The position numbers and the translations under genes were made by a program. A stretch of DNA of 64,000 nt, taken from contig OX485805.1 of assembly GCA_950295325.1 (NCBI GenBank), forward strand, positions 51,298,758 to 51,362,757. Reading direction: 5' to 3'. Within the stretch, counting starts at the first letter, position 1. Each line of letters opens with the position of its first letter. Below the pieces are notes generated by a model. That model was not told the DNA's origin and did not search any database. It saw only the letters and a list, made by a program, of their open reading frames with translations. This document shows positions 1 through 64,000 of the stretch, one piece after another. The DNA comes from Polytrichum commune. Lineage: Eukaryota > Streptophyta > Polytrichopsida > Polytrichales > Polytrichaceae.

Positions 1-1880
1 GTTGCAAGTTTTTCTGTGTCTGCTCCTTTGACTATGAGAAGAAAACTTGTTCTGTCCTCTTCCTTATCCACCAACTGAAGGTGGGGACTTCATCTAAATT
101 CGTTTAAACAACAGGGGCCCAAGCAGGGAAAAGTGAAACAAGAACAGTGATCTGAGTAGTGTTGAAATGGACAAAACATTTTTGTTGTTCACTTTTCCCT
201 ACTTCAATGCGAAATCAATCCTCCAAAAAACGAGGAGAATTATTCGACCTACATTGAAGATATTTTTAAAGAACTTGGATGACAAATAAATTGTAATTAT
301 GAACCACTTCCTCATCACTTTCCAAAATTGCAGAAAATGGCAGATTGAGGGACAATGGCATAATAGGTGCCGTGTGTGAGACATACTGGTGCGTTTGATC
401 CATGGTGCACTACATTTGATATTAGCCTACACATTTATGATGGTCCGACAACGGTAAAATGAAAAGAAGTGTGTTTTGGGACGGAAGGAAGTGGAGGGTG
501 ACCACATCAGGAGAATTGGGAGGAGGGCGACGGGATCTCGAGGTTGGAGGAGGGCGACCACATGGGGAGGAAGGCGATCAATGGAGGAGCAATGTGAACC
601 TCGACCGTATTGGTGAGGCCTGGTTGATTGGAACATTGCTTGAGGGGGTTAGGATTTGCAGGTACCTCAAAAGGCAAACTTTGCATATCTTCTATACCTT
701 TAAATGAACGATATCTAATTCCGAAGTTACTTTTAGAGGAATCCCGTAAGTTCTGAAACCTCTCTTTTGAAGTTTACATAACATTCGAAGTCGTGTGTGA
801 GATTGTAGTTAGGGTGCCCTCATAGGGTTTTGCATTTTGAAAGATTCCTGCTACTACAATTCAAGAACTTCAGGAACTTTCATTTTGTCTGCTTGTACCA
901 ATTTTCGCGTGCTGATTAAGTGACTCGGTGTAAGTATAACTTCAGCTCCCTGATTTGAAGGACGTGTAAGGTTTGCATTCGATGTTATTGACGATCCTCC
1001 AAGTTTCATGCTAGATTCTGTCAATTTGCTGCAAGTTTCTGCACATCCTCTGAGTTATGACCTGAAGGATTTCATGTTCTTGAGAGGATGTTCAATACTC
1101 TTCTGACTTTCAGCTCGTTTATCTTCAGGTACAAGGGCTTCCAAAAGGTAAGGTATGTGGGTGTTATTTGGTTTGTTTCTAGGGTCTCTAACTTCCAACG
1201 ATTAGATGCACACAACAAAACTCGTGTTACATTAGCAAATCTGTGATGAAGCATCTGCAAATACCGGATTGAAAATCAGACGTCCCATGGGTTAGTTATG
1301 GTTATGGGAAGTACACATTTGTTGATTTCTTAACTGGGTACATAGATCCTCCTAAGTGTGTTCACTATCGAGTGTCGAGTAGTAATTAATATTCGAACAT
1401 GTAGTCCAATCTCTTTAAAACTGTATCTTTATGTTTGCTCTTTCATCCTCACCAAACCACATACCACTGAAATCTAGGGGTTCAATTAAGAAAATCAGCC
1501 ACTTCAGACCCATCTACCTTAAGTGGCATCATGCTGGAAAGTACTTACACATTTTAGAAAGGTTCAGTTCACATGGTGTTGTCAAATCTTTGATCCAAAT
1601 AGGGTAGGGCCCCTTGCTCAAATTTTGTGCTTATGGGGTAAGAAATTATGGTTCATATGGAATGCGACGATCATTGAAGTTGACGTTCGTTGCAGGTGTC
1701 CTAATGTTCTAATGCAAAGCCAAATTAATTTGCTTGCTCTTCTGGTTTGGGGAAGACCAAATTTAGCATATGTCTGCGGTTTCACATTGTCGTCATTTTC
1801 AAATGTTTGAATGTCTCGTCAAATTTTCATTCCAAGACCCTAATAGGGTCTGTAATTGACATGTTTTTGCTTACACATTA
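1..1880. other. No gene recognised; AT-rich intergenic sequence
   Basis: Short open frames occur on both strands (for example 459-707 plus), but none shows a domain, a convincing splice context or a matching neighbour. About 130 bp at 1385-1520 resembles the sequence near 50560-50715, sharing a 'gaacatgtag.ccaatctc.ttaaaac' block followed by an 'accaaaccaca' block, so at least part of this stretch is dispersed repeat. Confidence 0.5.
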
Positions 1881-2405
1881 TTGACCTCATGTGTTAATGT
1901 CTGTAAGGGGGAGGACCTCAAACTTCCAGAAAGCATCCACGGTCCTCATTTGCCTAGTCCATGGGTGCATCACTCTAAGGCACTCTGGAAGAACTCGCCA
2001 ACCTTTAACAAGCAACAACCCCCCGTATCCATTGCCACCCACGAAGACAGGAAGGAACTTGCATTGAATTTTTGTGGGGATTCTGTGATTGTGAAGAAAT
2101 CTGTCATTTACCTGTCTGATTCCGATGATGATCTGCCATATGGTCCTCATTTGCCTAGTCCATGGCGCATCACTCTGAGGCATTATGGAAGAGCATACCA
2201 ACCTTTAACAAGCAACAATCCCCTGTACCAATTTGCCACCCGCGAAGAGGATGCGACTGCAAACCAGTGGGAGAGGGAGTGGCCGACACTCACCAAATTC
2301 ACGGCCCCAATGCCAGTTGGATCAGATGTAGACGTAGATGTTGGATTCGAGGAGATTTCCTTGGATGAGACAGATGAGGAGTTTTCTGTTTGTGCTAAAG
2401 CTTAA
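1881..2405 (+). pseudogene. Unrecognised acidic ORF fragment with internal duplication
   Basis: The frame is open for 174 codons and ends at a TAA, but it has no ATG at its beginning, so it is probably an exon or a remnant. It contains the segment GPHLPSPW twice, about 67 residues apart, and ends in an acidic tail (DETDEEF). Between the copies lies VIYLSDSDDD, a hydrophobic core followed by acidic and serine residues as in SUMO-interacting motifs. The transposase of the giant transposon downstream carries a similar block, VFVLSDSEDD. No enzymatic domain is visible. It may belong to the older transposon whose DDE gene follows at 3.7 kb, but the link is not proven. Confidence 0.35.
1941..2248 (+). 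repeat. Tandem-spaced direct duplication, unit about 105 bp
   Basis: The block at 1941-2046 recurs at 2141-2248. Both copies begin ggtcctcatttgcctagtcc and both contain an 'acctttaacaagcaacaa' stretch. The copies differ by several substitutions and small indels that put parts of the second copy into a different frame. Confidence 0.8.
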
Positions 2406-2799
2406 TTTCTTTCATGGTTCAGATTTAATATGGGAACATATTCCATGTTTGCTGTCTGGATGTGCAATATTGTAACCATTTGGTTGTTGTGGCTTGTTCA
2501 ATTATTGTTCAAAGGACTCAAGGTGGTTGCGTTCCAAAGCTGCCATACATGGCCAGCCAATTTACCTTCCTCATTGTATAGTTTGAGGACGTGCAAAATT
2601 TTCAACCATCCATCTCGAGGGTTCTCTGCCACCATTTTTAGGTGTGCCGTTTGCCTATTTTGTGAAAATGATTTATTCATTTATGGGCACTATGCTATGG
2701 TTGAAATGGTTGCATTGCCTTTGCTTATGATGCTGTATAATAACCTCTCCCCATTCTATATGTCACTAACACTTTGGAGCATTGACTCATAATTCTAGA

Positions 2800-3203
2800 A
2801 TGGCGAATCGACAAAACAACTGCCTCCATTACCATGAACAACAAGTGCAAGCTGCATCCCATCGTGTTGAGAGGGAGGCAGCCGATGCTGCCACTCAACA
2901 ACGGTATGGTTGGATTGCAGGCTCTTATGGTTTTGTGTTCTCAATGATATTTTCCTCGGATTTGTTTTCCCACAACTACTCTGGCAGCCCCTGGAAGATA
3001 TATTGTCACCTCTTCTACTTTGGCGGACTATTTCTACAGATTGGAAACTCTTGGTTGAAAAGACTATGGCATGGGCAACTTTCAAGGTAGCCACGTCCGA
3101 TGTGTTTGATGGCCTCCATGCACTAGGATATGTTGGTCGTGGGTTCAAGTGGTTGAATTTCCCCCCACCTGCGATGTTTGGAGTAGGTCTTCGACGTGTC
3201 TAG
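2800..3203 (+). other. Possible exon, unrecognised
   Basis: An ATG at 2800 opens a frame beginning MANRQNNCLHYHEQQVQAAS, a polar stretch that could be a coiled coil. After about 2900 the likely coding frame changes (MAWATFKVATSDVFDGLHAL is in another frame), and no splice pair clearly joins them. It sits upstream of the DDE transposase remnant and could be its N-terminal part. I do not recognise a domain. Confidence 0.2.
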
Positions 3204-3713
3204 AAGCCTCAATTAAGGGTGGTGACATCGTTGAGGCTGATTTGCATGCACTTTTGCTCTCGAATTTACGTAGAGAATGCAATTTACACATGCATTAATT
3301 CATTAGGAAATAAGTAGTGTTGTGTGAGAGCAGTCCTAGCGATTGTGAGTGTGAGCTTCAATGTGCGATGCCATGCACAATATTGCAGCTTATCATGAAA
3401 TAGGAGTGACTTGCAATTCAGTTTTCTAAACGGGGCATCCCCAAGCACATATATATATATATATTAAAAGCAGGGTTTTGTGGATTTGCATACCATATTT
3501 ACTATTTTGTTTGATCTGATTCTTTGAAATGCAATGCATGCCCGCACTGAATGTGGGCTACTAGAAATGGAAGTGTTGTGGATGATGTGCTTGTGTCAAG
3601 TTGTTCTTCCAGTTCATCCATTGCCATGCAAGTTTGATGTTCACAAGGCGGTAGAGCAACATGCATATTGTGTTTGTGCGATAATGTATGCTTCAGTGCA
3701 ATGACTGGATGTG
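3204..3713. other. No gene seen; contains an AT dinucleotide run
   Basis: This is AT-rich sequence with a short (AT)n run near 3450-3464. I see no coding signal before the transposase remnant begins. Confidence 0.4.
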
Positions 3714-4790
3714 GAGTTGAACTTCTACACTAGGTTCCGGGATGCTCACCCCAACTGCAAGGTTGGTTTAAGGGCCTTTGAGAAGTTGAAACCTTTTTTA
3801 CGTGAGAAGATTGAAGGATCAAAGCATACCTATGTGCTTGCCGGAAACATGTGGAGATTTCGGAGCCGGTGGGTGTGATGTACAACATGCGGATATTCAC
3901 GAAGGGCCTCCACGGCAAAGGGTGTGTTTGCAATTGCAATGTGTGCAAATAACTCCTTTTCACATTGTGCAACTAATTGTCCTATTCTTGTAGGGTTGAC
4001 AAAAATGTGCTCTTCGATACTATGTCCCGTGCCTAGTGTAGGTAAAGAAACATGTGATGAAGATTCCATAGGCGAAGAGGAAGGCCCAAAATTTTATAGT
4101 CTTTCCTACTTGAAGGGGGAATGTGAGCAATGTGGCATCGTGAACATCATCGCATGCACTATGGAGGATGGAATGAAAGTGTTACCAAAAGTCCTCCATG
4201 GGAAGACAAAGGCATGTAATGACAACATGGTTCTACAACTGGTGTTCAAGGAGACATCTCCATTGCGGTTTCTAGGGTACATGAGACCAAGACTTTAGAA
4301 GTTTGTCTACCACATTTTTGTGGTCAAATGAGAGGATGAACAATACCATGTGTCCCAAACCTTCCCTCCGCAATTAATGATGTTAGTGTAGGATTTTGGG
4401 GAGAATTACACATATGAAGAATTTCAAAAGTGCAAGAGTTGTATTATCACTCATTTCAACGAACAATATTGGTCACATTTGTTATAGGTGGAATGAGGCA
4501 TATGTGGCGAACCTTAATTGTGGTGTGAACAAGTTTATCAAAAAATATCATTATTACCTATCAGATGTTATTGAGCATGACATTTTTGTTTGTTCAACAT
4601 TATCTAGAGGTGCATTGGGTAGGTTTGTATTACAACAAACACATTGTATGGTTTGATGGGTGTGTTGCGCAATTCAAATCAAGGAAGATTTCTACATTGT
4701 GAGGTTGGTTTCCAACATTGCTTGTAAGGGTTTTGATTTTTATGTGGGCACAAGCATGGTCAAGTACACACTCCATTACCCTGCATAGGT
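3714..4790 (+). pseudogene. DDE-type transposase remnant, N-terminal and core part
   Basis: Reading with frame changes shows ELNFYTRFRDAHPNCKVG, then a cysteine-rich zinc-binding stretch (CACRKHVE near 3835-3860, CVCNCNVC near 3925-3950). Then come CEQCGI, ETSPLRFLGYMRPRL, DFGENYTYEEF near 4392 and WFDGCVAQFKS near 4650, followed by a weak FYVGTSM block. The DFxENY and DGCxxQFKS blocks supply two acidic residues of a DDE-like catalytic triad in a transposase family that I associate with bryophyte and fern genomes; the family name is not certain. At least four frameshifts or stops break the gene. The C-terminal part lies at 5668-6018 and resumes at 21678, because the giant transposon is inserted in its last exon. 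Confidence 0.65.
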
Positions 4791-5667
4791 TTAAGTGAAA
4801 ATAATTCAAAACTATATACTAACTTTGAATTTTGTGAAGGAAAAAATCATGTACATTTGAAAAACACATTGATCTACAAGGCCAAGCAATTTATGTTGAA
4901 ATTTTTCTCTTAAAGAAAACTCTACATATTTTAGAAGATGGTGCAAGTAGATATATTGAACAATTAATTTTCTAAAATTTGTTTTAACATGATAAAATTA
5001 CATCAAATTGATGAATTTCAATGTGTTGCAAATGTTGTGAAGTTACGCAATGAGCGACAAGGTCAGGAACATGCAACCTATATGATTGTAAGAAGGCAAG
5101 TGAAAATATTTTTCCACCTTGTCAATGTCGAGGACATTGATAGGTGTTCAAAATGGTACAACAAGAAAATACATGAAATTTTCTCCATGCATTCGGTGGC
5201 ATTTGTGAGCCCTAGGAATTTCACCCTCATAAAATTATGAGATATGCTTGTTGGTGTTAGGAATGCATGGATGACAAACCCCAATTTTGCATGAATGTCG
5301 TGCATTGGATGGAATGGTCTTTGCAAGTGTTTGAACCTAATAATTTCAACATATACAATAAATTTCATTTGGTTTCTCATAGCAAGTCAAATTATTGTGA
5401 TGACATGTATCGATAAACTTTGACAAGTTGGTAGGGCATGTGTGCAGGTTAGGTGGATTATAACCATGTTTGATGATCGAGGACATCATCCACATGTATT
5501 GCCATTTCAATATCATAGTGACTACTATGCATTCTATGTTAATAGTGTCATGAAACAAGGCGGCAATTTGTTAAACTGTTGATTTTAGTGCTTACTTAAG
5601 CTCAATAGCAATCATGTTCTTACCATTTAGTTGCTAAAACTATGAATGATAATTATTTTGTGAACTA
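4791..5667. other. Linker within the degenerate DDE transposase locus
   Basis: This stretch is AT-rich. One open frame at 4989-5240 plus (FQCVANVVKLRNERQGQE) may be a decayed part of the transposase, since it lies between its core and its C-terminal part. No domain is visible. Confidence 0.3.
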
Positions 5668-6018
5668 TTGGATTTGAAAATAGGAGAAGATGACATGGAT
5701 TCACTTAGTGATACAGAGACATCAAATTCCAAGTGCTCCAAAGACGATGATTCCCATTATGAAGCTACGTTGGGAACTCAGGTTGGTAGAATGGAAATAG
5801 GTGACAATTTTGCAGTGATTACAGATGAGCTTGAGAACGGAGACCCCTTTTATGTGGTTTTGTGTGACACTCCATTGTACACTTATGAGAGCACATTCGA
5901 AGATGGGTGGGAGAACACATGGTTTCATAGGGACATGATATTGACTAGCACTTATTACGAAAGGGAGAAAGGAGGTGCAAGTGGAAGCATACCCGTACTC
6001 ATTGCTTAGAGATAGACC
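5668..6018 (+). pseudogene. C-terminal part of the DDE transposase, interrupted by the giant transposon
   Basis: The frame runs through an acidic linker (MDSLSDTETSNSKCSKDDD) into GDNFAVITDELENGDPFYVV, DGWENTWFHRDMI and TYYEREKG, a pattern I recall from C-terminal domains of this transposase family. The expected ending continues in the +1 frame as YSLLRDRP up to the target-site duplication at 6009-6018. Beyond the transposon it resumes at 21678 as IVVAYSHLVVHSKFPMM. The exact rejoining after one copy of GAGATAGACC confirms both the insertion and the gene's reading direction. Confidence 0.7.
6009..6018. repeat. Left target-site duplication of the giant transposon
   Basis: GAGATAGACC is repeated exactly at 21668-21677. 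Ten bases is within the 8-11 bp range known for Mutator-like elements. Confidence 0.9.
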
Positions 6019-6090
6019 GGGGAGTGCTATCTTATGAGCGGTGAGCAATGAGCGGTGAGCGATGAGCGGTAACTTATGAGCAGTGAGGAA
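6019..6090 (+). repeat. Left terminal inverted repeat made of TGAGC heptamers
   Basis: After the terminal GGGGAGTGCTATCT the sequence is a run of units of the form RTGAGCR (atgagcg, gtgagca, atgagcg, gtgagcg, atgagcg), then ttatgagcagtgagg. The same composition, reversed, is at 21585-21667 and near 39050-39113. Such clustered short motifs are plausible transposase-binding sites. Confidence 0.9.
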
Positions 6091-6215
6091 GATGAAAATT
6101 TTGGTAATAGGGCCACCAATATCCTATAACCGTGGAATTGTGGCCTTAAAAATGATGATTTTAGGGTTTAGTAATAAGAGGGTTGAGAAGGATAAACAAC
6201 ATGAAGTCCAAAAAT

Positions 6216-9200
6216 TTATTCATCAGTAGTAGCACTAGACATGAAACTATCTTTTGCCTCATCATCTATATATATTCGAGCACCTTTGCATTGCGAATTG
6301 ATTTTGGAACTATAGCAAGATTCTTCATTTGGATCTGAATCTTCGAGATTCAACATTGCAATTGCAACATTCTCGGCATATGATGGGAGACGCGGGCTAC
6401 GGCTTGGACTTCGTAGGAATTGTCTATGTGCCCAAAACGGGAGACATGTCCTCTTTCCAATCGTATTCCTGAAATCAAATCGATGAAACATGTAAATAAT
6501 GTGAAGAAATAAAAATGAACCAATGAATTGAATGAAACGAATGAATTGAATAAAAATTTATTGTATTAAAACTTACTCACATTCAAATTCAAGCATCTCC
6601 TCATCCGAGAGGTCATCATCTTCTTTTGTGAGATCTTGTATATTCTCCTTAGATGACCCCTCTTTCAAAACGTTTTCCAAAAGCGGTTTCAATATGTGCT
6701 CAAACATGTCATTATCACCCTCAAATGCAAGAAGATGTCTGCCACATGCGCGTGTTGCTAGGATAGAAGCTCCAGTGGAACATGTCAAATCAACAACACG
6801 TCCATTCGATGGTGTAAACAATTCAATAAGATCTTGAAAAAAACGCGGCGATTTTTTATATGGCCCCCTCCAAGGTCTTCCCGATTTTTGAAGAAGCATG
6901 TTTTTTTCATCCACAAAATTGAAAAGCAAGTTTTTGCTTTTCAATCCAGTGCCAAAAAAAGTGGAGTTTGGTTGTCTCGTGCATTTTGTGGTAGTAAAAT
7001 CCCTTACCAAGACATGAGCCATAAATGTCAGAGTCTACAAAAACATGTAAATTGTATTAAAACTATATACAATGCAAATAACACCAAAATAATTAAATAG
7101 AAACAATTGTGATGTGTTATATTTACGGTGTAGGTTGGAGACTCCGGATCCTTGAACACCATGTACGAATTGAAGAAAATAAAAGTCCTAAGAACTTTCA
7201 TGTTGCCGTTGTGTAAGGTTGAATTCAAAATCTTCTTGGTTTGCATATCGATAGCAGAAAATACTATGAGGACGCCATCATCAGACAAGATGGACTTGCA
7301 GAAGGACATTGTTGCAACCATCCAGTTATTGTCATATTTATTCCAAAGAGGAATTTCAACAGGTCTATTGGAGAGGTTGAAGTCAAGACCGTCGGAAAAT
7401 TGGAGAAAAACCAAGTCAACGGCAAAGGGAGTCGGACAACCCATGACATGAAATTCGCGATTGTCATTGAACTGAAATACCACAACATATCACAATATAA
7501 GACACAAAATAAAACCCAAATGAAAGTAAGAACATTAGAAAAAATACCAAAACAATAATACTTACGTTTTCAATAAATTCCCGCCATTGGATCCACTCAG
7601 GAAGGCCTACATCCACCCCTTCAGACTTGTTCTTGACAGCAGTAGATCGAGCAAACGAGAGCGTGAGAAAGTTCTTCAGTATGAATAATTTTTTTCTCAA
7701 AATATCCGTTGGCGCACGATGAATAGCGTCATAGGTGTTGGAGTAATGAAATTCCAATACATCGCACCCAGACTTTGAACTTTCGCCTCCAAGTGGATTC
7801 TTATCCAAATCATTGGAAAGAACAAGCAATTCAACATGTTGTGAAATTTCCGATTGACCTTGTATTTTGGTTTCAGGAACATGTTTCCTCTTACGACGTT
7901 TTGTCTCTTTTGGTTCGGGCTCTCTAAGTTTAAACTGTAGAATTTGTGCTTGCAAAATTGCAGTATCACGAGGATCCACATTTTTAGCATCATTTATCTG
8001 ACGGATTGTCTTCTCACTTGACGGACATGCATCCTTAGGACAATCAAGATACCAACCACAATCCTCATAGTGTGGGAGCGACCAATCCAAACAAATCTCA
8101 GTAGTGAACATGCATGAATCTCCTGCACCAGTGTCACGCCAATTTGGGAAAAAACGAGGTTCCCCTATAACGTATTTATGTGGAATCAAAACATATCGAA
8201 AATACCTACACACAAAAATATTGTAAGTCAAATATTCCATGACAATTTGACAAATGGAATCAAAAAAATCAAAAAAATAATAAGATTAGATTGTACATGT
8301 ATAATACACATTTCATAGCAAGATCAATATTAGGTTGCTCATCCCAACCGTTGTGTTTTTTTACTTTTCCGCTTTGAAATTCACGATAGAATATTGAATT
8401 GAAAGCCGCAAACTTCCAAGTTTGGATATACTCGGAGAGAGTAGGCACATCTGCAGGCAACTGAAGAGGAGATGAAAGAATATTTTGAAGCTCTTCGATA
8501 GCTTTTTTTTCCAACTGTATCCAATATGTAGACTTTGATAACCAATCATCAAGTGCAGAATCAGAGAGGGGCGATTTCGGGAAATGCAATGCATCTTTGT
8601 CAAATCTATTGCCATTCCAAAGCTTGAGCCATCCAACTTTGACTTCTGCATCCACATTACTGACAGCAACACGATGAAGTTTCTCTTCTAGCATTTTAGG
8701 CACCGAAAATGAACCCCAATGGTGCTTAATTTCTTCAAAGAAAGCAGAGGTAAAGTTGATATCGGCAATCGCTAGTTGTTTCGTAAAACTAGAAGATAAC
8801 ATTGCACGTTTTTTGTTGACAGCTGCGGACATTGCTTTTGAAACTCCGTCTGATGTCCGTTTAAGAGGATGAGTTTCCTTGTACTGATTGAGAGCAATAT
8901 CGCTAGCCTCAGCAAGTTCTTGCTGAAAAATCAAACAAAAGTCAATATTTATACGTACATATAGATGTAATATAAAATGAAGATGAATAAACATAAGGCA
9001 CATATTAGCAATGGTAGAAGAACTTACACTGTACATGTAATCCAAAAAAATTGGTCGTGTCAAAGAATATTAAGTTTCGACGGACTTCTCCTCACATCGT
9101 TTATAATTCTTTGGATCCAGTTGCTTTCTGAAGGAAGTCAAAGGCATAGTGCCAATACTTTGCATCCAATATAAAGTATGCACCAAATTGGTGGATACGT

Positions 9201-10043
9201 GAGAATTTTCGGTTGACCTGAAGAAAACATTAAATTGATTAGATTCATGATGATATAATTTGGGAAACAAAATATAAACTAGAAATAAGTGTAAAAAAAT
9301 AGGTAAGAACATTACTTGTTGATATCATGCATAGCAATCAACAAACTTGGAATGTCGTTAGGCTCGGGCGCCAAAATGATAGAATCCACAAAGACATGAC
9401 GTTCATAATCTTCGGTATATACGCGGTCAATATAATTTTTCCAAGCAAAAAATCTGTGATTTCCATCCCATATAGAAAACATCTTGTTCTTGTATGACGT
9501 CAATGACAAATCTATATCCAATTGAAATTTTAAACAGGGCATTGGCTTGAGCCCAATTTGAGCTCCAAAATTCGCGAACCTCATCATCTACGAATTGAAA
9601 GTTTCCCTTAGAATCGGTGGCCGATATATAAAACACACGGTCACCATCACGATAACCATTGAAAAAATCAGCCTCCAATTTAATAATGTCCCCCTTCAAA
9701 GTAGGACGCACAATCGGCATAGGAACCATGCGATATAAGGGTACACGCAAGCGAGCATTAGCTCCAGCACGAATTGAAGAAATTGTGGAAGTGAATTTGA
9801 CCTTTCGTTTGTTCGTAAGCTCCCACATTTTTTTTTGATAAGTTTTATTGTCACCATCATTATCTTCATCCGAGTCAAAATCATCGAGGGATTTATTTAT
9901 TTATTTATTTTCTTATTATGAAGATTTGACAACATGTCCTGATGATGATGAACTTGTTGAGATGGACGATCATGAGTTGAATGCATTGTGGAATCATCAC
10001 CAGTAGAATTAGGAGTCGTTCTCTCCAAATCCATTAATTGGTC
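6216..10043 (-). pseudogene. ParB-like/DNA methyltransferase-like fusion gene, exons 2-8
   Basis: Probable exons: 10043-9316, 9217-9028, 8922-8310, 8205-7566, 7471-7127, 7034-6577 and 6468-6216, with GT-AG introns of about 90-105 nt; only the 8310/8205 junction does not keep frame. Exon 2 holds WDGNHRFFAW (9441-9470), matching the ParB/sulfiredoxin-like GxHR motif. Exon 6 has DLVFLQFSDG (7390-7421) where N4/N6 methyltransferases have D-x-x-x-x-DPPY. Exon 7 has RGPYKKS, then VVDLTCSTGASILATRACGR (6768-6800), resembling motif I, then FEGD. Motif IV before motif I is the permuted order of PF01555 enzymes, which bacteria and phages often fuse to ParB domains. Catalytic DPPY is absent. Breaks: an AAAT-repeat frameshift near 9900, a 1-nt frameshift near 9530 and a TAA at 9070-9072. 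Basic and acidic low-complexity linkers suggest a nuclear protein. Target base unknown. Confidence 0.75.
9891..9910. repeat. ATTT microsatellite inside the coding exon
   Basis: Five ATTT units lie in exon 2 of the methyltransferase-like gene. On the minus strand the upstream frame from ATG 10034 (MDLERTTPNS) runs into a TAA inside this repeat, while the downstream frame (SLDDFDSDEDN) continues into the conserved part. Removing two units would join them without a stop. Confidence 0.7.
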
Positions 10044-10049
10044 CTAAAA

Positions 10050-10310
10050 CAAATAAAATAAGTTCCATAAATATTTCAAAACCAGTAGCAACACATTAGC
10101 AATAACATTACAAAAACAACAACAATAACAACAGAATACCACGAACACATGGAAGAATGACAAAAATTATTCTAGATACTTCCATTTGCACCTTTAAATA
10201 CTGTACGATTAGGGTGGCCGATCACCCCAAAACTACAAGAGCAGACCCTATGCGTTAACGCACAGGGTCTGTGTGTCCAACTACAGGTCTACCAAAGTTG
10301 GGCGCAAGGT
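10050..10310. other. Probable intron 1 segment with one isolated palindrome
   Basis: This AT-rich sequence lies upstream of a good splice acceptor (tttgttttag, minus) for exon 2. It contains one palindrome near 10243-10273 with core TGCGTTAACGCA, a member of the same family as the array at 11096-11860. Confidence 0.5.
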
Positions 10311-10622
10311 TTGGATCAAACGACCCAAACTGTCCACACGCTTTTGATCGAGCGACCCAAACCGCCTACAGCCAGTTTGGGTCGAACGACCCAAACCACG
10401 CTCACAGTTTGGGTCGAGCGACCCAATCCACGCTCACAGTTTGGGTCAAGCGACCCAAACCACGCTCACAGTTTGGGTCGAGCAACCCAAACCAAGCTCA
10501 CAGTTTGGGTCGAGCGACCCAAACTAGGCGCACAGTTTGGGTCGAGCGACCCAAACCATGCTTACAGTTTGGGTCGTTCGACCCAAACCATGCTCACAGT
10601 TTGGATCGAACGACCCAAACTG
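10311..10622. repeat. Palindromic array 1: ten 20-bp palindromes, period about 32 bp
   Basis: Each unit has the arm TTTGGGTCG, two central bases (AG, AA or TT), and the arm CGACCCAAA, followed by a spacer such as ccacgctcacag. Ten units are visible; the outermost have one or two arm mismatches. The centre varies while the arms stay complementary. Because 32 is not a multiple of three, several forward frames stay open across it, giving meaningless repetitive ORFs. Four further units occur at 15033-15152 inside the transposase gene. CpG occurs in both arms of every intact unit. Confidence 0.92.
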
Positions 10623-11095
10623 TCCGCAATTTACGCCTGATTATGCGCAATTTTATAGTCTGGAATTGGTAGATTTGCCAAAACTTATAAAATCTGGAAA
10701 AAATGCTAATGGGGTCCAAAAAAAAACAAAAATATGCTATATTATCTAAATCTCCGTAGCTACAAATTCTTCTTATATATTTTTTTGGTTTGAAATCATT
10801 TTCTTTTCTCATTCTTCTATCTATTTCCTTGTTTTTGGCCACCTCGTAGATTTTGGGTTTCGGGGCAAAAAAAAATTATGCTATTTTGTATCATTTTCTA
10901 GCTCCTATAACGTATTGCATGAATACTTGAGTAGACATATTTCTCATTTCTTGCATTCTAACCCCGTTTTGAATAGTTTTTTTGCTCCTACGCTCTGAAC
11001 ATCGATTTAAATTCATACAATAGATATTTGTTTTACTTTTAGGCTCTCCTAGTCGTTTTACCTCCCAACTTTTGGCCTTCCTAAGTTGCTCTTGC
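10623..11095. other. Spacer between the two palindromic arrays
   Basis: Unique AT-rich sequence with no gene or repeat that I can recognise. It probably belongs to intron 1 of the methyltransferase-like gene. Confidence 0.4.
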
Positions 11096-11860
11096 AAACC
11101 CTGTGCGTTAACGCACAGGGTTTTACCTCCCAACTTTGGCCTTCCTAAGTTGCGCTTACAAACCCTGTGCATTAACGCACAGGGTTTCTCCTCCCAACTT
11201 TTTTGCCTCCTAAGTTGCTCTTACAAACCCTGTGCGTTAACGCACAGGGTTTCTTCTCCCAACGTTTTGCCTCCTAAGTTGCGCTTACAAACCCTGTGCG
11301 TTAACGCACAAGGTTTCTCCTCCCAACTTTTGGCCTTTCTAAGTTGTTATTACAAACCCTGTGCGTTAACGCACAGGGTTTTAGCTCCCAGCTTTTGGCC
11401 TTCCTAAGTTGCTATTATAAATCCTGTGCGTTAACGCACAGGGTTTTAGCTCCCAACTTTTGGCCTCCCTAAGTTGTTCTTATAAACCTTGTGCGTTAAC
11501 GTACAGGGTTTTACCTCCCAACTTCTCGCCTCCTAAGTTGCTCTTATAAACCCTGTGCGTTAACGTACAGGGTTTTACCTCCCAACTTCTCGCCTCCTAA
11601 GTTGCTCTTGTAAACCATGTGCGTTAACGTACAGGGTTTACCTCCCAACTTCTCGCCTCCTAAATTGCTCTTATAAACCATGTGCGTTAGCGTACAGGGT
11701 TTTACCTCCCAACTTCTCGCCTCCTAAGTTGCTCTTATAAACCCTGTACGTTCTCCTCCTAACTTCTAGCCTTCCTAAATTTCTGTTATATACCATGTGC
11801 ATTAACGTATAGGATTTCTCCTCTCCAATTTATAACCTCTATAAATTGCTACTACATGAC
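11096..11860. repeat. Palindromic array 2: 12-13 units of a 28-bp palindrome, period about 63 bp
   Basis: The complete unit is AAACCCTGTGCGTT followed directly by its reverse complement, centred on GTTAAC. Units start near 11096, 11160, 11225, 11289, 11354, 11419, 11484, 11546, 11611, 11676, 11738, 11790 and 11850. The spacer is conserved (acctcccaacttttggcctt, then cctaagttgct). The first, third and fifth units keep full dyad symmetry; from about 11484 the right arm changes to ACGTACAGGG and symmetry fails, and the last units are vestigial. The conserved spacers make it a satellite array and exclude CRISPR. Confidence 0.93.
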
Positions 11861-11941
11861 ATGTGAAAGAACGTACAAGGTTCTCCGTCCTAACTTACAA
11901 CTTATGCACTATCAAATTATGTGAACGTTGAACTAACTTAC

Positions 11942-12222
11942 CTTTTGTTTGTCGTCTTCTTTGAACCCGTCTTCAATTCGGACTCTGATATACGATCGTC
12001 TACATCTTCTTTGCTCTTTGCACCTTCATCATCCTCCATCGTATGAAAATCCAGTGTCTTCACAGTTTCTTCTACCGTATTCAACAAGTTTCTTTTCCCT
12101 TCATTTTTTGCATCCTTCTTTCCCACACTGAGTCTGAATCTCTTTTTCTCGGAAGTGAAATACAAAGCTTTCCTACGTCTTCTCTTCGGCCTCACGGGTG
12201 TTCTCTCTACATCGTCCACCAT
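11942..12222 (-). CDS. Basic N-terminal exon, probably exon 1 of the ParB-methyltransferase-like gene
   Basis: The frame starts at ATG 12222 (MVDDVERTPVRPKRRRRKAL) and encodes a lysine/arginine-rich region with likely nuclear-localisation signals, then an acidic segment. It ends at a strong donor, AAAAG|GTAAGT, at 11942/11941. The next good acceptor on this strand is at 10043, so intron 1 would be about 1.9 kb and would contain both palindromic arrays. Joining the two exons as written puts a stop soon after the junction, so either one frameshift has accumulated or another small exon is missed. The alternative is a separate small gene of about 94 codons. It starts only 522 bp from the divergent transposase start. 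Confidence 0.5.
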
Positions 12223-12744
12223 CGTTGGTGTCTATGATATGTTTTCTATGAGGTACTATCATTTATTCTTCCAATGTATCTATCTCACAAAATCCGGCGT
12301 ATATTACGATCACATATTGTAATTGGCGTTCAATGAACGAGATATTTCGACGCGTTTGTCATTATGTGTTTATTTTTGTTATATCCGCCAAAATTTTCTG
12401 ACACCTACTTTGTTCTATTCATAATGATCAATAATTTATTTTTCCAACCAATTTTAATTCTTTCTACATCTGCGTCAGTCCACACATATATATTTTAAAT
12501 TTCTACCAATGCTTTTAGTATTTGACACCATTTTGTGTATATCTTGCTTGTAAATATTCTCTGATTATTATTGTGTTATGTCCACTTCTGTATTATTAGA
12601 TGCTATGTATCACACGCTTTCATCTTCATCCATTATTGTATCACATGTTTTCATTTCCATTCATTTCCTCACACAACTCTATACAAAAGCAACATTCACC
12701 CCATATTTTTGTGATGTGTTGTTCATATGTTCTTTTGATTTTCT
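12223..12744. promoter_or_regulatory. Divergent promoter spacer between the two transposon genes
   Basis: This AT-rich 522-bp interval separates the minus-strand start at 12222 from the plus-strand start at 12745. TATA-like tracts are present (for example cacatatatattttaaa near 12483-12498). The arrangement implies shared or linked transcription of the two genes, although no specific operator can be identified. Confidence 0.45.
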
Positions 12745-14869
12745 ATGGCTACCATTAAAGCTCATGGATCTTTTGTTCCCTTCATCTTGCCACTCCAAGA
12801 TGATGGTCATGTGAGTGTTTCAGAGGATTACTTAGTTTGAGATTCAACCTCCAGATAGGAACCACGTATTTAGAGCATGAGATGTACTTTGTAGATGGAG
12901 AGGTGTATGAAACGATTTTGGTTCCAAAAAATAGAACTGATGTTGGTTTTATGTGGATCTTAGGACCTGGTTCATTTAGGGTGATAGGACTTTCTGAATC
13001 TCAGATGCAAGCTTCAACTGTCATTTTGACAAACGAATCTGGTACATCCACAGTTCTAATTCGCTCTATCACACATGTTAAGGTGGAACCCCTTGATGAT
13101 AGTGTGTTTGTGCTATCAGATTCAGAAGATGACATTTGTGCATCTGTTGATCTTTCAAACACATCGCCATTTCCATTTAGAAGTGTTCATTCTACTCCTT
13201 CCCAAAATCCTATACATGTAGCCAAATCCCCTTGCGGTCTTATGTACAAGAAGGTGGTTCCCCAAATCTCACATTCTCAACGTCTTCCACTACACCCTTC
13301 ACCTTCATCTACAGGGTTGACTATGGTTGATGCCTTGAAGCTGACAAAGTCAAGAAAAAGATCAAAGTCCGATCTTGCATCCATTGATTTTGACAGTATA
13401 GATGTTCGTGAAGTCAAGTACTTACCATCTTCTTTTAATGGTGATGTTTTGTTTCTCTTGCCTTTTGTAGCACTCAAAGCTCCAAATACGTATGGTTGCT
13501 CAATGGACGGCATTGACAAGATGTGCGACGGTCACCCTTGGTGCACCACCAAAACCACGAATATCCAAAATGACTTTGGACTGTCCTTCCGGCGCTCTAC
13601 TTGTGCTGGTCATCTCCAATGTCATAATGACTACTATGATTACATGAATCACAATGGAGGCCTCCGGAACAACACTGAATGGGCCGGTTCAACTCCTATC
13701 CCATTTGCTGTGGGTGTTGTTCCCCCTACTAAGTCCACTGTCGAGTGTAAGGTATGTCGTTCCACACATGTGTGCATTGCTTTGTATAATGCTCGAATCA
13801 TATACATCCACTCCACATCCGTTGGAATGTCTAGGGCTTGCATTCATCTTGGTGTATATGATCACCCTGTGGCCAATGGCACATGCCGAAATCATTGGAC
13901 ATGACATACCAATGCGTTGCAAATGAAGTATTAAAAACACCCACAGCAAAAAATTCAGCCATAGTTATGGCGGCGAGCAAACAATTCTTGGCCGATTACC
14001 TTCTCAAATATCCCGCAAATGTCGAAGGCCATCACTTGGTTGGTTCATCCCTAGAGGTCGTCATGGACAAATTCAGCACTCTTGCGTCTCCAAATTGTCG
14101 TAACTTTGTATTTAGATCAAAGCGTTTTTTGCGTAGTGGAATGAGAACTATGGATAGTATTATGGCGCTCAAAGACCACTCTGCTTTTAAATTCGTCCAT
14201 GGTAGTCGGTTCCCAAGGCAGTCAAAGGACAAAGTGTTTGTTTTTAAGATGTCTGTAGACCTTCCAGGTAGTGGTGTGGAGCTTGTGAAGAGGATGCAAG
14301 TCGGTGGGGATATGGAGAATTCATGAATTATATTTGACCATGTCAAACGTTTGAAGGACTGGACGACCATGGCTTGCCATGTGTACGACAGTCGATACTA
14401 TAAAGTGTTGACTATTGTGTGTTGTGACATGCAATCTGAAGATGGTGCAGCACAAATTCTATTTTGGGAAAATTTGAATGTTGTCATGGCAGAAAATGGT
14501 GTACCAAACGTAAACTTCAAAGGGTTTATGGCTGATAGTGCTCAAGCTAATTGGAATGCCGTGAGGGCGATTTACGGGGATGGTGATCCAAATCTACCCA
14601 TGATTGCACGTGAGCGTACATGTCTTTTCCATTGGTCCGCAAGCTTGGATAAGGTGACCCAAAAGTATATCAAACCATCCTTGCAATTTCAACACAAACA
14701 AATATGCAAGGATTACAAAGACGCGAAAACAATGGACGACGCTGAGACCAAGTACCATGTGATTTGTTCTTGGTGGTTGTTATCTGGAGCTGCCTCCGAA
14801 GAAGGCATCCTTGGCCTTTCAGAGTGGTTGGGATTTTGGTACTTTCGTTACAGACAATGGGGTGGCCAT

Positions 14870-15395
14870 ATGCTACTTGTAAGTATATATCAAACTTCAT
14901 TACTCAATGTAATATATCTTATGTTTTTCTTATCTTTGTCTTTCTGTGTTGTTCATAGGATATGACAATAGAAGAGCGTGCGGGAATGCCAACATGCAAC
15001 CTTGCAGAGACTGTACACAACAAACAACAAACAGTTTGGGTCGTTCGACCCAAACCTTGTATGCAGTTTGGGTCGTTCGAGTCAAACGTGGCAGCTATTT
15101 TGGGTCGTTCGAGTCAAACGTGGCAGTTATTTTGGGTCGAACGACCCAAACCTAGATATATAATCTATCTTATGTTTGTCTTATCCTTATATTTGTGTGT
15201 TGTTCATATGCTAATTGTAAGTACATATCAAACTTCATTATTCACTGTCATTCACTATCTTGCCACTGATATATAATATATCTTATGTTTTTCTTATTCT
15301 TGTATTTGTGTGTTGTTCATAGGATATGACAATAGAAGAGCGTGCAGAAATGCCAACATGCAACCTTGCAGAGACTGTGCACAACAAATGGCTCC
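14870..15395 (+). repeat. Segmental duplication of intron and exon start flanking palindromes
   Basis: The intron end and the following exon start (gatatgacaatagaagagcg, through cacaacaaa) occur at 14950-15026 and again at 15314-15390. The intron itself (tatatcttatgtttttctta, tgtgttgttcata) is present about three times between 14880 and 15322. Four family-1 palindromes sit exactly between the two exon copies. The second copy is the one that continues in frame into the rest of the transposase. Confidence 0.85.
15033..15152. repeat. Four units of palindrome family 1 within the transposase
   Basis: Units lie near 15033, 15066, 15098 and 15131. The outer two are complete, with TTTGGGTCG and CGACCCAAA arms. 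The inner two have CGAGTCAAA on the right, an identical change in both, so they were duplicated after it arose. Spacing is 32-33 bp, as in the array at 10311-10622. Confidence 0.9.
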
Positions 15396-15555
15396 AACAG
15401 TCCGGCAACAAGATGATTTGTTTATATGAAGCTACAGTGGACGACATGATCCGTGCCTTCATGCAAATTGCAAATTACCGGACATGGTTGAAAGGGGGGT
15501 CTGATGGTAAAGGTCCTGATTCGGCATCCTTGAAACTCAAAGCGGCTGCCAGGTG

Positions 15556-15560
15556 TGGAG
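15556..15560. repeat. Left TSD (TGGAG) of the nested LTR-type element
   Basis: It is repeated exactly at 19627-19631. Removing the element and one copy restores the transposase frame across the site, AARCGDPKMLADAMKF. Confidence 0.9.
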
Positions 15561-16161
15561 TGTGGGAGTCCAAATTCGACGGAAATACGGAAATACGGAT
15601 TCCATTTCCGTGTTTTTCCCTGCTTATCTGAAGGTAATAGGGTCCCTTAGGTTAAAATTAATTGTACTAGGAAATAGAGTATTCTAACTCCACCTTGCGT
15701 GATAAAACGGCTTAAAATAAGTACTATGACCGGTCCGTCAATTTGGATGGGCGGACCGTGTAATCATGATCCGAACCATTGGTCCGGACCAAGTAACGGA
15801 CGCGCCAAGATTACCCAACGGACCGGAAGTGGCGGTTATAACGGGTTTATGACGGTTGGGGGAAGACCGTCGGAAAACTGTTATAACCGTTTTCCGTTAA
15901 TCCAAACGGTAACAGAGGAGGGATATTTAGGAATCCCTTCCTTCTCCTTCCCACTTTTTTCTGATTCATAAACGACGAAATTGCTGAGAGAACGAGTGGT
16001 GAGGTTGTTGTCATTTCGAGCCGCCAGCAGTTGGATTGCTGGGACTCAGCACTTTTCAGTCACCGGCAGTTGGCTTGCCGGGACTCTGTAGCAGTTAGTC
16101 GGAAGAGAGGGAATCCGGAAGGGAGAGAGAGAGTTTGCAAGTCGGAAAGCTAGAGAGGAAA

Positions 16162-18234
16162 ATGCCGGAAGCACGGGAAGAGGATCAACGGGAACCCATC
16201 CCGATTCCGCTGAAAGCCCTCACCCCTGCAATTCCGAGGGAGGATAGAGAGCTGCAAGAGCTCGCGGAGGATCTCCGGGTCATGGGTTGTGCGGGATTGC
16301 TCTCTAAACCCTGGAACCTCAGAGCGAAAGATACCCTTCGGGAGTTTAAGTTCGAGAGAGGCAATCAATGGTTAGGCACAAAGAGGAGGGATCCGGAAAA
16401 TTGGACTCCGGATACCTGGAACAGGGTCTACGGGTTTCCCAGGGGGATTGCCAAAGGGTGGGCTGGCCGCCGCGACGGCCTGTTCGCCGGAAAGTTCAGA
16501 GGGGACGCGGACCCAAAGGACGGATTCCACCCTGGGAACTGCCGGAATATTAGGGAGTGGAGAGTGTTAGAGTTTCTCCTGCCCATTCTCAACCCGGACA
16601 AGCCGAAGCGGATTAGCCTCACCATGGCTAATACGCTGTTTGGTGCAATGTCCGGAGTCCGACCGGTGAACTGGGGCCTGATCATCCAGGAGATAGTCGG
16701 ACGGGCCCTCCCCCACATCGGCCGGAAACCCTCCTTCCTCTCCCCCTTCATTTTGCACCTCTACCAGCACTTCGGCTGCATCTTGGCGGAGGAAGAGGAC
16801 CTGCTAACGATAGCGGCGGACGAGGTCGCCTACAAGCTTCTTCCGGAAGCCGGAGACGTCGAGACGGAGACCTCCAGCGACCCCATTCTTCCGGAAGCAC
16901 CCCCCTCGTCACCCGGAAGCCCGCCGCCAACCGTCTCGAGGCCACTCTCTCCCCCTCCTCCTCACCATCATCCGGAAGTCGGACCCAGCCGGGAGACCAC
17001 ATGGCGAAATGTGGACCTATCAGCTTGGGACTTTCCGGAAAATCCCTTCAAGCGGATGCAGGAGGGGATGGAGGACCTGCAAACCCAGTACTTCCGGCTG
17101 GAGCACATCGTCCGAGGAGCGAACCAGGCTCTGGACGACTGAGGGCCCAGAAATATTCTTCGAGAGTTGGCAAAAAGGGCGGACCGGAAGGAGCTGGAGC
17201 AGGCCAAGACGGAGAACGCTCACCTCACCGCGCAGGTAGCGGCCATGACTCAGGAGCTGAGTCAGAAGAGCGAAGAGATCCGGAAGTACCACGCGGAGCA
17301 GGCGGTGCTCTTCAGCCGGATCCGGGAGTTGGTGGGGCACCCGGCGGAGATCGTCAACAAGGCGCACCTCTACGACCGGATGATGGAGTCCGGAGAGCCC
17401 GCTTCCGCCAGGCAGATCCTTCCCATCCTCGTGAAGTACTCACGGACGATGAAGGACCTCCTAGCGGAAATCCAGAGGGTGGTCCCACCAAGCGGAACAC
17501 CCCGGCGGGTACTCTATCCGGGTCCACCTGGGTCACCAACCGGAACCCTCTATGAGGTAGTTGGTGAAGTGGCCCTGGTGCAGAATCCGCCGACATCTGC
17601 AGGACCCAGCCAGCAGGGAGGCGGCTCGCAGCCGGCTAGTTCCGGGAGGGTTCCGGAACAGGCCCGTTATCCCCAGGTGAGGAGGAAGAGTACCGGGTCG
17701 GTCCGATCCGGGAGAGGCCAGTCCCCGGTTCCGCGAAACTCGGATCGATCCCGGACTCCGGATAGGGCTAGGACGCCGATCCGGCACCAGACTTCTGATC
17801 GGGAGGCAACTCCGAGTAGGGGCAAGGCCCCTATGACCCACGCCTCACCATCGTCTCCGCAGGACTGCCAAATGGTGAGTCCCTTTCCTCCGCCACCCTC
17901 AAGGGCGGCCTCCAACAGGGATCCGCGGACAGCTTCGATCTCGGGCGGACGGAATCCGGAGCAGGGCACCGGAAGCGATCCTTCTCCGATCCGGAGCCTC
18001 CGGATGGGGGTAGTTTCCGGAACCCCAGGAACAGTCTCCGGAACACCAGGGACCGGGACACCGCGGACCGAGAGAGCAGCGGATTCGGAGGACGAGGTTG
18101 CCCCGTCTCCGAACATGAGAAGAATGCTCACACGGCTGCAAAAGGCATCGCCGGGAGGGGGCTCATCCGCCGTCAGCGGGTTAGGCAGTCACTCAAAGGA
18201 GGGATCGGCTCCGAAGAAGCACCGCTCTTCTTAG
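16162..18234 (+). pseudogene. Gag-like ORF of the nested element, one internal TGA
   Basis: One frame starts at ATG 16162 (MPEAREEDQREPIPIP). It runs 326 codons to a TGA at 17140-17142 and then continues in the same frame to TAG near 18234, about 690 codons in all. The first part has a globular region with W/F-rich blocks (WTPDTWNRVYGFPRG, RKPSFLSPFILHLY) that recalls plant retroelement gag-like or mobile-domain proteins. After the stop comes a heptad-rich coiled coil (LEQAKTENAHLTAQVAAM), then a long Ser/Pro/Arg-rich disordered tail. No zinc knuckle or protease was seen. The TGA may be a CGA-to-TGA mutation or a readthrough site; a single clean stop in an otherwise open frame suggests a young insertion. 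Confidence 0.6.
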
Positions 18235-18525
18235 TAGAGGAGAATAGCTAGTTTAGTTAGGCAGAATAGAGGTAGGCAAGTAGGACTTAGGAGTTTTTGA
18301 AGATGAGTAATAAAATTTTCCCTTGGGAGTGTCAGCGGAAAACCCGGATCTTGATCCGGGAAATCCGGGAAATCCGGGAGACCGGGTGTAGTTAGGGTTT
18401 TTCTTAGCGGCGGCCGCTTGGGCCGCCGCCCTCAGTTTAGGGATTTTGAGCCTCTACTTAAGGCTGAATAAGGAGCTTGAGAAGGGTTCCTTCTCCATTG
18501 TTGTATTGTGATTACTCCTACTCCA

Positions 18526-18531
18526 AATAAA
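18526..18531 (+). terminator. Likely polyadenylation signal of the nested element
   Basis: AATAAA follows the ORF by about 290 bp and precedes a T-rich stretch. Position and context fit a plant 3' end, but the cleavage site cannot be located. Confidence 0.4.
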
Positions 18532-18659
18532 TGCCTTTGCTTCTCGCTCCTTGACTTCTCTTTATTGATGTTTGTGTGAATGATCCTGAGATTGTTAGCG
18601 GAAGAGAGAGAGAGAGAGCATGAGGGATAGGAGCTCCGGATAGGACATGAGAGAAGAGA

Positions 18660-19170
18660 CCCGGATCAGATCCGGTTATTGCCTTGTAGATCCTCTCTGA
18701 GTGTAGTGGGAGGGAAACCTCACTAATCCGGTGGGTTGGGTAACGTCTAGGTGGGATAGCCGCTGGGAAGATTGGGTGAGATCCGGAAGGGATCCGGACT
18801 TACGCCAATCTGATCTTCTGAAGAGGTCCCACCGCCCTTAGACGGACCTATCCGGATGGTGGTACGGATCGCCCAGTTAGCTCAGATTGAGTAGAATCCA
18901 AGGTAGAGGTAGCCGGACAGATCCGTTGGAAGGAGAAGGGAAGGTCCGGATTAGTAAGGATTCCGGGTTGGAGGCCACCTCCGGAGTGAAGTAGGAAGAG
19001 ATCCTCATTGTTCCGGATGTCCGGGTAACATCTCGGTGAGACAGTCGTGGGAGATTAGGCAAAGGTCCGGAGGGGATCCGGACTTTACTGACCTTCCAAA
19101 GAGGTAGCCTCACTGGTGGACGGGACAATCCGGAAAGTGGTACGGGTCACCCACTCATCCCGTCGAGTCA
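18660..19170. repeat. Degenerate tandem duplication, unit about 290 bp
   Basis: Two blocks share order and wording: 'gatccggaagggatccggactta' at about 18780 matches 'ggtccggaggggatccggactt' at about 19063, and 'ggatggtggtacggatcgcc' at about 18853 matches 'ggaaagtggtacgggtcacc' at about 19131. The surrounding 'gggtaac.tc' and 'gtgggagatt' segments match too. The copies are well diverged. Confidence 0.7.
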
Positions 19171-20691
19171 GATCTCCGGTCGGAATCCGGACTCCTCTGG
19201 TCACTATGGTCCCAAGAAACAATTCGGATCTCTCTGTGTGACCTGCCAAGAGGGATCTGATCAATCCGGATTGGTTGTGAGGGAGTGTCCGGATTCCAAT
19301 CTTATCAAGGACGTCTTCACCGGAAGAAACCACCTATTCTAGAGGGTAGAAGTAAAGGGGTGGGTAAGTATTATAATGAGAACCTAGAGATACCATCCGG
19401 AAAGGCACACTCCGGAAAAAGGCTAAGAGTGTCCCCAAAGACCAAATATCCGGAAATTAGGGTTTCCGGAAATTTGGCTAAGGAAGAGGAAATAAGCAGG
19501 TACGGAGGGTTCTAGACCTCCTACATTTCACAGAATCCCTGGACGATACTAGGGTCATCTGGACAAACCCGGATTAGGCACTTAAACATGCCAATCCGGA
19601 TAAGTTGGTGTTCGCGTGTTCCCACATGGAGATCCAAAAATGTTGGCCGATGCCATGAAGTTTTATCCAGGGGCAGAAGACGTCAACACTAGAGATTGTG
19701 CATTGGAAGGGTCATAGCTCTTTGGTTCCACCAAACGCAAACTCAACCTACCACCGGGTGCTGATTGTGACTCTCATCGACCCGACAAAGTGAACTATTC
19801 CATTCCTCGTCCCAACACCCGAGCAACTCGTCAACGCATAGAAGAATCGTTGAGTTCTGCAATTCGTGGTGTGGCTCATACTACATCCGTATTAGAGACA
19901 AATTGTCTTGCTTCCAAGTGGCACATTGCAAGATTACCACCCAACTCAGCCAAACGATGTTGGGCACTGCAGGCCATCACAGGGACTATGTGCAATGCCA
20001 AAGTCGGGACTGGGAAACATGACACACCTGCTCCAACATACAAAGGGCTCAGAAAGGAATTTCGCTCTCCCAACAATGTGGAGTATGAATTTTGGTTTTG
20101 CCCTGACGACATCAAACGTTGTGTGAGTGGCAGTAAGAAGAAATATGTGTTAGACTGGCCTATAGTACCCAACACGTGGCCGGTAAAGATAGGTACCAAT
20201 CTATCGCAAGAGGAGGTTTTGGCACTTGAAGATGCTGGATTTCAACTACAGCAGAGGGAGGCATTGTCCCCTCGTCGTAGGCTTTCAACAATCGCAACTC
20301 TCCCCATCCCTCGCTCGCATTTTTCTATGCCACCAAACCCGGACGCCCACCCTACATTCAGGTTTGCAAAGACGGTGCGTCGTAATCCAATAGCACCGCT
20401 AGCGGATCACAAAAACAAATGGGAGAGCGCCGGACTCATGGAGGGTTACTATGTGGTTGGGGTCACTGCCATTCCATATCCGGGCTTTGGAGTGATAATC
20501 AACATTGTCTCCAAGCATGATATCACATATCATGTCACAATTGGCGACATCCCGCATTGCACATGTCCGGATTTCACAAAAATGTCCTCTCATGCATTGG
20601 GAAAGAAAGGAAAATGGGTGTATTGTAAACATCTTTATTATGTGTTTAGATTTTTGCGCAAAGTGGATTATGAGAGTGACAAGTTCATTCA

Positions 20692-21460
20692 TGCACCTAC
20701 ATATATCTATAACGAGGTCATGCGACTACTTGAACTTGCTGGTATTGTAGAGTGTGAGTAGTATTGCAAATGGTCTATTAAGTACCATATATTTGAATGT
20801 CAAAATATGACATGTTTTGGTTTGGATTTTTATAATAAAAATGAGCAATGGGCTGGAAGTATTTCAAATGATTCAGTAACTTCATTTCTATTTAGACTAC
20901 GACCCAACCGTGAGCGGTTTGATTGATTGACATGGATAAATAATAACAAGTTTCTAAAAATAAAAAATAATTGAGAAGATTCTACGCATATCCGCGTAGT
21001 AACGTCTTCTTGGTATCCGCCTATAGATTATTCCTGCTTTATCACTAGCTCAATTTGGGATAGCACCAGTCAATGTAACCAACCGGATTCGAACCCGGGT
21101 TGATACAGACGTAATACCAGTCTCTTACACAACTCACATCCACAGGCGGATGTCTCAAAACCTAGTAGTTACCTACATATTGACTATTTCTAATATCTAA
21201 TTTCCTTTCATTTGTAGATTTTGGGCCTTAATTCAACCCGTGAGCAGTTTGAGTGGCTCACAATTATGGCACCTACATGTACGTATAATGAGGTTATGCA
21301 CCTACTTGAATTTGCTGGTGTTGTGGAATGTGAGTAGTTGTGCAAGTATTGGTTGTAACTACATGTATAAGGATGTCAATAAATGACATGTATTGGTTTA
21401 AATTATTATAATAAAAATCAGCAATGAATTGAAAGTGTTTTAAATGATCCATGGAAATAG
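20692..21460 (+). repeat. Duplicated 3' end of the transposase gene
   Basis: The last codons and 3' flank (caccta.at.ta..tataa.gaggt.atgc, through aataaaaat.agcaatg) occur at 20692-20870 and again at 21269-21425. The second copy still reads like the APTYIYNEVMRLLELAG C-terminus and has the same TGTGAGTAG ending. Between the copies lies other material, including a SINE-like block. Confidence 0.85.
20940..21180 (-). mobile_element. Possible tRNA-derived SINE
   Basis: On the minus strand a block contains GGGTTCGAATCCGG, a good RNA polymerase III B-box, about 45 nt after an A-box-like stretch (gtgagttgtgtaagagactgg). It ends in an AT-rich tail near 20950-20990. A full cloverleaf cannot be drawn, so a functional tRNA is unlikely. 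It sits between the two copies of the transposase 3' end. Confidence 0.4.
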
Positions 21461-21584
21461 GGCCCTTTCACTTGTGCTTCATTTAAGATATTGGCAATTT
21501 ACAATTGAAAATATACAATTAATTTGTCAAAATTTTGGTTGTGTATCCTAAACCCGTGTGTCTTTACTAAATTTGGAATCATTG

Positions 21585-21667
21585 CTCATATGTTACTGCT
21601 CATTGCTCATGTGATACTGCTCACCGCTCACCGTTCACTGCTCATCGCTCATAAGATAGCTTCCCTC
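21585..21667 (-). repeat. Right terminal inverted repeat made of TGAGC heptamers
   Basis: Read on the minus strand it begins GAGGGAAGCTATCTTATGAG, then runs through units gtgagc/atgagc as at the left end. It is followed on the plus strand by the second TSD copy at 21668-21677. Confidence 0.9.
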
Positions 21668-21840
21668 GAGATAGACCTATAGTAGTAGCTTATTCTCATC
21701 TTGTTGTGCATAGCAAATTTCCAATGATGCCTAGTGCAAATTTAAAGGGCAATCATTGTTTCTCCATGTCAAGAGAAGTGAGGGCGTACATATTGCATGC
21801 AATAGAGGAAAGGAGGGATGCATTTTTTTTGCACATGTAA
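21668..21840 (+). pseudogene. Terminal part of the DDE transposase, beyond the giant transposon
   Basis: Starting inside the TSD copy, the frame continues the gene broken at 6018: RDRPIVVAYSHLVVHSKFP, then MMPSANLKGNHCFSMSREV and a stop at 21838-21840. The YSHLV..xKFPM ending is what I recall for this transposase family. Confidence 0.6.
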
Positions 21841-22149
21841 CAATATTTTTTGTAACTTTCATAATATTGACTGGAGTATTGTCTTTATGTGGAAACTCAT
21901 TGAATACGAGGTATTTATCCCACACAACTTTTCTTAAGGGCCATCTTGTAGTGGACATAACCTTTGACAATGATTTTGGACATATTCTTTGATTGCAATA
22001 AGCATACATATGAGAAAATTTGTTTATATATCGCATTATGGAAGAAAATAAAATGCAAGTTATTATTTGTGTTTAAGGTTTAGGCTTTAGGGTTTAGGAC
22101 AATAAAAACATATTTGTGCTTATTGGTCTTTGTTGGTCACGAAAGGCAT

Positions 22150-22960
22150 TTTCAAGGAGGTGTTTCTATCATTTCTGTTCGTGGGCCACACATACGATAA
22201 TATTGATGCATCTTTTGGATGGTGGAGCATAAAGTCGCACGAGAAGGATTTTCCAATAATCCCACTCTTGATAAAGTTGTGAATGAATTTGGACAATATT
22301 CTTGTCATCTCATATTTGATTGAGAAGGTACCAACTTCAAAGCATTTATAGAACCATATCTTTGGAATGGAGTTCACGGTTTGATTGGGCACAGAAAGGC
22401 CCAAAATTTTTGGTTGTACATGCGTGAAGACAATATTCCAACCATACAATACAAACTATTGTGCATGATGCAAAATTTGAGTCAACCAGAGGGTCTTCTT
22501 GTTTGGCATGTTGACGAGGATGTTACCAAATGGAGAGCCCAAACCTTGCACACCAATACCACGAAGAATGTGGAGGATAGTATAGAGGGCATATTAAGCT
22601 TCATACGATATTGGGAATGTTTGCAGGGAGCAGATGTTGGTGGATCATTTCACCGCCAATATGGAATTTGGATAGGCTATTGGACATGTGTTCACTCTAT
22701 TTTGACGGACCTTCACCAAGTTAGCCCCCTTACTTTGAGGCATGATTTCTGGCCACAAAGTCATGTGGATGTTCCAACTTCGGAGGCTAGACTTTTGTAG
22801 AATGGGAGGTTCATGAGGAGTTTGAAGTTGACAACCATTACGTCGAGTCTGCTAGTAATTATCCCCCATCATCTTTTAGTGTTGCAGTGGATTGTCACAA
22901 AGGTTATATGCTTATTTGTATCTCAAAGATGATGCATATGCTAAACCAATTTGGATGGCA
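22150..22960 (+). pseudogene. DUF7869-like transposon protein remnant
   Basis: The frame shows FVGHTYDNIDASFGWWSIKS then FPIIPLLIK, the characteristic GHTxxDIDAxFGxWS block of DUF7869-type transposon proteins. After a stop and a frame change near 22380 it continues GHRKAQNFWLYMREDNIPTI, RYWECLQGADVGGSFHRQYG and LRHDFWPQSH. It ends at TAG 22798-22800, with a further diverged piece (DDAYAKPIWMARVL) near 22920-22960. It carries several stops, so it is not functional. It is a separate family from the DDE gene it adjoins. Confidence 0.6.
22350..22390 (+). repeat. Inverted duplicate of 23553-23593
   Basis: The segment tatctttggaatggagttca followed by cggtttgattgggca is present as its reverse complement at about 23553-23593. 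The rest of the surrounding sequence is not duplicated. Confidence 0.85.
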
Positions 22961-23019
22961 AGAGTTTTGTCTCAATTGAATTTTGTAACTTCTAGTTCTC
23001 GTTTTTAATAGATTCAGGT

Positions 23020-23237
23020 GAATGGCCTTATCAACTAAAATGAGCCAATTGGGCCTTTATGAGACAATCCGTACCGTCACAATTGATGAGATCTTTCATA
23101 TTATAATTGATTATTTGCATGGTTTTATAAACATGTGTGGGTGTATTGGAATGGTTGAGTTGTATTTTAAGAACCCTCAGCAGGTATTCTCTTGTACCAA
23201 CTAGCAATTGGCTCATTTTAGTTAATAAGGCCATCTG
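23020..23237. repeat. Inverted repeat with 31-bp arms, possible MITE
   Basis: The left arm ggccttatcaactaaaatga..gccaattg pairs with the right arm caattggctcattttagttaataaggccat. The arms differ at about one position and the loop is about 150 bp of AT-rich sequence. No clear TSD is visible. It could be a small MITE or a foldback. Confidence 0.6.
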
Positions 23238-23239
23238 GA

Positions 23240-25182
23240 GTACTATCAATTGACAACACATAACAAAGATGTGATTTGTCATTACATAAATTGAGATACA
23301 AATCATAATTTTCATTGGAGGGTGGATTCTAAGCATGATTTAACTTGGATAGACACAAATTCCATATTCATAACATAAAAACCACAGAGAAATCATAGTG
23401 GGTCACTATCCATCCCTGAAAAATACATAACAGTTGCAACAAACAACCTCATTCGCCTTACGGGTGAAAAGCCAATGAGAACTTGGTAGAAGTTAAGTTG
23501 TTTGGTCATGAGCAACCATCAATAATATCCAGCCCATGTGTACTTGATATACTATTGCCCAATCAAACCGTGAACTCCATTCCAAAGATACGGTAATATT
23601 ATAATAAACTACTAGTAAGTCTATGTGCATTTTGTGTTTGATACATCTGGGCTAGACTTTGGGCATATATTGTGAGATTATGCCTCATAATCGATGGGGC
23701 CTCTTCTTTGGGAACCTCTATACAGGCCACCCTAGATTCCCTGTGAGTGAAGAGCTCCAACATACCAATCTTGTGACTTCTGTTTGTGGCTATTTGAACA
23801 GACGTGGAACTTGTGAGCTTGGGTATTCTTACAATTGTAATATTCAAATCTGAATCTGCTCTACTTTCAAATGGACACCGCTCCTGTCACCCACAACTTG
23901 CCTCGTGTCCCTTCTTGCCTGTTAATGGAAAGCTCCAACATAGATAATGGGTGGCGCACATGACTAACCTCCCTGGGTCTTATAAGTACCACTCCGAATG
24001 CAAGATTTCATCATTTCGCAGGCACATGTTTCAGGGTTACTTAGTTCTGTTTCTTGACTTCCAGCCATGGCATACTTGAAAGAGGATTGCCAGTGAACAA
24101 CACAGTATTTTATGGAAGCCCATGACAAGGCCGAGTCTTACTTTCATATTTGTGTCCACTCTGGCACAATTTCATATGGGTCATTTTCATTTTGTTCATA
24201 ATTATGGAGAAGGCTGTGATTAAATTGGGGATCAATCTTGTGCATTACTTTTCTGATTCGCAGATGGTGCGAGGTACCTGTTGAGGACGTTTTGCACCCA
24301 CGCTAACTTCAACCTCATCTGCGATGTCAAAGCCCACAATCATTCATCTTCATCCAATTCATCTGATTCTGATTCATCTCATGCTCATCAACATCGCCAT
24401 CATACCTACACTAATGGCGGTCGGTATATGACAGTCCTAAGAGCGCTATGAAATCGAAGAACTTGAAGAAAGCCAGGCAAGTGTGTGACGAGGGAGAGTC
24501 TCCAAGTAGATGGTGATGAACATGCAGATCTCGTTGAATGAGAGCATGTGAGTCAATGGTGGAGCCAGGATATCAGAAGCCCAGACAGTACAGTACTTAG
24601 GGTAGCAGAAGACTATTGAATAACAGTGTAGGTAGGGTCTGTTTGGATTTTAAAAATCCAGTGAATTTGCAATGTATTCCTTATGAGAAATAAATTTATG
24701 TATATCAACAGTACGTGTCTAAAAAACACACCCGATACTGCCGAAATATACGAATATATGGCTTATACCATATATTTCAGCAGTTGGCAACCTGCTATTG
24801 GACCTTTGCTATTCAACGATCGATGATATAGTTTTAGCATGCCAAATGTCGTTACGGCAAGTGGCACATCTGCAACTAGCGTAATTTTTTTGATTTCGCC
24901 CACGAAGTTACTTCATGTGTGAATCTACCCAGATAAAAACGAATGACAAATAATAACTTACACCCATGATCTAGTGCCCTACAAATCCTCTGAGCAATAG
25001 GTCAGAATTGACAACCTAGAAGCTTTGGATAATGTTAGCTTTCCCTTTCTTAAGTAGAATGTCATGAAGTTGTCCCAACATAGACATATGTTGGAACTCA
25101 ATGGGCAAGTACTATAGTGTAGATAATCTCCCCAAATGGGACATTATTATGCTCAAAACCCACGAATGTCTACAATGTTGTT
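23240..25182. other. No certain gene; one possible exon near 24265-24450
   Basis: A good acceptor (cttttctgattcgcag) precedes a frame with a Ser/Asp/His-rich stretch (SSDSDSSHAHQHRHHT), but the frame soon stops and no domain is seen. A short hairpin of 'gccgaaatata' type lies near 24740-24785. Otherwise AT-rich. Confidence 0.3.
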
Positions 25183-25190
25183 GTTGCTGG

Positions 25191-25848
25191 CAGGGTTGTC
25201 TATCCCGATGTCATGACGGTGTCGTGCCGTCATGACGTGTCGTGTCGTGACGGACCCCTCCGTCACGACACAATAGGGTCCACGTAGGGTCAACCTAGGG
25301 GACAGCTAGTAGGGTGGGTAAAATACTTACCTTCTTGCCAAGGTGGCGTCCTATGTGGTAGAAAAGGCCGACGTGGACGTGGATATGCCTAGCGCCAGGT
25401 AAACCATTTTGCCATTCTGTTATCATTCTGTTAAAATCAAAGTAATAAAATATGACTAAGGAGTGTGTGGGGCGGACGGGGGACGAGGGTGGGGCGGACG
25501 GGGGCGGACGGGGTGCGGGGGAGCGGGTGCGGATGGTGGGGGAGGGGGTGCGAACGGGAAGGAAAAAAAAAAAAAAAAAAAAAGGACGGACGGGGAGAGA
25601 GGGGGGGCGGACGGGGGCTAGTAATTTTTTCCCCACTTTACCTCTACTTTGCTGACATGTCATCACACGTGGACATCTTACATCCTACGTGTCCGAAATG
25701 GGGTAATGTAATTACACACAAAATTCGGTAAAATTCAAGTCCGTTAGGATAAAGACAGCATCCGGCATAATGTCGTGACGGATACGTGTCGTGACGGCAC
25801 GACATTATGCCGAGATTAGCCTCCGTCACGACACAATAGACAACCCTG
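25191..25848. mobile_element. Non-autonomous hAT-type element, 658 bp
   Basis: The terminal inverted repeat CAGGGTTGTCTAT is perfect at both ends, and the element is flanked by identical 8-bp repeats GTTGCTGG at 25183-25190 and 25849-25856. An 8-bp TSD with CAGGG ends is the hAT signature. Subterminal regions contain several inverted GTCGTGACGG motifs. The middle (25465-25620) is extremely G-rich with a poly-A run on the plus strand. It encodes no transposase. Confidence 0.92.
25465..25620 (+). repeat. G-rich low-complexity core with G-quadruplex potential
   Basis: Runs of three to seven G alternate with short spacers (for example gcggacgggggcggacgggg) and are interrupted by about 21 A near 25563-25583. 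The open frames found across it are artefacts of composition. Confidence 0.7.
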
Positions 25849-25856
25849 GTTGCTGG

Positions 25857-28800
25857 AAAAAATGTTGAAATTTTCTTATGTGCTTCCGTCACATCTTCTT
25901 CATGATGTGATCACATTCTATGTAGATCTTCACATTACAAGCATATGAGACAACTTGGGCAATATGTTCTATGTCAATGAAATTGTCCAGTGTCACCCGA
26001 TTGGAAATTTGAAGACTAAATGACATGAAAAGTGCCCGAATTTTACACTAGGATGACCTATAAGAAGTGTTTAAATAAATGGCAGTTTCATATGGTCTAA
26101 ACATGTCATATAGAGGATGTCATTTGGAAGGTTGTTAAATGCCAAGTCACACTATCGTTTCTTGTTGGAGTTACCTCCTCTTATGTTGATATTTGTAGTT
26201 CTATGTAAAGTAACTAGTAAAAATTATTAAGAAAATTCACACATTTTCACTAATTATGAAGGTTGTTAGTTTTATTCATTTTTTACTTAATTTTTATCAC
26301 AATAACATCCATATTATATCTATGGTCCTCATGATGCGTACCTACGCCACCTTATGTGGTCACCATATCTCTCCTGTACCCCTAGCAATTAATAGTTCTA
26401 TTGCCCCGCTAGTGCTATGGTTTGCGAGAAAACACCCATCAAATGTGATGGTTTCAAAATCACCCTATGTTCACATTCATATTTGATCATTGCCATTCAT
26501 TATCGATGTTGCCCTTCCCATCTTGATATCATGGTCATGTATGCATCTTTATTTGGGTCCACATCATTCATATGGATATGATTGTGTGCAAAATTTCAAA
26601 ATCCACAAGTCTCTGAACTGATTCATGCTCAAAAATGCAAAATTGGTGTGGACGACCACTTTGTTTTTAATAGTAAACCCGTGTACTACGTGTTGTTCAT
26701 GACAAGATGATTTCATGTATATCTCAATCATGCTACTCCATGACACCCCCTATCCATTAAGACTTGTAATTGTGACCTCAAGGCAATAATTACCAACCTT
26801 GACCACTATAGGCTGCCAACATATTTTCCGATCAAGTCAACATGACTGGATGTGGCATCCACTAATGGACTGTGATATAATTGCTACCATCCACTAAGCT
26901 TAATCTCTCACTTCTCACCTATGTTTCATCATAACTGTCCTTTACTTCCATGACTATTTAACCCCCCCCTATACTAAAAATAGACATACAAATATATATA
27001 TATATATATATAGTGTTGAAAATAATCTTGACATGTATTGACACTTACATGCACCATGCAAGTTACATTGAACCATAACCACAACACTAAAAAAATCTTT
27101 ATTCATGCATCCAAATAACCACAATAAAATAACGATAAATTTAAATTTTCTATTGTGGTAAAAATAATAAAAATGGTGTGGATTATGGACATACGAGAGT
27201 GGGAAAACCTCACACAAGGTGGTTGCAAATAGGTTTGTGATTGTATGTTAATTTCATGAACGCTTGTGTGTATGTTGTTTTCTTGCGTCGTATTAATGGC
27301 AATGCAAGAAACAAATAAAGAATTATAGACTAGACAAATGAATTAGATAGGTGAGGTTAGAGAATCAATGAAGTACATGGGAAGGAGGACCCCCCCCCCC
27401 CTTGCGCGGCACACGAGGCGGCACAAGGGACGATTGGGCACACTCTTGGAACAATAGGTGTCATTCACACCAAATTGACGTGGAGTAGGGAATTGTATAT
27501 AAGCAAGTCGAAGGGAGCGAAACCCCTGGTGGGTAATATGACTATTGGGGAAGTGATTCTAGTGGGGAAAATGCACCATTTGGGCCTTAGGAAAAGGCAA
27601 GATTACCTTGGGAGAGGATTGGACCCCTCCTTTCTACCCCAATTGCAAAAGAAACACTGAATATGGAAGCACACTAAGTGTAGTGGATGGTGGTTGTGGA
27701 TCAAATCCACATAGAATATATGAACCCAATTTTACAACAATAAAGCACTCCTTGTCAATGCACTTTTGATAGACCATGCTCGTTTAGTGTCACACAAGTG
27801 AAGGGCACCACGAACATGTTGCTTAGGCATACAATATATTGTCGATTATTTTGGGATCATTAATAATTTAGCTACCATTTACAGTACACAATTCTAGTAG
27901 TGCATTAATAAATCTACCATTGTGATACATTTGAATATTCTTTCACTAACGTGGAACATTTGCCCAGGTCTCATATTCTTGTAGTTAGATGCCAACAACA
28001 ATATTTCCTCAGCCCCAACATGCGCTTTGAAGGTGGCTATAAAATCTTTGCTCATTCACAAGCTAGCCTAAGTTAGATGTGAAAGAGGGTAAGAGATCGA
28101 TTTAACCCAGCTGCTTTGATGTGACTTCAACAACATAATCACATTATGGTGTTGTAAAGTGAAAATTACTTGACACCTTAGAAAAGGATTGCAAACAATT
28201 TGCTAAATATATAAGCAAACGATCACCTCTTTCTTCTTGGAAAAACAAAAAGGACATCAAGTTGGCCACATAGTTGATATCTATCATAGTAGGGCCACAC
28301 CGGAGGGTCTAGCTGGGCCCCACTTAGCCCATCCGGGGGGTTTTGGGTGCTTGTCCCATCTGCCATGGATGGGCGGTCCTAGCTTAGGGGGGGGGGGCAC
28401 TGCACCGGGTAGGCTAGCTGGGCCTCGGCTGTACCCCCCTGTGTAGCCAGGCTTTCAACATAAATACTCTCTAAAGAATATCAGGAACCTCATCATGTCC
28501 TTAAGAGAAAACATGAGAAATAAAGAATCCTAATAGTCTTTGAAATCTTCTTTGCTAGTGAAATCATGAACAAATAAAATACATGGCCTTAAGTGGCGGT
28601 TTGAGTCACCTAATGTCAAGCATCGAGCAAATGCAAGTAATTTTGGCGAGGCTTTTACATTTGAGAGAAACATTTTGAGGAACTTACACCACACCATAGC
28701 AACAAGATCTTGCTGAACTCATTAACTTCATAGACTTGTCACCATACACATTAGAATTTTTCGCAATGCAAAATATGAGAAAAAGAAACTGCAAGAGCTC

Positions 28801-29550
28801 CTCATTGTCCAATTTTGAGAATGCACAAACTGCAAACTTATTCGAGGAGGATGTCGTGAAATATGAGAATACCGCAAAGCAAGAAATTGATAGGGAATGG
28901 CTTCTATCTAAGGATGCACTTCCATGTGCCAACAAAGTTGGCAAGAACCACTAGATGACCAAAAAAATGGACCCCCTTCGATAAGGAATTTTATTCTACC
29001 TTTCCTCCGAAAACAAAAGTCAATGGCCAACACAATTGTAGCGGATAGTTGAAGTTTGATTTGCAGGAACACCAAACAACCTCTCTTTTCTAAAACCCAA
29101 AACTTGACTTTCATTTGCGCAAAAGCATTAATTCCATAATATGTTGGTGTAGACCCGAAATCATCATAATTTACACTAATGTTTTTTGGATGCCATTTTC
29201 TTATTATTCAAACCTTCGCCTAAGTTTCGTAATTTAAAAAAATTATTTTCATATGTCTAGGATCTTAAGATATAAAGCTCAATCAATACAATCATGCAAC
29301 ACTCAAAATAGATAAACGCAAGGGCAGTCACATTCCAACTTACATGTTTGACAACAAAACAAATACATTGTCTCGCAGAGTTCAATGATCTTAGATCTCA
29401 TTGACATGTTGTGCCTTTGTTGGATACGATGGTCGGGCTATCCTCGATAGTATACATGTGTCCGCCTACTACATATTGTAACCAGACTCTTCATGCATAA
29501 TACACATATTCCCCCAACTCCACACTTGGAAGTGCTGGGCCATCAAGATG
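25857..29550. other. Gene-poor AT-rich stretch with simple repeats
   Basis: I recognise no gene. Present are an (AT)n run near 26993-27012, a C run near 27390-27402, a G run near 28386-28395 inside a GC-rich patch (28280-28445), and short open frames without domain signals. An open frame at 28736-28954 plus (NFENAQTANLFEEDVVKYEN) is polar and could be an old exon, but has no support beyond its length. Confidence 0.4.
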
Positions 29551-29556
29551 CTTAAG

Positions 29557-29835
29557 ATAATGGACAATGCTTCGCCAATGCCGACGAACTCTATTTTCTT
29601 CGCTGGAATGGGCTGCCGGCACATGGACGTGTGCCTATGGGAACCCTGCTAATTTTCACCCAAGTGACATTTGGCATCCATATCACGGTATCCACATGGC
29701 TTCATCTCCTCGTCGGGAGTTGCCTCTTGTCGCCATGGCCTGGACCTCCTCTCCAGTTTATGAGGTATGTAGTTCTTGTGTTGCAGGTGGATCAAAACTT
29801 AGTAAGAATTCCAAGGTAGCTGCAATCCTATGATG
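29557..29835 (+). other. Coding-like GC-richer exon, unrecognised
   Basis: Base composition rises over this interval, and a frame from 29567 (MLRQCRRTLFSSLEWAAGTW) stays open to a possible donor near 29765 (tatgag|gtatgt) and on to 29833. A 22-bp run between that donor and tgttgcag is too short to be an intron. No family is recognised; either of two frames could be the true one. It precedes the duplicated promoter region of the next locus. Confidence 0.25.
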
Positions 29836-29887
29836 ATATTTGCAGAGATCCATCCCTTGAAAGTTTGCAGTGTTTTGAGCATTTGAA

Positions 29888-30655
29888 ATTGATTGCCCCG
29901 AAGTTAGTTTTGTCGTTGTATGCGAGATTAGGGCGACAGAGATATAAGAAACATCTGTTGATTTATTTTAAGGATTGCTGGCAGTAGAATTGCTTATGGT
30001 TGAACAGAGCTTGAAGACTCAAATATATATCGTTATTGACGGTTCGTGATATGATGTTGTAGATCGACGATTGCTGGAAGCCAGACAACGTTCGAGACAG
30101 TTGCAAAAGAGGTATGAATTAGCTCCATCGTGTGCCTGTTGTGGTTAATCCATAGTATTTCATCCCTCCGTGTCAAAGTTGACGAGTTTTTGAGTATCAG
30201 TCCTTCAGTAGATTGTTTTCTAGCGAGGTAGCTGCATTTCTAATCTGACATTTTATGTGAACTATGCCTTGTTTTGCATAGTTTTGAGAATTCGAATCCA
30301 TTACATCGAAATTGTTGACGTCTTGTTGTTGTGTGCGAGATTGCGACGAGAGAGCACTAAGAAACCATTGTTGATTTCTTTTGAGGCTTGCTGCAAGTGG
30401 GATGGCTATGGTTGGAAGAGCTTGAAGTAAGACTCGACTACATTTATTACTGACATTTCTTGATATGGTGTAGATCATCAATTTGAAGCCTGACAACGTT
30501 TGAGGCAGTTGCAAAAGAGGTATTAAGCTCAACCGTGTGGCTACAGTTGTGATCAATCCATAGTGCTTCGTCCCTAAGTCAAAGCCGACGACTCTCTCGG
30601 ATCAATTCTGGCGAGTATATAAATATTCGTCCTTCACTAGATTGGTTTCTCGAAT
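29888..30655 (+). repeat. Tandem duplication upstream of the small gene, unit about 400 bp
   Basis: Blocks in 29888-30234 and 30303-30655 share the same order: tgcgagatta..gcgac, attgctggcag/cttgctgcaag, 'gacaacgtt.gag.cagttgc' with aaaagaggtat, and 'ccttca.tagattg.tttct'. Only the right copy contains the TATA box at 30616, so only it has a recognisable core promoter. Confidence 0.75.
30616..30625 (+). promoter_or_regulatory. TATA box of the small-protein gene
   Basis: TATATAAATA lies 200 bp upstream of the ATG at 30816 within the right copy of the duplicated flank. The corresponding left copy reads gagtttttgagtatcag and lacks it. Confidence 0.5.
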
Positions 30656-30815
30656 ATAGTTCCCTTCCAAATTCAGCATGGACTAATTATAATGTGGAGT
30701 CCTGCATACGATGTGTCCGTTCTTGCTGTGGGGCCCTCGTATATGCACATGGTTAGATTGCATCTCCTCCTTGTTGTGCAGATTGTTGTGACATCAGCCG
30801 AATTACAAATTGAAG

Positions 30816-31064
30816 ATGTCGGGAGCACAAGGAGCGAATCCACCTGGTGCACAAACCTCCACAACCTATTCGACCGCACCGAATGCAGACACAGGCAAAA
30901 CAGCGCACAAGATAGACTCCACAGAGGACGTGAAAGGCTTGCCCGTGGAGCTTGCAGCAGATAAGGCGCCAAACCCTAAAGAATCGGCGGGCCTTGGCGG
31001 TCCAGTTTTTGGCGCCAATGATGGCCCTGACAAGGGTGTCACCGGCAGCTCCTTCACTGCCTAG
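30816..31064 (+). CDS. Small hydrophilic LEA-like protein, 82 aa
   Basis: ATG 30816 begins MSGAQGANPPGAQTSTTYST and ends GVTGSSFTA before TAG. The protein is rich in Gly, Ala, Pro, Thr and Asp/Lys, has no cysteine or hydrophobic core, and is probably disordered, like small stress or late-embryogenesis proteins; that likeness is compositional and no LEA motif can be named. Composition is GC-richer than the surroundings, the frame is intact, and a TATA box lies upstream. It is therefore the best candidate host gene in the window. An upstream 5' leader of about 170 nt, possibly with an intron, is likely. The ATG was chosen because the frame has no earlier ATG. Confidence 0.5.
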   Translation: MSGAQGANPPGAQTSTTYSTAPNADTGKTAHKIDSTEDVKGLPVELAADKAPNPKESAGLGGPVFGANDGPDKGVTGSSFTA

Positions 31065-31084
31065 AGAGCATCATCCAGTGCATG

Positions 31085-31740
31085 CGTAATAATCCTTCCG
31101 AGCACCTGTACATAGCCTACACTGATACATTTTGGTTTGAAATTGAGGTGGATTTGATTTCGTTTGAAATTATGGTGCTGAATGTGACGAATTCAGGATA
31201 TGGTGAAGGATGTAACGAAGGCACTGTTTCTTTGAACACACTCGAGAAGATTGTATCTATTTGGCTTGAGTGTGAGTGAGGTTGGAGTATTAAACATACC
31301 ACCCTTCTCCATCTCTCATGTCCTTTCTATTGATATTTTCTTCACGCATCGATGTTTCTTCGCCTTTCTTAAATTTCCTAATACACCGTTTCATAGGGGA
31401 TGTTGTGATGAGTGCAGGAGTGATTATCTTCTCAAGAACCTGTACACAGCCTATAGTGATACTTTTGTTTGAAATTGAGGTGCTGGATGCGAGATAACTT
31501 ATGATGTAGATGTAACGATGGCATTGTTGCCTTGGACATAATCGAGAAAACTGCATCCTTTTGGCTTGAATGTGAAGTGTGAGGCTGGAGTATTAATCAT
31601 ACCATCCTTCTCCATCCCTCTCATGTTACATGTAGTTTCCATCGATGTTGTCTCCAGGCATCAATGATTCGTCGCCCTTTTTATTTTGTCCTGTCGTGCT
31701 TTCTTGAATACATGATTTCATCATTGTTGCGATGAGTGTA
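31085..31740 (+). repeat. Tandem duplication downstream of the small gene, unit about 340 bp
   Basis: The segment 31085-31400 (ctgtacatagcctac.ctgatac, tggcttgagtgtga, ggagtattaaacataccaccc) recurs at 31425-31740 (ctgtacacagcctatagtgata, tggcttgaatgtgaa, ggagtattaatcataccatcc). The copies are diverged, and neither encodes a long frame. Confidence 0.75.
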
Positions 31741-34700
31741 CTTGTTCCATCGAGTCCAACTTACCACCATGACCATCACTGCCATGGAAAAATGGAAGGC
31801 CATAATCGCAGATGTCTCTATCTGCGTTGGAATTGCAACGGCGAGCAACCTCCGGATTAGAATTCTCTTTACTACGATGGACCATTTTTGGCACTTGCAT
31901 CTGTCTGTGAACATCATTGACGGTGTCCAGTATCATCAATCCAGCAAAGTAAAATCCTCTTAGCAACCTAACACGTCCATTTTAAAGCAAAGATCTATGT
32001 ATCCTAATACTTCCACCCTGAGAAAAGGCACGGTCGTAGCCGATTTACAGACACACAAAAAACAGATCAACTCCGTCATTAGGTTTAGCAAGTTACAGAG
32101 ATGCAAAAGCATGATCATCCTGTTTCATAGCTCTGCCAGTATTTACACCCACGAAATGGATGTGAGACATGAGAAATAGTGCTAGAAAATGCATCTGTGT
32201 CACTGTTAAAAGTAGACATGGAAACAATTCTGCAATTGAAATGGAGGAAGTTAGAAGCTCAACTGACAACTAATTCCACAATCTCTTAACATCCGCAGCT
32301 TCCATAAACAAGGTACAAGCATTCTGCATGAATTCCTAAAGTTTTGATTTTTTGAATTCTCTCGTCTATTGAAATTTTTTTGTATTTCCTGAAGAAAGAT
32401 TGTACCTGTGTTTTTGAAGTTTAAGCTATCCTTGGTTATAGAAATGCTAGCCAATGAAAATAAACACCAACAATCCGCATCTATCCTTGGAGGCCAGCAT
32501 CATCTCGCTTTTCTTTCTTCATTCATTTGACATGCCAACTGTTATAATGATGATTACTACCTCTTAACACTTAACTTAGTTTTGAGTTGTTCACATATTA
32601 ATATTTCATTTGATGACAATGCTCAAGGTCAGCTATCATCTTCAGTTGCAATTGCAGTAACTTGAGATAGAGACAACTTTCTTCACATGCATCAATAGCT
32701 GGTGAGCTGCTGCACCACCGAACACTTTGAGATAAGATACTTGAGGACTTGGTTATCCGTGCCTACAGCAGGAAGACAAATAAAATGCGACGACTCGGGA
32801 AGTCTGTAAGGTCTGTGTTCTCGAGTGTGGAGGTACAATTTATTTTCTTCTTCAGTTGTACATACATCTTGACTGGTTCATGTCGAAACGGCCACAGCAT
32901 TGCGATCTCAAAGTACAACTACTTATTATGCTCAAGATGCAACGTGGGTGTCAGTCTGGCTTTATGGCGACACTATACTGGCTTTACTTGGCAACCTGTT
33001 ATTGCAACTAAACATTGTCTGGTTGAAGCAGATCTATGCACTAAGGTTGAAATGAGGTTGCTTTTTCATGAGTAGATTGACATTAAACACTAGCAAGTAA
33101 CAACTTCCGAGCAATCAAGAATATTGTGATTCATACAATGTCAAGATTCCTGAAATTGAAAAAAATCAGGAGAAAAATCAAATAAAATATGAAGAATTCT
33201 CGGTATTCATTGTTCTCATCAACATCTATTATAGAATAGTTAGGTACATATGACTTCTTACAACAATGTTTCATTCAAAATGGTCAGAGCTTCCTATGGC
33301 CTCCTTACCTCATTCATCGTGGATGAAACGGATATGGTACAAGCTTGTCATGGGTCATGGTATAAAATGGGTTTGTTGCTAAGGTAGACATGCCTAAATC
33401 CAAGAGAACAATAAACCATACACCTATATTTGAGTTGTATGTGGTTAGGTGTGGAATTAAGAAAGATCACTAAAAAGACTTGTATTTAAAAGAGATTGAG
33501 CTACATGTTCCAAATTTATTGATCATTTTAAGCTCAAAATTCAACACGATTGGGGAACCTATATGACCACTGAATGGCCACGAGAATCTTCACTTTGGTA
33601 AGGAATAAGATATTCATATGAGCTCTTTAAATTATGAGGCAAATGGAGACAGGCGTACTTTGGGTTTGCTAATCATCTGCATTAATTACGTGTTTCATAT
33701 CCTATAAGAAATAGGTGCAAAAGAGAATAGTATTTGCATAACCTCAACAAAGTCTCATTATACTTGATTTAAACCTTTAATGATCTGGATGTCCTAAAAG
33801 TAACCTCTCAACTTCAAATCATTGGATTATGCTACTCTCAAAGGACCCAGTGATGTGTTTATACAGATACATGACAATGGCATGAACCCCTCATCAAGAA
33901 GTAATTGCAAACCCCTCTATATGACTCCTTGGGCCTCTCGGACCTTTTAGGCTCAGAAACAGTAAGTCTTCATTAGAAATTTGTTTCGCTCAGACTCTGT
34001 CACCTCAATTCATAAAATATCATGAATATTTTATGAAGTGTTATCCTTTATAACTCATGAAGTGTTGACATCTCAAGTAACATTTTGACAATTTGATCAC
34101 TTGAATTCAGATCACATTATGCTTGCAAATTTTCATCAGTGTATATAATATCTATGGTATCAACCGATCAACATCAATTTTCTCATGAGAACTATCGAAT
34201 GTATAATTATGATGAAACATTAACACATTTATCTCTAGATTTATTGTAGATACCCAAAAAGTCTATATTGTATTTTCTAACCATATGGATGTGAACATAG
34301 TCCATCCACCACAAGATAGGTAGTAAACTTTCATCCTGCACCATGGGGACTTTTGAGCATGATAGGCCCAACAAGCTCAAATTCGCATTGGATTTCCCAA
34401 CGTTGGTTTCTTTTCTTTTCTTTTCTTTTCTAGATGTAAATGATCCTTTCAGTATGCCTCACAACATCTTGTTTGTGATAGCATAACATCAATCAGTTGG
34501 GTTGATGCATACATGGTTCCATTTCGGATGCATTAATTTTTTTTTTAAATGGGAGCCTAGTCGGCTTGCCCAAGCATGGTTTACCATGCATGTCTTAAAG
34601 AAGGGGTGGGTTCTGAGGTGTTGGCAATGGGTCCAGCCATGCCCATCGGCAAGACATGTGTTGACATGCAGCATTTCAACCTGAGATTAACCTATGGTTA

Positions 34701-35880
34701 ACTTGCATGCTTACTATGATGGCAGTGTAACATCATAATAATGTTCTACATTGCCAATGCTTTAGTGCATGATAGGGCATGATATGATGGATGCCATGAT
34801 GAACATCGTCATGAGCATGAGGACATGTATGATGGGACACCATGATCTATCATTGATGTCATCCATCATGCAATGGGTGATGGCATACATCTTGAGAAAT
34901 GCAACAAAATTTAGTGCTTTATTGAGAGTGAGAAGAACATGAGACGCTTACTTGGAAGTGAAAACAATGTTAGATTGCATGCCATCCAGCGCACATATGG
35001 CATCCAATGCACATCATACCAAACTTAACCGCACTTCCTTCAACCAACCCACAAGCACTCGGTATCCATTCCATTGTCCTTGCCGATGGTGTACTACAAC
35101 AAATCTTCACTTTCGACAACTATGACCACCATATCCTAAAGAGGTAACTCACTCAATATTTCATCACTAAGTCTACAAGAGCATTCCTGAAGTCCAATTT
35201 CAAGCATTGCACCTACACACAGTGATGGTTTTGTCGAGAAACCTACCATGGAATGTTTAGCCCCAACATTTTTTTATCCTTAATTCTAGGATGAAACTAT
35301 TTTGAGAGGTTTTGACACGCAGCTTTCTTTATCCTAGACCGATGGGACGACATAAGGATTCTAGGATAAAAACATTGGAAGTGCTAAGCACAATTTGGGC
35401 CACACTTTACAAAATGTAGAAGGCCTAGGCGGGGTCTCGGGGGGGGCAGTGTGTTAAAAAGTTAAGGATATAGGTGCGAACAACCACTATTTTATAGGGG
35501 GGTACTACTTTCAATTCTCTTTTTTTTAACATGCTATCATTATGTAAATTTATACTTTGGGTTAATAGAAAAATGGCTTGCATTACTTATAATTCCAAAT
35601 TACCTATTATTCCATACACTATAGTACTTTAAAGATGTCCAGTGTTATTTTTGATACCCTATATTACCCTTAAGTCCATTTATAATTTTTTGCCCCCATG
35701 TTTTTTAAATACCCTATCATTTGTTCACACGTATATTGCTACTCCAACCAATGACTACCCCCCCCAAGGGCGGGGTTGATCATTGTAGGCAGAGATAGTG
35801 TCTCAAAATAGATTGTTGGACTATTCTAGGCACTGATGTGCAAAAGAAAAAGCGGCCCAAAATCTAATCGTAGAAAAACT
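31741..35880. other. Gene-poor AT-rich stretch
   Basis: No gene is recognised on either strand. An imperfect inverted repeat with tttttatcct..ttctagg arms at about 35262-35373 may be a small MITE. Short ATGATG-rich and TTTTC-rich tracts occur near 34400-34430 and 34790-34870. Open frames at 32749-33075 and 34489-34684 show no domain. Confidence 0.4.
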
Positions 35881-37112
35881 TTTAAATACAATGATTGAAT
35901 CAATGTCATCATTAGTAAGATAATTATTACAAGGGCCAGCACAACAACTCACAAATGCCAATAAATAAATAAATAATGAAATTGAATAATATTTCTTTTT
36001 TATAATTTTATTATAATTTTTTGTTGCAAATTAATACTAATTATTTTCCTAATAATTTGTATTCAAATTCAAGCTATTTAATGATTTTCTGGAATTTAAT
36101 ATCGACTCTACTTCTTTTCATCTGAAAGCGAAAGAAATTTTGACACATCATGTGTTTAATACAATTGAAAAGCTTCGCCGTCAACCTTCTTCAAACTCAT
36201 GGTTTCTCATTATTTTATGTTGTTTGTTATTTATGCCCTTGCTTTGGCCCACATTGATATCATATTTCCTGAAATAAGATGAAATTTTCATTCATTGGTA
36301 TGGACTTGAAAGTACAAATTTTAATGTTTCATAAAAGCATAATCATATAGAAACTCAAGATGTCACCTCAAAAGTTGATAGATTCTTGGCGTATTCACTA
36401 GAGTAACAAATTTGATGAATATTTGAAACAAGATTACGATCTCAAAATCTTTGCAGATAAAATGTTTTGAGTTTAGAATGGAAATCATTCTTTGCTAGCG
36501 CGAAGACCGGTTATCAACAAGGTTTATATTTAAGACACAAATTAGCATATTGTAGTAGCCTTCCGGCTGTTGAATTCATCACCCGCTTCTCATTGTAATG
36601 GATGACCTTAACATATACATTAACCACCCGCTTAAGTATGCATCCCAATTAAATGCGCATCTATATATTCAAATATCTATTGAATAAATGTTAATTATTT
36701 CAATCATATTAAATATTCACACGTAAAGACCAATCTTGTTAATCAATTATATCAAATGCGATCTTATGTGGCAAAATTTATTGACATCTTACCAATCTAA
36801 TAAATGTGTCACAAAAAGAATTGTAATGTGGTACACACTTACGCAAGACCTCTTTTTGCATTAATTTCATAATATAAATTATTATAATATTTTTCATATT
36901 TAAAAGCTTCATGTGTTATATCATATCATTGTATTTCATTTTTAATTGTTCAACGGGAGTTTCTCAAGCCTGGAATCAAGCTATGAGGTGGTTTGTTTAC
37001 ATATATCCACTTAATATTGTGTTTTTCATGTTTAATAATAATGTTTTTCCAAAAAAAATCTTAATCGTTTTAATTTCGGTTTTATTTTTGTCTTGATAAA
37101 TATTCTAAACAT

Positions 37113-38760
37113 GTGTTACTTTTATTTCAATGTTTTGGACAAGCTACCACCCTTTTTTGATGGTTTTAAGGATGTTCAATTGGAGCAATCTATGTTCACT
37201 CCTTGAAAAACTAAACATTATGATGAGGTCCATTAGTATGAATGTGGATGGTATCTGGGTTTTTTGAAGAGTAAAACTCTACATTCCATGTTCAAATTAT
37301 GTAATGGTCTTGAACCCACATTTGTTTCACCCAAAGTAGAAGAAGAATTAGCATATAAAAAATCCACAAAAGGAGAAGATAAACTAAATATTCATGTCTT
37401 TTAACAATTCAATGACAATGAGATCATAAGTGGAGAACCTTCTGGCAAGAAGCGTAAGGTCCTTCAACATGCAAGTCCGTCAAATACCAATCATGTTTTT
37501 TCTACCATTTTGGAGCATTTCTCCCCTTTTAGATTCAAGACTGAAGCCCCTTAGATTAAACAATGTAATTTTAATAAGGAGTCATTCCAACTCATTTTGA
37601 ATGATTTTTTTTAATATTTTTAATGTCCAAGCAAAAACGAAGATGAAGCCTTAATCTTTTCACGACATCAATGTATTTTTTACATTTTAATTAAAAAAAA
37701 GAGCCCGATTCTTTCAAATCGTATATCTAGTTATCAATGAAACTTTTTGTTTACTTTATTGCTCAATAATTTATTGATCTTACATGGGTGTATTTTCAGT
37801 TCCTTAAATTAGTGCAAACGGTACATTCTACTTTCAAGGTGTTCGGAAAGCAACACTAACAGATGATTTGGTTATTGCAGATATTCCGAAGGATCGACCT
37901 TCTTGTGCATGGTGTTTCAATACCTCATTCTTCAATATCTTTTTAGAGTTCTTCAATTTTTTCTTATTGTATTTTCATTTTGCATGCAATATCTCATGAC
38001 AATGGTGTTTTGTTGGTATTTTATTTTTGGACTTGTACAAACCCACTTCGCCTAGCCAATCCTCTCAATCCAAACAAAGGTTAGATTCCCAAGAAATTCC
38101 TTTACGTTCTTCCTCATTTTCATGATTTTTTTTTGTTTTTTTATTACATTTTTAATTTATCATTTTACTTTCTTTTCATTTATTTTGCAGACAATCAAAT
38201 TCACAATGCTCTTGTTTGCTCAGTCTTTAAGTGATACTTCCGGATTAAAATGCATGACTTAACATTTTCAAATGAATTTCAACAAAGATCTTCCGGACAA
38301 TGGTATGGATTTATTTGATAATATTTTATACAACTTCACAAATGCTCATTCTCAATTTCTAAGAGATGATGTTGTCATTCCTTAGAAGGGCCCACGAGAA
38401 AAACATCGATTGTTCTTGCAAGTTTTGATTGATTCTTTGTCAAAACTCGACGGCATTGTTGCCGACCCCATTGTATCCATAGGTACAAATTCATTTTTTT
38501 CACTTTGATATTTTTAAATAAAATCTCAATACCAACTAACATGCACTCGTTGATTGTTCTCTTCATAATTATGTATTATATCTTAGATAAATCGTCATGC
38601 ATATTTGCCGCACTTTGAAACATCACTTCTTTACATTAAGAGGTGATGAAGATATTTTTTATTCCATTTTGAAGCCTTTGATTATACAATCTTCTTTAGC
38701 TATTGCCAAAGAGCCCAATTCTTAATCACAAGGCCATCAATCTATTTTGTGAGTAAGTTT
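37113..38760 (+). pseudogene. Second ParB-methyltransferase-like gene copy, methyltransferase part
   Basis: Segments align in order with exons 5-7 of the gene at 6.2-10 kb. CGWYLGF (37241) matches CGWYLDC. GKKRKVLQH near 37450 matches the basic linker. After an acceptor at 37799, NGTFYFQGVRKATL and DDLVIADIPKD (37863-37893) match the motif IV region, here closer to the DPPY form. TIKFTMLLFAQSL near 38190 matches TLTFMAHVLV. KGPREKHRLFLQVLIDSL (from 38388) and IVADPIVSIG match the motif I region. LRGDEDIFYSILKPLI (38633-38690) matches FEGDNDMFEHILKPLL, and a donor TGTGA|GTAAGT near 38753 matches exon 7's. An extra intron-like gap (38483-38586) splits motif I. Several stops are present. The ParB-like part was not found with confidence. 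Confidence 0.65.
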
Positions 38761-38959
38761 TGCTTGTTTTTCTTCTTTAAATGCTTCATATGGTTGGTTT
38801 TTCTTGAAGCATATTGTATACGAATGTTTTAAATTCTTATGGAATAATCAATAATTGTTAAGACATTTATGTTGTCATGTGCTAGCAATGTGATACCACA
38901 GTGTCTCCAATGTTTAGCACCCTTCATCTAGCATTCATGTTGTTTATCATTTCTGCCTC

Positions 38960-39113
38960 TCTTTTCCTTAAACCCTAAAATTGTTATTCTTCTTGCCAAA
39001 ATACCACAGCCATAGGATACCAATGGGCCTATTACCAAATATGTTGCCTTCCTCACTACTTACAAGTTACCGCTCACTGCACATTGCTCATCGCTCACAA
39101 GATTGCACTCCCC
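38960..39113 (-). repeat. Third copy of the transposon terminus
   Basis: This is the inverted equivalent of 6019-6185, with GCTCA heptamers and a terminal cactccccc. The run of five C leaves a one-base uncertainty in the end point. A TSD cannot be assigned without the partner end. Confidence 0.8.
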
Positions 39114-39254
39114 CATCATCTACCATGTGAAGACTAACACATGTTTTACTCTTGGCAATGTTTTACTCAAATTATGATTGTTTTACTTTTGGCGATATTT
39201 TTCCAACTCATCATGAGTGCGTGTTTTAGTCCCACGGTGAGCTATGAATCTATA

Positions 39255-39440
39255 ATTTTGACTTTGTGGAGAGCCCAAAAAAGGCTATGAGGGATTTGAA
39301 GTTTGAGATGTTTGTGAAGACACACCAACTAGGTCAACAAGGAGCATTGGTGGTCAGTAAGTTTGCGAGGACGTGGCTAAAAAACACGCACCCACCGTAC
39401 ATTGTCTCACATGTGAGTCAGTTCCATGACCTTTGAATAT
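39255..39440 (+). other. Coding-like fragment, unrecognised
   Basis: One frame reads RDLKFEMFVKTHQLGQQGAL, VVSKFARTWLKNTHPPYIVS, with amino-acid composition typical of a real exon, and no stop over 60 codons. It starts soon after the transposon terminus at 39113. Family unknown; it may be part of whatever the second transposon copy was inserted into. Confidence 0.3.
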
Positions 39441-39835
39441 GTCAATTATATTGCATTGGTCCCTCAAACAAAGTAAGAGCATTTCTGTATTATTCATACA
39501 TTCAAGTTAACACTTGAAAATTTGGGTGGAGTTATACTCCTAGCACTAATCACAAGAATCAATGTTCATCCCGGCACTATTCACACGATACGTTGTTCAT
39601 TGTCGCATTATTTATTAAAAACATTATTCACAAAAGCATTTCACTCCAAATACCGACATTACTCACAATATCCTTACTGTTCATATCAACACTAATCATT
39701 ATTCATACCGTTGTCAATTTCTTTCTATTTTCTAAGTTTCCTCCCATTAAAGTTAAGATAGTGGAAGCCCATGGATGTCAAATGCTAAATAAAGAATGGA
39801 ACACAACCACGTAGCTAAATAATGTTACGAGTTCT
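39424..39835 (+). repeat. Dispersed repeat, copy A (about 410 bp)
   Basis: This matches the reverse complement of about 60940-61350 in order: 'gt.agtc.gttccatgac', 'gaaaatttgggtggagttat', 'caattctttctattttctaagtt' and 'gaatggaacacaaccac'. Similarity is moderate over the whole length. Confidence 0.8.
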
Positions 39836-40474
39836 CGACATAGTGTACAAAATGTTTTTTACCTCGGGCTTTTAGCCACATGATTCACTCTCTTTTCACC
39901 TTCATCATGCCCTAGTGGGAAGCTTTTCCTAAGCTCGAATCAATGTGCTCAATCAATACGTGTGATCAATTACAACATATTGCATCTACATAGGTCGTTG
40001 AACTTCTCCATTAGATGTCCAAAACAAAACTGATAATCTCTAGAAGTAATATGACTAGAATTGGCCCGAGGTAAACAGCATTAACTGGAGGCTGGAAGGC
40101 GGACTGTGCCGCCAACTGTCGGTATTTGATTGGGCACTTGGTGACGTCCACTAAAAATCGGTGGGGTTGCTCAATACTACAATAGGTACCGACACCACCC
40201 AAGAACACAAATTCCGGTGATTCCGCACCCATGAAAACTGTGTAGCATGACTCATCCTCGGATTCCAAGATAAGTTAGGGCAACTAAATTTAGGCGCAAG
40301 CCTTGTCCTTGTACATAGTGTATATGTGGAATCGATTTCGTATATCCCCCCCCCCGCGGGGCTCCTACCCCGACTTACTTGCCTATAAAGACGACTACTT
40401 ATGGTTGTCTTAGGGAATTGGTGTAGTTTTTAACATGAAACTAGGAGTAAATTCGTCAAACAAGATCATCCTCC
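39836..40474. other. No recognised gene
   Basis: A minus-strand open frame at 40011-40268 (MESEDESCYTVFMGAESPEF) is uninterrupted for 85 codons, but no domain or splice context supports it. A C run followed by GCGGGG lies at 40346-40360. Confidence 0.3.
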
Positions 40475-40477
40475 TTA

Positions 40478-40870
40478 GGGCCGGTTCACACGGGGTCCCC
40501 AGTCCTAAGTCCCAAGTCACATGAGGTCAATCCATGCAATTTCAACTGTTGAGAGCATGGAAGTTGGGACTTACCACGTCACAGAAGGTCCCAAGTCCTG
40601 AGTCTCAACTATGACATGGATGCCTACATGGCAACGCTTTTTCGAGGTGCAGCTTCGGACTTGTGTTGTGAGGTGGGTCAAGCAAAAAGCTAGACCCAAC
40701 TGTCGACCCGAGTCCCGTGAATATTTTTGCATAAATAAGCAAGATCCGACTTTATTGATAATTAATCATATTTTTTAGTGATTACTTGAGGCTCACAAGG
40801 TGGGACTTGGCCGTCATGTTGAGACTTGGGACTTGGGACTTGGAACTTGGGACCCCGTCTGAACCGGCCT
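40478..40870. mobile_element. PIF/Harbinger-like MITE, 393 bp
   Basis: The left end GGGCCGGTTCACACGGGGTC and the right end (reverse complement) AGGCCGGTTCAGACGGGGTC form an inverted repeat, flanked by TTA at 40475-40477 and 40871-40873. A 3-bp TTA TSD is the PIF/Harbinger type. The subterminal region holds several copies of 'gggacttgg' or its complement. It has no coding capacity. Confidence 0.85.
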
Positions 40871-40873
40871 TTA

Positions 40874-41167
40874 CTATCCAAGAAGGTATGCTTGGCATGT
40901 CATGTTTCAAAGGGCCCAAGATCATTAATTTTTTGATTAAATAATAAAATAAAAACTCCAAAATTAAGTGATCCTGTTAATTGAGAGAAAAATGGGACCC
41001 AAGGACTTTAACTCATTATTTATCAAAAGGTGAAGGGTTATCTTAAATTTTCCCAGGGGATGTACAAACTTTATGTACAAATCGCAAACATTCAACCTAG
41101 GGTTTGTTTATGTGAAACCCCACACACACACATGAGGGTTTAAAAAGGCATCCCTTGTGTGTACAAA

Positions 41168-41207
<40 letters not shown>

Positions 41208-44200
41208 AGGGAGGATGGGTGTTTTTTCATGGTTTTGAGCCCTTGGGAGGGCCTTGAGTTCCCATGCAAGATCCCTCTCAGAAGCTGGTTGAAAGGTTAT
41301 ATGGTCTACTGGCTCCAAGGATCCCCAAACTTTGATAAGCCATAGAAAGCTGGTTTCTTCATCAAATGATGCATCAAACTGGCCATTAAAAAGCTCTTGA
41401 AAATGATCTTCTAATGGCTTAAAACACAACTCTTAATCCAAAGAAATGAATACACATGGAGGCCCCAACGTTTGCTGCCTTGGTTTTGAGGGATTGAGAG
41501 AAAGACGTTGGAATGGACTATAACAACAAAAATTGCATCACATTTTATTTAATTGCATCACATTTTGTTTTTCTAGTAATTGTTTTAGTTCAATTCTGCG
41601 TCATTCTAGTTAGAAATGGTATGTTTTCTAGAAAAAACAAATCATCAAATTTGGTTATCAATTTTTACTATGTAATAGATACCATGTATATGTACTCATA
41701 AATTTTTTTTGATAAAAGTTTGACCCATTTTGTTGATGCAACTTAGAAAAAATAGATTTTTTTTGTTTGCACGTGGTTTTCAACTTGACAATGGAGTGAC
41801 CTCCCCGTGCTCTGCTAAAGCAATGGACCCAACACAATGAACGTGGAGAAGCGACTGCTAGTTACAGACGAACCGGTTGAAGTTCAAGACTTCTGGAAAA
41901 TTACCCATCATTTTTTAGCAATACATAAAACACGCCTCAAATTAATAAGGTAAAAAAAAACACGGAAAGATCACAACATGTACCCGATTGGACTTGGAAA
42001 CCACATTAGTATTTTGAATGACTATGCAAAACAAACAAACAAACAAACAAAACAAAACAAAATTGATCCAACATTGGCAACGGCCAGTGCCAATTCTTCC
42101 CTACCTTGCTGTTGTGGTGCTTTAAGGAGTGGGAAACAACACAACATATGCGACGATTTTGCCACTATTGCTACACGATTGGCTTTTGATTTTATCAATT
42201 ACCATTTTGGTTTCTTTGTTCGGTGTTGTTCTCAGCGCTTGCATTGTGGTGTGGTATAGATGCCCTAAATTTGGTTCTCTAGACTCATGCATGAACTTGT
42301 GGCATTAAAATTTTCTTCACAAATATTTTAATCAACATTTTAATGATAAGAGTGGCACAAAATAGTCTCATAACATGATTCAAATTCATAACAATGTTTT
42401 TTGAGATTGATAGTATTCCATAGAATATTCCCCACATTCATATTGAATATGGCGAATATTGTCAGTCCCACATAATACTTTTATGGATCTGAATAATGTT
42501 ATGCTTGTGAAGTGCATTTCTTATTGAAAACATGTTTCATGTTGGATGTAAATTGTGTTATTTTTGAGAAATCCACATTCATATTGATATTTTGACCACA
42601 TTCTTCTCGAAGCATGAAAATTCAAAGCGGTGAAGTAATAGAAGCCAATTTTTGCCCACATTGTGATAGACTTCATTAATGAGTAAGTTTGACTATCCTT
42701 GATATTTGTCATGGGTCACTTGTAGCTCAATCAAAAGGATGCATGCCTATGATGGTGGTTCTATATGGGGCATAAATACCAAGTCACCTACACATGCATC
42801 AATCTCCATGAAAATTGAAATTTTACATGCACTATTTATATGGATGTGAAATTTTTTAGTCTATAAATTTCATAATGTTTAGTGATTGTACATGTGTCCT
42901 CTCTAGGTAGTTTTAGCATTGTTATAGGAGGTGGTATAAATAGAAACTTTGGCAACTTTTTCTGGAGTTAAAAATTTGATCACTTCTGATATTTGCAGAA
43001 TAAATAAATACATAAATAAGCATGGGAAATCACTTCATTATCTCAATCCAATGCATCATCAAAACAAGTTTCAATGATATGTTTGAGTGTGATCTTCCTT
43101 TTTATGCATGCAATGACTTAACCCTAAAAGATGTATACAATGAGCCCCAAAAATCAACTAGATTGATGGATACTCCCACCAAATGATATTCTTGGAATGT
43201 CAATATGAACTTCCACACAAATTGTTAGTCCAATTGACCAAGATTTGCTATATGAAGTCAATCTTTGACAAATGAAAACTCAAAAAGTCACGCAACCTAG
43301 ACTAATACCTATTGGTTTGGTGAGATGTCCCAACACAATATGTTGAACAAATGACTAGTGCCATTTCGAGTACAAGGCCTAACATGACAATGCAACCCCC
43401 TTCGTACATAAAAACATTCACCTAAGTTGTTCATTATGATATATTATAGAAGTAAAAAAAAAATCCAGTTAGATGTGCATTGTTATTACAATCTAGCTTC
43501 AAAATTTGGAGACTCTATTGAATATATTAAACAAAACTTCGTATGAAACTTGGAGTCGTATAAAGTGAAACCACACTACCAATTCACACATCCAATGGTG
43601 GCTCCTATAACCCCTAATTAGTCTAGGAAGACTAAACATCATGCTTGACTTAACCATGGGATTGGTGATTTTTGGTGCGTTGCGCTAGTACCGTAGTCGA
43701 TGTTGAGTGCACTATGGAAGGCATTGAGGTCTTTGTGACAAACATTGATTTGCTCCATCAAAGTGGTGGGATGAACATGCATTCATTAAAGAAGAGATCC
43801 ATCCCTTTTGTTTCATTACAACCGTTTATTTGACTTTCTCCGACTTCATTTGGGGTTTCTCAAACTCAAGCAAAATTTAGGCATTTGTCAAATAAACTTG
43901 ATTTGAATAGGCTCATTAAGGAGTTATACCTAGAATAATAACCGCCATCCCCTCAAGTAGGTGTGAAGATATTGAAGATATAAAAAGGTCAATAGACTCC
44001 AAATTTGTTCTTCGCACTAAATAAACATCTTTGATTCAAAGTCTACTAGTCTTTGATAGTTTGAGCAATTGACCTAGGATTAACCACATGTTTATGGGGG
44101 TCATATTTTTACTAGCGGTAATGACGATAGACGCTCAACTCAAAGAGGTGGACGTTTAGCCCTAGCTGGGATCATGTGCTAAAGTGTTTTATTATAATAA

Positions 44201-45044
44201 AATGAGAACATAAATATCCAAATCGTATGAATAAAGTTCTATTACCATTTTTTTTCACAATTCTTGAAATAAATCAATGCTACATTCTTAGGTCTTCCCT
44301 TTGAGTAGGCAATTCGTGGTAAGCAATAAAGATTTCCGACACACGCGCCTATTGGAGGATTCCACCACTTTGGTTGCATAAATTATAGGTTGTCTAAAAT
44401 TAGACTGCATAATCCATTATATTGGTACTTGTGAAGCGAGAAGCTTTGGGCGGTGGTAATAGGCTACCCATGTTCGCTACACAACAATCCATGTTCAACC
44501 TCCCGATTCATTCTCCGAGATAGTCAACTCTCCACCCGAAGCTGGACATAAATTGCGTCACACAAATCGTGTTTTGGATATCTTTAAATCGCCCATGAAA
44601 TTTGGTGGAGACTACTAAGACTCGCATTTCTAGCGGAGGGAGTAGTGGAGGGTCCCCACCGCCACCCACCAAGGGTTCCACTTTCCATGTCGTTGGAGCC
44701 ACCACTAATTTTGGTTGCGGAATAATCAAAAGTGGTGTCTCAAAATCAACCGAAATACGGTGTCACAAGTACACCTTTTATACCTTCTATTGTGGTTTAG
44801 CATTTGGAGTTACATGTTGCTATAACTTCATATCAATGAAATAGAAAATTCACCTAAATAGCATAATGTATAGATACATTGATCGTCCCAATCGATGTAC
44901 GTTGCTTCGTAATTACGTAGTGTCATAATTGTATAAAGAGGGTATAATATTTGAATAAACAGTGTCGTTCATATTCTATAATGTATGAACAACCTACTGA
45001 GCTTTCATAAATAAATTTTGACCTCTTGAGTAAGACGTTGCTGC
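40874..45044. other. Gene-poor AT-rich stretch with dinucleotide repeats
   Basis: A (CA)n run near 41122-41133 and a (TG)n(TA)n run near 41168-41207 flank a short spacer and could fold back. Short frames at 41978-42259 and 44602-44844 lack any family signal. No gene is recognised. Confidence 0.4.
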
Positions 45045-45329
45045 TGTTGAAACACAATAAAAGTAGAGATTAGATTGCACAAGCAAATGCACATACACAA
45101 AGGCATAGGAACAATGCTAAGGATGAGATAATCACCTCCACCCCTTGCCTTACTTTATGCATATGCATTTTTACTCCTTGATTCATACAATGCATATGGA
45201 TATATCAACTCCCACTTCTTACAAATTATACGGATTTATTTAAATCTTATTCATTCTTAATACCTTTAACAATTACAATCCTATGACTAAGAGCAACTTA
45301 ATGCTCTATCTCCAATACAATCTAATTTT
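45045..45329 (-). repeat. Probable left (3') LTR of the copia element
   Basis: It starts tgttgaaacacaataaaagt on the plus strand and matches 48021-48302 (tattgaagcacaataaaatt onward) along its full length with many substitutions. Confidence 0.7.
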
Positions 45330-45704
45330 CTAAACTTCAACATTCTCATCTTGTGAGCCTTCAAAGGATTATTATTTCATTCCCTTTAACAATGATTGTT
45401 GTCTTTCTTTTGCAAGTGTCATGTTTCCAAATGACACGCCTTCACACAATTTCAACTAATCATCAAATAATGCCACAGTAACCTTTTCTTCCCCATGTTG
45501 GAAAGTAATATATTTATACCACCATTTTTCAAGCACCCAGTGCTCCTTTCTAAGATATTTTTGCTCCTCTAAATGTTGTCCCATTTCAAGAGTAAGTTGC
45601 ATTCCCTCATTATAATTGTTTTGGGATGGAGGTGTTGAAGAACACCGTTTATTTGTTGGTCCTCCGCTTGTTTCTTAAACTACAACTAGAGCATCTCCCA
45701 CTTG

Positions 45705-45959
45705 CTAGCACTCCTCAATGTTTTTACCAAAATCAAACAAAGGTGATGTTGAATATTCGTCCATCCCAACTACCATGAGAGCCTTATTTCCTCTAAATGG
45801 ATGAATTTTCAAATCATTCCCAATGCTTGTACTATCCTTCATAAATACAACATCATTCATTGGGCCACACAAATCAGAATGCATAATCTCCAAAGGCTTA
45901 GTTGTTTGCCTCCTCCCATCATTGGAAACCGTTGCCTTATAGTTTAATCCCCAATCCAT
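45705..45959 (-). pseudogene. Copia integrase fragment
   Basis: The frame contains KPLEIMHSDLCGPM, the start of the copia integrase core with its first catalytic aspartate, and NKALMVVGMDEYS, a decayed form of the next conserved strand. It is truncated at both sides. Confidence 0.75.
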
Positions 45960-46284
45960 GCTTTATAAAATTAATGAAGATGTGGGACTAAGAATTTTGT
46001 CAAGGTTTATGTCATTCATTGTGCTTTAAAGTGTATGGATAGTCTTCACATTCAAATGTTGAAACCAATAATTCTCAAGCTCAAATATGCCGTTTTTCTT
46101 CTATGATAGCACCAAATTGGTTGCGACCATTCTATACACCTTGGTAAAGTTGTTTCATATAAATTCCCCTCACGTAATCCTATCGTAATCATCTCTTTTA
46201 TCTGGACCTCTCACAATACAATTGTTTATGTTGAATTGTACTCTTAAATAATTCGACAAAAACTTACTTACCATTGTTGCATCA

Positions 46285-46542
46285 TCATTGTGGGTTCCAT
46301 TTCCACCCCCCCCCCCCTCCCCCTTGGATATCTTGAGCATGACACGCATAGTGACACACTCCATAGTCAGCTCCCTCGTCGACATAATTTCCAAGGTGGA
46401 AATAAGTATTCGTAAAAAGGTGATAAACTCTCAAGCAAAGCCATGACAATATTTTTTGTTTAATATTTTTGTTTTTCACGGGTATCTCTAAGTAAGCAAG
46501 TTGATATGTAAGTACCTTTACCTCACTCATGTGGTCCAACAA
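46285..46542 (-). pseudogene. Copia gag fragment
   Basis: LLDHMSEVKVLTYQLAYLEI with the following KQKILSWL fits the copia gag (UBN2-type) pattern of a 'L...QL' helix followed by 'LL.SLP'. A C run (46306-46316) interrupts the frame. Confidence 0.5.
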
Positions 46543-46689
46543 GTTATCACATTTTTACATCTTACACACAAAGAACTTGCAACGAATGAAGAGAATGTTG
46601 GACAAACTCCTTGTCTCATGGATGTTGCAATGGGGATATAATTTCTAATAGCTCAAATGAGCCTTTTCTAAGCAATTATATGTGCTTAA

Positions 46690-47900
46690 TAACTTCACAT
46701 GCCTGAATGAACCCCTCTTAAACTAAACAAACCCTTTTTGGACTCAAATATGCTCTTGCACCTCGATCCACTTCAATAAGGCCCTCTTTTTCTCTAATGT
46801 ACCTTTGGACCTTCAATCCACTCAAGTTAGGCCCTTTTGCTCTTCAATGTACCTTTGAACCTTCAATCCGTTTTAGCCAAGCCCTTTAACTTTGAAATGT
46901 GTGTTTGAGCATTCAATCCATTTAAGTCAAATATTTTTGAACAATAATAAATCCTTTTGCTCTCAATCCACTCAAGTCATATACTTTTGAGCTCAAATGA
47001 GTCTTCTTGTTTTTGAATTAGACTTTGCACATAAATCCACTCTCATAAGCCTTCTTGGTCTCAAATATGCCTTTGTACCCTCGATCCACTCAAGTCATAC
47101 CCTTTTGAGCTCCAATGAGCCTATATCCTTTAAAAAAAAATGTTTTTGCACCTTCAAATCAAGCCATCTTCAGCCTCATGTGCACTTTTACCCTCAAACC
47201 ACTCTAATAAGATCTTCTACGATTCTAATGTGTATTTCATCCTCAAACCACTCAAAGCAAACCCTCTACAACTCAAATGTGTATTTACACCGTTAAACCA
47301 TACAAATCAAGTCTTCTTCAATTCAAATTTGCAATTCTACTCTCAAACCACTCAACTCAAACCCTCTTAGATTCAAATGCACCTTTATGCTCCCAATACA
47401 CTAAAATCATGTCCTTTCTACATTTCAAATGAACTTAATATCCTCAAATGTGCACAATTGCACTCAACAACCTCAAATCAAGTCATTTTCAACTCAAGAG
47501 ACCTTCATATCCTTAAATACCCACAATTGCACTCAACAACCTCAAATCCGGTCCTCTCCAATTCAAATGACCTTAATACCCTCAAATGTGCACAATTGCT
47601 TTTAATAACATTAAATCTTGTCCTCTTACTTTTAAATGACCTTAATGCCCTCAAATACGCATAATTGCATTCACCAACTCAATAAGGTCTTCTTCAATTC
47701 AGATGACCTTCAGTACCCTCAAATATGCACAATTGTACTCAACCAACTCAAATCACTACTCAATTCCATCGAATATGCATTCAAGCATTAGGAACATTCA
47801 AATCAACACTTACAACCTCCAAATGTGCACTTGTACACTTCCAATGAATTATTTTCCAAACCTCCAAACACCAACCAATGCCCCAAACGCGCACCAATGC
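46690..47900. repeat. Degenerate minisatellite, unit about 50-60 bp
   Basis: More than twenty diverged units of a 'caccctcaatccactcaagt' plus 'c..cttttgactcaaatg' theme run through the interval; two adjacent clear units are 50 bp apart near 46810-46870. Because the plus strand is T/C/A-rich, long but meaningless plus-strand ORFs appear. Confidence 0.8.
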
Positions 47901-48020
47901 ACTTCCAACACAAACCACCCCAAAGGCTCCTCCAAACACCAGAAACAATTAAGATCCTCACCGTAACCAACTAGCAATCAACTCTGTAACTCTAGAACTT
48001 GCGTAAATGGGCCCATGACC

Positions 48021-48302
48021 TATTGAAGCACAATAAAATTAAAGATTAAATTGCACAAGCAAATACACTTACACAAAGGCATATGAACAAAGTTTGGAGT
48101 GAGATAGTCACCTCCACCCCTTGCGTTGCTATTGATTGCAATTTTCCGCATTGGTCATACAATGCATATGGGATATCGTTACTCCCAATTCCCACAAAGG
48201 ATATGGATTTATTCAAACCTTATTCATTCGTAGACCACTAACAATCACGATCATGTGACGACGAGCAACCTAATGCTCTATCTTCAACACAATCTAATCT
48301 CC
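48021..48302 (-). repeat. Probable right (5') LTR of the copia element
   Basis: This is the partner of 45045-45329; see the copia element entry. On the minus strand it lies upstream of gag, as a 5' LTR should. Confidence 0.7.
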
Positions 48303-51300
48303 TATTGCACTTTGCAACTCTGAATAGTAACACACACTATTTGGGATAATCAATTAAGCACGTGAAGGAACCTAACAAAACTTACTTGATAAAATATTGA
48401 TACTCTTAGTAAAAGTTTGTAGCAATGTGTAACTCCAAATGATGAATCCTAGTAGTAGGTGTAAAAGATGTAGTTTCCTTTCTTTCTTTTTAACTCTCGC
48501 TTAGCCATGGAATGTCGGAAACTACTCGCCCCATTCCTTTCCCTTGGGGGTAATTAATATGCATGGGGTCGACAAATGATCTCAATCGGATAGGCCAACT
48601 CGCCACGGGAAGAAGCCACTTGGAAGGAGATAGTGTGGGCACTATCTTCCGGGCCTCGAGATGAGCTAAATATTTATAGGCCTTTACACTCTCGGTGCTT
48701 GTGATCAAGGCATCTTGTGGTGGGATCCATAACCCTTGTAGTAGAATATATTCTATTCTCTTTTACCCACATCCGGGGACCAATGATCATGCGATGTGTT
48801 TAAAAAATGGCCACAATATCATTACAAACAAGCCTTGAGGATAACATGCGAATTTTTCATGTTCGGCTCACGAATTTGTACATTTGGAAGGCTTGTGTTG
48901 CCATGACCACTAGGTAGTTTATTCGCTTATGATCTTCCTTTATCCAAAAATTATCCTCAAATTATTCTATTAACATTTGGCACGCATACATGTGATGAAT
49001 GTGTGTGTATATATATATATATATATATCAATTATGTAAAGAGATTATGTATCATTTGTCATATAACAACGTCAAAATGTGAGATCTTCTTTACGAAAAT
49101 GTTTTTCAGTAAGCTTTTAGTGCCAACTGTCCCTACAACTATTCAGAGACGAGGATTAAAGTCGTTCGATAAACAAATATAGTTTCAATTTGGACTCAAC
49201 CCCTCAACCAGCCTAACACACAAATATCGTGTTAGATCAACATGAGTGGATAATCGCCGTGCCATGTCAATCGAAGTGGCCCTCACAAATTCTCATGTCG
49301 TGACATGTGTCATGGCCTAGTACTCCAGTTGCCACCCTACAAATGCACGTCAATTAATGTGGGGGGTCGGTGATGAATAGTGCGGCACACACAAAAATCA
49401 AATGTGTCTAGCGTAGTAGTACCGTTTATTCGAAATCCACAAAAACACCTACAACCTTCTTATTATTGTTATTATCACGCGGCTTGAAGGTCTACATGAG
49501 TGGGGACTCACGCGCCGATTTATCGACACAAACCATATATCACGGGAATATCAATCAAAATTGGGGCTCGTTTCATTTCGCCTACCTACCTCCCTCGCTC
49601 GCTCGCTCACTCACTCACTCTATCCATCTATCGTGCACACCGACCCTCGCATTCTTCGCACCTCCCAAGGATGAGGTCATCACCGCGTCACTCAAGCATC
49701 GGGCCCCCCACCACTCCGATTCTCGCATTCAAAGGCCAAGGCCCCACCCCGGGTATGTGTTTTATACCGTGTGAGAGGAGTTGTCAATCATGTGTTCGGC
49801 AATGGCCGTCGCGTGGGGCCCATGTAACTATCGGGGCCGACTAGTTTGTTTTTAACTCCCGAGCCTCCTCACACTCCCTAGTTTACCCCTCCCACTTTCT
49901 AGGTATACTATTGTTATGTACAAGCTCGTAGTATCCTTGAGCGCGGATTGCATGGCTAGCTAGCGAGTGAGCTAACTAGCTAGCAAATGGCTCCATGGAC
50001 ACCGATGTTGGTCAATTATTCGGGACCACCAACAACATGAACCACTTATCCATTCCATGGTGATCATGTCATTGCCAAGTCATTTATTGGCCCGGATCAT
50101 GAGAACCGAAATTCTTATTTCACACCCATTCTTTGCTAATGGAACCATCTAACTTAATAGGTGGCATGAGTCAACTTCATGTGCAACCTTCCTTCTTTCC
50201 TTCCTTCCTTCCTTTCTTTCTTGTGAAGGATGTGATGGGAGGGTGTTGCGTAGAAATAAACCGGGCTTTCAAAGTGGCCACGAAATGGCTTCCGATTGAA
50301 TCCCCTAGCTGAGTTGAGGCCAGTCGAGCTCCGGTTTGATATAAGGTGGAAGGGTCTTAAATGGTTACTTTTTCCAACTAGCCCACTTCTCCTAGGACGT
50401 GAAATCCGCAATGGATACAAGACAGTTAGCAAATCCAATTCAAGATTGTAGCCACTTTCCTCATAGTTTTCGGAGCTCGTATGAACATCTTATTTATTAT
50501 CAAAAAGAAAAGAAAAGATTAGCATGCTCTTCAAATGGTCACATAGATCCCTCCCAATTGCGTTGAGGATTGAGTTTAGAATGGTTATCATATTTTGAAC
50601 ATGTAGGCCAATCTCCTTAAAACACATGTATTTTCGGTATCCGTTCTTGGAACCACACCAAACCACACCACTCAAATATAGGTGTCCGGTTAAGATTATT
50701 AACCAAATTAGGCACATCTACCACATGAGTCTACATTGAATATTGTATTCAATGTCACTTACAATTTGGAGTTCCATAATGCTATATCTTTCTATTATTG
50801 GCATAATTGTACCAAGTAAAGAGGTTAATGTTCTGTAATGTCCAAACAACCAATTTAATCTTTGTTGACAACGAATGAGATATACAGTAAATAGTCAAAG
50901 CATTGCATAATTCCAAATAGTAAGTCACACTCAATAAAATATTTAGTGTAGTGATGAGATATAATTTCATTGTGGGTTGATATGTAGGGTCTTAACTAGT
51001 ACAGTAACAACACATGACCACACCAACCCCAAAAAAGAAAAAGAAAAAGAAAACACAAAAAGCTAAACACAAATTATCTTGGTAATGAAAGAGTGGGTTG
51101 TGGTATATCATACTGGCAAGTTTTTATCATTTCATACATTTACTCAAGTTCCTTAATACGAAAAAAATATAATAATAGTGTTTTTCATTTTTAGGTTTCT
51201 CACATAAGGTCTAGAACATCACACATCAATATAGCTATATAGGTTAGCCTAGTGAACCCTAAGGGTCTTGAAAAGGTTTAGGAAGCCCACCATCCAATCA

Positions 51301-53860
51301 TTCAAAAGAGAGTCATGAAGCATGCATGACTCCATACATCCATCGTAACCAAGTCACAAGCTCCACATGAGCGGGAGATTTAACCACCAAATCTCGGTGC
51401 AAGAGTAAAGTAAAGCACGGTAACCCAAAGTTATCAACTTCTCACACAAGCCGCTTCCACCCATTGCCATCAATCGTGGCCGAACGTGGTGTGTGAATTA
51501 TGTGTGAGTTGGAGGGCTAAATTAACACGTGAATCAAATGGGTCCTTTTGTATGACCTCACTAACATGGCCATCCCGCCCACGTGGCACCACCCCATCGC
51601 ACTTGTTTACATCCCGCTCATGCTTAGAAAATGAGGCTTGAGGCTCCTCTAGTGTGACGGGATGGCCTATCTATCACGGGAATTACAATCATAAGAGGTG
51701 ACATCACCATGTGACCTAAGCCCCTACGCACCATGAAAGTGACCACCATTGTTGGCGCTAAAAGGAATGCGCACGTTTAACTTGTGCCTCCGAACAAAGT
51801 GCAAAACCCTAGGGTTTAGTTGGCACCCACTAATTGTTGGTTTCGTTGATGTTAGAGGCAATTTAGATGGTCAAATTAAATGAACGAATTTGCCTAACAC
51901 AAATAGCAATGTGATTGGTGGAAGACAAACTTGTATGCAAGTAAAATTGGACTTCTCGGAAGTGTCCATAAAATGTTCATGTCTTGAGAGAGTATGGGCT
52001 ATGTCATGTACATCATTGCCAATTAGCATCCAACCTAGTTGTGTAGGCATGTCTTTAAGCTTAGATAATGGTAATGGTTCCATCGATCGTGTCAAAGACC
52101 TTCACTGGGATACTTAAAAGAAAAATCCTTATTTATTCTTCAACTCCAAACAAAGAGCAATACTGCAACTATGAACAAAATGCATAACATCATCATTTGG
52201 TTTTTCCCAAAATAACTTGATTATATGTTGAGAGCTTCTTCAACTCTACAACTATGGTAAGACGGTCTCAAAAGGACAATTTACCTTGACACCCACTTCT
52301 CATAGTTATATATGAAATACAAAATAAGTGGAAGATCCATAGCAACTTCAAGTTATTCTTGCACCCATTTCTCTGCGTAATTTTTGGAGCTTGTATGAAC
52401 GTCTTAGTCATCGTCAAAGTCAAAATCTATTTTCTCATTAATGATAATATAGGTCTTCCAATTTATGTTGACTATCAAAACTATAATGATTTACATATTT
52501 GAGCATATAATCCAATTTCTTTTGAGCACGTGCCTTTTTGAGTACAACATGCTCTCCACCAATGTCATGATTCAACGTTTTTTTATGATTTCTTAAAAAT
52601 TGTATTAACCCTTGAATTGCATAGGAGCGGCCAAATATGGGCATGTTTAGTATGAAGTTATGTGCTTCCACTAGAATTGTTGCTTAACCTCTAAAGGTCA
52701 AAGCAAAATTGTCCCAAAATCATTTACAAGGATTTAGTCCTTGAATTTAGAAGCTTGTTAAAAAAATATTGACATCTTTTATGGTGGATCTAACCACACA
52801 TATGGAAGTATTGTAGAGTCTGGATTGTTCACATATATTCATCCCTCTGTGTGTCCAAATTAGGAGATTGTAATGTAAATGTGTATGATGGCATTGTCTA
52901 GCAGTGGCGACTACTTTGACAAAAGTGTATGCCTCGGCCTTCAAGCGTTTAATGGTTAAAGGTTAATTATTTAAGTTTGATGAATTTTAGACCAACGTCT
53001 ACCTTTTCAGTTGATTTACTTAGGATTTTTAAAAATTCAAAATAGTAACCATAAGTTAGGCCTAGATACCAACCTCTTTGAGTTGGGCACCCACCAACAT
53101 TATTAAGGTACATGGGTCTGAAAGAAATATGACCCCCCCTGGCAAGTAGATTTGCAGTTAGTTCATCTCAAGTGAATCCATCTAAGCTACTTCAGGGCTT
53201 TTGATGTTACATTCAAATTGTTTAAACAAGGGTAGAATACAATCTATTATATGATTGACTGCATTTTTGCCTTGAGTAATGATGGGGGGGAGGGAATTCA
53301 AGAAAGTGGGTGTCTAACACACTCCATAACTTTATAATTGTTCTCCCTCATTAATTTGAAATGGTTGGTTGCGCAAGAAAGTGTCGTATTATCTGAATGT
53401 TGTATTCATGAGAATATGACATATTGGCCTCAAATGTTGTACAATTAAGGTTTTTCAAGAAAATGGCCTCTCTCAATATAAAACCTCATTTTGTATAAAT
53501 ATTGAAGATACATAAGTATGAAGAACCACTTAATTGAAGAAATATGCTCATAACGTCACACAACATGGTATTAAAAGAAAACATAGTCCCATGATGATGT
53601 CATCATATCGTACACTACAAAAGTAGGTATCTATTGACTTTTAATAATCTTTGTTGATGTTGGAAAAAATTGACATCTTGTTCAACTTATCCATAAAAGA
53701 TTTCATGCTCATCACATCTACGATTGAAAACTCCAAAGAATGCTCCATTGGAAAATTTCATACATAGTAATTAGGCTTGAGGAAGCTCGATTATTGGTGT
53801 TGGTTGGTCACCCCTGGCATTCCCCTCCATTGGCTCTTCATTTAAATCTAACCCCAATGG
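48303..53860. other. Gene-poor stretch with simple and dispersed repeats
   Basis: Simple repeats: (TG)n(TA)n at about 49003-49028, CTCG/CTCA runs at 49592-49620 and CCTT runs at 50187-50222. A dispersed repeat occurs near 50470-50715 and 52380-52530 ('ggagct.gtatgaac.tctta', 'ttga.catgtaggccaat.tc') and also near 1385-1520. A minus-strand frame at 52438-52671 (LRNHKKTLNHDIGGEHVVLK) may be a transposon remnant but is not identifiable. The frames at 49466-49844 result from composition. Confidence 0.4.
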
Positions 53861-53898
53861 ACTTCTCAACCTCATGCCAAATCCACCAACTCAACCAT

Positions 53899-54312
53899 GT
53901 TGTACTATGCATCAACAATTTCTTCCCCTGCCAATTGCACATATTCTTTAATAGGCATTATTTCTACACTTCTAAGATTCAAGATGAAATGAGATGCAAG
54001 TTGATGTGCTATGACTTTCATTCTTGATTTCTCACTTTCATCATCCATGGCAAAATTGGCATTATAGTTTGCGAGTAAAATCTTGGACATCCTCCAGTTG
54101 TTTCAAACAATTTGGAAATTCATTTCTCCACTTGAGAGCTCCACATTATAGCATGCCTTACATTGGGCACTATTTTCCTCAAGTCTTGGTAAATGATAGA
54201 AAAATCAAATTGTGAGAAAATCCATCTGAAAAACTTCTTATACTTAACTTTGAATGAAGCAATTCTCCCCTGATCCAAGAGTTGTAGCATCAGGTTGTAA
54301 GAAAGCAATAAT
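53899..54312 (-). pseudogene. Pogo/Tigger-like DDE transposase remnant
   Basis: The minus strand reads LMLQLLDQGRIASFKVKYKK, matching the conserved 'QPLDQGVIxxFKxxYR' block of DDE_1 (pogo/jerky) transposases. Then come FPNCLKQLE (the 'xNCFxKxG' position) and, in a second frame, MPIKEYVQLAGEEIVD, the usual acidic C-terminal segment. It is broken by at least two frameshifts. The catalytic N-terminal half was not found at higher coordinates. Confidence 0.65.
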
Positions 54313-55264
54313 AGTATGACTCAATTACAATGCTTACCGCATCTTGGGTCCAAAGATTGATCTTAACAGTTGTAATCCCTAAACCCTTCAACCTGAATCC
54401 AAACCTGTAAATTTAAAAATGCAACGTTTGTTCTAAAATCAAGGTTCAAAATAATTAATTTGAGTTAAGTTAAGTTAGGTTAACCCACCAACAAATTCGA
54501 TATGAAGCAACGGTGAGCCAAGGCCCATGTGTCAAGGAGTAGTGGCATTCCATTGCCAACAACATGCTCTTTAGATAGTCAAAATCCAACCTCCACTAGA
54601 TCTAGTTCCACTCATCCAAGTAGTTCTAACCACCATCCGCACTCAAGGTCCCACTATGTCAACATGATGGAAGGTGCACAAAAACTTGGTTGGAAATTGC
54701 ATCAGATGTTTCCTCAACAAATGGAGGATGCATCATTGGCACTTGTGATGTAACAATAATACATATACACATAATGGAATAAAATAAAATATATAGTTTT
54801 TATTTATATTACACAATTGAATTATATAGTATAATTTTAGATCTACATATTTAATATTTTGGAAATTTAGTAGGGTTGGCGTTTGCTTGTTGAATATGTT
54901 TGTTATGCTTGCTCTTTTGCGAGCATTGTTGGCTGTGATTGTTTATGTTGTGTAAGGATCAATGTGTATATTGTTGCAAAAGGTTGGGATCGTTGTTCCA
55001 TTAACCAACAAATTGCATATTCCACATGTTGCTTAGATGTTTTAATCTCCATTCTCACACCCACTTAAGTCTCAAATTAGTGAATATAGTGCTTTGGAAT
55101 GATAGTTGTCTTTAATGTCCTACAAAATAGAAGGATACACACATTTAGCACACATGGACACAAAACAATCGACTAACCAAACAATGGCAATGGAATAGGA
55201 GGGAAAGTTGTCACACCTTAGATATAGGCCTCTTCATATCCATGCCAACATTAATTGAAGCGTT
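54313..55264. other. No gene recognised
   Basis: AT-rich sequence. An open frame at 54529-54753 plus has a Ser/Pro-rich start (TCSLDSQNPTSTRSSSTHPS) but no domain; it could be a low-complexity exon of an unknown transposon gene. Confidence 0.3.
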
Positions 55265-55340
55265 CTTTTTCTTTTCTTTTTTCTTTTTGGCACAAATCAA
55301 AAATTCAATTGCAAGAAAAAGAACCAAACACAACCACCTT
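55265..55340 (-). repeat. LINE 3'-end fragment
   Basis: The stretch around 'ggcacaaatcaaaaattcaa' and 'ttgcaagaaaaagaaccaaa' closely resembles 63057-63110, which ends a LINE. It is preceded by a T/C-rich tract near 55262-55290 in place of the TTA tail. The protein sequence just upstream on the minus strand is not recognisably reverse transcriptase. Confidence 0.5.
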
Positions 55341-56930
55341 GGGAGAACCCGGAGCATTCTTGTGAAGTGCAATAGGTTCTGAAGGACATGCGTGACAACA
55401 ATGGGTTGTTGTTGGCCTGAATATTCATCCGAAGACATGTATGGGGCACTTTGTTGGATCTTGAAGGGGAGCGACGCCTGCCAGAACATTGTGTTCCTTT
55501 CAAAGGCAACAGGGAGACAACATGCACATGCACATTTCTTTTTGTAGGGGGGTTGTTGGCTACTCCATCCTCTAGATTATCTTTGGAGTAATCAATGGCA
55601 AAGGCAACGTTAATGATAGAGAATGGATAAAGGGAAAGCATTGTTACATTGGTAATAGCCTACGAAGGTTGTTCATTACATGATGCAAGCATTGAATGTT
55701 TAGGGGAGGGCAACATTAACACATTGTTGTTCTCTTTTGCAAATTGAAACATGGTGATTGGTGTCATAAAATGTGAGAAAATTTCTCAACTTGGTACAAA
55801 TGTTTCATAGTCATACGATAATTTGAAAAGGGGAGCTTCAGGATCCATCCACGGATGACCAAATGAATCGGCTACAACAAAAATCCGGGAGTATCAAACC
55901 GTTATGGACTAGCCTCATAATGTAAGGCTAGAGGGTTCAAAACAAGAAAACATCATTGTGCATCTTAAGGTTCCAAATTCTAGGGGAAATGATGTTCTTT
56001 GGAGGTGTGAGAATGCACTTGGGAGGGCTAGGAGGCATAACACCCTATACTGCATCACGGGAACCATGATCAGTACATAGTTAACGGGCTCACATTAACG
56101 CCTGTATGCAATATACATGCGTTATATTTTATTATATTTTATTTATGGGAGGGCTATCGTCTAGGAGGAGTATATTTGATGGCGAAGGATGCATGTGGTT
56201 GGACACCTATTTAGTGGCAGACACACACCCCATATAACTCTCTGCATAATTTTTAAAGAGTTCAAGATAATGCCTTCCACTTAGTTTCGTTATTTGCTCT
56301 CATTCCTATTGAAGAGCTCGTTGCAACTCTCCTATCCAAGTACCGAGCAATGCCGGGGGGCCGCGGGGGGGGGCAAGGTCTCCCGGTTTGTGTCGAGCAA
56401 GGTTCGGGAGATTTTGGAGCTCAACCAACTAAAATCCGTCCCTTCACAACTTCTACTGGTTTTTTTAGGATATGACCGGTTGCAAACTTGTTGTCATTAA
56501 TTTGGACCAGCCAATATCTTATTATTTTTTCAAGTGTTGGCTAATTTCCTCTTCATTGTAATGATAACCGGCCAAAAACTTGGGCATTGATAAGTAAGCT
56601 GGTTTTCCAATGTAGCAAAATTATATCTACAAACAACATACACCATTCAACAACAACGTCCAAAGAACATATCAACATACTACAATAATTTGTAATGATA
56701 TCAACATTCAACAACAATGATCAACAATTCATTACATACAAGAAACAACAATAATGATCAACAATTTATCCATAGCAGGAGTTGAACCTAAAATAACCCA
56801 TAAACCGGTTGATGGCCGTGGATTTACTCTTCTATCAGACCTAGGTCTTAAAACCTCATATTAGATTTGAGGCCACAACATGATAGAAGAGTAACCTAAC
56901 ATACCATACTATATACAAAAATGAAATTCA

Positions 56931-57110
56931 TCAATTGTTAGTGTCAAAATCAACAGTATCATCTTCACCTTCAAGAGGAAAACGCCCTGAAAGGTATCTT
57001 TGTGGATGTGAAATCAACCATCTAAACTTTGTAAAGTTCCTCCATAAAGCTATGGCTTTCATTAGCACGTTATCAAGATCACCACGAAGATCTTTCATGG
57101 ACACACTCAT
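56931..57110 (-). pseudogene. C-terminal exon of an FCP1/HAD-like protein
   Basis: The minus strand from ATG 57110 reads MSVSMKDLRGDLDNVLMKAI, ALWRNFTKFRWLISHPQRYL and ends at TGA 56931-56933 (59 codons). It lies about 300 bp downstream of the HAD-like exon on the same strand and has exon-like composition, so I treat it as part of the same gene. The link is an inference. Confidence 0.4.
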
Positions 57111-57416
57111 AATACATTCTAAAAGCTAGCCATTAACAATGAAATGCAATAATGAAGCAAAAACTTCGCATGCCCGCTATTCACCAAATTGCTACAAGCC
57201 TACAACGAACACATAAACTAATCCCTAGACCAGATGATACCCGGCCCTAGATGAATCAAACCAGATGAAATCCGCCTATTTCACAATTCATACAGGTAAG
57301 AATCCTCCTCAAACTGGTTGCCGGTTGAAACCCATCTTTTTTAAAGCACCTGTTTCACATCCTCCACTTTCCCAATTCAATCGGACTTTTCACAAAACCA
57401 ATCAGCCGCCATAACA

Positions 57417-57770
57417 CTAAATATCGGTTCTCCCCGGACATTGATGTCGAGCATCATTGAGCTCCACACAACAATGTAGGTTACAATAGACACTCTCTTT
57501 GAGAAAAAGAACGAAGCCTGGACAAATGCTTATGGTGTTCTCGCCAATTAATGTAGGTGTGCTTCCTCTATAAACCATCTCCAATAGTCTATGATCAAAA
57601 TACTTTGGCTTATGTGGAGCGCGCATACAATGGCACAACATTCCATTCAAGTCAACTACTATGAAAAGGTTCTTATCCTTTGGGGGTGGGGTTCTAGTGG
57701 TTGCAAGGATTCTTTCGACCTTGTGAAGAAGAGTTATAGGTGATGTCAATAAGGATAAACATCATACCTA
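57417..57770 (-). pseudogene. FCP1/HAD-like phosphatase domain fragment
   Basis: The frame reads KDKNLFIVVDLNGMLCHC, with VDLNGxL at the place of HAD motif I (DxDGTL), followed by a spacer and SICPGFVLFLKESVYC, like the 'VRPGxxEFLxxL' segment of FCP1-type phosphatases. A possible acceptor (attttatag) lies at about 57764, and no ATG is present, so it is an internal exon. The second aspartate of the HAD motif is Asn here, so catalysis is doubtful. HAD motifs II and III were not found. It may be a transposon-amplified gene fragment rather than a host gene. Confidence 0.45.
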
Positions 57771-58642
57771 TAAAAATAATGTACACCTATGGGTGACGAT
57801 TGGGCCTCATGTCCAAAATCCACCAATTTGGTATGATGAACTTAAGACCGCGCAACCAAAACCCACGTTGTAGGTATGTGAGGTTAAGGCCGTGTGGTCA
57901 AAACCAAGCAAACCGCTCAATATGAAAGGCAAGGTTTAGGTTGCATGGCCTAAATTCCTCCTAACTCTTGACTAGGAGCTCAAGAGATTAGAGGTGAGAC
58001 TAAAGTCTAGGATTAGAAATGGGAGGAGTGTAGGTGGTGTAGCCCAAACTCCAAGTCAAGAGTTCGGAGGAGTTTAGTCCACACGGCCTAATCTACATCA
58101 ACGAAGAGGTGGTTTGAGGGTTGAATTAACACCAATATATTTTAGTATTGTTATTTGTAATGTGATTAGGTATTGTTCTAATATAAAACATTGCAAGGTT
58201 TAGGTTGCACGTGTGAACTTTGATGGTTTAGACCATCATCCTAAACGTTTGCATCATATAGGTATTGTAGTTTTTTTTTCTTATACAAGCATTGCAGAAG
58301 ACAAAGAATGCCTAAGAACAATACAATTCAAGTTTCTCTCCGATTTAGGTAGACACAGATGCAATGCTCATTGACTGAAAGCCACAAGCGAAGGAAAACA
58401 ATCTTATTAGTATAAGTTTGCAAAGGACAATTTGGCTCCTTTAAATGTGTCTTAAATTGCCAATGCATCTAACAAACCTAATGAATGGTTGTTTATATAG
58501 ATGTGATATACATTTAGTCTATTCAAATTATAGATATGGTTAGTATTAAGCTTATTTAATTAAAGATTTGGCACAAGGCATTGTGCTTGAGACAACATAA
58601 TATTGTAAAAGAACTCATAATTGTGAGTTTTTGTTATGTTTG
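57771..58642. other. No gene recognised
   Basis: AT-rich sequence with repeated phrases 'gcatggcctaa' and 'cacggcctaat' and related wording between 57840 and 58110 that suggest degenerate short repeats. No coding signal. Confidence 0.35.
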
Positions 58643-58884
58643 TACAGTCTAACCTTGATAATATCACACCATCCGTTTCACCATAAAGTGTGATATAAAC
58701 AAGGTGTGACATATTTGATAATGTCACATTTTGAAGATTTGTGCATAATGTGATATTATCAAAAAAAATAGGTAGAAAATCAAAATGAAATTACAATGTA
58801 AAAAAAAAAAAAAAACAAACACAAGACTTCAATGTTTTTGAATGTAAAATATAATTCAAAATTGTGAATAACAACATGAGCACA

Positions 58885-59259
58885 TCACAATGTGTCATTG
58901 AGATCAGGTAAAGACCTCTCACTAGAGACAAAGAAGCTTCTAATGTCACATTGTTTTAGTGATGTTAAATGTCCAACACCAATTCTAATGAGTTTGTCAT
59001 GGATGTTTTCCATTCCTAACAACTCATGAGTGTTGAAAATCTGAGAACCTTGGCTAGCCATAAAATTCAAAACATCTTTAGCATATTTTTGTGCATCGCT
59101 TAGCTTCACTACTTTAGACTCATCATCATTGCTATCAACAATCAATGGGTCTTCTTTCATGGAATCAAGTACATGTTCGCCATCTTGCACTAATTGCACA
59201 AGCTCCTCAGTAGAATATTCCACCTCAATAGAATATTCCACTTGACATACATCTCGCAC
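58885..59259 (-). pseudogene. C-terminal remnant of a pogo-like transposase
   Basis: The frame is acidic: STEELVQLVQDGEHVLDSMK, then DDESKVVKLSDAQKYAKDVL. It resembles the 'TDEEIVxxV....EDEE....S..EAxxALExLRxFL' tail common to pogo/Tigger proteins, and ends in TAA. The DDE core is missing. Its position within pogo-type terminal repeats supports the call. Confidence 0.55.
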
Positions 59260-59497
59260 CTTGTCCTTAATAATTCATACGCTACCGAATTCACAAAGCT
59301 ATGCAACAATGCCAACGAAGGCTTACAAGAGCAAAAAACCAGCCAATCACTAGCTTCCAATGTAGCAACAACAACAAAAACAACAACACAACGAAGAACA
59401 CCTGCACTGCATGAAGAAACACAAGCCTATGATAGAAAGTGTGCATTTAAATTCCAAATGAACAATGGTTCATTATATACAAGTGAGCTCGACCATG

Positions 59498-59650
59498 AGC
59501 TTGACTAACCTACCTAGGAGACTGTTTCTACTTATGAGCTTGACTAACCTACCTAGAAGACTGTTTCTACTTATGAGCTTGACTAACCTACCTAGAAGAT
59601 TGTTTCTACTTATGAGCTTGACTAACTAATCTAGAAGATTGTTCCTAATT
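59498..59650 (+). repeat. 39-bp tandem repeat, about four copies
   Basis: The unit gagcttgactaacctaccta followed by gaagactgtttctacttat is repeated at 59498, 59537, 59576 and 59615, with the last copy diverged. Confidence 0.92.
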
Positions 59651-60280
59651 GAATGCCCACTTAGGATGAGCGGCTAACACTTATGATCTTACTAGATTCT
59701 CCTATGCGACTATTGACTATAGAAACAGTGAAGACCGTGCCACATATCTTGAGATTTCTACATTGCAAACCAATTGAACTAATTTAGCTTAAGTCGACAC
59801 TACTCTGTACCAGCTCAGCTAAACCGTAGAACTTAACATCCTAAATTACTTCACACAAGCTGAAACCCTCAAAGACACATAGGTGAACACATGTGACGGA
59901 AGGTGGGGTGCATAGAGGCCAAGAAGTCTTGGCAGTGCTGTCAAAGACAACACCTTTGAGTGTCGTGTATAGACAGCACCGTTCAAGGTTGGTGCACAGA
60001 GGCGGCTCATGACCCTTTGAATAACATTGCATTTATCACAGGGGTGGCTCATGACCCTTTTGGCTACTACAATATGTCCATCCAACCATCACATACAATC
60101 CATCCATATTTGATATTATCACATTTACACTACGGATTTTGGAAAAAAATAGTGACATTAACAAGGGTGATAGGGATAATAACGAGGGAGTTTTACACTA
60201 AGAAAATCGGTTTCAAACTTTTAGGTGACAGTATCAAGGTGTCCCATTAACAAGGGTGACATTATCAAGGTTAGACTGTA

Positions 60281-60939
60281 CTTGGATTATATATCTATTA
60301 TATACCAAATATATATTTGATTAGATGTCTTGATCTTTTACATTTGCGATTACATAGCATGTTTGGTGCATGCTTTCTTAATTCAGTAATAGGTAATTTT
60401 CAATACAGAATTTTTAGCCAATAAGTATATTGAAACTAGTTTTAGTTTCATTTCTTGATTTAAATAACTAGTTCGTTAATGCCGCAATATTTTATATGTG
60501 AGTATCCTTCAATGATGTTTTGCCCAATATTATGGTGTGATAAAGAGTGGTAGTTTAAATTGAGACTTGAGATAATCTCAAATCTATGAATCTAGTGGTA
60601 TGTATTTGGAATAACTTCCTAATCTGAAGCAAAAGCTTGAGTGTGGATCCCACCATTTATGCACATTAATTACCAATATTATATGACTAATTGGACTGTA
60701 AAATATCATATTACGAGCGTCGTAGTCATAATATTGAGGTAAATTAGCACCAAAAAGATTGGTCAATGGGAAATGCATCATAAAATCAAATGAGACCATA
60801 GATTGCAATTAGCCTACACAATATAATACCCCTCCCCAAAAAAATCAGTCTAATGCAAGTAATTATTATCATTGAGATAACCATATGTAGGTGGGAAAGA
60901 GCTATGAACACATTAGAATTAAAAAAATGTTAATGGGGT
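60281..60939. other. No gene recognised
   Basis: AT-rich sequence. The minus-strand frame at 60584-60808 has no domain. Confidence 0.35.
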
Positions 60940-61363
60940 ACCTTAACATTATTCAGTTGCATGGTTGTGTTCCATTCTATATTTAGCATATAATATGGGC
61001 CTTTACTATCTCACCTTCATTGAAAGAAACTTAGAATATAGGAAGAAATTGATGCTGGTACAAATAATGAATAGTGTTGGTTTGAGTGGTAAGAATATTG
61101 TGAATAGTGTCAATCTTTTCAATTATAGATGTGCTATTAATAGTATCATAGGAAATTATTGGGATGAACATTGTTTTCATTGAATATTATGGGATGAACA
61201 ATAATATTTGCGAATAATGCTAGGGTTATAACTCCACCCAAATTTCCAAGTTCAACATGGATGCATGAATAATAAACGAATATTCCCAAATTATTCGAGG
61301 GCCCATGGAATATATTTGACATGTTCCAGAGTCATGGAACCGACCCACACGGCTGAATAATGT
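60940..61363 (-). repeat. Dispersed repeat, copy B, with short inverted ends
   Basis: This is the inverted match of 39424-39835. This copy has TTAACATTATTCAG at 60947 and CTGAATAATGTTA at 61353-61365, so it may be a MITE of about 420 bp. No TSD longer than two or three bases is evident. Confidence 0.65.
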
Positions 61364-61365
61364 TA

Positions 61366-63000
61366 TGACTTTGAAACCCCTTAAAAGGGGGTAAAACACT
61401 TGCTTACCTCAACAACTTGGCCTCATTGGGATCTTTACCATCACGTGGTGATCTCAACGGTAATATTTACTCATGTCAACTTGAGATTCTGAAAGGATGT
61501 TTATTACATAGGCTACTTTCAATCTATACGGTTACAATTCTAAAATCCAATATGTCATTTTCAAAAATCCCCAACCCATCGCATGTGAGGCAGAGCATTG
61601 CCATTTGTTAGCACTGGGGGTGACCACCCAATCAAAAAAAATAGTTGAATTCTTTAAATTATTTTCTCATGTGTCAACTCCCAAAATTGTGGCCAAGGGT
61701 CAATTGTCATAACAAGACTCAACTGATGAGTTGTGTTCGTGGACCCCACAGTAGATTCAAGAATAAAACCTTCACATGTCGGAATTCCAGTGCCTCAAAC
61801 TGAATCCAAAGTCAAGATAATTGAATACATCTCAACAACTAAGTAATGTTATGGTATGGGATTGTGCTTCTTTCTCTTGATCTAAGGATACCAATTTCCC
61901 AATGTGACCGCCAAGTCATCCAACCTTACCCTTCATCTGAGAATTGTGGGCAACTTAAAACATATCGCTTATGCATTAAAAGGATTAATATCGATGCAAT
62001 GCATACATTTAAAGGATTTTTTCTATGTATTCTATATGAACATAAATAGTCATGATTATGTCATATTGATTCCAATCTCACTCAGCCATGTCAATGGTAC
62101 ATGTTACACTAGAGCACTTGTCACAAACAATTGAAAAAACCACCATTGGTATATACATAAATTTCAATTGCGAGAGACATGTGCTCGTATAATGGGTGCA
62201 AAGTGAGCAAACTTGGGAATCCTACTAGGGGAAAGTGACAAAGTTAGGCAACCTAGTTATCTTGGTCACAACTATTGGAAAGCAATATCCACCTCTTAGT
62301 CGAGGTTGTAACCTCATGCGACGAGACTTTGAAAAGGTAGAGGATGCTTAAACCGACATACAAGCTACTGCATATACACATGGCTATGTGTTTGATATAA
62401 AAAAAATATCATATTAGCCTTTGGGCTAAACATGGGTATAAAGAAAGGAGAAGAAAAAAATAGTCTCAATTGAATATTTGATGAATATTCAAAATCAAAA
62501 CCACTAGCTTTCTTAAACTAATGCATAGATCCCGTGTATGACGACCTTGCATATGATGAGGATCCCCAACTTCATTGCCTAGAACCAACACACCATAGTT
62601 GGGTACTAGACCAAAGCCCAACTAATAACGATGCGCAAAGTCACATGGCCACCTCCATGATCCCACCTGGTTCGCTTACAAAACCATTACCTTACCATCA
62701 TGGATACTGACCCCCTTTATGCCTAGAACCGACTTGCATTGCGCTTGGTGGGCCTAACTCATTGGCTTTGTAAATTGAATGGCTAGAAAAGTTTGAATAA
62801 GAGGTGTATTCATTGAAAGAGAAACTATACTCATTTCATTGATTGTAAACTTCATCAAACTTTAAAAGTTAAAAAATGTCTGCAACATTTGAAAGGATTT
62901 GAGCCCTCATAAGTGTCTTATTAAAGAACATGCCACCCAATGCCCCTACTCTTCAACATCACTCTAAGGGCCGCTTTACACACATACCAAGAGCCCTGAC
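61366..63000. other. No gene recognised
   Basis: AT-rich sequence with short frames on both strands and no domain signal. Confidence 0.35.
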
Positions 63001-63017
63001 AATGGAAATCTAAAGAC

Positions 63018-63051
<34 letters not shown>

Positions 63052-64000
63052 TGTTGGCACAAATTGAAGATTCAATTGCAAGAAGAAGGAACCAAAATAC
63101 AACCACCACGGGGGAGCCAATGCAACTTGAGGGGAAATCAAAGAATAAAGTCCATCTGAGGTCTAACCTTCCAAGTGACAACTAAGTTACTCCAAGTCAC
63201 AATAAGACCTTTGACCCCCCCCCCCCCGGCGCCAAGTCATAGAACGTTAAGAATGTCTTGGTAGGCAACATCTAGGGCCGTTTCCGAATCCGAAAGAGTC
63301 CGTTTCCACTCAATCCTACCATAAACCTACAAGGCGTCCCAAATGACTTGATTTGTTTTCTCAATGGACCATTGCAGAGCATTAAATGCCAAATCGTTCT
63401 ATTGACGCCAAATATTCTCACAGAAGGCCACTCCTCAAGAAGAACTAGATGCGGTTGAACCGTGTCTGTGCCTTGCACAAAGGTTGATCAAAGAGGCATT
63501 GCATCATGAAAAAGGATTTTTGCAAGCCAAGGTTCCCTCTTTTGGCAAGGAGTTGCCACATGATATTGGTAGCATATTGCCATCCTTGTTGAGCAAGTGG
63601 ACAATTGAAGAACCTAGGACTGTGGACCGCAGTGGGGGCAAATTTTGTCAATCTCTACTGAGATTTTCCATGCCACTCATTAACCGCCACAGCTAAGGAC
63701 CCTTCAAAATTTGTAAAAAGTAGAAATTCAATTTTACAATTGTTGGGGCCCTCAAGCTTAGTGTAAAACGAAAGTGGCTTTTGTTGAGGGATCACAACAG
63801 AGGTTTGGGTTCGAATCTCCATCATGGCAATGAAATAATATTTCTGAAAATTAATGACAATCTGATTGATTGTCATGCCCCTAGCTTTGTGTTAAGCCCA
63901 CCTCTTTTTGATGTACTTAACGTAATATCTAGTACACCATGAATCACTATCCACTTGTTGTCATGTAGGACGCAATGTGAAATTTTTCATCGATTTAAAC
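63018..64000 (-). mobile_element. 3' end of a LINE retrotransposon, continuing beyond the window
   Basis: The minus strand, with frame changes, reads HSPRFFNCPLAQQGWQYATN (the zinc-binding domain after reverse transcriptase), then LGLQKSFFMMQCLFDQPLCK and NDLAFNALQWSIEKTNQVIW, then DVAYQDILN. This is the usual C-terminal layout of plant L1-like ORF2. It ends near a (TTA)n tail at 63018-63050 (TAA repeat on the minus strand). A C run lies at about 63218-63230. Several frameshifts are present. The rest of the element is outside the window. Confidence 0.7.

Follow-up and report, generated by a model that had tools for sequence, protein, structure and literature searches.

Is the ParB- and methyltransferase (MTase)-like gene found inside a large transposon of Polytrichum commune a part of that element, and what might its product do there? 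The transposon spans positions 6019-21667 of the window, the 64-kb stretch of DNA analysed here, including a nested insert (15561-19626), and is present in many copies across the genome examined (407.8 Mb in total, with seven large contigs each 42-78 Mb long). It starts with GGGGAGTGCTATCTTATGAGC and finishes with GCTCATAAGATAGCTTCCCTC; its inverted arms (6026-6087 and 21599-21660) are 85% complementary, and the perfect 10-bp target site duplication (TSD) GAGATAGACC is present on both flanks, so that the matching ends and duplication reported by a first-pass annotation are both borne out. That annotation also called the element giant: it is large, but partly because of the 4,066-bp nested insert, and two insert-free copies measure 11.5 and 11.9 kb. 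Among the six elements for which both ends were available, 10-bp TSDs flank five (the window element, L017, L020, L025 and L027), L018 being the one without. An Rfam search of the window returned zero matches at the gathering threshold. Coordinates of all features are collected in the table.

Table. Features of the transposon and its immediate flanks (window coordinates).
Feature	Position	Strand	Remark
Left TSD GAGATAGACC	6009..6018		
Left terminal inverted repeat, GAGCGGTGAGC-type subrepeats	6019..6087		
ParB/MTase-like gene, exon 7, with stop	6216..6468	-	
Exon 6, SAM-binding half (VVDLTCSTGAS...)	6577..7034	-	PHROG DNA methyltransferase E 5e-5
Exon 5, motif IV region, VDLVFLQFSDG (QFPDG in most copies) where DPPY expected	7127..7471	-	
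Exon 4	7566..8205	-	
Exon 3	8297..8922	-	
Exon 2, TAA in window copy, TGG in most copies shown	9028..9217	-	
Exon 1, with the start codon and the ParB-like motif DGNHRFFAW; in the window copy two frameshifts that offset each other	9316..10034	-	
Solitary TGTGCG-TTAA-CGCACA palindrome, one base off, nearest gene start	10242..10269		
Arrayed TTTGGGTCG-nn-CGACCCAAA inverted repeats, usually spaced by 32 bp	10291..10640		
Arrayed CCCTGTGCGTTAACGCACAGGG palindromes, usually spaced by 63-65 bp	11082..11830		
Transposase exon 1, broken in window copy	12745..14878	+	copy L013 has an open frame of 694 codons
Second block of 32-bp palindromic repeats, in transposase intron region	15032..15151		
Transposase exon 2, first part	15323..15560	+	
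Nested insert, TG...CA ends, 5-bp duplication TGGAG, foreign to element	15561..19626		absent from copy L017
Transposase exon 2, rest, weak SWIM match, stop	19632..20761	+	
Right terminal inverted repeat	21599..21667		
Right TSD GAGATAGACC	21668..21677		

The class of the element is less clear than its ends. MULEs have TSDs of about 8-11 bp, a range into which the duplications found here fall, but the MULE-like lineage initially suggested was not confirmed, as Pfam gave no MULE match (transposase profile PF10551) for transposase exons 1 and 2. Exon 1 had no Pfam match of any kind, and exon 2 returned SWIM (PF04434) below cut-off (E 0.046 and 0.081) plus two weak DUF matches; the SWIM similarity is weak. 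A single-sequence AlphaFold model of the transposase core reached a pLDDT of 32, and the reading frame is interrupted in the window copy.

Divergent from the transposase lies the second gene, for which the multi-exon structure originally proposed holds: seven exons are predicted from sequence, with all six introns of the window copy bounded by GT...AG, encoding a protein of 1076 aa with a C-terminal MTase-like domain. An intact gene in the window was considered and rejected: exon 1 carries two frameshifts that offset each other, and exon 2 has a stop at its end. Of 24 spliced sequences (copies L015, L018 and L027 excluded), only one is free of internal stops, and the window copy is among the broken ones. 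Copies elsewhere with the gene between such termini were sought and found: it adjoins all 40 of the left ends scored and accompanies 38 of the 40 right ends scored, where scoring was confined to the best matches listed (40 out of 767 candidates, 40 out of 832 and 150 out of 1378) and omitted 10 entries that were second fragments of exons in the list, as well as 23 short entries (internal duplicate). This fixed position at the element ends rejects a chance neighbour or host gene; the ParB/MTase-like gene is a constant component of the element. In the genome it occurs as at least four divergent families, and in families 2 and 3 the gene likewise runs toward related termini. We propose that it has been in this transposon superfamily since before its families diverged. 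Protein-kinase-like ORFs were also seen upstream of the family 2 gene, with PF00069 reaching only E 0.21.

The two halves of the predicted protein differ in how far profiles recognise them. For the C-terminal half, the suggested search against PF01555 (N6_N4_Mtase) succeeded with family 2 (35.6 and 32.9 bits for a cut-off of 26.7) and fell below cut-off with family 1 (17.4 bits, E 0.0046). Matches to PHROG_67 (E 1.2e-7) and DpnA (E 6e-6) and an hhalign alignment of the MTase half with a phage/bacterial-type ParB-MTase ORF (L051, contig C12; 91.5%, E 8.5e-7) support a bacterial or phage amino-MTase ancestry for what sequence comparison presents as an MTase-like domain. A PDB phmmer search with just exon 6 returned no more than two weak matches (E 0.16 and 0.24), and a phage tblastn search with the family 2 protein hit eight records at weak E values of 3-10, seven of them with a DNA methylase or methyltransferase annotation under the match. 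The ParB reading rests on a single motif, IWDGNHRFLAW in the copies: the motif is there as first described, but the domain failed in Pfam, PHROG, PDB profile and hhalign searches. PF02195 (ParB_N), the profile proposed for this check, matched neither the family 1 nor the family 2 protein, and its matches in the genome are confined to contigs C12 and C23, with none on the seven large contigs. The best PHROG match of the ParB-like stretch is phrog_9020, of unknown function (E 0.0081), and a fold model of exon 1 (pLDDT 33) was unusable.

Active N6_N4_Mtase enzymes carry the catalytic motif (D/N/S)PP(Y/F/W), and DPPY at motif IV is absent from every copy read in the four families. Family 1 (n = 24) has QFPD in 17 sequences, QFSD in three, QYPD and QCPD in one each and a frameshift in two; family 2 has DIPY (one copy) or DIPD, and families 3 and 4 have DIPE and DLPE, both lacking the aromatic residue. 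Amino-methylation is doubtful because of this motif IV without DPPY. The glycine-rich SAM loop DLTCSTG is kept in 22 of the 24 family 1 sequences and has counterparts in other families (DLFVGTG/DLSVGTG, DVNAGVG, DVAAATG). Of the idea that the element acquired a DNA modification protein, the ancestry finds support; the modifying role does not, motif IV being degenerate in each of the four families read.

Selection on the gene is visible between two lineages of family 1, A and B. Six A and four B copies show 62 synonymous and 19 nonsynonymous fixed differences, and between-lineage dN/dS is 0.15-0.21 in 12 of 16 pairs (0.34-0.37 in the other four, all involving L040), compared with 0.42-0.84 within lineages (16 pairs without L040). 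Comparison with four more divergent, decayed relatives, several of which have foreign or missing 5' parts, gives 0.28-0.68, and the L038-L039 pair 0.88. The signal belongs to the N-terminal and middle exons 1-4 (60 synonymous, 15 nonsynonymous), which are under purifying selection; exons 5-7 have so few fixed differences (two synonymous, four nonsynonymous), with between-lineage ratios of 0.40, 0.53 and 0.18, that purifying selection is not seen for the MTase domain within family 1. The transposase is without a clear selection signal, since its between-lineage dN/dS (0.42-0.65 at dS 0.03-0.05; 18 pairs, six of the ten A copies) is close to the within-lineage values (0.51-0.85).

The main palindrome arrays are located between the two genes. 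Their sites number 47 and 39 in three copies versus 0.28 and 0.50 in shuffled-arm controls, counts that are not independent evidence because the sites arose by tandem duplication. All 11 core sites in the window lie inside the element (0.8 expected), and the family 2 locus, the one copy from which arrays of that family are known, has seven (0.1 expected); the shuffles behind the CCCTGTGCGTTAACGCACAGGG-array and core-site expectations preserved base composition only. The commonest spacings are 32, 64-65 and 102-105 bp. Families 1 and 2, which are 28-39% alike, share the half-sites TGTGCG/CGCACA and differ in centres and unit lengths, a sharing that could be mere common descent. Lineages A and B are 6-16% different over the N-terminal half and have an identical palindrome consensus, so the palindromes do not co-vary with this divergent half. 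The observed/expected CpG ratio is 0.63-1.18 in the gene and array blocks (seven copies) versus 0.39-0.73 in the transposase blocks of those copies, and it is 0.47-0.52 for the part of the window beyond the element; this may reflect coding or ancestry rather than methylation. A literature search that combined ParB and transposons with palindromic or parS-like arrays returned only a bacterial partition review.

Our preferred reading, held tentatively, is a two-gene DNA transposon family in which the divergent gene supplies a protein that descends from an amino-MTase of bacteria or phages, probably of the ParB-MTase kind, and whose N-terminal or middle portion would recognise the palindromic arrays between the element's two genes. 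The MTase-like domain of this putative pseudo-enzyme would serve SAM or DNA binding instead of ordinary amino-methylation, and coating or marking of the divergent promoter region might keep the element expressed, as VANC-like anti-silencing. The DIPY found in one family 2 copy is close to a functional motif IV and counts against loss of catalysis. It also favours an active self-methylase, which would bind the element that encodes it and add N6mA or N4mC there, as do the homology with colinear PF01555 order, the retained SAM loop and the role suggested for the Ectocarpus protein in the accessible part of PMC12477816, namely binding and modifying its own DNA; the change of DPPY, in family 1 to QFPD and similar variants and in families 3 and 4 to motifs without the aromatic residue, makes such an enzyme unlikely here. 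A more ambitious version of the pseudo-enzyme reading, in which a self-recognition system throughout an ancient eukaryotic transposon superfamily couples a pseudo-MTase to parS-like arrays, with the half-site kept while centre, spacing and the remaining unit change between families and silencing is avoided, strikes us as less likely than not, though not implausible.

That the gene travels with the transposase would also suit an accessory factor of transposition, binding arrays or ends to aid excision, integration or target choice, perhaps with ParB-type nicking, which the accessible part of PMC5512222 reports for a Bacillus cereus ParB-methylase; since the main arrays occupy the intergenic region instead of the ends, and the ParB domain is unproven by profiles, we give this little credence. 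Loading of the protein on parS-like arrays, spreading from there to maintain or cluster the element, would account for long palindromes in regular arrays whose spacings are calculated to fall near whole helical turns, yet the element is chromosomal and the seven large contigs have no PF02195 match, which leaves it improbable. A passenger captured without function, as in Pack-MULEs, is favoured by the broken state of nearly all sequences examined, but purifying selection between lineages contradicts it and the gene is retained in divergent families; we regard it as very improbable. With its many young copies, the selection signal, the candidate sites for binding and a gene that has diverged into at least four families, this genome allows palindrome binding, methylation or de-silencing to be tested directly.

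Among known systems, KDZ elements with TET/JBP genes are eukaryotic transposons with a DNA-modification-type gene, similar in the cargo idea but different in enzyme class and transposase. The ParB-MTase L051 shares the domain order of the transposon proteins, but has DPPY and a PF02195 match; those examined here have neither, and have a long middle region besides. The first-pass annotation knew of no description of this combination, but the accessible text of PMC12477816 (2025) describes one in Ectocarpus, where the large DNA transposon Sola1-1_Ec32 has, opposite in strand to the transposase, a gene for a ParB-like and amino-MTase protein (1104 aa), and says that similar proteins have been reported from green and red algal transposons besides brown. 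An amino-MTase-type domain in a DNA transposon, one mark of that algal class, is found here too. By description, the present element is set apart from the Ectocarpus Sola1 element by its SWIM-type transposase and 10-bp TSD, and it shows a degenerate motif IV and palindromic arrays, neither of which is mentioned in the accessible part of the Ectocarpus account; the present analysis adds to the algal work the lineage, the decay of motif IV, the selection signal and the arrays. The Arabidopsis VANDAL elements are likewise comparable in having an element-encoded second protein together with non-coding tandem-repeat arrays: VANC, according to the accessible part of PMC10398659, binds such target regions and removes silencing marks. 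The likeness is one of description; the protein here is MTase-derived and its candidate sites are long palindromes. If the more ambitious self-recognition reading is true, transposons would have a second way of countering silencing, made from a phage-type modification enzyme.

The element has inverted ends and a perfect 10-bp target duplication, in agreement with the first-pass annotation; duplications of this length flank 5 of the 6 elements for which both ends were obtained. In the 407.8-Mb genome, the best 40 of 767 left-end candidates matched the 302-bp left end at 99-100% identity, and the best 40 of 832 right-end candidates matched the 469-bp right end at 96-100%. The methyltransferase (MTase)-like exon is present in the correct orientation at all 40 of these best left ends, 562-563 bp inside in 38, and accompanies 38 of the 40 best right ends, at 9.6-14 kb in 33; the gene thus belongs between these termini, as had been proposed. 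All 20 fetched copies start at the identical base with unlike flanks, and 16 match the gene unbroken; L020 lacks ~0.1 kb of it, L027 has an insertion in it, and L015 and L018 carry larger internal deletions.

In the window copy a nested insert interrupts the transposase gene; self-comparison found no terminal direct repeats in this insert, which may be a solo LTR or some other element. Less this insert, the element measures ~11.6 kb. By eye, a coding-like stretch of another repeat seemingly holds the element. The internal duplication near the right end recurs at 23 of the right-end places listed.

Features of the window, of L044 and of the joined family 2 locus
Feature	Position	Description
Element	6019-21667	inverted ends
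Nested insert	15561-19626	G+C-rich, 4,066 bp, TG...CA ends, flanked by a 5-bp duplication (TGGAG), with open frames of 347 and 363 aa
Flanking repeat	5653-6009 (left ORF); 21668 onward	by eye, one protein-like stretch save a 1-base frame difference
Internal duplication	20693-20875 / 21269-21451	transposase 3' end and downstream stretch
Gene's N-terminal half	8000-10100	in window and copies, diverged although the lineages' ends and transposases are nearly identical
L044, kinase-like ORFs	3100-4261 (C1:9657599-9658760)	same strand, upstream of family 2 gene; PF00069 E 0.21
Joined family 2 locus, gene stop	8457	
Joined family 2 locus, outer end	9445	

Alignment of copies predicts seven exons, with GT...AG at every intron of the window copy, which bears out a multi-exon gene divergent from the transposase. 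Among 24 spliced sequences (window, 17 copies and 6 divergent relatives) only L028, with AT at its second donor, is free of internal stops (predicted product 1076 aa). Of 16 pairs drawn between the two lineages of copies, 12 have dN/dS of 0.15-0.21 and the other four, all involving L040, a copy with a foreign 5' part, have 0.34-0.37; within lineages it is 0.42-0.84 (16 pairs without L040) or 0.60-0.63 (4 pairs with it), and with four more divergent relatives 0.28-0.68, one pair reaching 0.88. Since exons 1-4 hold 60 of the 62 synonymous and 15 of the 19 nonsynonymous fixed differences between lineages, leaving just 2 and 4 for exons 5-7, the selection signal is that of the N-terminal and middle parts; selection on exons 5-7 in family 1 is unproven, a result that favours no rival over the preferred reading.

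The lineages diverge by 0.4-5% over the outermost 1.5 kb, which comprises the end and the last exons, by 6-16% over the N-terminal half of the gene, 2.0-4.0 kb inward of the end, and mostly by 0.4-4% in the transposase exon. Over these intervals, lineage A copies differ from one another by 0-7%. We read the pattern as exchange of the N-terminal half among elements. Across 7 copies the CpG observed/expected ratio is 0.63-1.18 for the gene and arrays and 0.39-0.73 for the transposase; the rest of the window gives 0.47-0.52. These values are compatible with an undermethylated left part, though only a hint of it.

The methyltransferase-like part of the product is well founded. L028 matches PHROG_67 (E 1.2e-7), and a four-family alignment matches DpnA (E 6e-6) and a phage-type ParB-MTase (hhalign 91.5%, E 8.5e-7). 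In the suggested PF01555 comparison L028 matched below the cut-off (E 0.0046), with both halves in order. A genome search with this profile yielded two further loci on large contigs, a second family whose 577-codon open frame exceeds the cut-off. As for the ParB-like claim, a motif common to families 1 and 2, KNKMF-IWDGNH--AW, resembles the ParB DG-H-R box, but no profile searched supports a ParB domain, and the fold model of this part was unusable.

Active amino-methyltransferases carry (D/N/S)PP(Y/F/W) as catalytic motif IV. The 24 family 1 sequences have QFPD (17), QFSD (3, including the window), QYPD (1), QCPD (1) or a frameshift (2); in family 2 one copy reads DIPY and a second DIPD, the two family 3 copies read DIPE, and the one family 4 copy reads DLPE. 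Of the 24 family 1 sequences, 22 keep the glycine-rich SAM loop DLTCSTG. We infer from these residues that the protein may be a pseudo-enzyme or an enzyme with altered substrate.

One end each of families 2 and 3 was examined. Beyond the family 2 gene lies a 184-bp stretch similar to the main element's left end; in two family 3 copies similarity runs to a GCTCACCGCTCA-rich terminus and diverges abruptly beyond. Weaker relatives of the family 2 protein are dispersed across all seven large contigs. The protein-kinase-like ORFs of L044 could be either a gene fusion or extra cargo. Outside the large contigs, C10, C12 and C23 gave ordinary PF01555 or ParB matches, including a phage-type ParB-MTase ORF (L051) on the 61-kb C12, and are probably contaminant or associated bacteria.

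Two palindrome arrays lie between the starts of the two genes in family 1. With counts inflated by tandem duplication, array 1, TTTGGGTCG-nn-CGACCCAAA, usually spaced 32 bp, holds 3-20 sites in each of 21 sequences (<=4 mismatches, counting a second block inside the transposase intron), and array 2, CCCTGTGCGTTAACGCACAGGG, usually spaced 64-65 bp, has 7-30 in 20 of 21 (<=6 mismatches) and a single site in L015, which bears a deletion. The window array includes three perfect 28-bp palindromes. All 11 window places with TGTGCG-nnnn-CGCACA (<=2 mismatches) are inside the element (0.8 expected), and seven such sites precede the family 2 gene (0.1 expected), spaced 102-105 bp except for a single gap of 128. 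Of 193 family 1 sites, 175 have TTAA at the centre; family 2 centres are CTAG, CTGG or CTGA. By eye, the two repeat units have nothing in common beyond the half-site. The independent evidence is the palindromy and a half-site common to two families.

The gene is genuine and conserved, and its kind has recently been noted in transposons; green algal cases are reportedly credited to Iyer 2011. A B. cereus ParB-methylase is described as nicking DNA (PMC5512222), and VANC is described as binding tandem repeats that lie in non-coding VANDAL regions and diverge rapidly, and as triggering loss of silent marks (PMC10398659). Relative to the known kind, what appears new from the sequences is a different transposon lineage, putatively degenerate catalysis and candidate binding arrays.
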